This document shows, piece by piece, positions 1 to 64,000 of a stretch of 64,000 nt of DNA (position 1 is its first letter; the number at the start of each line of letters is the position of its first letter). The notes beneath the pieces are model-generated. The model was not told the origin of the DNA. It saw only the letters and a list, made by a program, of their open reading frames with translations, and made no database searches. This stretch comes from Gonium pectorale (lineage: Eukaryota > Chlorophyta > Chlorophyceae > Chlamydomonadales > Volvocaceae): positions 790,525 to 854,524 of the forward strand of contig LSYV01000031.1 in NCBI GenBank assembly GCA_001584585.1. Direction: 5' to 3'. The translations under genes and the position numbers were made by a program.

Positions 1-1621
1 AGTCTTTTGGCGGGCGGGACGAACATCACATGCCTTGCAATGTACAGGCCCGCCCTACTGGAAACGTCGCGCCTTCGGGTGTGTATGCCCGTAGAGGCGG
101 GCTCCATCTTTCTCTGCAGATTTCATTTCTTCCTGTCAGTAAGGGAGTAAGGGGCGGCCCCGAACGTGTGCATGCGTACAGGGGTACGGCGGTAGGGGAG
201 CAGTCTGGGCGCGCGCGGCTGCCCCTCTCAGGTGTTGCCGATCTGCAGCAGACTCCTTGGGCTCGGCACCAGCAGAAGTGCAGCAGAATCCAGCAGCAAC
301 GTAAACCGGCCGCCGGCTTCCGCGCCCGCCGCACCGGCGCCCGCCAGCACGGGCGCCACATTGCGCCACCGGCGTGGTCATGCCATCCGTCGCCCCTGAA
401 GGCAAACTTGGAGGCCGGCAGCGGCGGGTGGCAGGAGCGGATGATGGAGCTGCGGCAGACTGCACGTGAGGGCGCGGGTTCGAGTACACTGTGCGAGTAT
501 GCAGGACCCGTAGCTGAGAGACCTATTGTTCCTGGGCTTACTGTGAATTGAACTTATCCAAACTTTTCCCTTGCCAATTTTACAGGCTGAGACACCTGCG
601 TTCCACACGTGTGCATGATAGCGAGATTGCCGTTGTCGAGCTTTAGCAAATGTGTAGCCGTGTAGCTTGACATCTGCCATGCCCTCCGATTCTGCGCATT
701 GCTCGCGGACCCATCGCGCCAACGTGCCGGTTCAAAATCGGCCAGCGTCTTGCCGCGTTGCGTTGGCGCAATGAAAGCACTGCTCAGGTGCCTTCATTCA
801 GCGCCAAGGCAGCGCGGAAAGGGGTGGGCTGTTAGTGCATTGCTCGCGGCGAGGGCCGTACTGTGTCGCCGTACGTGTGCAAGCCGGGACCTGTTGCAAT
901 AAAGTTCACAGGGCTGATATATGTACGTAAATATGGGGGTGGTGAGAAATAGGTGCACCCGCTACCCCTCTCGCTGGGTTTTACTTTAGTCGCCGACTTT
1001 AAGTACTGCCTATTTGGCAAAATTCCAGTACAGAGCGCGATACAAGTACGCAGCCCAGCGCAAAGTTCGCAGACGCGTCCAACTCGGTCGCACGACAGCT
1101 CACCCTAACGTTTCAACAACGCAGTCCATTGTTATTTTAGCGCACCGTCTCAGCGTCTCGCATATGAGTCGCGTAGCATGAAGCAGAAGTTTGCCGATTT
1201 GGCTGGCCTGAGAGCGATGTGGCACGCAGCCTCGTTGATGAGACGTGCCTTAGTTTGCATGTATCTTGGATATGGGCGCTGGGACGCTGTCAGGGCGTTC
1301 TGATTCTGCGGCTTCTTGTTCGTCAGTGGTTAGTCTGGTGAAGAAATGGAGCACAGTGATATACACTTCGGAGATCAAGGGGAAGCAAAGCTCCGCGATG
1401 CCTGGCGTAAAAAGCTACGTGCATCACTGCGCGTCGGGGCCAGCCTTCCCGCCCGCCGGGGCTCTATCGGTTTGGACAAGGCTCAAGGACAGTTGCCTCC
1501 TCATCCTGGAGAGCGGCCTGCTCGGAAGTTGTCCGTCTCACAACCGCCGGGTGCCAGCGGTCCTGCCCCTCGGTGCCCTGCAGCGCTCACGCCTGCCTCG
1601 CCCCCGTACCACCACAACCAG
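1..1621. other. Gene-free left flank or 5' intron sequence
   Basis: No protein-like frame was found here. The first ~120 bases belong to a dispersed repeat described separately. The rest is of lower GC and frequently stopped in all frames. It could be intergenic DNA or a long intron of the SBP-like gene that follows. The Cys/His-rich SBP zinc finger expected upstream of that gene's C-terminal domain was looked for and not seen. An open frame in phase with the first recognised exon extends back to 1346, but it looks proline-rich and non-specific, so it may be intron. Confidence 0.5.
17..120 (+). repeat. Dispersed repeat family R1, copy 1
   Basis: This copy carries the blocks gcgggcgggacgaac, tcacatg, gaaacgtcgcgccttcgg, gtagaggcgggctcc and ctctgcagattt in that order. 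The same blocks recur near 25083-25150 (inverted), 48386-48450 with 48618-48695, and 56925-57000 (inverted). No open reading frame is conserved between copies, so it is probably a non-autonomous mobile element or its end. The boundaries are approximate because copies were compared by eye. Confidence 0.6.
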
Positions 1622-4600
1622 CGCACCAAGGCGTGGGGCCCTCGCGTGCACACCGTTCTCCTCAAGATCAGTGGGCCTCACCTGGAAGACCTGCCCCAGG
1701 TACCTGGCCACAGCACACCGAAGGGGTGGTCAGCGATCACCCTGCCTGCGCCATGCGCTCTGTTGACTGCCCTCCCTAGCCCTTGTTGTCAAGCTGCCCG
1801 ACACACTGTCCACCTTGGCTTGCCGTCATCCCCGGGGCAGGACGGCACCCAGCACCCCGCTGGCGCCCAGCACCAGTGATGCCCACACCCGTCTCCTCAA
1901 ACACCTCACGCTCCCGGGCTTGCCAGCATCCGCAGAGCCTCACACTCGCATCCTACTGAGGAGCGGTACCCGAGGATCGCAGTCCCTCCTTCGCACGTCC
2001 ACACCCCTAGTAGTGGCCGCCCCATCTCCTGCCACCGCCCTGCCCTCTCCTCAGGACTTCGCTGTCCGGCTGCGCTCCTTCGTGATGCGCCGCCTGCGCG
2101 TGTCGCCGCTGCACATCGGCGTGGAGCAGGGCTGCATCCATCTGGCCATCACGCTGCTGGAGCTGGGCCGCGGGGCGGGGCTGATCGGACCCGCGGCCCA
2201 CCGCCTGCGTCAGGCACGAACCGGCCCGGGTGCGGCAGACCCGGCGGCCGCCTCTGCACGCGGCCTGCCGGCCGCTCTGCTGGGCTTCATGCGCAGCGTA
2301 CTGCCGGAGGGCGCGGCGCCGGTGCACGTCAGCGTCACGCACAACCGGCGCTCCTACGAGCTGAGGTCTGAGGCCGACGGGAACCAACTTGCGGCCGGCA
2401 GCGGGGGCGACGCTCCGTTTCGCGGGTCACCAGTGGCGCAGCAGATGAGCGCGGAGGCTAAGGTGGAGGTGGAGGCGGAGGCAGAGCTTCCTGGACACGC
2501 GGCCGACACTCAGACCGTTACATTGCGTGCGATAACGCTGGCGGCGCGACATGGCCGTGACGCAGTTGCCGAGGCGGCGGCCCTTGCCGTCCAGCCTGCC
2601 GCCCGGACTGCCGCACATAACGTCGCCCTGCGCTCGGCAGGCGCCGGTGCTGCCCGGTCCGGAGGCGCTTCTGCCCCGCCGGCAGATGTCCCTAGCGCGC
2701 TGAATGCCCTGACCGCGGCGCGCGACGTGCTCTCGTCCGACCCTTTGATCGACTCCCGCAGCTGCCTGGCGACTCCGCCGGCTGTCCCACCGCGCTACCA
2801 GCGCCACCGCCACCACCACCGCCGTGACTCGCAGCAGCCGGAGCAGCAGCCGGCGGCGGCCGCAACCGACCCGCCCACGCAGGAGCTGTACCAGCGGCGC
2901 GGCGCCGAGGCGGCGGCAGCGGCGGCGGCGTCCAATCCCACGCAGCCCGGCAGGACACCTCCAGTGGTAAAGACCAGAGAAATCCCCGGGGCAGGCGGCT
3001 TGCCAGCTGGAGAGATGCTGGCCAGCGCGGGGAGCGGCCCCGGAGCCGGTGGCCGCAGCTTTGGAGATCCCGTCGGTGACAAACGGGCGCAGACTGCGCA
3101 GAGCGCTGAGGAGGTCGTCGGTTTGGCAGCAGCGGTTGCCGCCTCGGTGGGCGTCGAGATGGTCGAGGTGTGGGGGCTGCGAGAGGGGAGCCCCGGCCAG
3201 CAGGAGACCTGGCAGGAGCCCTCATACGACCATTGGATGGGTGCGATGGAGCCGCAGCGGGGCCAGCAGCCCGGCTCAGCCTCCACCGCTGCTAGTGGCA
3301 ACCCTAGCGGAAGCCTGCTGGGTCCGCCTCATCATGCGGCGGACGGCACCATGGACCTCGTGGGCACCATCGGCCTCGCCGGGCTCCCCGCCGCACGCCG
3401 CAGCCAGCGGCTTGGGCGGGTGGTTGTCAGTGCTGGGGCCGTGGCGTCGGCAGCAGCCCCGGCCCAGAGCTCTGCGCCCCAAGGCGGCTGCCTTCCCACG
3501 GCCGCGCGCCAAGGCGCCGCGCCGCCGCCCTTGTACGGCGGCAGCGCCGGCGGCGGCGGCGGCCGCTTGGCGCATAGCCTGCTGCTGACGGCTGGCCTGA
3601 GCGCCGTCGAGGCGGTGATGCGGCCTCCTATGCCGCCCATGCCGCTTGCGCCGACGCAGCAGCAGCAGGGCCAGTCCCACCCGGTTGAGCTGATAGGCCC
3701 ATCGGTGCTGGTGTGGCCGGAGCAGCCATCAGCGGCGCCTGCTGTGGGGCCGTCGGCCTCCGCCGGCAGTGGGGGCGCCAGCGGGATCACAGCGCTGCCG
3801 CGCGGTGTCTTGCCTCCGGCTGCCAGCCTGGTGGGGGCGTCGTCGCCTGTGGGCGCTGGCCTTGCGCTGCGGCTGCGGCTTCGATGCCCCGACGTGCTGG
3901 CGCACAGGCCGCGGCGCAGAGGCGCTCCCAGGGGCGCCGCCGGCATGGCGGTGGAGCAGCGAGAGGGCGAGGCGTCGGGCCTGGTCTCTCAGCTCGTGGC
4001 ATGGAACCGCGTGGGCGCCGTGCCTCTGACGCAGTTGGACGACAGCGCTGAGGGGGTTACCACGGTGACGCTGCAGCCCTCACTCGCGCTTGAGCCATCC
4101 CGGTCGCCCTCGTCGCAGGCGTTCGCTGCGCTGTCGCCGCTCCCCACCTCATCTCGACCGCCGTCCACCCAGCTGCAGCCGGCGCATCAAGTGGCCGCTG
4201 CAACGGCGGCCGTCGGCAGCGGCATCGGCAGCAGCAGCACCGGCGGCCTCAGTAGCACCGGTGGCAGCACCGGCAGTCCTAACCCCAACAGCAGCACCGG
4301 CGCCGGCTGTGGCGCCCGCAACGGCGGCGCTGCCAGCTTGGTGCCGGTGCCGCCTGCCCAGCTGCTGTACCTGGCCTGGCGGCGCGGGAAGGCGCTGGGG
4401 CCGCCCTGCCCCGTGCTGCTGCTGCCGGCAGCCGTGCCGGGTATGGAGGAGCTTGCGGCGGAGCTGGTGGCCCTCCAGCCTCAGCGCACCGCCGACACCG
4501 CGGCGGGAGACGCTGCAGCGCAGGCGCAGAAGTCCTTCCAATCCTTCTTGGTGGACTTTGGCTTGTGGATCGAGGCGCTGCATGGCCTGAGCGCCGGCGG

Positions 4601-7436
4601 GCGGACCTTCTCGCCGCATCGCTCCGCCGCATCCATGGCTGCAAGGAGCCCGTCCATCGCCGGCAGCGATGCGGCGACGGCGGCGGCTGGCGCCGCGCCG
4701 CGCGCCGCTGCCGCCAGCGGCAGCCCACAAATGCTCGAGTGCGCGCCGAGCAGTCGGAGCGCCGGGCTGCACGTGGTCGCGCGCGCTGCCGCCCCCACCA
4801 GCGGCACCCCAAGCCCGAACACGGCTGGCTGGGGAAGCGTCGACAGAGCCATCCGCGGCCTCACGCCACCCACGTCGCTCAACGCGCTGGCGCAGACCTC
4901 GTCACCTGGGTTCGCTGCGCCTGGAACCGGCGAGGGCACCGTGGGAGGGGCGCTGCTGCCGGCGCAGCCGCTGCCCCAGGCGGCCGCTGCCGGCGATGCG
5001 CGCAGCCCGCTCACGCATCCCGGCGTTGCGGCCGCCGCGGTCGGGGCCGGGTACCAGGCCGCCCCGCAGCCGTTGCTGTCGAGCACCAGCTCCCCGCCCA
5101 GCAGGCAGCCCGCCGTGACTTCCTCCTTTGGCAGCGGCAGCACGGGCGCCGATAGCGACGACCGGCTGACGCAGTTTGCGGAGGACCTGCTGACGGTGGG
5201 CTGCGACCTGCTGGCGCACGCCGTCGCGTGCGGTGCCGTCGCGACGGCCCGACTCATCATGGGGCTACTGATGACCCACGGGTCGTCGTGGTTGCAGCAC
5301 GTCTCGGGTTCCTCCGCCAGCGCCAGGGGGGCCGGCGGTGGGGGCGCCGGTGGTGGCGAGTCCGCGAGCGGCAGCTGGCGAGCGGGCGACATGCTGCTCC
5401 GCTTCGTGCTGGAGTGTTGCCGCGCCGCAAATGGCTCGGGCCAAACGCTGCTGCACCTGGCGGTGATGTCTCGGTCGGCGGCCATGCTGCGGCTGGTGGC
5501 GGTCAGCTGGCCGCGCGATCTGGGGCTGCCGATTTGGGAGCTAAACCGCCTTGACCGCAGTGGCCGCAGCCCCGCCGATTACCTACCGCCACGTGGTGTG
5601 GAAGGCAGCAGCGACGGCGGCGCAGGCGGTAACGACAGCACCTTTGAGGCGGAGGCGGAGGCGCTGCTGCTGTCACTTGGGCCGCCGCCGCCGCCGCCTC
5701 AGGCTGGTTATGCGGGGTCGCCCGAGCGTGAGGCCGCGTTCGGCGCTGCGTCGCCGCCAGACTTGGGCGTCAGCGTCGGCGGCTCCGGCCTGGCGGCTGT
5801 GATGGAGGACTCGGCCGCACGCGGTGGTCGACTCCTGGTCGCAGAGACCGACGTGCTGTTGTCAGCATGCAGCAGTGGCGATGGCGCGCCGGGCGCGACG
5901 GCGGATCAGGAGGCTGAAGCGGGCTCAAGCCGCGCATCCTCGCCCGACGCGGGTGCAGCAGGGACCGGCAGCGGCGAGGGCGGTGCCCCGGGCGTCAGGC
6001 CAGCGCGTGATGGCACTGCCGACGACGTGGCATCGCCAGTCCAGCAAGCGGAGGCATTCCAGCGTGCGGAGGCCGGGCCGTTGTCTTATGTCTGGGCACC
6101 TGGAGCTGCGCGTCTGGTGGCCGCAGGGCCCACATCTCCCGCTGCAGCCCGACCAGCGGAGGCCGTCGCCGCTCCGCCTTTGGCAGCCCCCCCGACTCCT
6201 CGGTGGGAGGCGCATGCACAGCTGCGCTGCACCGTCCGTCGCCCCTTGTGGGCCGCACTCCTGATGCTGCTCGGGATGGTGCAGGTGAGTGCGTGGGGGG
6301 CAGGGGGGCTCCCCCGGGTCAGCGGGGCGGCTGAACGCGCCGGTTCGCAAAGCAGGTCGCGAGGCCGTAGCCCAAGGTGCCTACGTGTTTCGCAGTGGGC
6401 TCGAGCGGCCGGTACCGCACGCGTAATTGGAAGCCATGCCACCCTTGCCTCTTGATACCAGCCTGAACCTCCACAACTGACGTTCTACCTGCTCCCCAGG
6501 CTCTGGCTCAATTGCTGCTGTCGCTGTCCCGGATCCGGTCGCGGCCCGCCTCCGAGGCGCCCCAGTCGGCGCCGCCAAGCGTGCTGCTGTGGGCGCCCGC
6601 AGCCTGCCTCCTGTCCGCGAGCTCGCTGGGCGCCGCCGCGGGGCTGCTGCTGCCGCTGCGCGCGCTGGCGGCGCGGCCGTGGCTGCCCGCTGCCGTCACC
6701 ACGGTCGGCAGGTGCACGGCCTTTGTGCTGTCGGCCCTGGCCTTGACGGCCTTGCGGAGCACCGGCAGGGCCGGCGGCGGCAGCGAGATGTCTGCGTCGG
6801 AGCTGTCGGTTTGGATGCTGCTTATGACGCTTGCGCCCACCCTCCTGGAGATGGTGGGTCGTTGTGGCCGCGGCTGCGCCGGGTAATCATGGCTGCTCCC
6901 CAGCTGCCCACACATGCACCGTACACGGCGGTCGTCGTATGCGTCGTTTCCTTTCAACACATGCACAGTACACGGCGGTCACTGTGCCGCGCACGCGCCG
7001 CTTCACTCCCCACCGTGCGGTCTCCATCCCCCCACATGCCACATGAGCTCGCCAGTATGGCCTCCAGGCCCCCAACTCGCGTGCCCCCGATCCCCTCCCT
7101 CTCCTCCCCTCTCTCGGACGGGGCAAACGCCGCTGGCGCCCAGCTCGTCGTTGTGCATTCGCTTTCCCCTTCAAATCGCCTCTCTCGATCCCCTCTCTCG
7201 ATCGCCTCTCCCGCCCGCCCTCCTCTCGCCATTGTCGCGCCCCACCTCTCGCGCAGGTCCCGGCTGGACCTCGCGCTGCGCTCCTCTCAGCCGAGCAGGC
7301 CGCCCTGCTGATGTACCTGCTGCTGGCTGAGGGCCTGCCCGCCGGCCTGGCCTGGCTGCCCTGTGCCGCGGCCAACTTGGTCAGCGGGGTGATGCTTGCT
7401 GCCATGATGGACATGCGGGCGCGTGTTGTTGCGTGA
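1622..7436 (+). CDS. SBP/SPL-type protein, C-terminal part (ankyrin-like, multi-pass), 5' partial
   Basis: The predicted exons are about 1622-1699, 2055-6284, 6500-6853 and 7257-7436, all joined in phase 0, giving at least 1,613 residues before TGA. The region around the first junction, LLKISGPHLEDLPQ followed by DFAVRLRSFVMRRL and then GCIHLAI, matches the conserved block just after the SBP zinc finger in plant SPL1/SPL7-type factors (KLF..P.EFP..LR..I..WL...GC..LT). A later block with FLVDFGLWIEAL and the ankyrin-like stretch GQTLLHLAVMSRSAAMLRLV plus RSGRSPADYLPP also fit that family. Long Ala/Gly/Ser linkers separate the blocks. The end carries four or five hydrophobic segments, from PLWAALLMLLGMVQ to ANLVSGVMLAAMMDM. 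Known relatives such as Chlamydomonas CRR1 are copper-responsive transcription factors; membrane anchoring here is inference. The DNA-binding domain is missing from the window, so the start and the exact identity are unresolved. Confidence 0.72.
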
Positions 7437-8742
7437 GCCGGGGCCCGCGGGGTGGCGGCGACCGTTGGTGAAGCACTGGACCGGTCAGGTTTTTGGTGGT
7501 GGGGAGGCAGCAGATGTTCGGGGCGCAAATTGCAATGTGGCGGTAGTAAGTGAATCACATGAGGCTGCTGAAGGCGGGACCAGCCGGCACCGTGCAGGGT
7601 TTGACGGTGCCGTCTGCGAAACGTTGTGCGAGTAGCGCTGTGTCGTACACGGTACGGCAGGGCGCGCAGAGCTGTCGAACTTACGGGGGCATGCGCACAG
7701 TGGACAAAATGGTATCGATCCGAAAGCCTTTTTTCAAAGCAGGCACGTGTGCCGAAAAGAACTTGTGGCGAACTTGATCTGCAGCGCGAATAGAGCGCAA
7801 CGCGCGGGCGGCGAGCGGGCGTCGCCAGAGGCGAGACGGTGAGGCGTTGATACGCCTTTGGCTCATGCGCCTATCGAAGGGGCGCGATTGGGAGCGGCAT
7901 GTCTGAAACTCCGAACAAGCCCGCGGCGGGTCTTGCTAGGGCCGCTTGGCCCCACAAATAGTGATGTCAAGATTGGTTTCGTGGAGGTACCGGTGATGTG
8001 GGTGCTTGGGAGGCGTTGGGGACCATCGAGGGGGGCACCGACAGAACACAGCCGTTTGGCGCTGCGGGTGGCTGGCGGTGATTTCCCCCGAGAAGGATTC
8101 ATCCATTGCCGTGCGTCCATACCGTACATTACCAAGCATGTCAACTGCATTTCTTGTCTCGTGCACCTCAAAGCCGGGTAAGCAGCTTGAGGTTCACCCT
8201 GTGCCGGAGGGAGCTGCGGGCGTGTACTGCAGATGTGCGTGCACCGGCTTGTGCGGTGCGCCTGTGCGGCAGGTTTCGGTCGCGAGGCCGACATTCGGTT
8301 CATTGCCCTCTTTGCGTGTTCGTGGTTGGTCCTAGTATTGGTGTTTTCCGCGTGGCCTTGTCCGCGACTTGCCCATCGATAGCCCTGCTCGCGGGCGCAC
8401 CGCGGGACGCCTCTGCGGCGGCGGCGCGGCTTTGATAGCCAACCGGTGCGAGTGGGGCGCCATGCACGTTTCACGGTTATGTACGGTCGTTGTGATTGAT
8501 TTCGTTGGTTTCAAGTTACGGTAAGGTAGCCGTTACCGATTTTGCCTTGCTCGTAGTATGGCCGTGCTCGCTGCCGCCATTTAGCGGCTTTGGGTCGCTC
8601 CGCGTCGGATGGCGTTGTGTACGCCTTTCCTTTCCTAGCCTTGCCTTGCCTCGCACGTGCTTGAGGTCGTGTCCTGGTGTTGGTCCCTGCGAGCCGTCAG
8701 CTCCGGGGAGTCATGCCGATTCTTGAGTTTAGTTGCTAGTCA
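7437..8742. other. Gene-free stretch
   Basis: This is the 3' side of the SBP-like gene. Frames are short and no family was recognised. It also lies where further exons of the minus-strand Mpo1-like fragment would be expected, but I could not find any. Confidence 0.4.
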
Positions 8743-8961
8743 CTATGCCGACGATGTGAGTAGATCCTCTGCAGAGGTATCGGCAGTGGTGATTGCTGTA
8801 GCGGCGGAGGGGAGGCGCGGCCCGGCGAGGGAGAGCCACACGAGCCAGCACCGGAGGATGGCGGGCACGCAGAAGAAGTGGATGAGCTGGTTAAGAGGGT
8901 GCGTGTGGTGTGCGCCGGAGAAGGCGAGCTGCTCGCGGAGGTCGAGGTTCAGGCCGCCCAT
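8743..8961 (-). pseudogene. Mpo1/DUF962-like N-terminal exon, isolated or truncated
   Basis: This is a 72-codon frame starting with ATG in a strong context (gccaccATGG). Residues 5-46 carry LDLREQLAFSGAHHTHPLNQ followed by LIHFFCVPAIL and a hydrophobic segment. That is the N-terminal signature of the Mpo1-like/DUF962 family (yeast YGL010w, an Fe(II)-dependent 2-hydroxy fatty acid dioxygenase of the ER), in which His residues of the first helix are conserved. The frame ends at TAG after a non-conserved tail. The rest of the family fold, including the later GHxxFE-type segment, was not found between here and the SBP-like gene. Either the gene is broken, or the remaining exons are short and I missed them. 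A weak donor (ATAgtgact) overlaps the stop. Confidence 0.5.
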
Positions 8962-11900
8962 GGTGGCAGATGTTGGGGCGGGGCGGTTGGAGCCGCGCAG
9001 CAGTTGGAGAGGCGCTTGAGGCGGGGCAGCGGGCGATGGGCGACTTGCAGGGGGTGGGGCGGAGTAGGGGTATTTCTGATTTGGACGGTGGCAGAGGGAG
9101 GTGATGAGGGTCTGATGTCCTCCTGGAGGAGCGGGGGAAACGGGTCGGGAAGAGGGTGCTGGGCTATTCTGGCGGCCAGGCGGCGTGATGCGTTAGGGGC
9201 TCAGGCTGGAGAAGCGAAGGGCGTCGGAGCTCGCGGCCTTACGGTGAGCGTGGGCGCGGCACGTGGCGCTTCGAACGACGTGCGTTGGTGGCGCTTGGGC
9301 GAGGGCCATACTTGGGTATTGAGGGCCTGTGAGGGTACGGCGCTACGGTATGCCTGCACGTACTGCTTGCGTTATCTGTGGACGTCAGACTCCTCCGTGT
9401 CGCCGTGAGGATGCCGGTGTCGGGCCCGGACTTGCCAGCGCTGCCGGCGCTTTGGTACTCAGGATCGTTTGCGGCCCGTTCCTCCCCCTCATGGAGGGTG
9501 GCGCGGGGCTGCGGCATAAACGGGCGGCGCGATGGAGCAGACCGCCAAGGCCATGGTTGCGTGCCGTACAAACCATGCGTGCTTTCGTTGCCGTTCGGCC
9601 TGAGTGTGCGCTGGACTGTGGTTGGTGCGAACGCAACGGGCTGTTCCGTATGACGATCCATCCAATGTCGTAAATCCTTGTCTGAATGCTTAATCGCCTT
9701 CGCACTTCGCCTGCCGCGTGCCCCCACGCCATGGGCAAAATGACTTGCATGCCTACCGACGTCGATGCACAAGAGTCACAGCCATTTCTCGTGCGCCTTG
9801 CTTGCCAAGCCGTTTCTGCGTACCGGTAATGGCGCTGCAATGTGCCGGCACTCAGCGAGGCCGCCCTGGGCTTACTCCTGCACACCACACGACTGGTACT
9901 AGGGGAACTAGGGGGACCTGGCACAAGGGGCGCCCTCGTTTCACAAGTATGAAGTATCTGCCGTGAGCACTCTTCCCGCAAACCCTGTGCTGACACATGA
10001 GACGCCGTACACCCCGTAACGACCCTGCTGTCCTCGCCACCGAGACCCGACGGGTCGGGCCTCCAGAGCCGACACACCGCGAGCCCACATGCCGAGCCGG
10101 TTGCGCAGGTTGCGCCTTTGTCCGCGGCCCATGCGCAGCTTCAATGTCCGAACGCAGGCCCAAGACAGTCTGTGCCTGCGATAGATGCTCTTATCGATGT
10201 AGTGTGACGAGCCGCGGCGTCGCAGCTGTTACGGTAGTCTTAATGCATGGTGTTACATACGGGAGCGGTTTATACAGAGCTGTCTGACGATGTGGTTCCC
10301 GCGGCGCTGGATGCACCATTTCCGGGGCGGAGCCAACCAAACAAACGCATGCGCTGTGCCTTGCCTCTGTGTGTGCGTAGATCTTCAAACGTGTTTTGCG
10401 ACCACGGCGGGGCGTCTCAGCTCCGCCACGGCGTCCGCGCCAACTCCGGTGGTGCCGTACTAAGTCAGATCCTCCTCCAACCAGACCCTCCATGCCAGTG
10501 CAACAGCCGCTTGACGGCCGTTGGGAGGTGCCCACGCGGACCACACAACGCCCCTCACCAGCCCTACGTCCTATCCCGGACCAACATCCATATGGAGGAA
10601 GGGCTTCCAAAGGTAAAAGCCACACTCAAATACGTGTAGACGCCGATGCGCCGTTGTGGCCTCGGGCCGCATTGGGCACCACGCATGCCGCCAACTCGTT
10701 CGGACCGGCGCAGGTGCATGCGGTCGGCAATCCGTACGGCATGCTATGGTCAAGTGTGTGTCGACTGCCAAATCAACATGCGAGCACCAGAGGTCCCGTA
10801 CGGAGAGCGCACGGCGTTGGGTACGACAATGGCGTACAATCAACATTTGAGTATGCGGCGCGTCAGAGGTGCGCCGGTCATGAAAAAAGACAGCCGGCAC
10901 GGGACCCGAGCAGATGCGCGCCATAGCCCTTCGGTGGACTTGCGCCAAAAGGTAGGGAGCACCTGCTTGGCCTGGCAGCGCTTTAGGAGGGGCCCTCGAC
11001 TCTACAATTGCTGTCCCATCAAGTGCTGCCCACACGAGCTCGTGGTCGTGCGGGCCGGCCCTTCCCCCTCCCTGCGCACACCCCCATTTGCTTTCCCTGT
11101 CCTCCCGGGTGAATGTCGGACAGGCAGGCAACTGCCGCAGACACATGTGGGTCTTACTCACTGCGCCGCCCCTGGCGCGTGAGGTCTATCATCAATACCC
11201 ACCGCCGGCCCCACGGCCGCTCCTCGAGAGGTCGCACCCCTCAGGCCGCACGGATGCGACCCGGCTCCGTACTCGGGGATGCGTTACGCGAGCTCCGGCT
11301 CCAGCCCCGGGCACAGCGGACGGCGCCACCGCAAGGAGCGACCGCGACGGGCAGCAGCGCCACCGCAACTGTCGCCGCAGTTGCCGCCGCGCCGTGGGCC
11401 ATGGTCGGTGGTGGCGGGGGACCGGCGGCCGGGGCGCTCCAGCGCGAGCCCCATCGCCCACTCAGTAGTCGAGGCTGCCCTCGTCGTACCTACGCAAGAG
11501 AGAGAAGGAACCCGGGTTCAAAGGCGCAAAGGGCTGTCAAGGTACAGGCGATGTCGCGGTTCGGGATCGAGGGGGCTGAGCGGTGGGAGCGCGCGCTGCT
11601 GGACAGAGTGTACGGGTGAGAGCGTACACAGTGCGGTATGCCGTGTTACCTCCCCTGAAATCCCGTCATTGCGCGCTGCTCATGTTCCCACCCTCCGGCC
11701 GTCTTTTGCAACGCAGAAGTCCCGCTTTGAGCCTCAAGACCGAGTTGTGGAATGCCCAGCATCAAACCTCGCCATAACGCCAACGCCATTCGGCCCCGTC
11801 TGCCATCTGCACAGACTGCGTTTGGTCGCCTCGCCCATCGGACGCCCCCTAAAGCCTTCCTCCTTTCTCCCCGCACCATCCCCTCCCGATACCCCCGCTC

Positions 11901-11971
11901 AGCATACGCCGATGCATACCTCCGCCTTACACCTCCTCAGCCCCCACTCCGGACCCCAGGTTCCCTCGCCC
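8962..11971. other. Gene-free stretch upstream of the fragment and 3' of the kinase gene
   Basis: About 3 kb without a credible coding frame on either strand. The open frames present have no domain signatures, no exon chains in phase and no coding-like composition. The part next to 11972 should include the 3' UTR of the minus-strand kinase gene. Confidence 0.5.
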
Positions 11972-14900
11972 TCACATGTTGTCCATCGCGTCGTCGATGT
12001 ACTCGTCCGTCTCCACCGGGTTGACGTAGCCCGGCGCCCCCACGCCCACGTGCCGCGCCTCCTCGACCAACCGCTTGATGTCATCCACGCTCTGTTGGGC
12101 AGTTGGGTTTAGGGTGTCGGGCTCTGGGTACGGGTGGACGCTGGGGGGCACTCGTACTGGAAACGTCGGGGGTTCTGCCGTCGTGGTTTGGTTTCCGGAG
12201 ATTGGGTACGGATGGGTTGGGTGTCGGGAGGCTGGGAGGCATTCCTGTTAGAAACAATGCAGCAGGTCCATGCGTTTCCTTTCCAATTTCGCAGCGGGCG
12301 CGTGGAGCGGAAGCCGGAGTCCTGCGTAAGCCATCGTAAGTCGTAAGCGTCGCAGCCCGCCCCATTGTGTGTGGACAACAGGAGCGGCTGGTATGACGCG
12401 GACACAGCTCAAGGACCCCAACGCAACGGCAGGGAGCCCCGTACCCAAAACCCCCATGCCGCAAACCGCCGTGCGGCCCCGCTGCCACTGGCCTCCACTC
12501 CACCACGCTGAACCTGCAATCCTCCCCCTGATATTGCTTCCCAACCGAATCTACTCCGCCCCGCATTCCCGCGCCACGCCGGCCGCACCTGCAACCCCTC
12601 GGGCGGCGGCTGCACTCGGTCGTTCATCTCCCGCACGCCCGGCGGCAGGCCCTTGAGGTACCACTTGTGGTTGTAGATGCCGTCGACGGTGATCCGCTTG
12701 GCGGGGTCGGCCACCAGGATCTTGGACAGCAGGTCCTTGCAGTCGTCCGACGCGCGCACGTGGGGCGGGATGCTGTAGTCCACGTGCAGGATCCGCTGTG
12801 GCGTGCGTACGAGGGCGGCGTACAAGCGCGGCAGGCGTAAGATGCGGTCCGGGGGTTCACGAGAACGGGAGTCTGGTCAGGACGGGCTAGCATCCGGCAC
12901 GGAGGCGCCGGGAGGAGGCGAAGGCGCTCGATGGGGCGGCGTGCGTACACGGCATGTTGGGCGGCGTTTAGGCCGGTTCAGGGAGTTCGTGAGCAGCACG
13001 GAAATCTGATGAGGCCGGGCTGGCATCCGGCAGGGAGGTGCATGGAGAAGGCGTATGTGTGCACGCAAGGGGTGCGTGAAGCCCGGAGGAGAAAGGGTGC
13101 GGGTCCTTCACCTTGGCCCCCCACTGTTCCGCTGCGCACTCCCATACCCCTCTCGCAGTGGAGGCACGCGCCGCAGGCTTTCCCATCAGAACTGCACGTC
13201 GACAGCTCAGAGACCAACATATAGGGCCCTTCGCCCAACCAACCAGGTACATACACTATGCGGCGTTTATTTCACATCCTACATTTGGCTACATTTGGTG
13301 CCACCTTAACCCTGCTAAACACGTTAACCCGTTATATACCCCGAATGGTGTACCCCCTGCCAATTGTGCGCCCATAATGTACCCCAATGGTGCGGTGCCC
13401 CACCAACCCAACAGCCCTTACCCACCACATGCAGCTGTAGGTTGTCGCATCCAATGGCATGTCGCACCTGATTTTACCGGCCGTCTACATCTCCGCCATG
13501 ACTACCACAAGGCGTTCTTGTTCCTATGCAATTCGGTACTTCGCGTTGCAGCCCGTTTTCCAACTCTTCTAACGCCCCCTCACCTGGATCATCTTCTGCA
13601 GCTTCTGGTTGTCGTGTTTGTCCTCGGGCCGCTCAAAGGGGTAGGCGCCCACCAGCATCACGTACAGCATCACGCCGCAGCTCCAGATGTCGGCGATCTG
13701 CGGAAGAGAGGGGGGCCCGGGCGCCGCAGCGGGAGCCCAGCGAGGGAGAGGACAGGACCAAGGTGAGGTTCGTTGCGCACCTGCCCTGCATGCCGCGCCA
13801 CGCACACCGCCGAACCCGAGCGGCAAACATAAGTTGTTCACACACTCAGGAATGGCCACACAGCAGGCCAAAGACAGCCATGTGGGCGGTGGCAGAACCA
13901 GACAAAGCATACACGCTGCCGCAAGCGCGGCGAGGCAGCTAGCCTCAGGTCCCCGCCGCTCCTCGCCCGAGCCGCTCCTCCGCCCCGCCGGGTCCCATTC
14001 CGCCAGCCGCCACCGGGCCGCGCGCCGCACCCCCGCCTCACGGCTCGCCCCCACGCCACGGGCTCATCGCCGCGGGTTCGCGCTGCGCTGCCCTTCGCCC
14101 AGCCCCCGAGCGTGGGGTCCGGGGGCTGCCCCATCGGAGCGGAGCGCTGACCGGGCCACATGGGTACGTTCGGCCATTCGCGGTCACCTCGCAGCGACGG
14201 GTCGCACTGGGCGCTGACAAGGCCGGCGCGCGGGCCCGGCATCCCCCCAACACCATCAACGCGCGGCAACCAAAGGTATATGTGTGTGTGACCCGCCAGG
14301 GGTGCCCGGTGCTGCCGCAACCCGAGGCCCCCGCTGACGGGCGGTGCGGCCGGTGCCCACCCAGCCCCGACCGCTTCGCGGCCGGCTGCTGGGACAAGAC
14401 CTGCGCCGCAACCCAGCCGAGGACGTGCGAAGGCAGGAGGGCCTCCCTCCCGCCCGTGGGCGTCACCCCAACGAGCGGGAGCTGCTTCAGGGCACAACGC
14501 CCTGGAGCACTGGCTAGGACGCGTGGGGAGGCTTCGCAGTCCTCAGCGGCGTAGGCCGAGGGGACAGCCGGGCCCAATGCGCGTGCTCGCCGCCTGCCGT
14601 CGCCCTGTTCCGGCTGCACGCGACGCGGCGCACACGCCCCGTCCCTCACGGGGCGGCGCCGCTCGTCACTCCCTCCCCCCACACCCACCGCGCCTCGCCT
14701 TACGGGATCGTGCGCGGCACGGTCCCCAGGACCCGGGTCCGCACACAAGGCTCGAGAGCGCGGTGTGCATACGCTGCTACCCTCAGCGGCACTCGGGGGG
14801 GCTCGACATCCCATTTGGGTTCGACACGCTACCTTGCCATTGTAGACCTTGCCCTTGGTGGTCAGAATGACCTCGGGGGCCAGATAGGCCGGCGTGCCGA

Positions 14901-16695
14901 CGCGTGACCCGGGGGCGGACTGGAACTTTTCGTGCTGTGGGCGACACGGCCCGAGCAGCGATGGCGGCGGGTTCCGGCGGGGCGAGGCGGGGGAGGGGGC
15001 CCGGCGGGGCGAGGAGCGCCGGACGGGGCGGGAGAGAGGGAGAGGGAGGGGCGGCAGCGGGTGTGAGTAGGGGTGGCGGGTGGATTTACCTTGGCGTCAT
15101 ACTCGTTCTCGCAGAGGAACACCTCAGGGGCGGTGTAGTATGCGGTGCCGACCTTGGATATGGGTGCAGAGTGCAGGGTTTCGTGCTGCGGCGGGGCAGG
15201 AGTCGGCCGAGGGGGCGTCAGGCAAAGGAGCGACGCGGTGCATCCTGTGCGTGGCCTCCGAGATTACTAGGCGCTTCCAAAAGGATGTAGCACACAAGGA
15301 GCTACACACAAGAGCTGGTAAGCCCGTGCGGCCCGATAGGAAGCGACCCTACTCCGGCCGGCCAGGCGGCGCGGCTCGATAGCAGCACGCTCCAGGAGAC
15401 CTTGGCTCAAAGCAAGGCCCGGGACACGCCGGTGGATGGCCAATCAGCCAGCACGGCAAAAAGGACAAACCTTCGAGTACCCGAAGTCGCAGATTTTTAC
15501 GAGCGGCCGCGGGCTCGAGTCCAGCAGCGTGTTCTCCAGCTTGATGTCCCGGTTCACCACGCCCTGCGCCCGCACCCGGTGGGTAGGCAGGATTCGGTCA
15601 ATGGAAGAGACGGTGGGCCCGGGAACCTCCCAAGCCAGGGAGCGGCGGGGCGTCAAAACCAGAGCTCATGGCGACCGAAAGGATCCAAGATCAAAAACAT
15701 GCGGCGTCCACGTCCCGCATGCCGTCACACACGACCTCCGACACACCAGGCAACAAGCGCCTTCCCGCTCCTCTTCCCCGCTCGCGAGGCAGCGCACCCC
15801 CGTACCCCATTCACTCGGCACAATTCGGCACAACGCGGCACGCCATGGCACGTTATGGTCATATTCCATCATTTCCCCTTCCCCCAACCCCTGCGTTGCC
15901 CGAGCCCGCCCACGGCCGCAGCGGGCACAGACCGCCCCAGCCCGCGATCACGCAGCGGACCTAGGGTCCTCACCATGCGGTGGCAGTAATCCAGGCCCAC
16001 AATGAGCTGCTGGAAGAACCAGCGGGCCTCGTCCTCTCTCAAGCCGTTCTTCCGCACCACGTACTCGAACATGTCGCCGCCAGGCGCGTACTCCATGACG
16101 ATGCACAAGTGCGTGGGCGTGAGGAAAACCTATACAGGTTGAGGCCACCAGGACGGATGGATTGTTGTGGTCCCTACGTAATGCAACCTTAGCCATGCGG
16201 GCCGCCCTAAGCGCGATGTGGTCGGGAGTGGACGACGGGTGCCCATGCCGGACGCCGGGCGTTACGGCAAGTTGCCCACGCGTCGCTGGCCGGGATGTCG
16301 CTCACCTCCCGGAACTGGACGATGTGCGGGTGTACGAGACATCGATGGTTGATAATCTCACGCTCCACATACTTGGTAATCTGTTGACGGGTCCGGGGCG
16401 TGTCATTAGGGGCAGCCCACGCGTGGGCAGGCAAGGACTCCGCACCTTGTCTCCCCGCTCAATGAACTTGACGGCCCACGTCTCCCCCGTGTGCTTGTCC
16501 CGGGCCAGCTGAACAAAGCCGAACGTCCCGCTGTTGAGGTCCTTGATCTACACAGCGCGGAGCAGAGACGCCGCTGTCAGCACCCTTAGGCCTAGGGCCT
16601 AAAATGGCAAATGCAGGGCGCTGCAAAGCTTCCACCTTCTCATAGCGGGGATGGTTAGCAATTGGCTCTGGCCTTCCAGGCTGTCCCTTGTTCAT
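11972..16695 (-). CDS. SnRK2-type serine/threonine protein kinase with alternative activation-segment exons
   Basis: Exons on the minus strand: 16636-16695, 16446-16547, 16306-16380, 15974-16129, 15471-15563, then 15090-15185 or 14833-14934, then 13584-13697, 12589-12795 and 11972-12091. All junctions are phase 0, giving 340 or 342 residues, the usual SnRK2 length. Visible kinase features: a glycine loop NSGTFG, the AVKF lysine, the helix-C Glu in VEREIINHR, the hinge [14 protein letters not shown], catalytic loop [11 protein letters not shown] in [32 protein letters not shown], and a C-terminal [18 protein letters not shown]. The tail [16 protein letters not shown] matches the SnRK2 regulatory box and ends acidic. 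The family acts in stress, osmotic and nutrient signalling (for example sulfur in Chlamydomonas); the target here is unknown. Oddities: two homologous APE exons, Asn for the first loop Gly, and Asn for the His of HRD. The start ATG is followed directly by RYEKIKDL after the first intron. Confidence 0.93.
14833..14934 (-). other. SnRK2 activation-segment exon, variant B
   Basis: This 102-base exon (34 codons, phase 0 at both ends) is flanked by cacag and gtagcg. It reads [11 protein letters not shown], then [12 protein letters not shown], then a [10 protein letters not shown] end. It is the more canonical SnRK2 version. It lies 155 bases downstream of variant A in the transcript. Either exon joins the DFG exon to IADIWSCGV in frame; including both would put two APE motifs in one kinase. 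Confidence 0.88.
15090..15185 (-). other. SnRK2 activation-segment exon, variant A
   Basis: This 96-base exon (32 codons, phase 0 at both ends) is flanked by cgcag and gtaaat. It reads [11 protein letters not shown], then [12 protein letters not shown], then a CENEYDAK end. It follows the DFG exon directly in the transcript order. It aligns with the next exon (variant B) over its whole length, with 17 of 32 residues identical by my count. The P+1 loop is TAYYTAPE instead of the usual TPAYLAPE. Confidence 0.85.
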
Positions 16696-17077
16696 GGTGA
16701 GCTATGCCCCAGCCGGGGCGGTGGCTGCTACAAGAATAAGGTCGAATCTACACAGGCTCGCGAGTGGCACGCGCGGTGGCCATCAAACGCTACGCAAGGC
16801 AAGTGCCACGGAATTCTCTGCTGAAAAGCACTGGTCAATGTCTGCCAAAACGCGACAAGGGATGCGGCTGAGCCGAGGAGTTAAGTCAATTTCGTACGGC
16901 TTTAGGACGCCCTGCCAACCCAACACGCAAGCCTACTCGGGCACGTGGCTACTTGCTCAGGTAATAGCTGTTCCGTGAGCTTGCGCGTCAGGCGGTACTC
17001 GATAGGCAGGATATGCCCCAATTAGCAGGAGCCTGACAGCAGGAGGACTTGTGCACCCCCGTAAGGGCGGAAGCAAA
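16696..17077. promoter_or_regulatory. Divergent intergenic region between SnRK2 and Cwc2-like genes
   Basis: The start codons of the minus-strand kinase and the plus-strand splicing factor are 382 bases apart, so both promoters and both 5' UTRs must share this stretch. I saw no convincing TATA box or other named element. No protein-like frame lies in it. Confidence 0.5.
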
Positions 17078-20000
17078 ATGGACCCGCACGATCCAGCCTT
17101 CCCAAACCGTCCGGAGTGGCTCAAGCGGCCGGCGAGGCGGCAGGTGACTGGACGGGGCACGAAACCCATCGACACACGCCCGCGTACGCTTTGGGTTGCG
17201 CCTTCGGTTTGCAATACCTATTAAGAGGATGACACCCGGTTGCGAGTACCTGCAAACCCTGCCCGAGGCACCCGCTTAGTAGGGCCAGTTCCATACCCGA
17301 GGAGCGCTTTCATCACCCGTCTCCGAACCCGCGGCCTTCCCTGTTACCCTCCATAATCCATCCCCTGCAGGTAGACGATGCCACTCTGCAGAAGGAGATC
17401 CAGGCGCGCGGCGGCTACGGCGAAGTCAACCTCTGGTCGGGGCGAAAGCTTAACCCGACGGTGCCGCCCGTGGGCGGCGACAAGCGTAACGCCTCGCGAA
17501 ACAAAGACGCTGCCAAGTTCCGGCTGGTGATTGAGGCGGACGTGGGACGCACCCGCGGCAGCGACGCCAAGCAGCACGTCTTTTGCCTCTACTTTGCCAA
17601 GTAGGGCCGCGCGATGACTGTGTGTGGGGTGGGGCAGTATGGTCACGGGGGGTTAGCAAGCGTCCTCAAGCAGGAACATTTACATCGGTACGTCGAGCGG
17701 CTAGGAACATGGCGACCGTGCGATTTCCTTCAGGGCAAGGGCAGCCCTCAGTGGGAATGGACTGAGGGGACTGAGGTTCAGGATCTCTGACCGCTTGGCC
17801 CAAAACTGCACGGTCATCTGCCCCTCACCGCCCCGTCCACCCCCGACGTCCGCCGTGGGCCCCCACCTGCGCAGGGGCTGCTGCAGCCACGGCTCGGCCT
17901 GCACCTACCTGCACCGGCTGCCAACCGCGCAGGACGAGGCGTACGCGGTGCGGGACCTGTCGGCCGACGTGTTCGGGCGGGAGAAGCGGGCGGAGGCGGA
18001 GGGGTACCGCAAGGGCGCAGGTGCGCGCGTGCGGGGTTTCGGGAAGGCAACCGGGAGGGCGAGTGCTTTTTCATGGCGCTGGCTTCGGAACGGCCGCATC
18101 CCTGCTGCCGCAATCGTTGCAGGTGCGGGTTCGGTCCGGACCGATGCATTTCACGTGGTTAGGGCCTGACGCCGGGCACAGCTTCAGGGGGCCCGGAAGT
18201 TCCAGGGCCGCTGCTGGCGAAGGATGTGTCCTGCTTTCCGGTCACGGCCCCACTCTGGGCAGGCACGCTTGAGCGGGACAACCGTACACTGTACGTCAAT
18301 TATGAGGGCGCCGGCGGGTACGACCTGCCCAAGATACGGCAGCTGCTGGAGGCCAACTTTCGGGCCTTCGGGCCGCTCAACAACATCTACATCCTGCACC
18401 ACAAGACCGTCGCTTTCGTTAGGTGTGTTCGAGGCGCGGCTCTTGGCTGCTAGTAGGGGCTTGGGTCGGCTTGCGTTGGTGTTCGACTTGCAATGGGGGA
18501 GGTGCATCGAGCCGAACGCCCGCGGGAATTACCGTGCCACGTAGGGGTAGGCAGGCAGGCAAGGGCTGGGTGGATGTGAATTTGTCATTGGCGGCCAGCG
18601 ATGGTCAGTGGAGGGTTTACCCGGGCTGTGCCTGCGTGCTGTGCACAGGTACGACTGGCGCAGCAGCGCGGAGTTCGCCAAGGAGGCCATGCACAAGCAG
18701 AGCCTTCTGGGCAGCAGCCAGGGGGAGGTCATCACGGCGCGCTGGGCCAACGAGGACCCCAACCCAGTGGCCGTGATCGCCATGAAGCGCGCCGCAGAGG
18801 TGTGTGTAGGGGGTGTGTGTCAGAAGCAAGCGGTTAACGAGAGCGCCCTGGCTTCCGCCTGAAGGCTCATGTCTGGCGGGCGGGGGGGGGGGTGCGCGGC
18901 AGGGACGGAAATGGTAGCAGCGCCAGAGACTGTAAGGATGAGCGCTTTGCGTTCTGGGCTTTGCAGCAGGACGCATGGTTCGAGGAGGGGCGGCTCGGTC
19001 CGGGAAGGCGGGGATCGGATATGTTTACTCCTCTGGCACGAGCCCACTGCAACACCCTCAATGCATATTGTTATTACGCATTGCAGGAGGCCTTTGGCCT
19101 GGCCGCCCACTCTGCGTTCGAGGCGCTGCCTCCTGAGCAGAAGCAGGCGCGCATCATGGAGCTGCAGCTGCAGAGCGCCGTACGGAAGGGCACCTCTATC
19201 GGGGCATACCCCTCCACAGGTATGCGGGCACTGAAGGCAAACTACGTAATCATGTGGCCACAGCTGCTTTGCTGAGAGTGCTTTCCTGGCCTCTTGACCG
19301 GAATTACAGGCGGGAGGCAGCTGGGGTGGGCATGGGTGGGGATTTTAGGGCTCTGGGATGGAAGCAGCTTGACATGGACGTTCCGGGGGAAGGCACCTGG
19401 AGAGTGTCGACGCCCAAACGCTTCACTTGCGCGAGACCTTCCCAAAAACGTAACTGCTCACCCCGCCGCAGAGGACCAGTTTGCGGCGCGCGAGGCGCAG
19501 GAGGCGGCGATGGCGGCGGAGCGGCGGCGACGGCAGGAGGCAGCAGCGGCGGCGGCGGCCGCGGGGCAGGGCTACGGCCAGGAGGAGGAGGACGACGAGG
19601 ACATCCCCTACATCCCGGCCGACATATACCAGGAAAACCAGCGACTGCTGGCGCAGCGGAGAGCCGCCCAGGCCGCTGCGAGCCAGGAGGAGCCTGGCAA
19701 GCAGCCGGCGATGAACGCGCCACAGCCGGGGCAACCTGAGCACGCCCAGTACCCCTCGCAGAGGCCGCCTGTGCGGGACCCTGCGGCGCCCGTCCTAGAC
19801 GCAGGGGCGCCTGGGGGCTACGAAGTGCAGGGGGACGCTGGGCCCTTCGCCGGCAGCGGTGAGCCCGGCGGCCCCTCCGCCGCGCCTGGGGCCGCCGCCA
19901 GCGGGGCTGCGCCAGGCGTCGGCGGCGAGGGCGGCGCGGGGCCGGCCGCTGCCAAGGGCGTGGGCTCGGGCGAGATGACCGAGTGGGAGCGCGCTTGGCA

Positions 20001-20571
20001 CGATCCCGAGATGCGGGAGAAGATGCACGCGGACCCGGAGCTGCGGGAGCGCATGCGGAAGCTGCGCAACGAGGCCGTCTACTGGTCCGCCTACCAAGCG
20101 CACTTCCACGCCTACGCACACAGCTACGGCCACCACACGTTGGCTGCGCAGCACGCCGAGGCCGAGGCGGCCCAGGCGCAGCAAGGGGAGGCGGCGCAGG
20201 GACAGGAGCAGGGGCAGGGGCAGGACCCGTACGCGGCGTGGTACGGGTACGGGTATGGGCAGCAGGGGCCGGGCGAGGCTGCGGGAGCGGGAGCGGGAGC
20301 ACCGGGGGAGGTGACAGGGTACGGCGCGGGGTACGGCGCAGGTTATTACGGATGGTATGGGCAGGAGCAGCAGGGGGTTGAGGTGCAAGGGGTAGGCGAG
20401 GGCGAGGGGCAGTGGCAGGGGAGCGGAGGGGTAGGGGACGCTGCAGGCGGCGGCGCGGGGGAGGCTGCTGGGGAGGGGCCGTCCAAACAAGGTGACGAGG
20501 TGAAGGCGCAGGCGAATGGGCTTGCGTTGCTGGGGGCGTACGAAAGCGATGAGGAGGAGGAGGACGGGTGA
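17078..20571 (+). CDS. Cwc2/RBM22-type pre-mRNA splicing factor (CCCH zinc finger + RRM)
   Basis: Exons: 17078-17143, 17371-17600, 17875-18020, 18263-18422, 18649-18799, 19087-19219 and 19472-20571. The phases agree throughout and give 661 residues. The first exon ends LKRPARRQ and joins VDDATLQKE, like the RPARKQVDPS start of fungal Cwc2. The WSGRKLN block, FCLYFAKGCCSHGSACTYLH (CCCH finger), LSADVFGREKR, TLERDNRTLYVNYEG, the RRM core KTVAFVRYDWRSSAEFAKEA and WANEDPNPVA follow in the family's order. Cwc2 proteins bind U6 snRNA near the spliceosome's catalytic centre as part of the Prp19-associated complex. The last exon adds about 365 residues rich in Ala, Gly and Gln, with an acidic EEEDDEDIPYIP block, a charged helix (WERAWHDPEMREKM) and an acidic end (ESDEEEEDG). 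That makes the protein nearly twice the fungal length. Confidence 0.92.
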
Positions 20572-20745
20572 CTGGAACTGTACGGCCACTGCTGGTGCAA
20601 CATGTCGCCTCCATTCTGTCAATACGATGAACATGAGTCTGTTAATTTGAGTTCAACAAGACTTAGGCTCGCTGCAGTCCTTTCTGCTAATACCGGTAAC
20701 ATCTTTCTCCGACTGAGGGTGTGACGCTTCGACGGTCGAGGCGCC

Positions 20746-23700
20746 ATGGCTGCTTCTGGCCTTAATGATAAGATGGATTTGGTTGTGCGAACGCTCGCAA
20801 GGACGCTCGTGCTTAGCGGCGTCAGCTCCAATGCGAGCGTGGACGACCTGAAGAGCCTGCTGCACCAGCATGGCCTCAAGGAGCAGGTTCCCGTTCCGCA
20901 ACCATCCAAGCAGCGCCTGGTGTGTAGCCTCCCCGTTGCACGAAACCTTGTCCTCGCGATGTGGGGAATCCAAGGGCTAATGTATTCTTGTGACAACAGG
21001 TGCACAAGGGCGTGGTTCTGGCGTCTGGCAGCCTCCAGCAGGCCGGCGTGCGGTCGGGTGACCACCTGGTCATGCTGCAGCACGCAAGCGTCACGTCCAT
21101 GAAGCCGTCAGTGGCACAGGACACGACCCCTCCCCCGACAGCTGAAACCATTAGGTCTGCCATCTTGGCGGAGGCGAGGCGCCGGGGCATTGAGAACACG
21201 ATCGTGGAGCCGCCTCTGGGAGGTGGGGGAGGGGGGTCAGGGTTGGGATTCTTGTCACACGGATTCTGGGGCCGCAGAAATTTGAGTACACCGGGGATGA
21301 CAAGCACGGTAGGCCACAGGACGGGGAATGGAGATAACGCGTTGTGGAAGCCATATCGCGTTGATCCCACAGACAGCCGAACCCGGGCCCATGCATTCAG
21401 CCGTTGCACCCAAGATTTGAACACAATGGACCGTCCACGGTCCGCTTGCCGTCTTCATCCACTTCAGGCCCTCCTTGTTGCCGCCTTACCTGCGCCCACC
21501 ATCCTGCACCCTCCCCGGCCTGCTGCCTCCCAGCCCGCCGCTACGGCCTACCGCTGGAGGCGATGGCCCTGGACAATCAGCTCCTGCAGCTCATACAGGC
21601 TTTGGGCGGCCGGACGGGGCCGCTTGGGGGCCCCGTCGGCGCGGCAGGCGGCGCGGGCGCTCCACGGCCAGGTGACGCCATCAGGGCGGCGGCTGCGGCC
21701 AGCGCCCGGCAGCAGCAGGCAACCGCTGCAGGAGGTGGTCCGCATCGCCCCATGGCGGTGAGGGCAACAGGGGAGGGGCTCTCCGGGAGGCTGCCTGGAA
21801 CAAGGGCGCCCGGCAGGGGCAGGGGAGTTGCTAGGAGTGGGGCGTGCGGGGTCCGGCTTGTGCGGTGTCAGGCAAGCTGCCAGCGCCCGGGAGTCAGCGT
21901 CGCGGTCACTCGATTTGTAACCTCTGCTGCATTCATGGTCCGGTGAATGTGGCCCTCACCAAACGACTGCAAGTTGGCTTCAAGTCCTCAGTTGCCAATG
22001 CCGTTCCCTGCCCAGCCCGCGTCCCGTGCTCTCCCGCCCGCATATTCCCGTCGCGCCGCCACAACCTCCGACTCCCCGTGTCCCGCGCCTCCTCGCACCG
22101 GGCGTGCTTGACTTCGCCCCAACCAACCCTTTATTACACCCCTGTCCCGTGTCCCACAGGGTGGAGGCGGCGCGCCTCCCCCCGGCTTGATGCTCTTCAA
22201 CATGCCGCCCGTGCCGCCGCCTCACGCCGCCGCCGCGCCGCCGCCGCCCGCCGCGCCGCCAGCGCTGGCCATCCCGGAGCCCGACGCGCAGGCGGCCTCG
22301 CAGTTGCGCGAGATGGGCTTCGGCGAGGCGGTGGTTCGCAAGGCGCTGCTGCTGCACCGCAACGACATGGAGCAGGCGCTCAACTGGCTGCTGCAGCACG
22401 GGGACGACCCCGCAGCGGCCGAGCCGCTCACCGACGATCAGCTGCGGCAGGTGAGACAGGCGGCCGCGGTTCCTGTCTTGCAGTTTGCGGTGGGGTTTGT
22501 GTGCTGCACGCCTGTTAAGCCAGAGAGTTGGGGGGCCATCTGAGAGCGACACTCGATGTGATTGCAGGATGGGCGGACGCTGTGCCGCGTTCAAGTCGTG
22601 GACTGACGTGAGCGGAGGGTGTGGAGGTTCTTTCCGTGCTATGTAACCCCGCGAACCCCACGTTTCACTAGTAAAGGACCACCCTCCACGCTGCATCCGT
22701 CCCCCTCCAGATTTACAGCCGCGGTCCGCGCGGCCCGCCCTCTGAGCCCGAGCTGGTCGAGCAGCTAGTGGCCATGGGCTTTGAGCGCAACCAGTCGGCC
22801 GCTGCGCTGCGCCACTTTCGCAACATGGACCTGGCTCTCGCCTATCTGCTGCGCACGGCAGAGGAGGGGGGCGCTGCCGGCGACGCGGCTGCGGCGGGAG
22901 CGGCGGGAGCCGGGGCTGCGGCCGGAGGTGCAGCGGCGGCCGGAGCGGCAGCGGCAGCAGAGCCCGGGGCTGGGGCGGGGGCTGGCGAGCGGCAGGGAGT
23001 GGAGCCGGCGGCAGGCGGACAGGGAGCAGCGCCGGCCGCCACTGGCGGCGAGGGCGGCGGCAGCAACCAGCAGGCGGGTGGCGGCGCCGCCACTGCCGGC
23101 GGCGGCGCTGCGCTTGATGTGCCGCTGCTGGCTTCCTCGGATGGCGACGATGACGAGTTCGAAGACGCGGCGCAAGGTGAGGACCCTCGCAGGTTGCGTT
23201 GGCCTTGGGTGTGAATCGAGGTATCACGCAACTGCAGCAATATGAGGCTGGCAGCCGTAGTACGGGTAGCGGCAGTGTGTAGCACGGCTGTACGGGCACC
23301 CAGTGCATAGTGCGGGTGTCTGGCAGTCTGCCCGTTTTCTTTTTACTACCATAGCCGCCGATGCTACTGGTCTTGTGAGCTTTTTTCCCTTGTTGCCTCC
23401 CCTGCCTCTCACCGGGCCGCAGGCGAGTTGCCCGCAGCCCAATCGCACGAGGAGGAGGAGGAGCTTGTGAGCGACGAGGAGGACGGAGCTGAGGAGGAAG
23501 AGGGGGAAGAGGCGGAGGGGCTGCCGGGCGGCGGCGCCGCACACCCGCGTGCCGGCGGGCCGCGGCAGCAGGAAATGGAGTACGAGGAGGAGGGCGAGGA
23601 GGAGGAGGACGACGACGACGACGACGAGGAGTACGAGGAGGAGGACGGTGGCGAAGGGGAGGAGGGCGAAGGGGAGGAGATGGACTCTGACATCGACGAC

Positions 23701-23794
23701 TTCCAGGGTACGCGGCGCTGGGGCCCGTTTGCACAGCAGCCGCCCCTTCAAGGCACTGCAGTCCCGGGCCCCTGCCTGCCTGCCTGCCTGCGTG

Positions 23795-23826
<32 letters not shown>

Positions 23827-24802
23827 CCGTTCGATGCAGGGTTCAGTGAAGCGCTGTCTCTGAAGCCCATATTCTGCCGCTTTCGCGCCCAAGGCGTGGT
23901 ACCGGTACGTCTCGGCGTTTGTTGACCGAGTACGTACCGACTCGCCGGTGCCCTCCGCAGGTCCGACCATGATGGAGCAGCTGGCCATGGCCCGCGCGCG
24001 AGGTGCGCCGCGGGGAAGTGGTTGCGCGGCCGGTCCTTCTTGCCACCGACCGCAGGGCTTGGTGCCAAATCGGCTTACGCTTCAGCACACCGGACATGCG
24101 TCCCTAAGGATACAAAACTATTGACTGCACCCGGCATTTGCGCACACCCGGCTTTAATGTTTGAGCCACGCTGTCACGCATGTAGAACCCAGTTCCAGCG
24201 GCTAGCTTGCGCCGAACATACGGCCAGCCCTTGCCCTTCGCCAAACCCTGCCCACCGCGTCTGCCTGGCCCACGGTGCACCCGCCCGCAGGCGCGGGGCG
24301 CACGGTCCTGCGCGTGCCGCTGGGCGGCGGCGGCCTTGGCCTGGGCGCTGCCGGCGGCGGCGGCGGCGGCGTGCCCGACGACGGCATGGGCCCGATGGGC
24401 GCCTTCGGGGCGCTGTACGGCGGCGCTGCGCATGGCGTCGGCGGCGCCGCGCCCGCTATCGCCGTGACCCGTGGGCCCGACGGCAACGACCTAGTGCTTG
24501 GTTCCACGGGCGCCAACATGCCCCCGCTCATGCCCGCGCGCGGTCTCATGATGGGCAGCGGGGGCATGGGCATGGGGGGACTGGGTGGCGGCGGGCCGCT
24601 GCGCGCCCAGGTTGTGGACCTGCCGGGGCTGCTGCAGGGCGGCGGCGACGGTGGTGATGGCGAGGAGGAGCTGCTGCAGGGCATGGGCCTGGTGCAGCAG
24701 CTGCTGAATGCGGTGCTGCGCGATGCCCTCAACGATGGCGGCGAGGGAGGAGCCCCCGGTGGCGGCGGCGCGGCGCGCGGCGCCGGCCCCGGACCGCTGT
24801 AG
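20746..24802 (+). CDS. UBL-UBA-UBA protein (UBAC1/KPC2-like)
   Basis: Exons: 20746-20919, 21000-21222, 21534-21757, 22160-22450, 22711-23176, 23423-23707, 23961-24002 and 24291-24802. All phases fit, giving about 738 residues. Residues 1-90 form a ubiquitin-like domain (VDDLKSLLHQHGL, RLVHKGVVLASGSLQQAGV, DHLVMLQ) that resembles the N-terminus of UBAC1. Two UBA domains follow: ASQLREMGFGEAVVRKALLL with EQALNWLLQ, and VEQLVAMGFERNQSAAALRH with LALAYLL; both keep the MGF loop. After them come Ala/Gly-rich and very acidic tracts (EEEEGEEAEG; DDDDDDEEYEEE), a short exon PTMMEQLAMARARG and a Gly/Met-rich C-terminus. UBAC1-type proteins link ubiquitin ligases or ubiquitin chains to the proteasome; that role here is inferred from architecture. 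The start lies 174 bases after the stop of the upstream gene. Confidence 0.88.
23771..23828 (+). repeat. (CTGC)n microsatellite
   Basis: About fourteen CTGC/GCCT units with one interruption (cgtg) lie inside the intron between 23707 and 23961 of the UBL-UBA gene. The complementary-strand motif (CAGC)n occurs at 30761-30809 and, interrupted, at 34327-34352. Confidence 0.9.
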
Positions 24803-26601
24803 GGTGGCGGTGGTGGCGAGATGCCCAGTTGGCCTTCGGGTGAGGGCCCGCAAGACGGCCGCCGGCAGGGGGCCGGTGTGTTGAAAGGGACAAGTAGGGG
24901 AAAAGCTTCCTTGAAGCTTGGAAAAGGGCGGAGCCCCGTGAGACCGTACCGGGGATTTAGGTCATGAAGGGTGGAGCGTGTATGTGTACCGTAGCGGATG
25001 CATGGGCAGGGGCCACCGGTATAGACCCGCCCCCGCACACACCCGCCCTACGGGGTAGGGGAGCGAGAAAGAGAGCTACGACCGTGTCAAAAAAAAAGAA
25101 ATCTGCAGAGAAATAGGGAGCCCGCCTCTACGGTCATACACGCCCGAACGGCGGTGTGTGTGGGGGGGGATGTTGGTGATAGCACTGCCTTCTACCATAC
25201 GGGACATACGCAGCTGCCAGTGTGTGGAGTGCTGTGCGCGTGCTGGCGCTTGCGAGGCATTCCGTCGGTACAGAAAGGCGCCGCGCTGGCTCACTTCGGC
25301 TCCTTCAAAGGGCCATGGCTCACCTGGTGCCGACGGTGGCTGCTTCTCAGATGCTTGGTTGCCTTCCTGTACTGACGAGTTGTCATGTGGGCTGTCACAG
25401 CGGAAACGTCAATAGCATCTGGCTGCTTGCACAGGTTGGACTCACGATGTCGCTCCACCTCGTTGCATGTATGGTCATACAATGTGGACCCGTGCATTTC
25501 GGCGTCGCTGGATTTTACACTTAAATCGCTTTCGTACCTCTCGTAACGTGGGAGACGTATCAAAGGAATACAGCCGCATTGCCTCCCAACCCTGGACCGC
25601 GCAGATGAAGTCCGCATGTGTTGTAGTAACAAAAGCACTTACTCACGACGAATCCATCGAACCGCCCGCTACAACGACGGACCAACACTGCCGCTGGAAA
25701 CGCGATACGCCGCCCAAACCGCCCGTGCGCAAGTCGTACGATCCCGTTCGCCCTTGTGGCCGCCCAGCCTACGCAGCCTTCCGCCTCTCCTACTACCGCC
25801 GCCGCCAGTTTGGCAGCCCACTGCTCATCATGACGCCTCCGGCCTTCCAGCCTCAGTCCTCGGAGCTCACGCACTTGCGTAGGCACGTAAACAGCTTCGA
25901 GACCGTTCCGGTCGAGTTGCCCTCCGCATAGTATTTCTGCGCGGGCAGGCAGGCAGCCGCAGCGGATGAGACGTCAGTCGACGGCGGTCAACGGGCCCCC
26001 AGGCCTGCCCGGGCGCAGCTTGTGGAAACACACAAATGAATCCGTACGCGTTTAGGTACCTTTGGTGGCACACCTCTCACATGATGTGCCGCGCCCCTAC
26101 ACGCCGCACTTGCCTAATCGTACAACATACAACCCACAAGCCAGTAAAACACTATCGACAGTAAGATGAATCTCTTCTGGCCTTCCGTCGGCGAAGGACT
26201 TGGCCGGACTAGGTAGTACAGCTATCACTCGGTCGTCGTGCACGCCTCCCAGAAACCCAACAAGCCAGGTCAGCGCGAGGCATCTTTGCAACCGGCCCCG
26301 CTCATCCTGCTACTTCCCTTCAATGCTGCGGTGCACGTCCTGCTTGCCATACTAGCCAATGAGCACAGGGGGACTTTGCCCCTAAGGGTGTTATGAACGT
26401 TGCTCTTGCACACTAGTTTTTTTCGCCTCTCAGTGAACCCGCTACTACCGCCATCGCTGCTAAAAAGAATATGCACGCGCGCGCTACGCCAGCACCACAA
26501 TGCCGCAAGCCATGACTCGCAACTTCATAAATGCAGCGCATGTCGCACCCTATGCGATGCCACCACCCGCGCTACACGCCCCGCGCCCCGCCACCACCGC
26601 G
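24803..26601. other. Gene-free stretch between convergent genes
   Basis: This separates the plus-strand UBL-UBA gene from the minus-strand MICU gene, which end facing each other, so both 3' UTRs lie in it. An inverted R1 repeat copy is at about 25083-25150. Open frames here show no family features. Confidence 0.5.
25083..25150 (-). repeat. Dispersed repeat family R1, copy 2 (inverted)
   Basis: The blocks gaaatctgcagagaaa, ggagcccgcctctac and ggtcatacacgcccgaa are reverse complements of copy 1 in reversed order. An A-run (nine bases) precedes it. Boundaries are approximate. Confidence 0.55.
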
Positions 26602-29600
26602 CTACGCCGCGACCTCCTCATCGTGCGCCCGCTGCACCAGCTCCTCCCACCAGGCGCCCCGCGAGCGGCTTAGACTTACGCGCCGCGCCCACATGATCTC
26701 CCGCCGCTGCATGACCTCCAGGAAGGCGGTCGTGTCCAGCGCGCCGCGCTCGTCCGCAAAGATATCGAAGATGATGTCCACCACATGCGGCGCGAGCGTG
26801 ATGTCCATCAGCTTCTTCAGCAGCTTGGTGAACTCGGCCTTGCACACCGGCCGGTCCACCTGTTGACGGACGGCGTGTGGTGGGGACGGGGACGGGGGCG
26901 CACGAACGACGAAAACGGAGCATGCTCACAACACACTGACAGCTTTTGGGCGCTAGTCGGTGGGCACTGGGCAGCCGGCGAGCCGGGCGCAGAGTCAGGT
27001 CAAACCTTGGAAGGGTTGGTTCGCTGCGGAGCGGCCTTGCGCGACCAACACTAGGCGGGTGGTGACAGCGGCGGCGGAAGGCGGTGTGCTGGCCGCCGGG
27101 CATATGGAGGGGCATCCACCCCGGCCCACCCCGCCCCGCCAGGCCGCACCTGGTGGAAGAAGTCGAGTGCGACGGTGAGCGTGTGCAGCTTGCGCTGCAT
27201 GTGGTGAACCTTGAGGAAGTCGTCGAAGGTGACGCGCTTGCGGAGCAGCTCGGGAGGCATCGAGTCCACCTGGGGTAGAGGGGTTGTTTGAATAAACACA
27301 GACTGTTGATAGGAGCGGGCTGGACGCCAGCCGCATTCGGGGGCCGGGCGTTGGGTTGGGATGGCCAATGGCCAGCGACCACGGGGCCGCGGGGTTGCAG
27401 AGGTGTGCGGCATCGCGCCGCTGCACAGAGTACCGCGCAGCGCGCAACACACCGCAGGTGCAGAGGCGGGCGCGCCGCATCATCCACCCCGCGCCGCATC
27501 ACCCAAAAAAGACACGCGTGCAGCGCGCAGCCCCGCACGCCGGCACCGCCCAATCCCTTCCCTCTCGACAATTTCAAGCACTTTAACCCTCCTTTCAAAC
27601 ATCTTTTCATTTTTCCCGCACGGCCCTTGTTCGCTATCGGTCTCTCAGCAGTATCCAAACCCGGCGCGCACGCATCAGAGTCCATCCGCTGCCCTTTCTT
27701 GCCCCAGCAGCCCCGGCCCCTGCCCCACCTTGTCCAGCAGCCGGTCGATGTGGCGCACGTCGGCGGTGGCCACCAGGCTGTGCGCGAAGTCGACGGGCGC
27801 CATGGAGCCGCGGCCCAGGTTGTCGTAGTGCGCAAACTCCAGCTTCACCTGCGGGCGGCCGGGTATGGCCGAGGGGGCAGGTGAGGGATGTGGGCAGGAG
27901 GAGGAGGCATACTCCAGATGCCGGTGGCAGGCTCCGCTGGGTGCCCTTCACAGGGGCCTACTGGGGCAACGTGGGTCTTGCTTTTGTGCTGGGGGCAGCA
28001 GCGCCGGGACCGAGGCCCCCACCCTACCTGCCGGTCTGTGTGCCTCGCACCTCCCTTCTACTGCGAGCAGCTCCTCCACCCTTGCCCGCCCGCCCGCCCT
28101 TCCCACGCCCCCTGCCCACCAGCTCCTCGTGCAGCTTGGTGAGGAAGGCCTGGAACTGCGGCAGGAACAGCTTCTTGCGCCCGTCGTGGCCGAAGAAGGA
28201 CACCAGCATGCCCGAGCGGGTGTCGCTGCGAACGTGCCATAAGGAGGAGGGCACCGGTAAGGAGCATGCGCGGCGGGCAGGCGGGCTTCACGTGAGCAGG
28301 CACCGGACGCAACCGGACGTCGGAGGTTTGCTGGCGCCCCGACAACGTGGATCCGGCTTCGAGGTGCCGACTCCTTCCCTTTCACATCGCATCGGCACGT
28401 GCGACCCGGTCTCACTTCCTGCGACGCCGTTGACGGGCGGCGGGGTCAAACTACAGACCAACCTCCCTGCCGCTCCAAGTCCCCTTTTCGCGGCCCCCCG
28501 CCCAGTGCCTACGCCCCGCCTCCCGCGCATCTGCTCACATCGAGAGCTTGGATGACCGGCCGACCTTGGCCGCGTGCACGTTGGCCATGGCCTGCAACAA
28601 GTCCATGACGCCCTTGAATTCCTCCACATCGATGTAGCCTGGGGGACGTGGCAGGAGGAGGATAAGGAGGGCAGTGCGGGCCGGCGGGTGTGGGGTGGTG
28701 TGCTCAGGGGGCACGGGCACAGGCTCAGGAAGGAGGCCAAGGTAGAGGCACAGGACAGGCCCAAGGCGTCAGCCAGCGGTCGCTGGCAGCCCCCATCCAC
28801 CAAAAACCACCCCGTCCCGCACACACCATTGCTGTCCAGGTCGACCACGTCGAAGATGATCTTGACGTCCCGCTCGTGGATGGACAGGAGCGTGAGCACC
28901 AGGAGGAACTCGGGGTAGGAGATCAGCCCGTCGCCGTCAACGTCGAACTGTCGTACAAGGGTGACGATGTGGAAGGGATATGTGGGTGTGCCAGGACAGC
29001 GAGGGGATGCTGCTGCAACGTTTGCCAGCGGTTTTAACGCGTGGAGTCCGGCGCCAGCGAAGGGTCGTTGGGGCGGGGCCCACCTGCTTGAAGAACGTCG
29101 TTTGCGCCTTGCTCCAGAAGGGCTGCGGCCGCCCGTCCGCCCGTTCCCCTACGAGGACAAGGGAAGGCTGGTGTCGCCGCAGACCACGCCACATTAACCA
29201 GGCATGCTCTGCCCCGCCCACCATCCAGGGAGCCGGAGCGGTCGATGCTCGATTCGCTGGGCGGGTACGTGGGGACCACAGCTCTGAGAAGGTCCACTGG
29301 CGAGAGGAATTTGAGCTTGTCCTTCTCGATGCTCGAGAAGTACTCGAACACTTTATCCAGCGTGCTCTTGTCGCGAACGCGCTTTTCATATTTGAAGAAA
29401 ATGCGCTGGCGTGTGCCAAGCGGCAGCATGTGAAAATCCTTCGCCTGCTCTGGGCTCTCAGCATCGGCCAGCGCAGTTCCGGCTCCCGCCAGGCCCAGCA
29501 GCGGTAACGCCGCAAAAGGCCACCATGTCAAATGGCTGCTTCCCGAGGTTGAGGCCGAGTGCGAGGAGAGCTGGCGCTCGGCAGCAATAGAGGCGACCGG

Positions 29601-29723
29601 CAAGGAGTTGACCGGCTGCTGGGCGACACTGCAGGCCCGAACACCCGCTAACCAATGGCGTGTGGGCAATTGTCGCAATCGCCGCATGGCGGAAAGGCCT
29701 GTTGTGAAAACCCAGTTGGGCAC
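26602..29723 (-). CDS. Mitochondrial calcium uptake protein, MICU family
   Basis: Exons on the minus strand: 29222-29723, 29084-29148, 28827-28947, 28539-28638, 28120-28225, 27729-27848, 27150-27269 and 26602-26859. The phases match and give 463 residues, the usual MICU size. The N-terminus is Arg-rich without acidic residues (a likely mitochondrial presequence), followed by a hydrophobic segment around residues 70-88. MICU hallmarks are GTRQRIFFKYEKRVRD, VFEYFSSIEKDKLKFLSPVD, and DLLRAVVPTYPP. EF-hand 1 (DVDGDGLISYPE) and the next EF-hand (DLDSNGYIDVEE) keep all calcium-ligand positions and are spaced as in plant MICU. A final EF-hand-like unit, FDIFADERGALDTTAF, has lost key ligands. MICU gates the mitochondrial calcium uniporter in the intermembrane space. 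The C-terminal helix MQRREIMWARR is also family-like. Confidence 0.93.
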
Positions 29724-30759
29724 TGCTCTGTCCCAGTCTATGCGCTGTCACCAATGTCACCAATCCTATCAAGTAGCTGCTACTGTTTGTGCGGAGACAC
29801 GCTTCCATCGACTGACACAGGCGCCAAGGCGCGCCGTCCGCATCACTCTTCTCGTCGTACAGCCCCGTCGTACGGCTGTCCCTGTCAGACGACTGTCTGA
29901 ATGGCGTCTATGTAGATAGGGTCCTATTGAGCCCTGGCGCATCATCGGCGGAACATACGTACATGAGCTCAGGAGATTTCAGGAGCAGGAGGGCAGGGAC
30001 GCATTGATTAGGTTGCATTAGCTGGGGTTGCAGGGTATTATCGGTATTGTCATATGAGTGGAATGGACACGTGATCCCCGGCAAGCAGACGGTTACTCTT
30101 TGAACTCAGGGGGCAGCTGCACTGCGGCTGTCGGCCGACTCGGGCAGTGCTTGGGCCGACTTCGGAAAGCACGCTCCGTGCATGGGCTTGGAGAGGGGCG
30201 ACAGACGCAAGCACCGATGGTGCTAGGACTGGGCGTTACGGTGAGGGCATGAAGGAGCCGGCGTTGCTGAAAGTCTGCAAAGGTTACACTAGGACTTCGG
30301 ATCCCTCCCCTTACGAGCCAATCACTCAATGGGAGCTATTGGAGCTTCTGCCGTACGTACGTCCTGCTTGCAGTTCGAAGCAAGTGTTACAAAAGGGCAC
30401 GTACCTGGCTTGTGGCATAGCCGGGTCCCAAAGGTTCAAAAGCATACAATTCGGCCATATCAGCCCTGTAGCCCGCCCAGCAGTCCCTGCGCGCCCACCG
30501 CCCAGCGTGAAGTCTTCAGTGGCCCACTCCACAGTGGGTTTCTTTTGGGTCGGGCGTAGGTTGCAGGGCTGCCGGCTAGGCTAATTTCTAGAATTCTAGG
30601 CTCCTTGATTGCAAGCCGTTTTAGGTACGCCATTTTAGATTTACACACATGACACACTGCGGCCGCAACACATTCCTCCTCCTGAAGCACGCGCTCTGGT
30701 GTGTTAGCTCCCATCCCACGAGCACCTTTCCCTCCGCTAGTTATGAAGCCACACATACG

Positions 30760-30809
<50 letters not shown>

Positions 30810-31818
30810 GAATTGCAAGGCCCCGGGCGCTGCTAGGCGACCACCAGCGCGCAAATGCCAGCGCATTCCGGGTTTTCAAACAGGGTTTCATCTATCCACC
30901 TTGCCGTTACCCTTCAGGAGCCTTCCCGCGCCTGCCAAGGGCCACGCCACCGTCGGACGGCCCTGCCAGTACCGGACAGCTCTCCGGTCTCGCCACACGG
31001 TGCAGCGGTCGCTTCCGCTGCACCGTGGCGGGCTCCAGCCGCCAGGGCACAAACCATTCAACTGTTTCATCCTAGGTCTGCAAACGCAGCGCTGCCCGCC
31101 TCATCGCGTCATGGATCATTACCCACAGCGGCATCGGCTAGGCGGCGGCAGAGCAGCCGTCCCGGAGCTGCCGCCAGGGACCCTGAGCGGCGTGCCTTCA
31201 AACATGGCGCCAGCAATGCACAAGAAGAGCATGTGCATGGTCAGCCCGTCGGGAGAGCGTCACACAGCAGATGCCGAGGCGGAGGGACGCACACTGCCCT
31301 TCAGTCCTCATTCCTTACACATAAGTACACTGCAAGCCAGAGAATCCCTGAGCCGTGCGGACGCTGCAGGGGGCAAGCTCATTTAGGTTGCTGCTTGGAG
31401 GCAGCCTCAGGACTGCGTGCCACGAGGCGCCAGTGCTTTCACAGTCAAGTACCAAGCCAGATCTGACCCTGAGTCACGATGGGATGGAACCTCAGGGCGG
31501 GTCGGAAAGGCCCCGAAGCGACATCGGCGACCTCCGACCCACGGCGAGCGGATGCGGCCGCTGCTGCTCGCCCTCTGCAGGAGGCACCCGCCCCACATCA
31601 CGCGTCTCATACGGGTCTAGCTCGGACAATCTTGACCTCCGTGATAGGCCGGTCCATGTTGTCCGTCTGGGGTAGCAGGGTCAAGAAAAGGTGGATCACA
31701 CGATGCGTGCGATGCAAGCCAGTCTTCCACGCGGCCCCTGCCCCACCCGTATCGCCGCCTGCACTGCCTACGGTCTGCCCCTGCTTAGCCTCCAGCCCGG
31801 CCGCCGTGCGCCTCTGGC
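29724..31818. other. Gene-free stretch with microsatellite
   Basis: About 2.1 kb upstream of both the MICU gene (minus) and the proline-rich gene (plus). It contains the (CAGC)n tract at 30761-30809. Missing 5' exons of the proline-rich gene, including any signal peptide, may be here, but I could not identify them. Confidence 0.45.
30761..30809 (+). repeat. (CAGC)n microsatellite
   Basis: Twelve perfect tandem copies of the tetranucleotide CAGC/GCCA lie in non-coding DNA. Confidence 0.95.
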
Positions 31819-31820
31819 CC

Positions 31821-31928
31821 CATATCGCCGTGGCCTGCATGCAAGTACCCCCCATATCGCCGTGGCCTGCATGCAAGTACCCCCCATATCGCCGTGGCCT
31901 GCATGCAAGTACCCCCCATATCGCCGTC
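31821..31928 (+). repeat. 32-bp tandem repeat
   Basis: Three perfect 32-base units start at 31821, 31853 and 31885 (catatcgccgtggcctgcat followed by gcaagta and a C-run). A partial fourth unit at 31917 runs into the proline-coding tract. Since 32 is not a multiple of three, successive units are read in different frames. It lies just upstream of, and overlaps, the start of the proline-rich coding frame. Confidence 0.95.
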
Positions 31929-32958
31929 GCCACCGCCGTCGCCACCGCCAGCGCCGTCGCCGCCGCCCCGGCCGCCATCCCCGCCCCCGCGGCCGCCCTC
32001 GCCGCTGCCGCCGCCTCCAGCCCCCGCCCGTTTGCAGTTCGGCCAGTCGCTCGTGTCGGGCACAGGCTTCGACCACCTGCGCTCGGACCCTGCCGCGTAC
32101 ATCCTGGTCGCCACCAACACTGGATATGTCTCCTTGCGGACGACGATCGGCCTGCAGCGGTATCGGTTCGGCGCCAGCAGCACCAGCAGCACCAGCAGCC
32201 CCTTCGCGCTGAGCTTCACCGACTCTGGGACCGAACTTGAATGGGTCGATGGAGGCGGCACCAGGCTGTCGAGCCTCAGCCTGGGCAGCACGCCCGTCTC
32301 TGAGGCCGCATACCTCGAGGTGGGGTGTCCGCGCCGCGACGCGTCTCATCCGGCGCGTGGCTGCCTGCCTGCCTGTTTGCTCGCTGGCTTGCTGGTTTGC
32401 GGGGTTGGAGCAGGGGGAGGGCGCGCTTCACAAAGCCGCGTTCCGTACGTGCGCGTCGCCGGCTCGCGGCCTGCGCACCCACGCACGCACGCCGGCGATG
32501 CACCGATGCATACGTACGGCAGGTGTACGACACGTGTACGACAGGTGGTGGCACACGCCGTGGACTGCTTGCTTGAATGGCAGCGGGGGATGCTGCCCCT
32601 TCGGTTGGGACGCTCGGTTGATGCGGTCCTTCGGCTTCGGTGCACGCCCCCCCCTACACGCCTACAATCACACTCTTTTGTATGTGCATCCAACCGACTT
32701 GTTTACCAGGTCGCAGGCCCGATAATTCCGGACGTGGCCCGGATGCGGGAACCTAGGCCAGGTTCGGGTACCAATGCGGGCCGATGTATGCACGTGCATC
32801 GGTGCATGCTGATGTGGTGCACGTTGGTGCGGCCGCTTGCTCCCCGCTCCGCGCAGGTCACCAGCACCGGCGGCATCCGTGTGGTGGACGGCGCCAACGT
32901 CATCGTCGTCTACCAGCTCCCCGCCGCGGGGCGCCGCCAGGCCAGGGCGCAGCTCTGA
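31894..32958 (+). CDS. Ser/Pro-rich protein with bulb-lectin-like domain (5' end unresolved)
   Basis: The recognisable coding parts are about 31903-32319 and 32857-32958 (phase 0 junction, gtgggg...gcgcag). The frame opens inside a 32-bp tandem repeat and then encodes SPPPSPPPAPSPPPRPP-type repeats, as in algal hydroxyproline-rich wall and matrix proteins. The following ~115 residues start LQFGQSLVSG and show three similar strand units: AYILVATNTGYVSL, FALSFTDSGTELEWVDGGGT and AYLEVTSTGGIRVVDGANVI. This spacing resembles the threefold bulb-type (B-) lectin fold, but the QxDxNxVxY mannose-binding residues are not kept. An extracellular matrix role is inference. No signal peptide is visible, so a first exon is probably missing. 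The 537-base intron is itself open in the same frame, so an unspliced 354-residue product cannot be excluded. Confidence 0.55.
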   Translation: MACMQVPPISPSPPPSPPPAPSPPPRPPSPPPRPPSPLPPPPAPARLQFGQSLVSGTGFDHLRSDPAAYILVATNTGYVSLRTTIGLQRYRFGASSTSSTSSPFALSFTDSGTELEWVDGGGTRLSSLSLGSTPVSEAAYLEVGCPRRDASHPARGCLPACLLAGLLVCGVGAGGGRASQSRVPYVRVAGSRPAHPRTHAGDAPMHTYGRCTTRVRQVVAHAVDCLLEWQRGMLPLRLGRSVDAVLRLRCTPPPTRLQSHSFVCASNRLVYQVAGPIIPDVARMREPRPGSGTNAGRCMHVHRCMLMWCTLVRPLAPRSAQVTSTGGIRVVDGANVIVVYQLPAAGRRQARAQL

Positions 32959-34599
32959 TTGGCCGCGCACGGCCACAACGCGCAGAATACAGGGGCCCGC
33001 GTTGGCTGTGCGGGCCAGCAGGGCTGGCTTCAGCGGCTAGCCGTTCTGCGTGCTGCTTGCATGAGTGGGCAGTGTGTGTGTTTGTGTGTGTGTGGTGGTG
33101 GTGGGGAGGTTAGTGAGGCCGCAGAGGCAATGGCGACTTGACTCAGTGGCCGGTTACAAGCAACCAAGGGTATGGGCGCAGGAAGCCGCGGGCGGTCGCA
33201 CGTCTTTGCTGTGATGCGCCTCGGGATGCGGGCCATCATTGCAAGGGGGTGGGTTGTGGGTCCCGGGCGCGGGCTAGGTGCTTCACTGCCCACCCAGAGC
33301 AGCTGCTGAAAAAGGGCTGTTCACCAAGCCGGCCGAGGTACGGTACATGTGAAAGAGATGGAGGGGCCGGCTGCGCTCGCCTGCCGTGCGCGTTCACGAG
33401 TGCGTGCGAGCGTGTTCCGGTACGCCGGTCGCCCATACGCCCGATACATTAGCTTTCGCACGCACTCGGGGAAGAGTCGGTCCACCCAACTCATCCGATT
33501 GAGCTTCCGTGATTCATGGCCTCCGTACCGTTGTGTATCCGTTGTGGTATCCGTTGTGCGCGCGTTGCGCAGGTCACAACAAATCGCAGGTGTGGGTGCG
33601 TTTCGACGCCAGGCAACCGCCAAACGGAAACGTTTTCACGGCAGGCTGCAACGATAATGTGCCCATGAGCGTCGTGCGCGCCATGGTCCGACGCTAGCTA
33701 GTGTGGACGCTTCGGTCTGCCTAGGTAAATGGTAATACATGCAGCGACTGCATAACTCTGCTTGTTTTACGGCACATTAAATAAAACGGCAGGGTCGTGC
33801 GGTCTGCTATTGATGGCGCCGCAGCGATATGGTGATGAACCTGCCCTGGGTTTGTGGGTAGCGCTGCCCATCCTCACCTACTAGGCACCTGGTTCGGCCA
33901 AGATGTGAACTCGTTGACTGGCAGCCTCACTACCTCCCCATACACCTCCCCTTGGTCACATACCGTAATAATGCACCCGGCATTATGGTACGGAACAACT
34001 GCACCTCCAGCTACCCAAGCGTGCACACCTACGCCCTCGCTTGTACGGCATTAGCTATAGCTCACCGAGGCGGATGTTGATCGCGAGCTAAGCCGGCACG
34101 CACTCAACAGCGAAAACCCAACAACGACCAACAACGCACTACTGCTCGAATTTGCCGCACCTGCCATACCGTACACGCGTGAGGGTCCATAGATGGACGT
34201 AACACACAGCGTGCGCGTTGGATGACACAAAACAACCCCAGCAGGCACAAACGTACCGCTGCGTTCGGTACACTCTTGTCGCCTGCGTACCTTGTCCGAA
34301 GGCCCATGCTACTCCTGCCTCTTACAAGGCAGCCAGCCAGCCAGCAAGCAAGCAAGCCTGGCCGGCCAACCCATGCCAACACCTACCCAGGCGAACGTTG
34401 GCCGCTGCGGTACGCCAGGGGAACGCCCGGCTGGAGCAGCAAGCTCTGGCATGTCCTTGAACCGTTTCAAGCTCTCGTGGCGCATCTGGTGGGATGCCGC
34501 TCAATGGGTGCGTCGCAGCCGTCGCACCGCTGTGCCAAATCAAGTCGTGAGCAACTTCCAGGGATCTGCTGCACCCCGCAAAGACCAGAACCCACAACC
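32959..34599. other. Gene-free stretch between convergent genes
   Basis: This contains the 3' ends of the proline-rich gene (plus) and of the giant repeat-protein gene (minus), and a short interrupted CAGC/AAGC tract at 34327-34352. No credible gene was seen. Confidence 0.5.
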
Positions 34600-37500
34600 C
34601 TACCGACGCTTCTTGACCCCCTTTGCACGGCCAAACCCGCCGCCGCCCGTGCTCTTCCCGCCACCGCCATCCCCGGCCGCCGTTGGCCCCTGACCTCCGG
34701 TGGGAGCTGTGCCGGCGCCGCTGCCCTTGCTGCCTGTCCCACTGCCAGCGCCGCTGTTTACAGCGGGTTGGCCGCCGGCTACGCCTCCGCTCCCCTTCTG
34801 GAACGGCGCTGTGCCGCCTCCGCCACCCGTCGCCGGGCCGCCCTCCGCCTTCTTGCCGCCCCCGAACAGGCCCTGCAGCCCGCTGCCCACGGCCTTCCCA
34901 AGAAGGCCAACAACGACCTGGCCCACAGCCCCGCCGACTTGCACCGCCGTCTTCACGGCCGATCCCACCTGCTGCGCCGCCTGCTGCGCCGCTTGCTGTG
35001 CCGCCTGCCGCGCTGCCTGCTGCGCCTCGGCCTGCTGCGCTGCCTGCTGCGCCTCGGCCCGCTGTCGCTGCTGCTGCTCTTGCGTTGGCGTCCTGGAGGG
35101 GCCGCCGACGGGTGGCGCCCGCGTCCCATCGTCACCGCCGCCGCGGTCACTCGCTGCGCTGCTGCTGCCCTGGGCGGCGGGAGTTGCGCGCGCCTGCTCC
35201 GGGACCTCGAAGCCGAGGCTCTCCATTTTGCGCTTGAAGTCCGCCGTCACGTCAAACGGGTTCAGCGGAGCGGAGGAAGACCCTGCGGTGCTGCTCGACT
35301 GCTGCTGTGTCTGAGGCCGCGCCTCTGCCCTCGGCTGCGGAGGCTGCAGGACTGCTGCCGGCTGGGCGCCTGGTGAAGCCGGCGGCGCCGGCGCGTACGG
35401 CGGCGACGCCATTGCGGAGGTGACCAGTGACGCGCCTTCAGCCCCCTCACCAGCGCTGCCTCCGAAGTTACGAGCTTTCGCGGGCGCAGGCGACGCACCG
35501 CCTCCGCTCTCCCCAGCATCAGCCGATGGGTCCGGGACCTGGCCTGTTACCCGTTCCATACCATCCGCCCCTGGCCCTGCCGCCCCAAAAGCTTTCATTA
35601 GGTCTTCGGCAGGGCCCTTGCCACCGTCGGGGCTGCCGCTGCGGCTGCTGCCAGTGGCGTTACCGGGCATCGCTGTCACTGGTGCCGTAGGCTTCGCCGG
35701 CTCATCATAGTCCTCGCCGCCGGCCCAGGTCCGGATCCGTATCTGGCTCATAGTGCTGCCAGACACCTTCAGCGACCCTATGAAGTCCACGGTGCGCCGT
35801 GCCGTCTCCACGCCGCGCACCAGCCCCTGCAGGCCTGCGCCGCCTGGCAGCGCGGCGACCCAATTGGGCACCGCCGACGCCGTCGCCGACGCCGCACCGG
35901 CCTGCAGCGCCTCCTGCTCCGCCTCCGCGGTCCGGACGATGAGCTTCGCGACCAGCCTGCCCGAGGTCCTAGCCGGGTCTACCACGAAGCCCATGGCGGT
36001 AGCCCACCTGCCGTCGCCGACCAGCAAGATGCCCATACCCACGGCCTCGCGCAGCTCCTCCTCCCGTACCGTCACCACCACGAGCCGCGCCACCCGCCGC
36101 GCGGCCACGATCCACGGCGCGATGGAGCGAACGTACGCCTCCCGGGCCGCGTCGCCGGCGGCGTCGCCCGGCATGCCGTGGCGCCGGCCGGGCGGCGGCC
36201 GCAGCGCCAGCGGCAGCGCCACGCGCAGCCCTAGGCCGCCGTCGAAGTCGCCTGCCCCCACCTGGTCCACAGACTCCAGCTTCTGCCGCAGCCGCTTCGC
36301 GGCCCCAGCGACAAAGGCAGCCTTCTCCGCTTCCTTGTCCTGTGCCTGCGCCGCTTGGCCGTGGGCCGGTCCTGCCTCCTGCGGCTTCTTCTCCTCCTCC
36401 TTGTCCCTCCCACCCTCCACACCCAGCGGCTGCATCCCGCGCGCGAAGAGGCTCTCCAGCAGCAGCTCCTCGCTGACGTCCGCGGGCGAACGCAGCAGCG
36501 GCAGGTCGTCCCACGGGACGAGCCCCTCGGGAAACGCCACGCTGCCGTCGGCCATAATGCGCCGTAGCGCCGGCACAAGGGCCACCTCCGGGTGCCCCAG
36601 CTCTGTGTCGTACAGGTTGGGCGATATGATCTGCCCGTCCGGGTTGGACAGGATCACGGGCTCCAGGGCGTCCAGCACCGCGGTGAGGTGCTCCAGGGGC
36701 GGTAGGTCCCGGCGGGAGGCCAGGCGCGCCAGCTCAATTCCGTAGGTACGCCCCACCTGGCAGGCAGGTGCAGCAGCAGGTGGGGAGCAGCGCACGGCGT
36801 GATGGGGGAGTTCGTAAAACATGCGGGGAAACGGAAGGGGCTGGTATTGAGCAGCACTCCCCCGTCATTTGTAAGACGCAGGGCCAAGCCAGCAGTTCCG
36901 AGCCGGCAGCGTGGGGCCGTGGATGCCGTAGGGGCCGGTCCCCGCGTTGGGCTACATACGACATTGCGCCCGGTCGAAGGCGGTGTGGCGGGCGCTGTGT
37001 GGGGTGCGCTGCAGGAGGCGCACATGCAAGCTTGGCTTCAGGACATGCTGGACGGGCAGGTGGCAGCGCGGACTGCTGTCGGCAAGCGGCCGCGGGAGGG
37101 ACACCCATGGACCAACCACGAAGGCAGCCCACTTTGCAGCTGGGGCGCAAGCCTGCAGGCTGTGCTCCTGCGCAGCGGCTGCCCCTCCGCAGTAAGCCCA
37201 CAGGTACCAACCCTGGCCTCCCGCCGCACCCCGACAGCAAACGCACCGGTACGCGGACCGCAGACAGCGCGACTTCTTGCCCGTCGCTACTGGCGGTTCC
37301 GCGCAGCGCCAGCATGCCGTACAGGAGCCCCAGCTGCCGGGCAGTGAGAAGCCGCGGATCGTCCGGCAGCGGCACGGACGGGCCGTACCCGTCCTCATCA
37401 GACTCGTCCTTCCCGGCACCGAACAGCTTTTGCAGCCACCCGCGCTCCGCCTTCGCGCTGTCCTCCCGCTTCCTCTCCTTGCGGTCTTTGTTCAAAGCCT

Positions 37501-40500
37501 CCTGCAACGCCCTCATATGCTGCTCCACGAGACCCACAGACGCGTAGTACAGAACCAAGGCTGTCGGGCCGGACAGGAAATAAGGCCCAAAGGCGCCGAC
37601 ATTGAGGCAAGCCAGCGTGCAGGCCATACGCTGCGCCTCGCGGCGGCGAGCGACACGAGCCTCGCTGGTCGCGTTCGGCGCCATTCCCTCTGGTCCTTCT
37701 GCGGCAGCGTCCTCTGCCAGCCGCCGCATGACGGTCCGATGCATGAGGCTGTTGAAGTTTTGGCCGCCTGGGGACGCACCAGGGGCAGCAGCGCTGAGGA
37801 CACAACAGCGTCAATAAAAGGAGACACACCCCACTGCGGAGCCGGTTGCTGGTCGGGCATGATATCCTGCAATTCCGTCAGGCGGCATCATCCTCTACGG
37901 TACCACGCGTCCTCGAATCCCTTTGGTCCTCCGCACTGCATCTTTCCTCCTCGCCGAGCCCTGCCTCGAACGCCGCTTTCCTGGCCGCATGCACTCACCC
38001 ACTTCGTGCGTGGCCTCCAGAAAGGCCCACAGCTCGCTCGGGTTGCTCTTCACCACGCCCTCGATGGCTGAGGGCTCCCTCATGGACACGGTGCGGTCCG
38101 CGATCAAGTGCATACACGCGTACCAGTCCACGCACGTCGCACCTGCACATTGGTGGGCGGCCGGGTCGACAGCTCGACCGCGCTGTCGGGTGCTGGGGTC
38201 TTTGGGGACAAGCGGGCGGCTCGTGGTCCTGTCAAGGCCGTACTGAGTGCAAGGCGCGCGCGTCACCGAGCCGCGCTACCCCACAGCAGCAAGGAACACG
38301 ACAACTGCAGCCAGGTATTCAGAGCCCGCGCACCTTTGGCCTAGTGCGGGCTGGGTATCAGGCGTGTGATCAACGAAGGCCGCTACTCCAGAACGCTTCA
38401 CCACCACGCACCTTCCAGCCGCCGGCGCAGCGTCGCCGCCGTCCTGAGCGCTCGGGCGCTTTCACCGAGCGACAGCTCGCCGTTGCTCGCCAGGCGCGCC
38501 GTGTGGCGCAGGGCGCAGAGAAGCAGCCGGCCGTACGGCCCATCCGGATCATCCGGCTTGTCCGTGCCGTCACCCAGCCCCAGCATGTCGACCAGCCGGC
38601 CGGAGGTGCCGCTCCCCGCATCAACACCGCCCTCATCCTCCCGCGCCAGGCCCGGCCGCTGCACCTCCGCCAGCCGCTCCCGCACGCCGGACGCCTGGAG
38701 CTCAGCCAGCAGCGCCAGCGTGTAGCGCCGCGACAGGCCGCGCATTTTATCCTGCATGGACAGCAAGGCGCTGTGCGAGCGGACGGCTGACGCGCCAGCG
38801 CGGCGGAGCGCCAGGGCGCGGATGAATGGAGGGGTGGACAACGGGCTGTATTCGGAGCACAGCTCCAGCCGCGCGTCCAGCGCCGCCGCGGTGGCGTCCG
38901 ACATGGGCACCGCAGCGTCGCGGAGGCCGTGCTCCACTGCGGCCTCCAGGGAGGCGAGCGGCAGCTGCTCGGCCACGCCGGGGACGGACAGCAGCCGCAG
39001 CAGCACCGCGGCGGCGGGGCGCGGCAGCACGCGCGGACCGCCGGCGGCGATGATTGCCGCGGCGAGGCCGGACAAGTCTGCTGCCGGCAGCGACACCAGT
39101 GGCACCGTGCCGCTGCGGGCGGGGCGGCTCCGCCCATCGCCTTTGGCCCGGCCTGCCTGGGCGGCGGGGAGCTCCGCTGGCAGCTCGTCCAACAGCTGCT
39201 TCAGGAGGATGGCCACGGCGTCGGCGGCTGCGGCCGAGGATTGGCACACGGTGTCCCAGCCCGAGGGCACGTCCACCAGGCAGACGGCTGCCAGGCCCGC
39301 ATCCAGGCCCGTGGCCAGCACGGCGCGGTGCAGCCGCTCCGGAAGTGCCATGCAGTACAATTCGTACTCTGCGTACGGCAGGATTGCGGACAGCGCGGGC
39401 AGGAAAGCCTCCAGGGCCGAGGGCTCCGACGGCATCGTCGACAGGACGGCGCAGAGCAGCTGAGGGATGGATTGGCGACCGCCGACCGGGGATCGGGTAA
39501 TGACAGGGTAGCGGTCGAGGGAAGAATACTTGCAACGCTCAAACATCATGTGCGCCTTGCTGTCAGGCCACAGGCAAAAGGGCTTGCGGGTGCCCCCACG
39601 AGCACGCGAATGCACCAACATGGACAGCAAAAAGGCAGGGAGGCTGTAGGAAGCTGAAGTGCTGAAGGGGAAAGGGATTGAACAACGGCGAGCTGGGCGC
39701 CAGCAGCGGCTGTAGCGTACACGCGAAGGTACAAGAGCAGGTGTCGGGTGCGCGTCATGGCGGAGTCCGCGAAACCATGGACGTGGACATGTTCGCAAGT
39801 TCAGCACACGCACACGTTTTTCGCACCTGCACCGCGGCGGGAGACGGCAGCTCCACCAGCATGCCCGCTGCGCCCTCGTCGCCCTCAGCCGCGCTCTGGG
39901 CAGCTGGCCGCCCCGCCATCCGCGCCACCAGCCGCTCCAGCGTGGGCTGCGGCAGCGCCCAGCCCTGCCGGCCCTGCATTGCCCCCAGGAACGCCGCCAC
40001 GTCGGCCGCTGCCAGCGTCTCCGCCACCGCCGGCAGCGCAGCCTCCACCAGCGCTGGCGGCGCCGATTCGCGGCTGTTGCTCGGCAGGCAGTACGCAACA
40101 GCCCAGGCGGCCACGTTTGGGCTCAGAAGCTTCCGGGGACCCTCGCCGGCTTCAGCTCCAGTCTCCCGTCCAGACCCCTGTCGTTGTTGAGTCTGCTGGG
40201 GGGTTTGATGCTTGAGAGCCTCCTCCAGGCGGCTAAACAAGCTTGTGACGAACCACTGGGGCAGCTGCCGCTCCGCGCTTGCCGTTGTCCCCGCTGCACC
40301 TGCCGCCCTGTGACCCTCCGCCCTCAGCACCACCAGCTGAGCCAGCTGAGCGGGCGCCAGTGCGTTCAGCGCGGTGCGCCGGGGCCCCAGGCCACCGTAC
40401 GCCGCCTTCCACACGCGGGCCGGCACCAGCTCCAGGCAGCCGCAGCGGTGCGCCGCCCACAGCACCTGCAGTGCACGCAGAGCCTCAGCGGTCGCCGGGT

Positions 40501-43500
40501 CGCGGCCGCCGCTGCGGCCGCTACTGCCGCTGTCCGCGCCAGCGTTCTCGCCGCCAACACCAGCCGTCGTGATGGCCGCCGGTGCGGCGACGCTCGCCGC
40601 CGGGAGCAGCCGGCGGAGCCAGTTTTGGAGCTCCGGCGGCACCTCGTGACCATTCATCGTGAGGCCGTAGCAAGCGGCAGCTAGCTCCACCGCACCGAGG
40701 TCCGGGCCCTGAACCGGGCCCTGAACCCCCGAAGACGCGATACGGACCGTACCCGTGGCCGTCAGCGGCGGCAGCCTCCTGACCAGCTCGTCCCGCACCC
40801 TCAGCCACCACTCGGCCGGCACCACCTCCGGCCCCACCTGGCCGCACCACGTGCACAGCGCCGCCAGCGCGCCCCCGCTGGCCGCCGCCAGCACCGCCGG
40901 CGGCTGCTCCAGCAGCCCCTCCCGCAGCATCTGCATCTGCTTCGCGCCGGGCACCCAGGGCAGTACCGGCAAGAGCACGGCGTTCAGGCCCTCGGACAGG
41001 TCCGCCCAGGCGCTGCGGAGCGGCGCCGACGCCCCGGCCGAGGCAACCGTGGGGGACGCGGACGCAGCGCGTCGGACGCGGTTGGTCACCGAGGAGATGA
41101 GCCCGGCAGAGTAGGCCGTCAGCTCCGGCGGCGCGGGGGCTATGCCGGCGGCCAGGGCGGCACGCAGCAGGTCCGACCAGTCGTCGAGGCTCAGCGCCGC
41201 ACGGCCGCCGAGCGCGTCCGTCGTGCCGCGGCCCGTGGCCCTCGCGATGTCGGTCAGGGAAAGGCGCACGTACCGAAGCACCTGGGCGCGCGCGCTGCCG
41301 CCGGCCCCGTCGGTTGCCGCGCCGCCGCCAGCGCCGGTTTTCGGTTGGGGGCCACCTTCTAGGAATGTGATGCCGCCGTTGGATCCGCGTAATACCCGCG
41401 AGGTGAGGCGCAGCAGGTCGACCAGCAGGGCGGCGGGCGGCAGCGCGACGGAGCCGGTGATGCGGGCGCTGGTCTTACGGCTCACGAGCAGGCTCTGGCC
41501 GATCAAAGGTCGTGGGTGCAAAGTACAAGGGGGAAGGGGTTTACGTGGCGGATGAATACAGTTCCAGCCTAGGGGCAAGCAAATGCATTCCGCACAGACA
41601 TGAGACATCTGTGGGGCAATGTAGTGGTCGGGGCCGAATGATCAGAGTCCGTGCACCAAGGGGTTCGGCTGTTGCATGGCGACAGGGCTCGACGCGCACG
41701 GCACGGCGGCGAAAAGCCCGTCGACCAATCCACCAAACCACCCACCGCGCAGCACTCCTCCAGCCACGCCTCCTCCACACGGCCGATCAGGTCCGCCACG
41801 TTCCCGCCGCCACCGCCGCCGCCACCGGCCTTTTGTACGGCGCTGTACGGCCGCATCAGCTCATACGTCGCCACGGCGCCTACCACCAGCACCAGCTGCG
41901 CCGGCGTGTACTTGGGCAGCGGGTTCGCCTTGCGGGCCTCCGTCACAAAGAGGGCGTGCGCGCGGCCCCACGCCGTCAGCGCCACCTGGGACAGGGGCGC
42001 CGGGCCCTTCCCCTCCTCGCCCCCGCTGGCCGCTGCCGCCCGCGCCTCCTCCCGCGCGGCGCGCAGCGTGTTCTGCCTCAGCGAATGCACCCCGCCCAGC
42101 AACAGCCCCAGCAGGAACGGGTCGAAGCGGGCGAGGCCGGTGCGGTCCGCGCTGACCAGCAGGCTGACCACCAGGGACGCGGGCGGCGCGGCGCGCATGA
42201 GCGCCAGGCCCTCCGCTGCGTACGCCAGCCCCGCCGCCTTGAGCTCCGGAACCAGGCCCTGCACCGCCGCCGTGTAGGCCTCCATCCAGTCGGCCGGCGG
42301 CCGCAGCCCCAGCACCGCCAGCTGCCGGCCCGCAGTCACAAACGCCTCGGGCTGGGATGACAGGGCCTGGAATGTGTAACCGTAGGGGCAGTGAGGAAGG
42401 GCGTGAGCCGTGGTGTGAGGGCGTGGGGGTGCATGCCAGATTCGTTACGCCATCTTCAAGGGGACGCTTTCCAAACAGGGGCAGCAACCGGAAGAGGCGA
42501 ACAGCACAGCGGTGCCAAGCAGGAGCTGCTAATGGCGCAAATCCTCGGGGCTGTGGAGGACGCGTTCGCAAGAACACGGGCGCCTGGCGGCGGCGCGCAG
42601 ATGCAACGGCACATTTGAAGGGCGGTATGCCTTACCTTGAGGGCCGTGTCCTTCAGCATGCCCCGCGCAACCGCCAGCAGCAACCCCTCCTTGGCCGCCA
42701 CGTACTGCGGATCAAATACGGTGCGGCGCAGCTTCGCCGCTGCAGCCGCTGCCGAGCCGGGCGGCGTGGCACTGCCGCCTTCGGTGCTGCTGCCAACGAC
42801 GACGGTGCCTCCCGCCTCTACCACCGCCGTCTGGGCCTGCTCATCTAGCTGCGCGAGACCTTTCAGGATCAAGTCCAAGACTTCGGCCCTGGTATCCCGG
42901 CTGTTCAGTGTCTCCTCGGTTGCAGAGAACATCTGAATCAGCCATGCAGTGGGCGGGCGGTGGCGCAAGGCGTTGCAGGCGGCGAGCATGAAGCCGCAGG
43001 ACTTAGCCCCGATGCCCTCGAGGCTGGGCGCCGCGGCTTCCAGCATACGCGCCAGTAGATCTGCAGATCCGGGCCTCTGCCACCCAAGCTCCACAAACAG
43101 GCCCTGCGCCGCGAACGCCAGGTGGGTCGCCGACGGCTGCAGCTGCAGCAGCCGCTCCATAGCGGGTAGCAGCAGCGGGGCCACGCTGGGAGCGATGAAG
43201 TCCTGCGGGGCGGGGCGCGGTCCCAAGGATGGATGAGTGAAGGCGCAAGCAGGACTGCGGAAAACAAGTATCGTTGCACATGCTTAAATGTGCCGGCACC
43301 CGTAGAATGGCAATCAAAGCCCCACGACCTCCAGCGGCGTCTTGTGGCCCCAAGTGCCATCTGTCGACTTCACTCCGTAGCTACCTCCGTCGTCCCTAGA
43401 ACCGATTCCATAACGCCACAGCCCTCGAAAGCAAAACGCACCGTTGTGTCCGCGTTTGCTGGCCGCTGCATCTTCTGAGCCATCCGCCCCATCACCCGGC

Positions 43501-46500
43501 CCGCGGCCAGCAGCAGGCTGGACAGCTCAGAGGGGCGACTGAAGGGCAGCGACAACGACCGCTCCAGCAACGCCACCAGGGACTGAGGGCAACAAGGCGA
43601 AGGGGCCACCGGTCAGGGAGAATGTGCTGGGATGCTGTGTTTCCACGCAGTCAAGCCCATTACAGCAATGATACAACACGCGCTGTTGAGCTTGTGGCTT
43701 GCCTTTCGCATAGCGGGCACCAGCACCCAGCTGCTGGGGCTGTGGGCGAAGGCGTTGAGGAGCAGCGTCGCCTTGCGCTCGTCCATGCCGGCGAAGCCCT
43801 CCGCCTCCAGGCGCGACAGCGCGACCGTGAACATGTCGCCGGCGGCGAAGCTCTGCTTCATCCGCGCCAGGGGCAGGATCACGCCCTCCAGCAGGGCGTC
43901 CCACATCAGAGCTGCGTCCGCGTCCGAACCCGAGTCGGAAAGGACGCCGGCGCGCAGGTCGACGGCGGCCAAGACCTGGCATGGGCCGATGCGAGTTTGT
44001 GGGAGAGTTAGGAGGCGCGACTGACTGGTGAGGTTGAGGTGGCGCACGGAGAAAGCGCCGCTTCGGCGAATGCCGATACCAGAAGGAGGGGAAAACCAGG
44101 CTAGGCCATGCTTTTGCAGACTACCACGTGCCTTGCAGATGCGCAACGTTGTGAAGGGTACAGTAGGGTCGCACGTACGGCTTCAGTGCTTTACGGTGGT
44201 GGCGGCGCAACTGCTGGGCACCAAACCAGCGCCAACACAGGCAGCCGCAGTGTGGCGGGAATACCCAATCAAGCCCGCGCACCCGGCTCCCCCCCCCCCA
44301 GCCCTCACCTGGAACCTCTCCGACATTGTCAAGATCACGTCGGGGGGCACCGCCCGCCGCACCCGGCGCTCCACCACCTTCTCAAGGCCCTCCAGGGTGT
44401 CCTTGGGCACGGGCACCGACCAGGCGTCGCAGGTGCCCAGCAGCTGCAGGATGAAGGCGGTGGAATCGTGGCCGATGACGCCGCTGATGATGGCGGCTCC
44501 GCTGGGCTCTCCAGCGCTCCCGGAGCGGCTGGGCACGTAGGCGAAGGCCTTGAGCGAGGCCAGCAGCGAGGAGGCCTCGGTCGTGTTGAGGCGCGGGAGG
44601 TGCGGCACAAGGGCACTGAGGCAAGAGCTGGTCAGGCTGCGCATGGGCGTGTGGCCCAGCGCCGCCATCGCACCGAGCGCCTGCAAGCGGAAAGCGTGGC
44701 GCCAGAGGAGGGTACGTTTGGTTGTCCGGGATTACGGGCGGATAAGCAGTCTCGAAGCCCCGAGGCTGACTGTGCGGCACTGGGCGCTATTGACGCTTAC
44801 TCACATGCCCCGTGCCCCGTGCCACGCACCCGCACACGAATGTGTTCTACCGTAGGTGTGTTCCGCGCGAGGTTGCTTGACCTGGCAGGCTCCTAAAAGC
44901 TGCTATGCACATGCAGACCCACCGCCACAAGCTCCTGCGGCTTCAGGTCCTTTCGGCGCTGCGCCACCACCGCCTCCGCGCGCCGCCCCAGCTCCGGCCC
45001 CGCGCGCTCCCGCACGCAGCGCCCCAGCTCCGCCAGCATCGCCACCAGCAGCCCGCTGTCCACCGCCTGCTGCGTCGCGGGCGGAGCCGGGCCCAGGTCA
45101 TCCAGATATCCCGCTGCCTTGGTGGCTGCGGCTTCGCCCTCCTTCACTATGGTGGTGAGGCGCCTGACCGCAGCGGCAGCCACCGCCACTGTCTCCTCTG
45201 CGCTGACACCCTCAGCGACGCTGCCTCCAGGCTTGCCCGCCTCCACCTCCGCCTCAGCATCCGCGTCGCTTCCGTCCTCGTTGTCGCTGCTGCCCCGCCG
45301 TCGTGCTGGCCTGGCGCCCGACTTCGCGGACTCCGCCGCCGGTGACGCCACCTCGCCGGCGCGGCCGCGGCCGCGCCCACGGGCCCCGCTGCCCCCGCCG
45401 CTCCCCCGGCCCCCGCCGGGCTTCTTCCCGCGCTCCTCCAGCTGCCTCCGTTCCGCCCGCTGCAGCTCGCCACGCGCCTCCTCCAGCTGCCGCTGCCCCG
45501 CCTCCAGCCGCCTCTGCGCCTCAGTCAGGCCGAGCTCTGCCGCGTCCCGCCGCGTCCTGGCCGCGGCGTCCTGCGTTCGTAGCACCTCGCCGGCCATCCG
45601 GACCAGCCAGCCCTCGTCGGGCGCAGGGCGTCCCGGGCCATTGACACGATGCCGGCTCCACTCCCGCAACAGCACCGCGAGTGAAACGACATCAAGATCC
45701 GACGCGGCGGCCGCGCTTCCACCGGCGGCCTTCGCAACCGTAATCACGGCCCCGGCGCGGCCTCGGCCTCGGCCCCTGCCCCTTCCGCGGCCGGCGCCGG
45801 CGCGGCCGCCACCCCGGCCGCCGCTGTCCCTGTCCACGCTGCCCTGGGCCAAGGAAGCGGGCTCCGGGCTGTCCTCCTGCTCCACATCGTTGGCACTGCG
45901 GGTGGAGAAACGCCATTGCCCAGATGGCAGCACAGGTAAGGAGGACCAGGGCTAGTTCGCCAGATGCCATGGCGTTCTGTGGGGAGGGATGTCAGAAGCG
46001 GCAAGGCAGCGCATCTCCCTGCCCGGGCCCAAGGTCCTAAAGCCCGCACCGGTGGACCCGCCGCAGCGGGCCGCAGCTCGGCAGCTCCTGATAAACCGCC
46101 GCAGCTTACCCTGTCGCCGCAGCCACCATTCGGTTCACGTGGAAGCACAGCGAGTCCGCGAAGGCCTGTGACACCGGCTGCCCGCAGAGGTTGGCCAGCC
46201 GCACGGCTGCCGCCAGCGCAGCCATGTCTGATAGCTTCAACCTCCGCGACATGTCCTTCCCGCCGAAGACCTCGGACGCGAGGAACTCCCGCATCCCCGC
46301 CATCATGCCCTCCAACTTCGCCTCCAACACATCCTTGGGCAACCGGCTGCTGCCTCCGCCGCCCACGTCCGCCAAGCGGCGGGCCAGAACCTGCGCGCTG
46401 CCAAAGGCGTCGCACAGCTCCCGTAGCGGCGCGGGCGACGGCGCGTTGGCTGCGGCGGCGGCTCGCGGCAGCTGCGCCAGCAGGTCAACGAGTAGGCCCG

Positions 46501-47720
46501 GGTCCCTTAGAGGCCAGCCCGCCAGCGGCAGAACCGCCTCCAACGAGGCGGTGATGTCAGCCAGCTGGGGAAATGACAGCAGCGGACGCCGAGGGTGCAG
46601 CTCGGCGACCAGGAACCGCACGGCATCCTGCGCGGGAGCGGCACAATCCGGCTTGGGTTGTCGAACATGGCACGTGCCGAGGTGAGACCTGGGGGTGCAT
46701 GCGGTGGCGCGAGGCGGATCCAAACGGCGCGAGTTCTCCCACCATGCGCCACACCCAATCGCGGCGCAGTGCAACCCACCTGCACCTGCACCTGGGTGGG
46801 GGTGCAGTCTAGGCGCCGATACCGGCGGGATGGCAGGGTGCCGTTCGGCCGGTGACAGACCCACATGCGTAGCACGCAATTCAGCAGAGTTCTGAGACCG
46901 GTGCGTTCCCTCCCATTCCCCTGAGACAGCAAACCTAATACCTAATACCGGGCATAGCAGGGGCAAGCCAGCGCCCAGCATCTGAGCGCAGCAGTTTGCC
47001 AACCCATTTCTGCCTCCGCCTACCGGCCCTTTTGCCCAGTGGTATGCAATGGGGTCTAGCAGGGGCCGGCTGCTGGCGCGGCAGGTGGACAAGCCCCAAC
47101 CCACATGAACACGGAAGAGCCGTGGGCCTTCCTTTCCTCTTCCACACCTGGAGGTCAGCCAGCTCATCGCCACGCGGCGCCCCCCGAGGGGCTCCTGGGG
47201 ATGCTGTGACGGGCGCAAGGCAGCGCGCCAGCGCGCGCAGCATGGCCTGGTAGACCAGCCCCGCTGCGGGTGAGGAGGTCCCGGAGTTGCGGAAATCTTG
47301 CAACGCCTTCAGGACTGCCCCAATGCTCTCCGTCTTATCCAGCCGCTGGATCAGGAGGTCGGTGCTGGTCGCACGAGGGCCGCCGCCGGGCCGCTGAGGC
47401 AGGGGCTGGGACCCTGGGCTGCGGTCCGGCAGGGCGGAGAGGTGGACACATCGGGACGCGCGGTGGGGTTGCGGCAGACCGGCCCCGGTCGTTAGACAGG
47501 CTTCCATGCTCCCGTGGATTACGCGAGGAAAAGGGCCACTGGGGGCATGTGTCGCCTGCGTAGGTGGGCACGCCGGGAAGGCCATGACCGAGAGCGAGAC
47601 AACGCGGTCGGTATCGCATTACTATCGTGCACATCGTCTGCCAGACGAGCTGGAGAAACATACCTCGGCCGGCCGCACCGAAGCATGCCGCTGCGCTCCT
47701 TTGACCCTCAGAGCCTCCAT
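34600..47720 (-). CDS. Giant helical-repeat protein, OPR-like (about 3,100 aa)
   Basis: Exons on the minus strand: 47664-47720 (first exon, tentative), 47148-47405, 46110-46627, 44923-45895, 44309-44680, 43703-43975, 43385-43582, 42636-43202, 41746-42366, 39827-41494, 38412-39459, 37999-38142, 37247-37767 and 34600-36756. Every junction matches in phase and the sum is 9,375 bases (3,124 residues plus stop). Repeated helical pairs such as LKPQELVAALGAMAALGHTP (across a junction), RPPADWMEAYTAAVQGLVPE with LAYAAEGLALM, and VPAEWWLRVRDELVRRLPPL resemble OPR (octotricopeptide) repeats. Those are ~38-residue RNA-binding repeats abundant in green-algal organelle gene-expression factors. No RAP domain was seen. 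The C-terminal ~1,000 residues are not recognised and end in a QQAARQAAQQ-rich, Gly-rich tail with a Lys/Arg end. The donor at 43703 is AAGgcaagc, a GC-AG intron. It could be two genes, but unbroken phases argue for one. Organelle targeting is not proven. Confidence 0.62.
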
Positions 47721-48092
47721 ATGAGCCATTCAGCTACAAACGCATGACGGTAAAGTGCACCCTCCAAATGGGGCGTGTAGTTGAGGGAGCGCTCAAAAGC
47801 CAAGTTTGTTTCTTTTTCGGCCCGCCATCTAACCAATCGTGCAGCGTGCGGTCCAGCGTATGTACAAGTTTACTGCTTATGTTCGAGGGGTGGGTTCAAG
47901 GTCGTTGGCGGTTGCTAGGGTTTGGCCTTTCGGCGACGTCCGAGGGGACACGATTCTGGCGAGTTACAAGGCACGTATGTGGCGGGGCCGGAGTAGTTCT
48001 AACATGGGGCGCACAGGACCTGTCCGCGGTCAGGAGCACCCCTTAAGCGTTGTGGCAGGAGGGGCAGGTGTGGGAATTTGAGGCACGAGGCG

Positions 48093-48128
48093 AGGGCAAG
48101 GGCAAGGGCAAGGGCAAGAGGGGCAAGA
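48093..48128 (+). repeat. (GGGCAA)n microsatellite
   Basis: Five or six tandem GGGCAA units, the last ones interrupted by extra bases (gaggggcaag). Confidence 0.85.
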
Positions 48129-48385
48129 GATGTAACGAAGGCACTACACAACCTCTCGTGTTAGGGAGCATGCTTCCTTGAGTCTCCCCTTGCAATGGTA
48201 AACCTCGTACTCAATCTGCTGTGCCGATCAGCTTGTTTGCAGGGTAGCATGGAACAACTGAAATGAGAGGCGCATGGCCAGCGGCGCGCGCAGGGGAGGG
48301 CGCACGCGTGTGGTTGGGTCTATGAAGGTCTGACTTCTTTCTCTGTCTCCCCTTAATAATGGGTTTAATGGGTTTACACAGGGCC

Positions 48386-48695
48386 ACTTGACGTCACATG
48401 TCTTGCTCTGTACCCGCCCGCCCTATTGGAAACGTCGCGCCTTCGGGCGTTTTTTTCTGTGGAAAGGTTACAGGCGGAGAGGCGAGAAAGGGCGCAGACA
48501 GCGGGAGGGACATGCAGCCCTCCCGTGATGAGAACCACCGAGACCCTGCCCTAACTACAGTGCACCACGGCGGCCAAGACCAAACACCGACGGCACACAC
48601 AAGAAGAGAAGGAACCCTGCGTGTATGACCGTAGAGGCCCGGAGAGAGGCGGGCCTCTCCCCTGGTAGAGGCGGGCTGCATCTCTGCAGATCTCT
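48386..48695 (+). repeat. Dispersed repeat family R1, copy 3 (split by R2)
   Basis: The left part (cacatgtcttgctctgtac, then cgcccgccctattgg and aaacgtcgcgccttcggg) and the right part (gtatgaccgtagaggc, gtagaggcgggctgcatctc, tgcagat) match the two halves of copy 1. Between them lies the R2 block and about 70 other bases. This suggests that R2 was inserted into, or is an internal part of, a longer R1 element. Confidence 0.55.
48450..48551 (+). repeat. Repeat R2, copy 1
   Basis: This aligns without gaps to 62350-62451 at a constant offset of 13,900, with four mismatches in about 100 bases by my count. It carries ctgtggaaag, ggcgagaaagggcgcagaca, and a small inverted repeat (gggaggg...ccctccc). 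No coding frame is evident. Confidence 0.9.
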
Positions 48696-49710
48696 CTATT
48701 TTGGGCGGACGTGCGGTGTGTTGTCCCCTGGAACAGCGTTCATCGCACGAAGCTGCGTTTCGTGTTATTACTTGCGCTTATTACTTCCGCTGTTAATCAT
48801 TCCAAGGAATAACCTTATGGCCCTAGGTCCTACGGGCCCACGGGCCATGATGGGCATCTGGTACTCAACAACCAGCCCTGCAGGGATACACACGGGCCCA
48901 TATGAATCCAGGCACACAAACTATAGGACGCGCCATTCCCCCGTTCCGTAGCCACAATGCGGTCTTTATGGCGGCGCCTTGCACAGCTGGTGTCAGCCCA
49001 CTATGCTGCCACTTTCTGTGCAGGTTTCCCTTTTTTATGCTCTTAGCGTCAGGGAGCATAGCGAACTCAAGTCGTCCCGTTCGCCCCTCGCCGTGAAAAC
49101 CCTCAATGCGCTGTGCTCGTCAACCTGTGTGCATGTGTGGCAGTCCGGTTCGAAGGAGAAAGTAGGTAGTAATAAAGCCAAGCGAAGCGGCATGCCGTAT
49201 GGTTGGGTCCGTGTAGGTCCAGGGGGGCTCGCACTGTGTCCCCTGAATGGCCAGGGCCACTCCAAGAAAACTCCAACTTGAGCGGACGAGCGGAGTGCGA
49301 CCCGCTCGCCGAGTGAACCTGTTGGTGTGTTTCGTGGCCTTCCCTTCTCTGTTGCACTTTGAGAAATCTGCAGATAAAGATGCAGACTACAGGCTCTCCC
49401 AGAGAGGGGTGGCAGAGAAAGAGGTACTTTCTTCGTGCCCTAACGCTGCTGGGTTTCGTGCCCGTCGGGCTCAGCCGCCGGTTGTAGCCACAACCGTCAG
49501 TCTGGGTGAGGTAGTGACTGCGCCCATTCCTACTGACCCTCTATTCCTTGTCTTCCCCCGTACCTTGGCCCTGGACTGGGTAAACCCCGTACATTCGTAC
49601 GGCTTCTCTGCCATCATAGGTTCTTCTTACTGTGCTACACATGCTTGAATCAGCCTAAGTGCTCTTGGATATTGCTTACTGGACCAGTGCAGAAGTGCGA
49701 CGAACCAGCC

Positions 49711-52700
49711 ATGCGAGCCTCTGCAAGAGCTCGCAGCGGCGCAGGCCCCAAGGCGCCGCCCATTCCGCTCAATCGATCACGGCATATGGGGCTCAAGGTG
49801 CTGCAGCAGGGCGATGGCGCGAGCATCTCCGCTGCCGAGCTGGAGTCTGTGGTCGACGAAGTCGCTGGCCATATTAATGGTGCAGAGGAGGGTTTCAAGC
49901 TGGGTGTGTGGCCCGCCCTGCGCCCGGCCGACGTGCCCAACGTCGTGGCGCTGTATGCACTCGCGCTTCGCCGCTCGTCCTCGACGTTATCTCCAGGCGT
50001 CTCTGACGGCATGCGGGCGAATTGGGCCAGCCTGCGGGCCAAGCTGACCTCGGAGCTGGGCAAGCTGGACCCAGATGACGACCAGCGTATGACAATCAGC
50101 GCCGTCCAGCCGCTCGCTCTGGCCGTCCTGCGCTCCCATACCTTTCGGTGCCAGTCCGCGATCCTCTCCGAGGCGGCCGCGGAGCTGGAGCCGTCCCCCG
50201 CCCCCGGCCCCGGCTCCCAGCAGGGCGCCAACAGGCCGCGACCAGCCCGGCGCTCCCGACGGAGCCTGCAGGCAGCGGCGGACGCCCTGGCCGAAACCCG
50301 TCAGCTCATCTGCTTCTTCAGCACTGTGCTGAACGTGGACGATGATGAAGGGGAGGAGGGGATCGTGACCAGGACCAACGACACCATCTTGCAGGCGCTC
50401 GGGCTCGAGTTGGAGGAGAGCGGGGTACTGGACGCCTGGTCTCGCCTGCTGCTGCTGCTGGCGGCGTGCGAGGGCTGGCAGGACGAGGCGGCCAGGCAGC
50501 TGTTCATGATGGCAGACCCGCTGGCACGCCTGGACTGCTTTACGGACCCCAGATGGCTTCGCAGCCAGGCCCGCATGCTCCTCTCCAGCCCCTGCCTCTC
50601 CTACCTGCTCGCGTCGCACGTGGTGGGGCTGTGTGCCGCCCTGGACGGGGGGCCCACCTACGGCATGCCGGGGCCAGCGGCCCTGGAGCAGGATGACGAG
50701 GAGCAAGAGGGCGGAGCGGCAGCGGCGGCGCCGCTGTTTGGGGCGACGGGGCTGCGGCTACGGCGGCGGGGGTCGCCCGAGGGCGCCGGGACGATGCTGG
50801 CGCAGTGGGCGCTCTCGCTCTGGTCCGACACGCTGGACACCGAGACGGAGGACTTGAGCTCGGCGATGGAGCGCGTTCTGGCGTCAATACTGCCGTCCGA
50901 GGACGACCCAGAGGGGATACGCGAGCAGTTGCAGCGCCTGCGCCGCCAGGTCGGCTCGGGTCAGCAAAGCGACCCCGCGATCCTGCGCAAGTTCTGCCGT
51001 CTTTGCGCGGCGCGGCTGGAGGCGCGGCAGCGGAGCGGGGCGCTGCCCTCGAGAGTGCAGCCGCTACTCGCGTCGCTGCGGCAGCGCGGCGGGCTGGCGG
51101 CGATGCCGCCGTTGCACACCGCCGCCACGTTCGAGCTGTGCATGCGCCTGGCGGCGGCGGCGTCGGAGGCCCTGTCCGCGGGCGGCGGCGTGGCAGGGGC
51201 GGCAGGGGCAGCGGCGGCCTCCGGGCCACCATCTGGAGCCCGGGCCCGCAAGGGCCCCTCATCGCACGCGGCGCTCCTTCGCGTGAGGGGGTCTGAGGCG
51301 GAGGATGTGGCGGTCCGGGCCCTGCAGTGCGGCCGCCGGGCAGTCGGCGACTCCTTGTTCAGCAAGGTCCACACGTGCCCTCCCGCCACGGCGGCCCAGC
51401 TGGGGCGCTGGTGGGCCGCCCTGTGCGCCTACATCGACGGCCTGAGCCGCGGCCGCGAGCCGGACCGCGTTCCCCGGTCTGCGTGGAACGGCCTGGAGGG
51501 CTACCTGGCGGTGGCGCGGGAGGACGTGTGTCTGGAGGGGGCGTGGGCAGGTGAGCGCTGCGCAGGGTTCGGTGCTGGGGCGGGGGCGTCGCCCCGCGGG
51601 GGCTCGGGGGGCACAGCAGAGCGTGGTAACACCGCGTCTGCTGCGTCGCGTCCCTGCCTTTCGGTGCGAACACCGCCGGCTGGGCGCTGCGCGTCACCTC
51701 TACCGTAATTGTCGCTGCCTGGTGCGGCATGCCTGAGTAGTACTGCGAGCTGCTCCCTGCCCTCCGCGCTGCTTTCTTCGCATTTTGCGCCGCGACTCAC
51801 ATTGCTTACGACGCCTGTCGGCCCCACTCTGCACCTTAACGGCCGTCCACTGAAAGCCACCAGCACCAAACGCAAAATCACCAAACGCGTTTGGTCCCGT
51901 CCGCTCCTGCGTCCCAGACCTGAAGGCGCAGCCCTCAGCCAGCGTCGCAGCGGCGCTGCAGGCCGGCTACCTGCCCCGGCTCAGCATCATGCTGAGGAGC
52001 CTTCCGGGCGGGCCCAAGCCCCTTGGGGCCCTGCTCAAGCCGACGAGCAAGGACGCGGTGTGGGCCTGGTGGGAACTGCTGGCGTTCGGGCCGGTGCGCG
52101 ACACGGCGGCGGTGGTGGACTCGGCGGCGGAGCTGCTCCAGCGTGCAGTGCGCGCCATGCCGCCCCCCGTCGGCTCGTCGGAGGGCGGGGCGGATGCAGG
52201 CACCGCCGTGCAGAACCTGTGCGCGGCGTTGGACTTTGCCGTCAGCATCGGCAGGACGACATTTCCGGGCTTATTGGGCGGACCCGCCTTGGCCGCCGCC
52301 AGCCCGTTTGCGGACGGGGTAGGCGCCACTGCCGCCACCGCCTCCGCCGCAGCCGGCTCGCCGCGTCGGAATCTTATGTTGTCGTACGTCCTCGTACACC
52401 TGCTACCGCACGTACGGCGGGCGATGGTCGCGCTCTGCTGCAACCCGCAGAAGGCGGGCCTGGCCGACGGCATCGCGTCCCGCGTTTTAAGGTACTGCGG
52501 CGTTTGGGTGGCGCTGACAGCGACGGCGCTGAAGCTTGTCAGGTTGCGTGACGAGCTGCAGCGTGGCGAGGCCGGGAATGGTGCCGCAGCGGGCGGGGCT
52601 GGCGGCGGCCCGCAGCATGGAGCTGCAGCACTGGAGGAGGCCGAGGCGGGGGGCGAGGCCGATGAGTGGCGGAGGCTGCTGCTGGAGCACATCCCGGACG

Positions 52701-53188
52701 TGCTGGGCGCCTGGCTGGGCATGCTGGCAGGGGGCATGCTGGCGGGAGGTGAGTTGTGCGCGCAGGCTGCGGCCGAGGTCTTTCAACCGGTCACGGCCAT
52801 CGTGCTGTTCGCGCCGGCGGAGCTGGCGGAGGCCCTCTCGTCACCCGGTGCTGCCGCGAGCGTGGCGGCGGCGGCCGCGGCGGCGGCAGCCTGCGGCGCG
52901 GCGCCGCCGCCGTCGGGCCAGGGGCTGACCGTCGGTGAGGCGCTGCGCAAGGTGCTCGGGCCCGAGGGCTACGTGCCCGATGGCGGCATCGTCTTCGGTC
53001 TGCTGGAGGGGTTGCTTGCGGATGGTACAGCTGGCAGGCTGGAGGAGTTGAGGTCCAGCGCGTGCCCCCTGGACGTGCTGCACAGCAGCGAGGTGAAAGT
53101 CGAAGCGGGGCCCCTGCACCAGCTCGTGAAGGACGCAGCTCAGCTGGTTCCGCCTAGCCTGATGGAGCGGACGCTGGCGGCCGCTTGA
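49711..53188 (+). CDS. Unrecognised helical protein, inverted paralogue A
   Basis: Two exons, 49711-51550 and 51918-53188, joined in phase 1, encode 1,036 residues. The start chosen is the ATG giving MRASARARSGAGPKAPP, because the paralogue also begins with a short basic, proline-containing segment. I do not recognise the family. The protein is rich in Leu and Ala and looks all-helical, with blocks such as LLLLLAACEGWQDEAARQLF, LLSSPCLSYLLASHVVGLCA and LDGGPTYGMPGPAALEQDDE, an acidic-to-Gly/Ala linker, and in exon 2 AVWAWWELLAFGPVRDTAAV. It has no clear signal peptide or membrane segment. The convergent gene at 58780-61950 shares these blocks and the same intron position, so they are duplicates. 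Confidence 0.82.
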
Positions 53189-54143
53189 GGAGCGGGGGCC
53201 CGGCATGGGAGGGCCCGCAGGGGCGCGGCTTGCACCGGGTTGAAGGGCTGAAACGGGGCGCCTGGGGGAGGTGGGGAGGGGTGGGACGGGGGCTACCTGC
53301 TGGCGTACTGCAGCGATTAGGGCTAGCGGAGAGGGGGGTGCGGTGCTGTGCGGGGCGAGTAAGGAGCGTGCCGTGAGGCGTCCACGTCACGGGCGTGCTG
53401 GTGCTGATGGGCACACATGTGAACGACAACGGACCACGATAGAAGCGGACCAGTCCGATCCGCCGAGCGGTGCTGCAGCCCGTTGCTAGAGTCTGAATGC
53501 TATGCGTCGGGGAGACTCAGCCGGTCTGTTGCGCCAGCCTGTGGGCTCGGCTATGTGGTCTGTCTGTCCGTTGCTCAGCATCAGTGCACTCGGACAGCTG
53601 GTGCGGTTAGTACTGCACGGTTTGGTGCTGCTACGTAGATGGGTGCGGGTACGCATTGGTGAGGCTGCTAGTGCAACAACTTACGGCTGCGCGCGCAGCA
53701 GGAGCATGCGCACCGACTATTGAAGGCTTATGTTATTGGAACTACTGCGTGAGCCTGGACCGTGTGTCAGACCCAGGACGCGCGCCCCTCGTGTCGCTCG
53801 CGGCCTAGATGGCAGCGGCTGTTGCGCCTGCTTGGTCGTTGGATGTGCTCGGGTACGGGGCGCTAGCGTTTGACACGAAGGCGGATGGGCACATTCGGGT
53901 TGCGTGTGGACGGTTACGCGGTGTGAACGCGTACCTCTGTGCGGCATTCATGGCCGCGTCCTTCCGCGGCACGAAGACATCGTACACACCACGCGGACTT
54001 GTCGTAAGTCGGAGCCAGGCTTCACATCGGCAACTGAGTACATGGAGTCCGGGGGCTGGATGCTGTACGATTTTGGGCACTTTGGATAGTGCGTAGGGCT
54101 TCGGCCCTGAGGAGCATACTTTTATGGTTGTTGCCGTACGGGG

Positions 54144-54159
54144 TTTTAGGGTTTTAGGG
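54144..54159 (+). repeat. Two-unit interstitial TTTTAGGG tract
   Basis: Two perfect head-to-tail copies of TTTTAGGG, the telomere unit of Chlamydomonas and other Chlamydomonadales, are preceded by ggg. Two units can occur by chance, so the call is only of the motif. Confidence 0.6.
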
Positions 54160-55178
54160 TGTGATTTCTCTCACAACAATACACACTAAACCCACGAACC
54201 GCTCAGGTTCTTGTCTGCAATTGCCAAGTTTGCATACGTGTCCCACAGCGCCAAGTTGGTGTCTGTGTCACGTTGCGCTCTTTGTGTTTCGTGTTCTGGG
54301 CCTCACGGCTAAGACAACGGGTGTTTCACCCACTCTGCTATGGCGGGTCGGAAGCCAATCGGCTCGTGTGGCCTGCAGCCCCTCTGGGGAGCCTGTAATC
54401 TGTAATCTGTACATTGAAAAGCTGCTGTAGGAAGCCCTTCTGTAGCCTGCAGATGGCGGTCATCTCTGGACTTTCTACCCTTGCGCGTACCAGTTCCGAC
54501 AACAGCAGGAGGCGAGGGGGGTCGCCACTATTCATGGCTGGACACCACAGTGCACCGCCCCGGCAGGTCCGCGATGTCGCACACGATTTTGGGCCCTGGG
54601 GCAATAAGTCGAATGAGCGGCCGGGGCCTCACAGCTCACACCCGCGCGAAAGCACAGACAGCGCTCGCCTCTGAGAAATTCAGAATACCCCACACGCTGC
54701 CATGTTGGAGCGACAGCCTAAAGTCTTTGAGTGCAGCGCATGCGGCGCACTGGCGAGCTAACAGGTGAGCTGAAAGGTGCTCGCCGATCCTCCAGGTGTT
54801 GCTCACGCACGCCGCCCAGCGGCCCAGGCACGATACCGCCAGCTGGCAGTTTCTACCAGCTCTCAACAGCTTGAGCCGTCGGTTGCCATAGGAACATCAA
54901 GCAGCGTCGCCGCCGCTGTTAGGGAAAATCTGTCGTGCTAGTTTACTGCACAACGTGCGTTTCACGTGCATGCCCGTGACTTGGGGTGTCGCGCGCGCTA
55001 GCGAACGGCTAAGGTCTAGCCTGCGGCGCTAAGTTGCACACGGCTATCGCGGAGCGCGGAAATGCAGAGAAAGCGACTGCGCTGGCTGGTCACGGTGTCA
55101 CGGAAGCGAGGAAAATGGCATCAACCTTACATGTAACCATACGCCTAGACGGTCACCCTAAGCGCACGGGGTCTCATT

Positions 55179-55564
55179 GCCACTCAAGGGACAGGTGCCC
55201 AAGAGTGAGACGAGACAGCGACACCAGGCGCTGGCTCGCCTCAAATACACGCGACGGTACGGTGATCTGAATCCACCAACCGGAACCAGAAACAGACCAA
55301 ACGCCGATAATAGTACACGCCAATGCAAGGCACTGACGAATATGGAAGCATCGCAACACGACGGTAAACCAAGCGAACGCATCCTACGAAGGCATGTGAC
55401 GGTAAAATCAACATGTGCACCAATCTGAGCCGTCAAATCATCAGGCGCCCGTCGTGCATCAGCGCAGGACTGCCTTCAAAACCCTGGGCGCGGGCTGTTG
55501 CCGGCGGCGGTGGTTGAAATGCAGGCCCTGTACGTCAAGTGCCAGCTGTGTAGCTTGCGCTTCC
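55179..55564 (+). repeat. 386-bp duplication, left copy (adjoins gap)
   Basis: The sequence from gccactcaagggacaggtgc to tgtagcttgcgcttcc appears identical to 55849-56234, at a constant offset of 670. The left copy ends exactly at the run of N, and the right copy begins exactly after it. Confidence 0.95.
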
Positions 55565-55848
55565 NNNNNNNNNNNNNNNNNNNNNNNNNNNNNNNNNNNN
55601 NNNNNNNNNNNNNNNNNNNNNNNNNNNNNNNNNNNNNNNNNNNNNNNNNNNNNNNNNNNNNNNNNNNNNNNNNNNNNNNNNNNNNNNNNNNNNNNNNNNN
55701 NNNNNNNNNNNNNNNNNNNNNNNNNNNNNNNNNNNNNNNNNNNNNNNNNNNNNNNNNNNNNNNNNNNNNNNNNNNNNNNNNNNNNNNNNNNNNNNNNNNN
55801 NNNNNNNNNNNNNNNNNNNNNNNNNNNNNNNNNNNNNNNNNNNNNNNN
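55565..55848. other. Assembly gap (284 N)
   Basis: A run of unresolved bases. Open frames that cross it have no meaning. Confidence 0.99.
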
Positions 55849-56234
55849 GCCACTCAAGGGACAGGTGCCCAAGAGTGAGACGAGACAGCGACACCAGGCG
55901 CTGGCTCGCCTCAAATACACGCGACGGTACGGTGATCTGAATCCACCAACCGGAACCAGAAACAGACCAAACGCCGATAATAGTACACGCCAATGCAAGG
56001 CACTGACGAATATGGAAGCATCGCAACACGACGGTAAACCAAGCGAACGCATCCTACGAAGGCATGTGACGGTAAAATCAACATGTGCACCAATCTGAGC
56101 CGTCAAATCATCAGGCGCCCGTCGTGCATCAGCGCAGGACTGCCTTCAAAACCCTGGGCGCGGGCTGTTGCCGGCGGCGGTGGTTGAAATGCAGGCCCTG
56201 TACGTCAAGTGCCAGCTGTGTAGCTTGCGCTTCC
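55849..56234 (+). repeat. 386-bp duplication, right copy (adjoins gap)
   Basis: This appears identical to 55179-55564. Exact duplication on both sides of a gap is the usual mark of contig ends that overlap but were not merged, though a true tandem duplication is possible. Confidence 0.95.
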
Positions 56235-56924
56235 AGTCCGGTTGTACATGCTTGCGTGCGCAGCGCTGACGCGGGTGCAACTGCCGCACGCATCCCTCTT
56301 TCTGTGCAGGTTACGCTTTTTTCATGACCGTCGGCAATACCGCGCAGGGTTGGTGGGCGCTGCGCCCAGTGGACGTGGGCACGCCGGCCAGGATTTCCGC
56401 TGCACTGGCGTGGGAGGCGTGGGACGCGCAAGGACGGGGCGGCGCAGGGGGGCCCCTGCCCCTGGCGGTTACCTCTTACCAGGTTAATAATAGATCAGTA
56501 TCCTATCAGTCTGTGAGAAGCCAGGCAAGCTTGACCTCAAAGTGAAGTTGATCAGATATGCACTACAGTGCCGGGGGCGCCGTGCACCATCCACGGGAAG
56601 CCAAGGACATCCAAGGTCCATACATGTCGTACTAGGACACGAACCGTAGAACATGTACACGGCGTAACGCAACCCTAGTAACACATCCCCAGCGCACAAT
56701 CCCCAATCCTTCAATCCCGCGAATAAGTCTTGCCCGAGGCCAAATCACTGATCCTGCGGCCTGACCGGCCCCCAGAACAAGCGGCTGCAGACACAGTCAG
56801 GACATGGGGTTGGATGAACTGGTTGGAAGCGTCCATAGCAACACTTCGGTGCCGCCGGCAACCTGTACGCGGGCGTCGAAGGTGCATTGCACAATGGCTC
56901 TGTACGTACCAGGCACCGTAAAAA

Positions 56925-57000
56925 GCAACATCTGCAGAGAAAGAGGGAGCCCGCCTCTACGGTCATACACAAGACATGTGACGTTCGTCCCGCCCACCGT
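56925..57000 (-). repeat. Dispersed repeat family R1, copy 4 (inverted)
   Basis: The reverse complement carries gcgggacgaacgtcacatg, then tcttgtgtatgaccg, tagaggcgggctccc and tctctgcagatgtt. This matches copy 1 at both its left end (gcgggacgaac, tcacatg) and its right half, while the middle gaaacgtcgcgcc block is absent. Confidence 0.65.
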
Positions 57001-58779
57001 ACACACCGTGCGCGGGCGGAGACTCCGGAGAGGGTGCTCGTACCGGTATTGCTGACTGCGCGCCTCGAGCGCTACGGTATCATGTTCCGTACACGCAACC
57101 TCTGCCGCCACGTCGCATACACATGCGCTTACGTCCTCGTCCTAGCCTGTCCCAGCCCGCATGCACTTCGACTTCGGGACTGGACATGGAGTGCCTGTGT
57201 GCTCCGCCACGGATTCCGCTACGGTAGTTCTCCGGGTGACGACCAACGGCAGCGTTTTGTTGTACACGTTTGGGACTGTGCTAAGGATATTGTACATGTT
57301 CAAGTCCTGACGTATGTACGAAAATGTACGAACGGGAGTCTGCAATATCCGAACAATGTTAGTGAGACTCGGGGCGCAAGTGTAGGCGTGCGTTAAGACG
57401 GAGCTGGTCCATACACTAGCGCTTGCTGCTGATTTGCGATACGCTTTGTATAAGCCATGTGGCCTGCTGACTTGCTAGTCCTCTTTGTACCTACAGGGGC
57501 CGAGTGCATAGCTCTTGCATACCGTAACCTGCTGGCATTACAACGCTGTCGTGATGCAGGCCGGCCTCACTGCTGCCCACAGCTAGCGCACATGGGAGGA
57601 ACGTAAGCATCAAGACCAATACGAACATATCTACATAGCCGAACGATGACCAGCGCCTGTAAGCGCTTAGGCGGCCCATGGGTCAACTTGCGCACTGGCG
57701 ACATGTCACCTTCGTCGGGGCCCTCTCGGCTGTGGCCCTCTCGGCTGCTGCAAGTTCACACGACACAGCTGTGGTTACATGCACCCTACTGCCGCGCTCT
57801 CAATCGAACGCTCGTCTCAAGCCTACGCTAGTCACTGGCACCCACGGCAAACCCGCAAGAAAGGGCGTAGCCCATGAAGGAAATGCCACGTCAATGCCTG
57901 GCCCACATGCCAACGCGGCTCATATCTACTATGAGGCAGAACACGGGCCAGGGCAAGGTGCCAGAGTCTTGAGCCCTCACCGCGCACACACTGCTGGCTG
58001 GGCACCACCACTTTCGCGCTTACGCTCGTCGTATGCGTCGTTCCATTTCAACACTGCTGGGCGGAGGGCCCGCGGCAGCAGCCCCCGCCCCTAACGAGCG
58101 GAGGCGGAGGGCACCTTCAAGCGAATGGGGCGGAACTAGAACCAGGAATGACAGCCTAAGCATATGTATCGCCCTGACTGCACGCCTGGTGCACATGGCC
58201 CCGGCTTGGCAAAGGTTCAGGGCGTGATGTGGAGGGTAGCCACGTTGGTCAGAAAAGCACGCAATGCCGGCGGCGGCCCCCGCAAATCTGCATGCCACAA
58301 TCCTCGGCTCTCCACACTTTATCCCATGTATCACACAGTAGATAGTGGCAGCACCAACGGCGCAACCGCGTAGAGAGGCGCAGGTCACGCAGGCAGTGCC
58401 ACCCCAACCTAACCGGCCTGCTGCGCTGCACACCAAAAGGCTTTGGTCCTTGACCACTGCTGTGGCAAACGCGGGGCTGCCTTAGACCCTGCCTCCTGTC
58501 ACTGCTACCTGCGGCGGATGCCGGCTGGACTGGACTGCGGTTCCATCAGGGCATGTCGTGCATCGTCTGGGCAAGGCTCAATAATAAAGATAACATAAGT
58601 ACATAACACGGGCGTGCATTAAGGAGTTGGTCCGTCGGGGCAGCTGAGGCAGCCCATGGGTAGCACCACCACGTGGCAAGGCTCCATACAAGCGCCGCCA
58701 GCGTACCCAGGCCAGCCCCTAACAGTAGCTCAAGCCGTAACGTCGCAATGCTCTCCACATTGCGCAAAAATGATGGTCC

Positions 58780-61700
58780 CTACACCACCCCCAGCACCAG
58801 CACCGTGCTGCGGCTGGGCGGCGGCAGCAGCTCAGCGGCTGCCACCCACGCCTCCACGTCATCCGGCGGCGGCGCCAGCCAGGGCGCCTCCCGCAGCCGC
58901 CGCGCCATCAACTCCACCTTGTCGCCGCCCGTAGCGGCCGCGCGACCCTCCGCCCCCAGCCGCAGCGCCAGCAGCCGTCGGGCGATATCGGCCTCGCCCT
59001 GCGCTCCGGTCGCAGTGCTCGGCGGGAACAAGCTCCCAAGCGGGCCTCCCTGGTCCCACGACAGCACGACTTCCGCGAGCTCCTTGGGCGCCAGGGCGGA
59101 CAGGTAGCCCACTGTGCGCTGCAGCGCGCGCTGCAGGCCTCCGAAGTTGCGTTTGCCTTTCGTGTTGCAGAACGGCACAACAACCCCGATGATCAGCCAC
59201 AGCGGGTCTGTTCCGAGCAGCAGCTGTTTCCACTCCTCAGCTTCCGCGCTGTCAGCGCAGGTGCCAGCCCCCGGAGGGCCCGTGCCCTGGCCTGCGGGCT
59301 GCGTGTCCCGCGTGCGCTTGAGCGCTGCTGCCACCAGGACCGGCCACCCGAGCATGTCCTCTAACAAGCGTAGGACTGACTCGCTTGGGACCGATCTTGC
59401 CTTGATACAGGCGGTTAAGTACTGCAGCTGCGCGCCATGCACGCGCAGCAGGAGTTCTGTACACATGTACGACAGCAATAGGCCCAAGACTTTGGCCCTG
59501 GCAGCAGGGTCCACCGCAGCCCCGTCACCAGCGGCAGTGCTGGCAGAGCTGCTCGCGCCGCTGCCTAAGCCGCCGGCCGGGTGGGCCTCCGCCGGCCCCG
59601 CCCGATGGCCAGCCCTGCCGTCACCCCCACAGCCCTCGCCCAAGGCCACGGCGGCTGACGGGAATCCCCGCAATGCTAGCCGGAACATCGCCCGGGCGTC
59701 TTGCAGCGCCTCCTCCAGCGCACGCAGAGATTCCGAGCTCCGGTCGGGGGGCGCGTCAGCCCCACGCGGGAGGGCATCGGCCGCGGCCTGGAGCCGTGCG
59801 GCCACGAGGTCCACGAGCGGGGCGGTGTCGCGCGGCGAGCCGAAGGCGAGGATCTGCGCCCAGGCCCACTCGGTCCCGGCGTTGCGGCCGGGCAGGCCCA
59901 CGTACTGCATTACGTCCTCCTTGATGTCCGTCATCACGCCGACCATGGTGGGCATGCGGGACAGGAAGCCCGACTCCAGAGCCGCCGACATCCAGGGCGA
60001 GGGGGCGGACGGCAGGGTGCCTGGCGGGACACCGCGTAGGCAGCAGGAGGGCAAAGCATCAGGTACCGTTGCGCATGGCACACTGCATTACACGGCGTAT
60101 ATATGGTCGTCCTACGTTGCTTGGAAAGACAGAACACGCAAGTCACACTGGTTCATGGAACCGGGTCCTTCCACGGTCCGTCGGCCACGCGCTCCGGACG
60201 TCATGCAAAGCGCCTCAAGTAACCTCATTCCTCGGGGCGCACCTTCAAGTCCCGCTTTGGCGCCCTTGGTCAGGTCGATCACCAGACGGGACCACGCGAA
60301 ACGGAGCGGGTTGCGGGCCCCCCGCCCCGCCCTGGCCTCCGCCGCATCCACAACGGCCACCAGCGCGCACCACCAGCACCGCATGCGAGCGGCCGTCGCA
60401 TCGTCGACGGCTGCCTCTGGTCTCATGAATCCCATATCCCACTGCGTGTACATGCAGCATAGCGCATCCAGGGCGATGCCGGCCGCTGACACAGCGGACA
60501 CAATGTGCCCGGGCAGCACATGGTTGAGGTCCAGTCCAGCCGACGGGGCCGTCACCGCCGCCTCCATGATTGTCTTCGCCGCCGCCGCCAGGCGCATGCA
60601 CAGGTCAAAGGTGGCGCCGGCGTGCAGCGGCGGTATGGCAGCATGTCTGCAGCCCCGTTCTGCAAGCCTGAGCGCCGCGGCCGGGACCCCTCCGCCACCT
60701 TCCTGGGCCCTCCACAGCAGCCAGCGGTGCCAGGAGCGCAGCGATGACCAGCAGGAAGTAGGTGCCTCTATGGGCCGCGCATCGTGGCCTTTTAGAGTCT
60801 TGGCAGCGACGGCGACGCCATGCAGCTCCGAGTCTACCATATTGTCCCAAGCGCTCAGCGCCCAGCGCGCCAGCGCCGTGTCAGCGCCCTCGGAAGCCCC
60901 GCGCCGCCGCAGGCGCCGGCCGGTCGTCGTGAACAACGGCGCCGCCGCTGCCGCTCCGCCCTCTTGCTCCTCGTCATCCTGCTCCAGGGCTGCCGGCCCC
61001 GGCATGCCGTAGGTGGGCCCCCCGTCCAGGGCGGCACACAGTCCCACCACGTGCGACGCGAGCAGGTAGGTCAGGCAGGGGCTGGAGAGGAGCAGCTCGC
61101 GATGCCACTCGCTGCCCAGCGCGCACCGGTCGAGGCCGCTGAGGATGTCGGTCATTGCGTGCAGCTGCTTGGCCGCCTCGTCCTGCCAGCCCTCGCACGC
61201 GGCCAGCAGCAGCAGCAGGCGGGACCAGTGGTCCAGGATGCCCGAGGACAGTATCTCCTTGCGGAGCTCATTCGTCAGAGGGTGGGCCCGCGCAGAGGAG
61301 CCCTGACTTGCCAGCAACTCGTCCTCCGCCTGCTGCTGCAGCATGGACAGCAGCGCCCGCGCCTCCGTTAGTGCGTCGGCTGCCGCCTGCACGATGCGGC
61401 GCGGGCGACGGGCCGGCCGGCCATGGGGGCCCTGGGCCGGCGGGGGCTCCAGTTGCGCAGCGGCGGCCGAGAGAAGGCACGACTGCACGCGCAGGGCGTG
61501 GGAGCGCAGCATCGCAAGCCCCGTCAGGCGAAGCGCCCCTGTGGAGAGCCAGCCTGCGTGCTCGAGGACCTGGCCGAGCTCCGAGCTGAGCTTGGCCCGC
61601 AGCCGCGAGTATGATCCCCGCAGCGAGGCGCTGACGTCGGGCTCCACCGCAGAGCACGATCGTCGCAGCGTGAGGACGTAGAATGCGTGCAGAGCCGCCA

Positions 61701-61950
61701 GTCCCTCGTCGCTCACGGCAGCCCACGCATTAGGACGAATACTCGGTAAGGGATGGTCCCCCGAGTCGACTCGGGCTCTCCAGCCGAGCAGGTCATCCTC
61801 TGCTTCCGCTAGGTCCGTGGCTGTAAATATCGTGCGGCCCCCTTCGTTTAGAGCCCGCTCGCCCAGCTGGCGGAGCTTGGGAAGTGGCCCTTCCCGGACC
61901 GGCACTTTGGTGCGACGGGCCCTCGAGCGAGGTGCAGTATTTGAAGGCAT
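58780..61950 (-). CDS. Unrecognised helical protein, inverted paralogue B
   Basis: Two minus-strand exons, 60243-61950 and 58780-60020, joined in phase 1, encode 982 residues from MPSNTAPRSRARRTK. It aligns with paralogue A along its length. Shared blocks include LTLRRS for LALRRS, RAKLSSELGQ for RAKLTSELGK, LLLLLAACEGWQDEAAKQLH, LLSSPCLTYLLASHVVGLCA, and AGTEWAWAQILAFGSPRDTA in exon 2. The intron falls at the equivalent place. The family is not recognised; the protein looks all-helical, with no membrane segment. The DNA coding for LASHVVGLCAALDGGPTYGM and the acidic linker after it is almost identical to paralogue A, although most of the gene is far more diverged. The large open frame on the opposite strand (59114-61012) is a shadow of this gene. 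Confidence 0.82.
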
Positions 61951-62349
61951 TATAGTGGATAGCAGCTATACAGCTACCATAATATCTGCTGAAGTTTGGC
62001 GATGGCGACTCGCTCGTCACTGCATGTTTGAATGCTTGGAACGCATCCGGGGTCTCTCAGTGACTAAACATGCTGGCATCGATGTTGACATCTGACTGTG
62101 CAGAGGCACCAAGGACAAGAATCTCCTGCCTCAGCTGCAGGTCGTATACTTTGCCCGTACGTATGTCATCATGCCCACACGTGCCCGGGCCGTGCCATTG
62201 GCGGGGGCAAATGCAAAACCCTGACAGGACCATCAGCAGCAGGCTGAACCCAGTGGCCCCTCTCTTCAGTCGTTCGGGCCCCGACACGGACGAATACGGA
62301 GAGGATCCCGGGCACGGTACGCCAGATGAGCGCTTGTGACGAGAGGGTT

Positions 62350-62451
62350 TTTTTTTCTGTGGAAAGATTACAGGTGGAGAGGCGAGAAAGGGCGCAGACA
62401 ACGGGAGGGACATGCAGCCCTCCCGTGATGAGAACCACCGAAACCCTGCCC
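62350..62451 (+). repeat. Repeat R2, copy 2
   Basis: A gap-free match to 48450-48551 in the same orientation. The two copies lie outside the inverted paralogue pair, one on each side. Confidence 0.9.
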
Positions 62452-62481
62452 AGGTGCTGCAGGGTGCATCTGCAGCACCTG
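62451..62481. repeat. 12-bp perfect inverted repeat (hairpin)
   Basis: The arm caggtgctgcag at 62451-62462 and its exact reverse complement ctgcagcacctg at 62470-62481 are separated by seven bases. It immediately follows R2 copy 2 and is absent after R2 copy 1. Its function is unknown. Confidence 0.85.
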
Positions 62482-63441
62482 TAGATGGAGCCTTCGTCAC
62501 ATCCTTCCCGGGCATGCGCGAGCATCCGGGTCCCACTCCAGGGTTCGTGTGCCAGCAGGCTGAGTCCGCACCCAAAGGCCCGCCCTTCCTTTATAATAGT
62601 GTTCAATATCATACGTGCACTCTATAGGAACAGTCCTGGGCGCATAGGGCTCATTCCTGTAGTGTCGACGTGTATGGGTGTGGTGCAGAGGTCGGCACAG
62701 GGGTACGATTCCCGTTTGCTGACTGCACCTCCTGAAGTCGTAGTGTCCCCTCTCTTTCGATGGGAAGGAGCATGGACATGGCCAAGACTGTGATATTGTC
62801 TATGGGCAAGGAGGCTTTCCGGCGTCTGGCGCGTCTGTGGGCCTTTCCGGACGGCCACGCGTGCGGTTGCTATGGGCGCCCAGGGGCGTTGCACCCTGTG
62901 GCACCAGGACGCTCTGGGCCGCTCATATTGGCTTTCATAAAGGCTTGTACTGAAGCTGGAATCCCCTGACCCGAAAGTGTACGGCATCCACTTTCAAGGT
63001 CAATGATGCAGAGTAGCTGTTATCTGAGAATATTTGACCGGAAAATCGCATGGCGACGCACCTTGACGTGACCACGCGTGACCTCCGCTATCCCGTGCTA
63101 TCCTCGCTCTCTCTAAACACACCTGCAACGAAGTGTTGCGTACATGTCGGGCCAGCCCGCGTGCCGCCGTAGCCGTCTCACCCGGCTCCCAAGGCACCAG
63201 GCGCATCATGCCTTACCGTACTGCATGTACATGCTGTACACGACCTGGCACGCCGTACGGCCATCATAGGTCATCTCCCGCCTTCAAATACTCCACTGAC
63301 TCCTGTGTTCTCCTCGACATTACTCTCAGCCATTCACTTTACAGTGATTATTGCGATTATTGACAGTCTGTGGTTGTAAGCACTGCAACACGTATCAACT
63401 GCGCACGAAGTGCACCTGTTTAGGCATATCAAATCTACACA

Positions 63442-64000
63442 ATGCTGAAGCCTAGCCGGTTTACGGGCCCGCGATGCACGCATCATGGTCGTCTCAGCCA
63501 GCTTCGCTACAACGGGATAAGCCGCGACGGCGCCTGGCGGCAAGTCACGCAGCGTATCACCGTCACAATGGGGCTGCGCGACGCCTCGGAAGCGGTTTCG
63601 ACCTTGAACGACGGGAAGACCTTCCAGGAGGAGTTGTCCGGCGAGACGAACACGGCCGTAACGAACATCATGGACATAGACCGGACGCCAGAGTTGCTAA
63701 CCTGGGTCTTTGGCGAGCTCTTCGGTCGGAAGCGGGTAGGCTTGGAGTAGGGGTTTTGTGTGGACACGACGGCAGCGGGCCACAGACGAGGGGCCAGGAG
63801 GTAGCAAACGCGTGGTTCTTTGCATATTAATGCCAATGCAATATCCCGCGCTGATCACCAACAGGGAGAAAAGAGCGCTAGCCCTGCGGGCGTGGGCAGC
63901 CCAGGTGGGCCTCTGGCCACGCCGCCTTCCCCACCTGCGCCTGCCACCGCCGGAGCTGCTGCAGGGCAGGGCGTCGCGTCCTCATCTGGATCAGGGGACG
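63442..64000 (+). CDS. Possible gene start, 3' truncated by window end
   Basis: The candidate exons are 63442-63735 and 63865-64000, joined in phase 0 (CGGgtaggc...aacagGGA). The first begins at an ATG and includes a stretch with ordinary soluble-protein composition: TVTMGLRDASEAVSTLNDGK, then FQEELSGETNTAVTNIMDID and TPELLTWVFGELFGRK. The second reads as a Gly/Pro/Ser/Ala-rich linker (GEKSASPAGVGSPGGPLATP) and stays open to the end of the window. I do not recognise the protein. The true start may be further upstream, and the frame could be chance, since no domain supports it. Confidence 0.4.

What the first reader, a model, noticed from the sequence alone, without database searches (positions are those of the whole stretch)
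14833..15185. Two tandem, homologous activation-segment exons in one SnRK2 kinase gene: likely mutually exclusive splicing
Directly seen: two adjacent exons of 96 and 102 bases, both phase 0 at both ends with GT-AG flanks, each encode HE....SAP.S.VGT..Y.APEV.L and end in Y..K, with 17 of 32 residues identical. Known: a kinase has one activation segment, and it sets activation and substrate choice through the P+1 loop. Inference: either exon can complete the kinase, so the gene makes two isoforms. They would differ in the phosphorylatable loop (HSAPIS versus QSAPGS) and in the P+1 loop (TAYYTAPE versus TPAYLAPE). Including both would keep the frame but should ruin the fold. I know of no report of this arrangement in SnRK2, but could not search.
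Basis: partly seen in the sequence, partly recalled or inferred. Interest (0 to 1): 0.92.

Follow-up and report, generated by a model that had tools for sequence, protein, structure and literature searches.

The report
Kinase gene with swappable activation segments
A stress-kinase gene of the colonial green alga Gonium carries two alternative versions of the short piece that switches the kinase on and shapes what it acts on, and splicing most likely uses one or the other, so one gene can make two differently tuned kinases.

Summary
The minus-strand gene (exons 16695..11462) is a SnRK2-type kinase with two adjacent phase-0 exons, A (15185-15090, 96 nt) and B (14934-14833, 102 nt). Each encodes the whole activation segment; 17 residues are identical. 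Either completes an open frame (348 or 350 aa). The window is Gonium pectorale: public protein GPECTOR_30g243 equals the window's A+B translation letter for letter.

Exon A is unlikely to be a relic. Near-identical copies (26-31 of 32 residues) occur in Volvox reticuliferus and on three unnamed contigs, where flanking residues fit AG and GT splice sites. In V. reticuliferus one locus tag, Vretimale_3824, has two annotated proteins: one joins exon 5 to A to exon 7 without B, the other uses B. That is the predicted mutually exclusive pattern. B's core is found in 72 of 120 listed relatives; A carries a conserved, different P+1 loop (GTAxYTAPE versus GTPAYLAPE).

Not shown: RNA from Gonium. Its annotation strings both exons together; a model of that protein leaves exon A disordered. 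Kinase activity of form A, and whether Chlamydomonas has exon A, are untested. Verdict: probably a real, old, mutually exclusive activation-segment swap; a new variant of a known kind.

The parts
16636..16695 (-). exon 1, start codon, [20 protein letters not shown]
   Evidence: identical in P0001
16446..16547 (-). exon 2, glycine-rich loop and ATP-binding lysine ([10 protein letters not shown])
16306..16380 (-). exon 3
15974..16129 (-). exon 4
15471..15563 (-). exon 5, catalytic loop ([10 protein letters not shown]) and DFG; ends at ..DFGYSK
15090..15185 (-). exon 6A, activation segment version [33 protein letters not shown]
   Evidence: conserved in P0011, P0121, P0122, P0123
14935..15089 (-). 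155-nt intron between the two alternative exons, 58% C, GT-AG
14833..14934 (-). exon 6B, activation segment version [35 protein letters not shown]
   Evidence: its core [15 protein letters not shown] occurs in 72 of the 120 listed relatives
13584..13697 (-). exon 7, starts [14 protein letters not shown]
12589..12795 (-). exon 8, end of kinase domain
11976..12091 (-). exon 9, SnRK2-box-like stretch ([12 protein letters not shown]) and acidic tail
11462..11489 (-). exon 10, last codons and stop
   Evidence: matches the C-terminus of P0001

Best explanation
The gene encodes one SnRK2-type kinase whose activation segment is supplied by either of two tandem exons, chosen by mutually exclusive splicing. 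Exon B is the standard and probably ancestral version. Exon A most likely arose by tandem duplication of exon 6 before Gonium and Volvox separated, and has been kept under selection. Both versions keep the two serines that match the activation serines of plant SnRK2s and the GTxxY.APE frame, so both kinases should be activatable. Version A replaces the P+1 loop GTPAYLAPE by GTAxYTAPE. By protein kinase A numbering (recalled) that changes Pro202 to Ala and Leu205 to Thr, two P+1 pocket positions. Form A is therefore expected to differ in substrate choice and in which upstream kinase or phosphatase handles it. Shown: both exons, their frame, splice sites and conservation, and separate A and B proteins annotated at one Volvox locus tag. 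Inferred: regulated one-or-other splicing in Gonium, the history, and the biochemical difference.
For: Gene model and open frames; chance control. Exon A conserved in 26-31 of 32 residues in four other sequences, with the column pattern [26 protein letters not shown]. P0121, which reads through the upstream intron, matches Gonium in exon 5 and in 31 of 32 residues of exon A, but in only 23 of 85 aligned intron positions. In P0121-P0123 exon A is preceded by Gln and followed by Val, as CAG|exon|GT requires. V. reticuliferus Vretimale_3824 has two proteins, P0004 (B) and P0011 (exon 5 joined to A joined to exon 7). The A-form model (P0011) is a kinase fold, mean pLDDT 86.5, pTM 0.87, closest solved structures SAPK10 and OST1/SnRK2.6. 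Published criteria for mutually exclusive exons are met; in that study only 6 of 1705 Drosophila X-chromosome genes had exons annotated as not exclusive with these features (PMC3228551, passages). Volvox carteri cyn23 is an RT-PCR-tested precedent in this algal group (one section read).
Against: No Gonium RNA was available. The public Gonium protein contains both exons and Gonium AUGUSTUS models used RNA-seq intron hints. The 155-nt A-B intron is longer than a 65-nt intron of the same gene, so steric blocking is unlikely; no frame shift punishes double inclusion or double skipping. A search for pairing between introns was inconclusive: one of four tests z -2.46, three between -0.57 and -0.76. 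P0011 ends by reading past exon 8 (..EGLQVCQ), so the only A-without-B protein seen lacks the C-terminal SnRK2 box. In the A-form model residues 169-180 of the loop are below pLDDT 50.
Confidence: 0.78

Rival explanations
1. Exon A is a cassette exon: B is always included and A is sometimes added, giving a 382-aa kinase with a 32-residue insertion after DFGYSK that blocks or delays activation.
For: The annotated Gonium protein P0001 has exactly this composition, and Gonium annotation used RNA-seq intron hints. Inclusion keeps the frame.
Against: V. reticuliferus P0011 uses A without B. In the model of P0001 residues 161-206 fall below pLDDT 50 while B builds the P+1 loop, although such an insertion would score low in any case. 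A is conserved at the residues an activation segment needs (GT..Y.APE), which a spacer would not require. A gene finder reporting one transcript could string two homologous exons together whatever the true splicing (inference).
Confidence: 0.12
2. Form A is not a second working kinase but a regulatory by-product: A inclusion goes with retention of intron 8 and gives a truncated protein or a decayed transcript that lowers kinase output.
For: P0011 ends at ..EGLQVCQ, past the exon 8 end, without the SnRK2 box.
Against: Exon A is conserved at the protein level across five sequences; a mere decoy would not need P+1 and APE residues. P0011 is one annotated protein and may be a partial transcript model.
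Confidence: 0.12
3. Exon A is a decaying duplicate never spliced in.
For: Of the 120 relatives listed (of 4361 matches) only two, P0001 and P0011, hold an A-type segment.
Against: Open frame, splice-compatible ends and sequence conserved in V. reticuliferus and three unnamed sequences; A is spliced in an annotated V. reticuliferus protein. The database is clustered at 90% identity (tool description), which can hide A forms.
Confidence: 0.04

Closest known systems
JNK kinases MAPK8/MAPK9, exons 6a/6b
   Same: One kinase gene, two alternative exons used one at a time, with altered substrate binding (PMC8699841, table passages; PMC8329584, passages).
   Different: JNK exclusivity rests on interlocked U2 and U12 splice sites; here all sites are GT-AG and none looked U12-like by eye. 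From recall, the JNK exons lie after the activation loop; here the phosphorylated loop and the P+1 loop themselves are swapped.
Volvox carteri cyn23 (cyclophilin), mutually exclusive exons 4/5
   Same: Same algal group; two tandem alternative exons; RT-PCR gave fragments of the expected sizes for both variants (PMC4378016, section 10 read).
   Different: Not a kinase. The terms kinase and SnRK do not occur in that paper's main text; its supplements were not searched.
Plant SnRK2 kinases (OST1/SnRK2.6, SAPK10)
   Same: Closest solved relatives by sequence and by fold; paired activation-loop serines matching Ser171 and Ser175 (PMC8465348, passages; positions matched by the alignment).
   Different: One activation segment in the solved sequences; a review of SnRK2 regulation has no word beginning 'splic' in its main text. 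The catalytic loop is NRD here and HRD in OST1.

Membership tests
Mutually exclusive exon pair | Similar length | tested here: met
   32 and 34 codons; published default limit is 20 aa difference
Mutually exclusive exon pair | Compatible splice sites and same reading frame | tested here: met
   AG|exon|GT, phase 0 at both ends of both exons
Mutually exclusive exon pair | Homologous sequence | tested here: met
   17 identical residues, score 71 versus 22 for the best unrelated candidate in the window
Mutually exclusive exon pair | Transcripts carry exactly one of the two | tested here: inconclusive
   V. reticuliferus annotated proteins P0004 (B only) and P0011 (A only) fit; Gonium annotated protein P0001 has both; no RNA reads available
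SnRK2 kinase family | Kinase domain closer to SnRK2 than to SNF1/AMPK or CIPK kinases | tested here: met
   B form: SRK2E, SRK2I and SAPK10 at 359-371 bits; next is SNF1-like ssp2 at 184 bits, CIPK23 at 177
SnRK2 kinase family | SnRK2 box and acidic C-terminus after the kinase domain | tested here: met
   Alignment of the B form to SRK2E extends through [12 protein letters not shown] to residue 340; acidic residues follow. Absent from the truncated P0011
SnRK2 kinase family | Activation by phosphorylation of the loop serines | not testable with these tools
   Both serine positions are present in A and B; phosphorylation needs experiment

The most novel reading that the evidence does not exclude
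A volvocine SnRK2 gene uses splicing to exchange its entire activation segment, phosphosites and P+1 pocket together, so one kinase gene yields two enzymes that differ both in what switches them on and in what they phosphorylate; the switch has been kept since before Gonium and Volvox diverged and may let a nutrient or osmotic stress kinase be re-aimed without changing its expression.
Probability: 0.45. Interest if true: 0.85.

Novelty: new variant of a known kind. Interest (0 to 1): 0.68.

Why it matters
Kinase isoforms made by mutually exclusive exons are known, but I found no report of the activation segment itself being the exchanged unit (searches: an open-access library only, judged from titles and abstract starts apart from the papers named in this report). 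If confirmed, it is a natural pair of otherwise identical kinases differing only in the segment that sets activation and P+1 preference, in algae that can be studied in the laboratory. It would add a regulated exon choice in a signalling gene of green algae, and would show that a public Gonium gene model joins two alternatives into one probably non-natural protein.

Tried and rejected
Chance similarity: rejected by the scan of 2599 candidate segments.

Decaying exon: judged unlikely because of conservation.

Donation from a paralog: the single segments closest to A by alignment score are of the type HELMHSQPKSKVGTPGYIAPEVILNK.YDGK (19 identical, score 89) and not B of the same gene (17, score 71), so the sequence alone does not prove that A descends from B. 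Against a donor: of six Gonium SnRK2-like loci examined, five run unbroken across the GK|IADIW boundary where A and B both end, and L050 breaks near there. None showed a credible second activation segment within about 3 kb; the one extra match at E 0.5 or better over this region was an opposite-strand match with a stop codon in L029, E 0.13. I favour in-place duplication, unproven.

RNA docking between introns: four duplex tests against 60 shuffles each, one at z -2.46, the others -0.57 to -0.76; two of the four overlap. The C-rich and G-rich composition is a likely cause; not used as evidence.

A viral contig scan with P0001 found nothing; not informative for an alga. Their source is given only as 'lgn'; what organism or sample they come from is unknown.

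Limits: the protein database is clustered at 90% identity, and a full-length A form is about 95% identical to its B form (17 differences in 350), so A forms can hide inside B clusters; absence of A from Chlamydomonas and other listed species is not shown. One search listed 120 of 4361 matches; the pattern could read the segment in 107 of 120 (13 not parsed, recounted); a second pattern parsed 105, of which 65 have the B core. No B-only structure model was made as a control. The V. reticuliferus genome paper was not held, so how P0011 was predicted is unknown; a paper on V. africanus used HISAT and StringTie for gene models (one section read). Passages on tandem exons (PMC9013439), on splicing in the Chlamydomonas cell cycle (PMC7534427) and on Chlamydomonas SnRK genes (PMC6344539) gave nothing on this arrangement.
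Full report
What is there. The gene lies on the minus strand from 16695 to 11462. I placed 11 exons (ten positions, position 6 present twice), all introns GT-AG. Using exon A gives 348 aa, using exon B gives 350 aa, both open to the stop codon. Exon A (15185-15090) and exon B (14934-14833) both follow DFGYSK and both precede IADIWS, at phase 0. They share 17 aligned residues and 56 of 96 aligned bases; only 11 of 32 third positions agree, as expected of an old duplication. GC at third positions is 0.78 (A) and 0.85 (B), within the range of the eight other exons computed, 0.55-0.99. In a scan of all 2599 open AG-to-GT segments of 87-117 nt on both strands of the window, A scores 71 against B; apart from B and pieces of B the next best is 22.

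Whose genome. The window lies in a 129-Mb, 352-contig assembly with no name given. The public protein GPECTOR_30g243 of Gonium pectorale (P0001) equals the translation of the window's exons with A and B both included, letter for letter. So the window is Gonium pectorale or something indistinguishable from it in this protein.

What the gene is. The best solved relatives of the B form by sequence are SRK2E/OST1, SRK2I and SAPK10 at 359-371 bits, against 184 bits for the next kinase, SNF1-like ssp2. The alignment to SRK2E runs on through a SnRK2-box-like stretch, with acidic residues after it. It belongs to the SnRK2 family. Sources name two relatives, P0030 (Coccomyxa) and P0099 (Tetraselmis), 'sulfur stress regulator'. 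That suggests but does not show a role in sulfur starvation. Which Chlamydomonas gene is the ortholog was not tested.

Exon B is the standard form. Its core [15 protein letters not shown] occurs in 72 of the 120 relatives listed; the rest hold other single segments, A, or a form the patterns did not catch. An A-type segment occurs in two of the 120, P0001 and P0011.

Exon A is conserved. A whole-database search restricted to the exon A region returned three proteins: P0001, P0011 and P0121. A second search set for short proteins returned two more, P0122 and P0123. The five A sequences, Gonium included, share [26 protein letters not shown]; identity to Gonium is 26 of 32 (V. reticuliferus P0011), 31 (P0121), 31 (P0122) and 29 (P0123). 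P0121 and P0122 are identical in exon A and may be close kin, so they are not independent. P0121-P0123 look like mechanical reading frames on unspliced contigs whose source is given only as 'lgn'; I do not know the organism or sample. In each, exon A is preceded by Gln and followed by Val, which CAG|exon|GT gives when read through. P0121 also contains exon 5 followed by its intron read in frame. That intron has 327 nt against 285 in Gonium and agrees in 23 of 85 aligned positions, while exon A agrees in 31 of 32. So exon A has been kept while its surroundings diverged.

Evidence for one-or-other use. V. reticuliferus locus tag Vretimale_3824 has two annotated proteins. P0004 reads DFGYSK-B-IADIW, P0011 reads DFGYSK-A-IADIW; outside that exon they are identical up to EGLQ at the end of exon 8. 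P0011 then ends VCQ, as if reading into the next intron; in Gonium that read-through would give a different and longer tail. An end inside an intron suggests a transcript-based model more than an ab initio one, but the genome paper was not held and this is inference. It also means that the only A-without-B protein seen lacks the SnRK2 box.

Evidence the other way. The Gonium annotation includes both exons, and its authors used AUGUSTUS with RNA-seq intron hints (PMC4844696, passages). A gene finder that reports one transcript could join two homologous exons if each had supported outer junctions, so this does not prove double inclusion, but it does not exclude it. Modelled, the A+B protein has mean pLDDT 80.0 and pTM 0.80, with residues 161-206 (all of A and the start of B) below 50, and B forming the P+1 loop. 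The A-only V. reticuliferus protein has mean pLDDT 86.5 and pTM 0.87; its loop residues 169-180 are below 50 and residues 181-200 average about 76-77. Nearest solved structures are SAPK10 and OST1. Low confidence in an insertion without relatives is expected, the A+B protein is also longer at its C-terminus, and no B-only model was made, so the models are weak support.

How exclusivity might be enforced. Steric crowding is unlikely: the 155-nt intron between A and B is longer than the gene's shortest, 65 nt. No frame shift results from double inclusion or double skipping. Intron pairing tests were inconclusive. A splicing regulator acting on the two exons or on the C-rich intron between them (58% C) is the remaining guess.

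What the swap should do. In plant SnRK2.6, Ser175 phosphorylation is required for activity, and Ser171, Ser175 and Thr176 can be phosphorylated by a Raf-like kinase (PMC8465348, passages). The two serine positions are serine in A (HSAPIS) and in B (QSAPGS), in different surroundings. The P+1 loop differs at residues that in protein kinase A (recalled) line the P+1 pocket: Pro to Ala and Leu to Thr. These A residues, GTA and YTAPE, are the same in all five A sequences. The most likely effect is a changed P+1 preference and a changed fit to upstream kinases and phosphatases. This is inference.

Compared with what is known. The pair meets the three published criteria for mutually exclusive exons (PMC3228551, passages). 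In that study only 6 of 1705 Drosophila X-chromosome genes had exons annotated as not exclusive with these features. Volvox carteri cyn23 is a precedent in volvocine algae. JNK exons 6a/6b are the nearest kinase case and use interlocked U2 and U12 sites. I found no report of an activation-segment swap in SnRK2 or another kinase in the searches, which cover open-access papers only and were read mainly as listings. I file it as a new variant of a known kind.

Noticed in passing
window 17078 to about 20571, + strand: The head-to-head neighbour encodes a protein with Torus and RRM domains, the make-up of the spliceosomal CWC2/RBM22 family (family name recalled); the two start codons lie about 0.4 kb apart. 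Its full gene model was not worked out.
   Followed up: partly
window 11462-16695: The public Gonium protein GPECTOR_30g243 (382 aa) contains both alternative exons and is probably a faulty gene model.
   Followed up: yes
P0011, C-terminus: The V. reticuliferus A-form protein ends ..EGLQVCQ, apparently reading into intron 8, and so lacks the SnRK2 box; it is not known whether A use and intron 8 retention are linked.
   Followed up: partly
window 15471-15563: The catalytic loop reads [10 protein letters not shown], Asn in place of the usual His of HRD; four other Gonium SnRK2-like loci (L029, L039, L046, L050) also have NRD while L024 has HRD.
   Followed up: no
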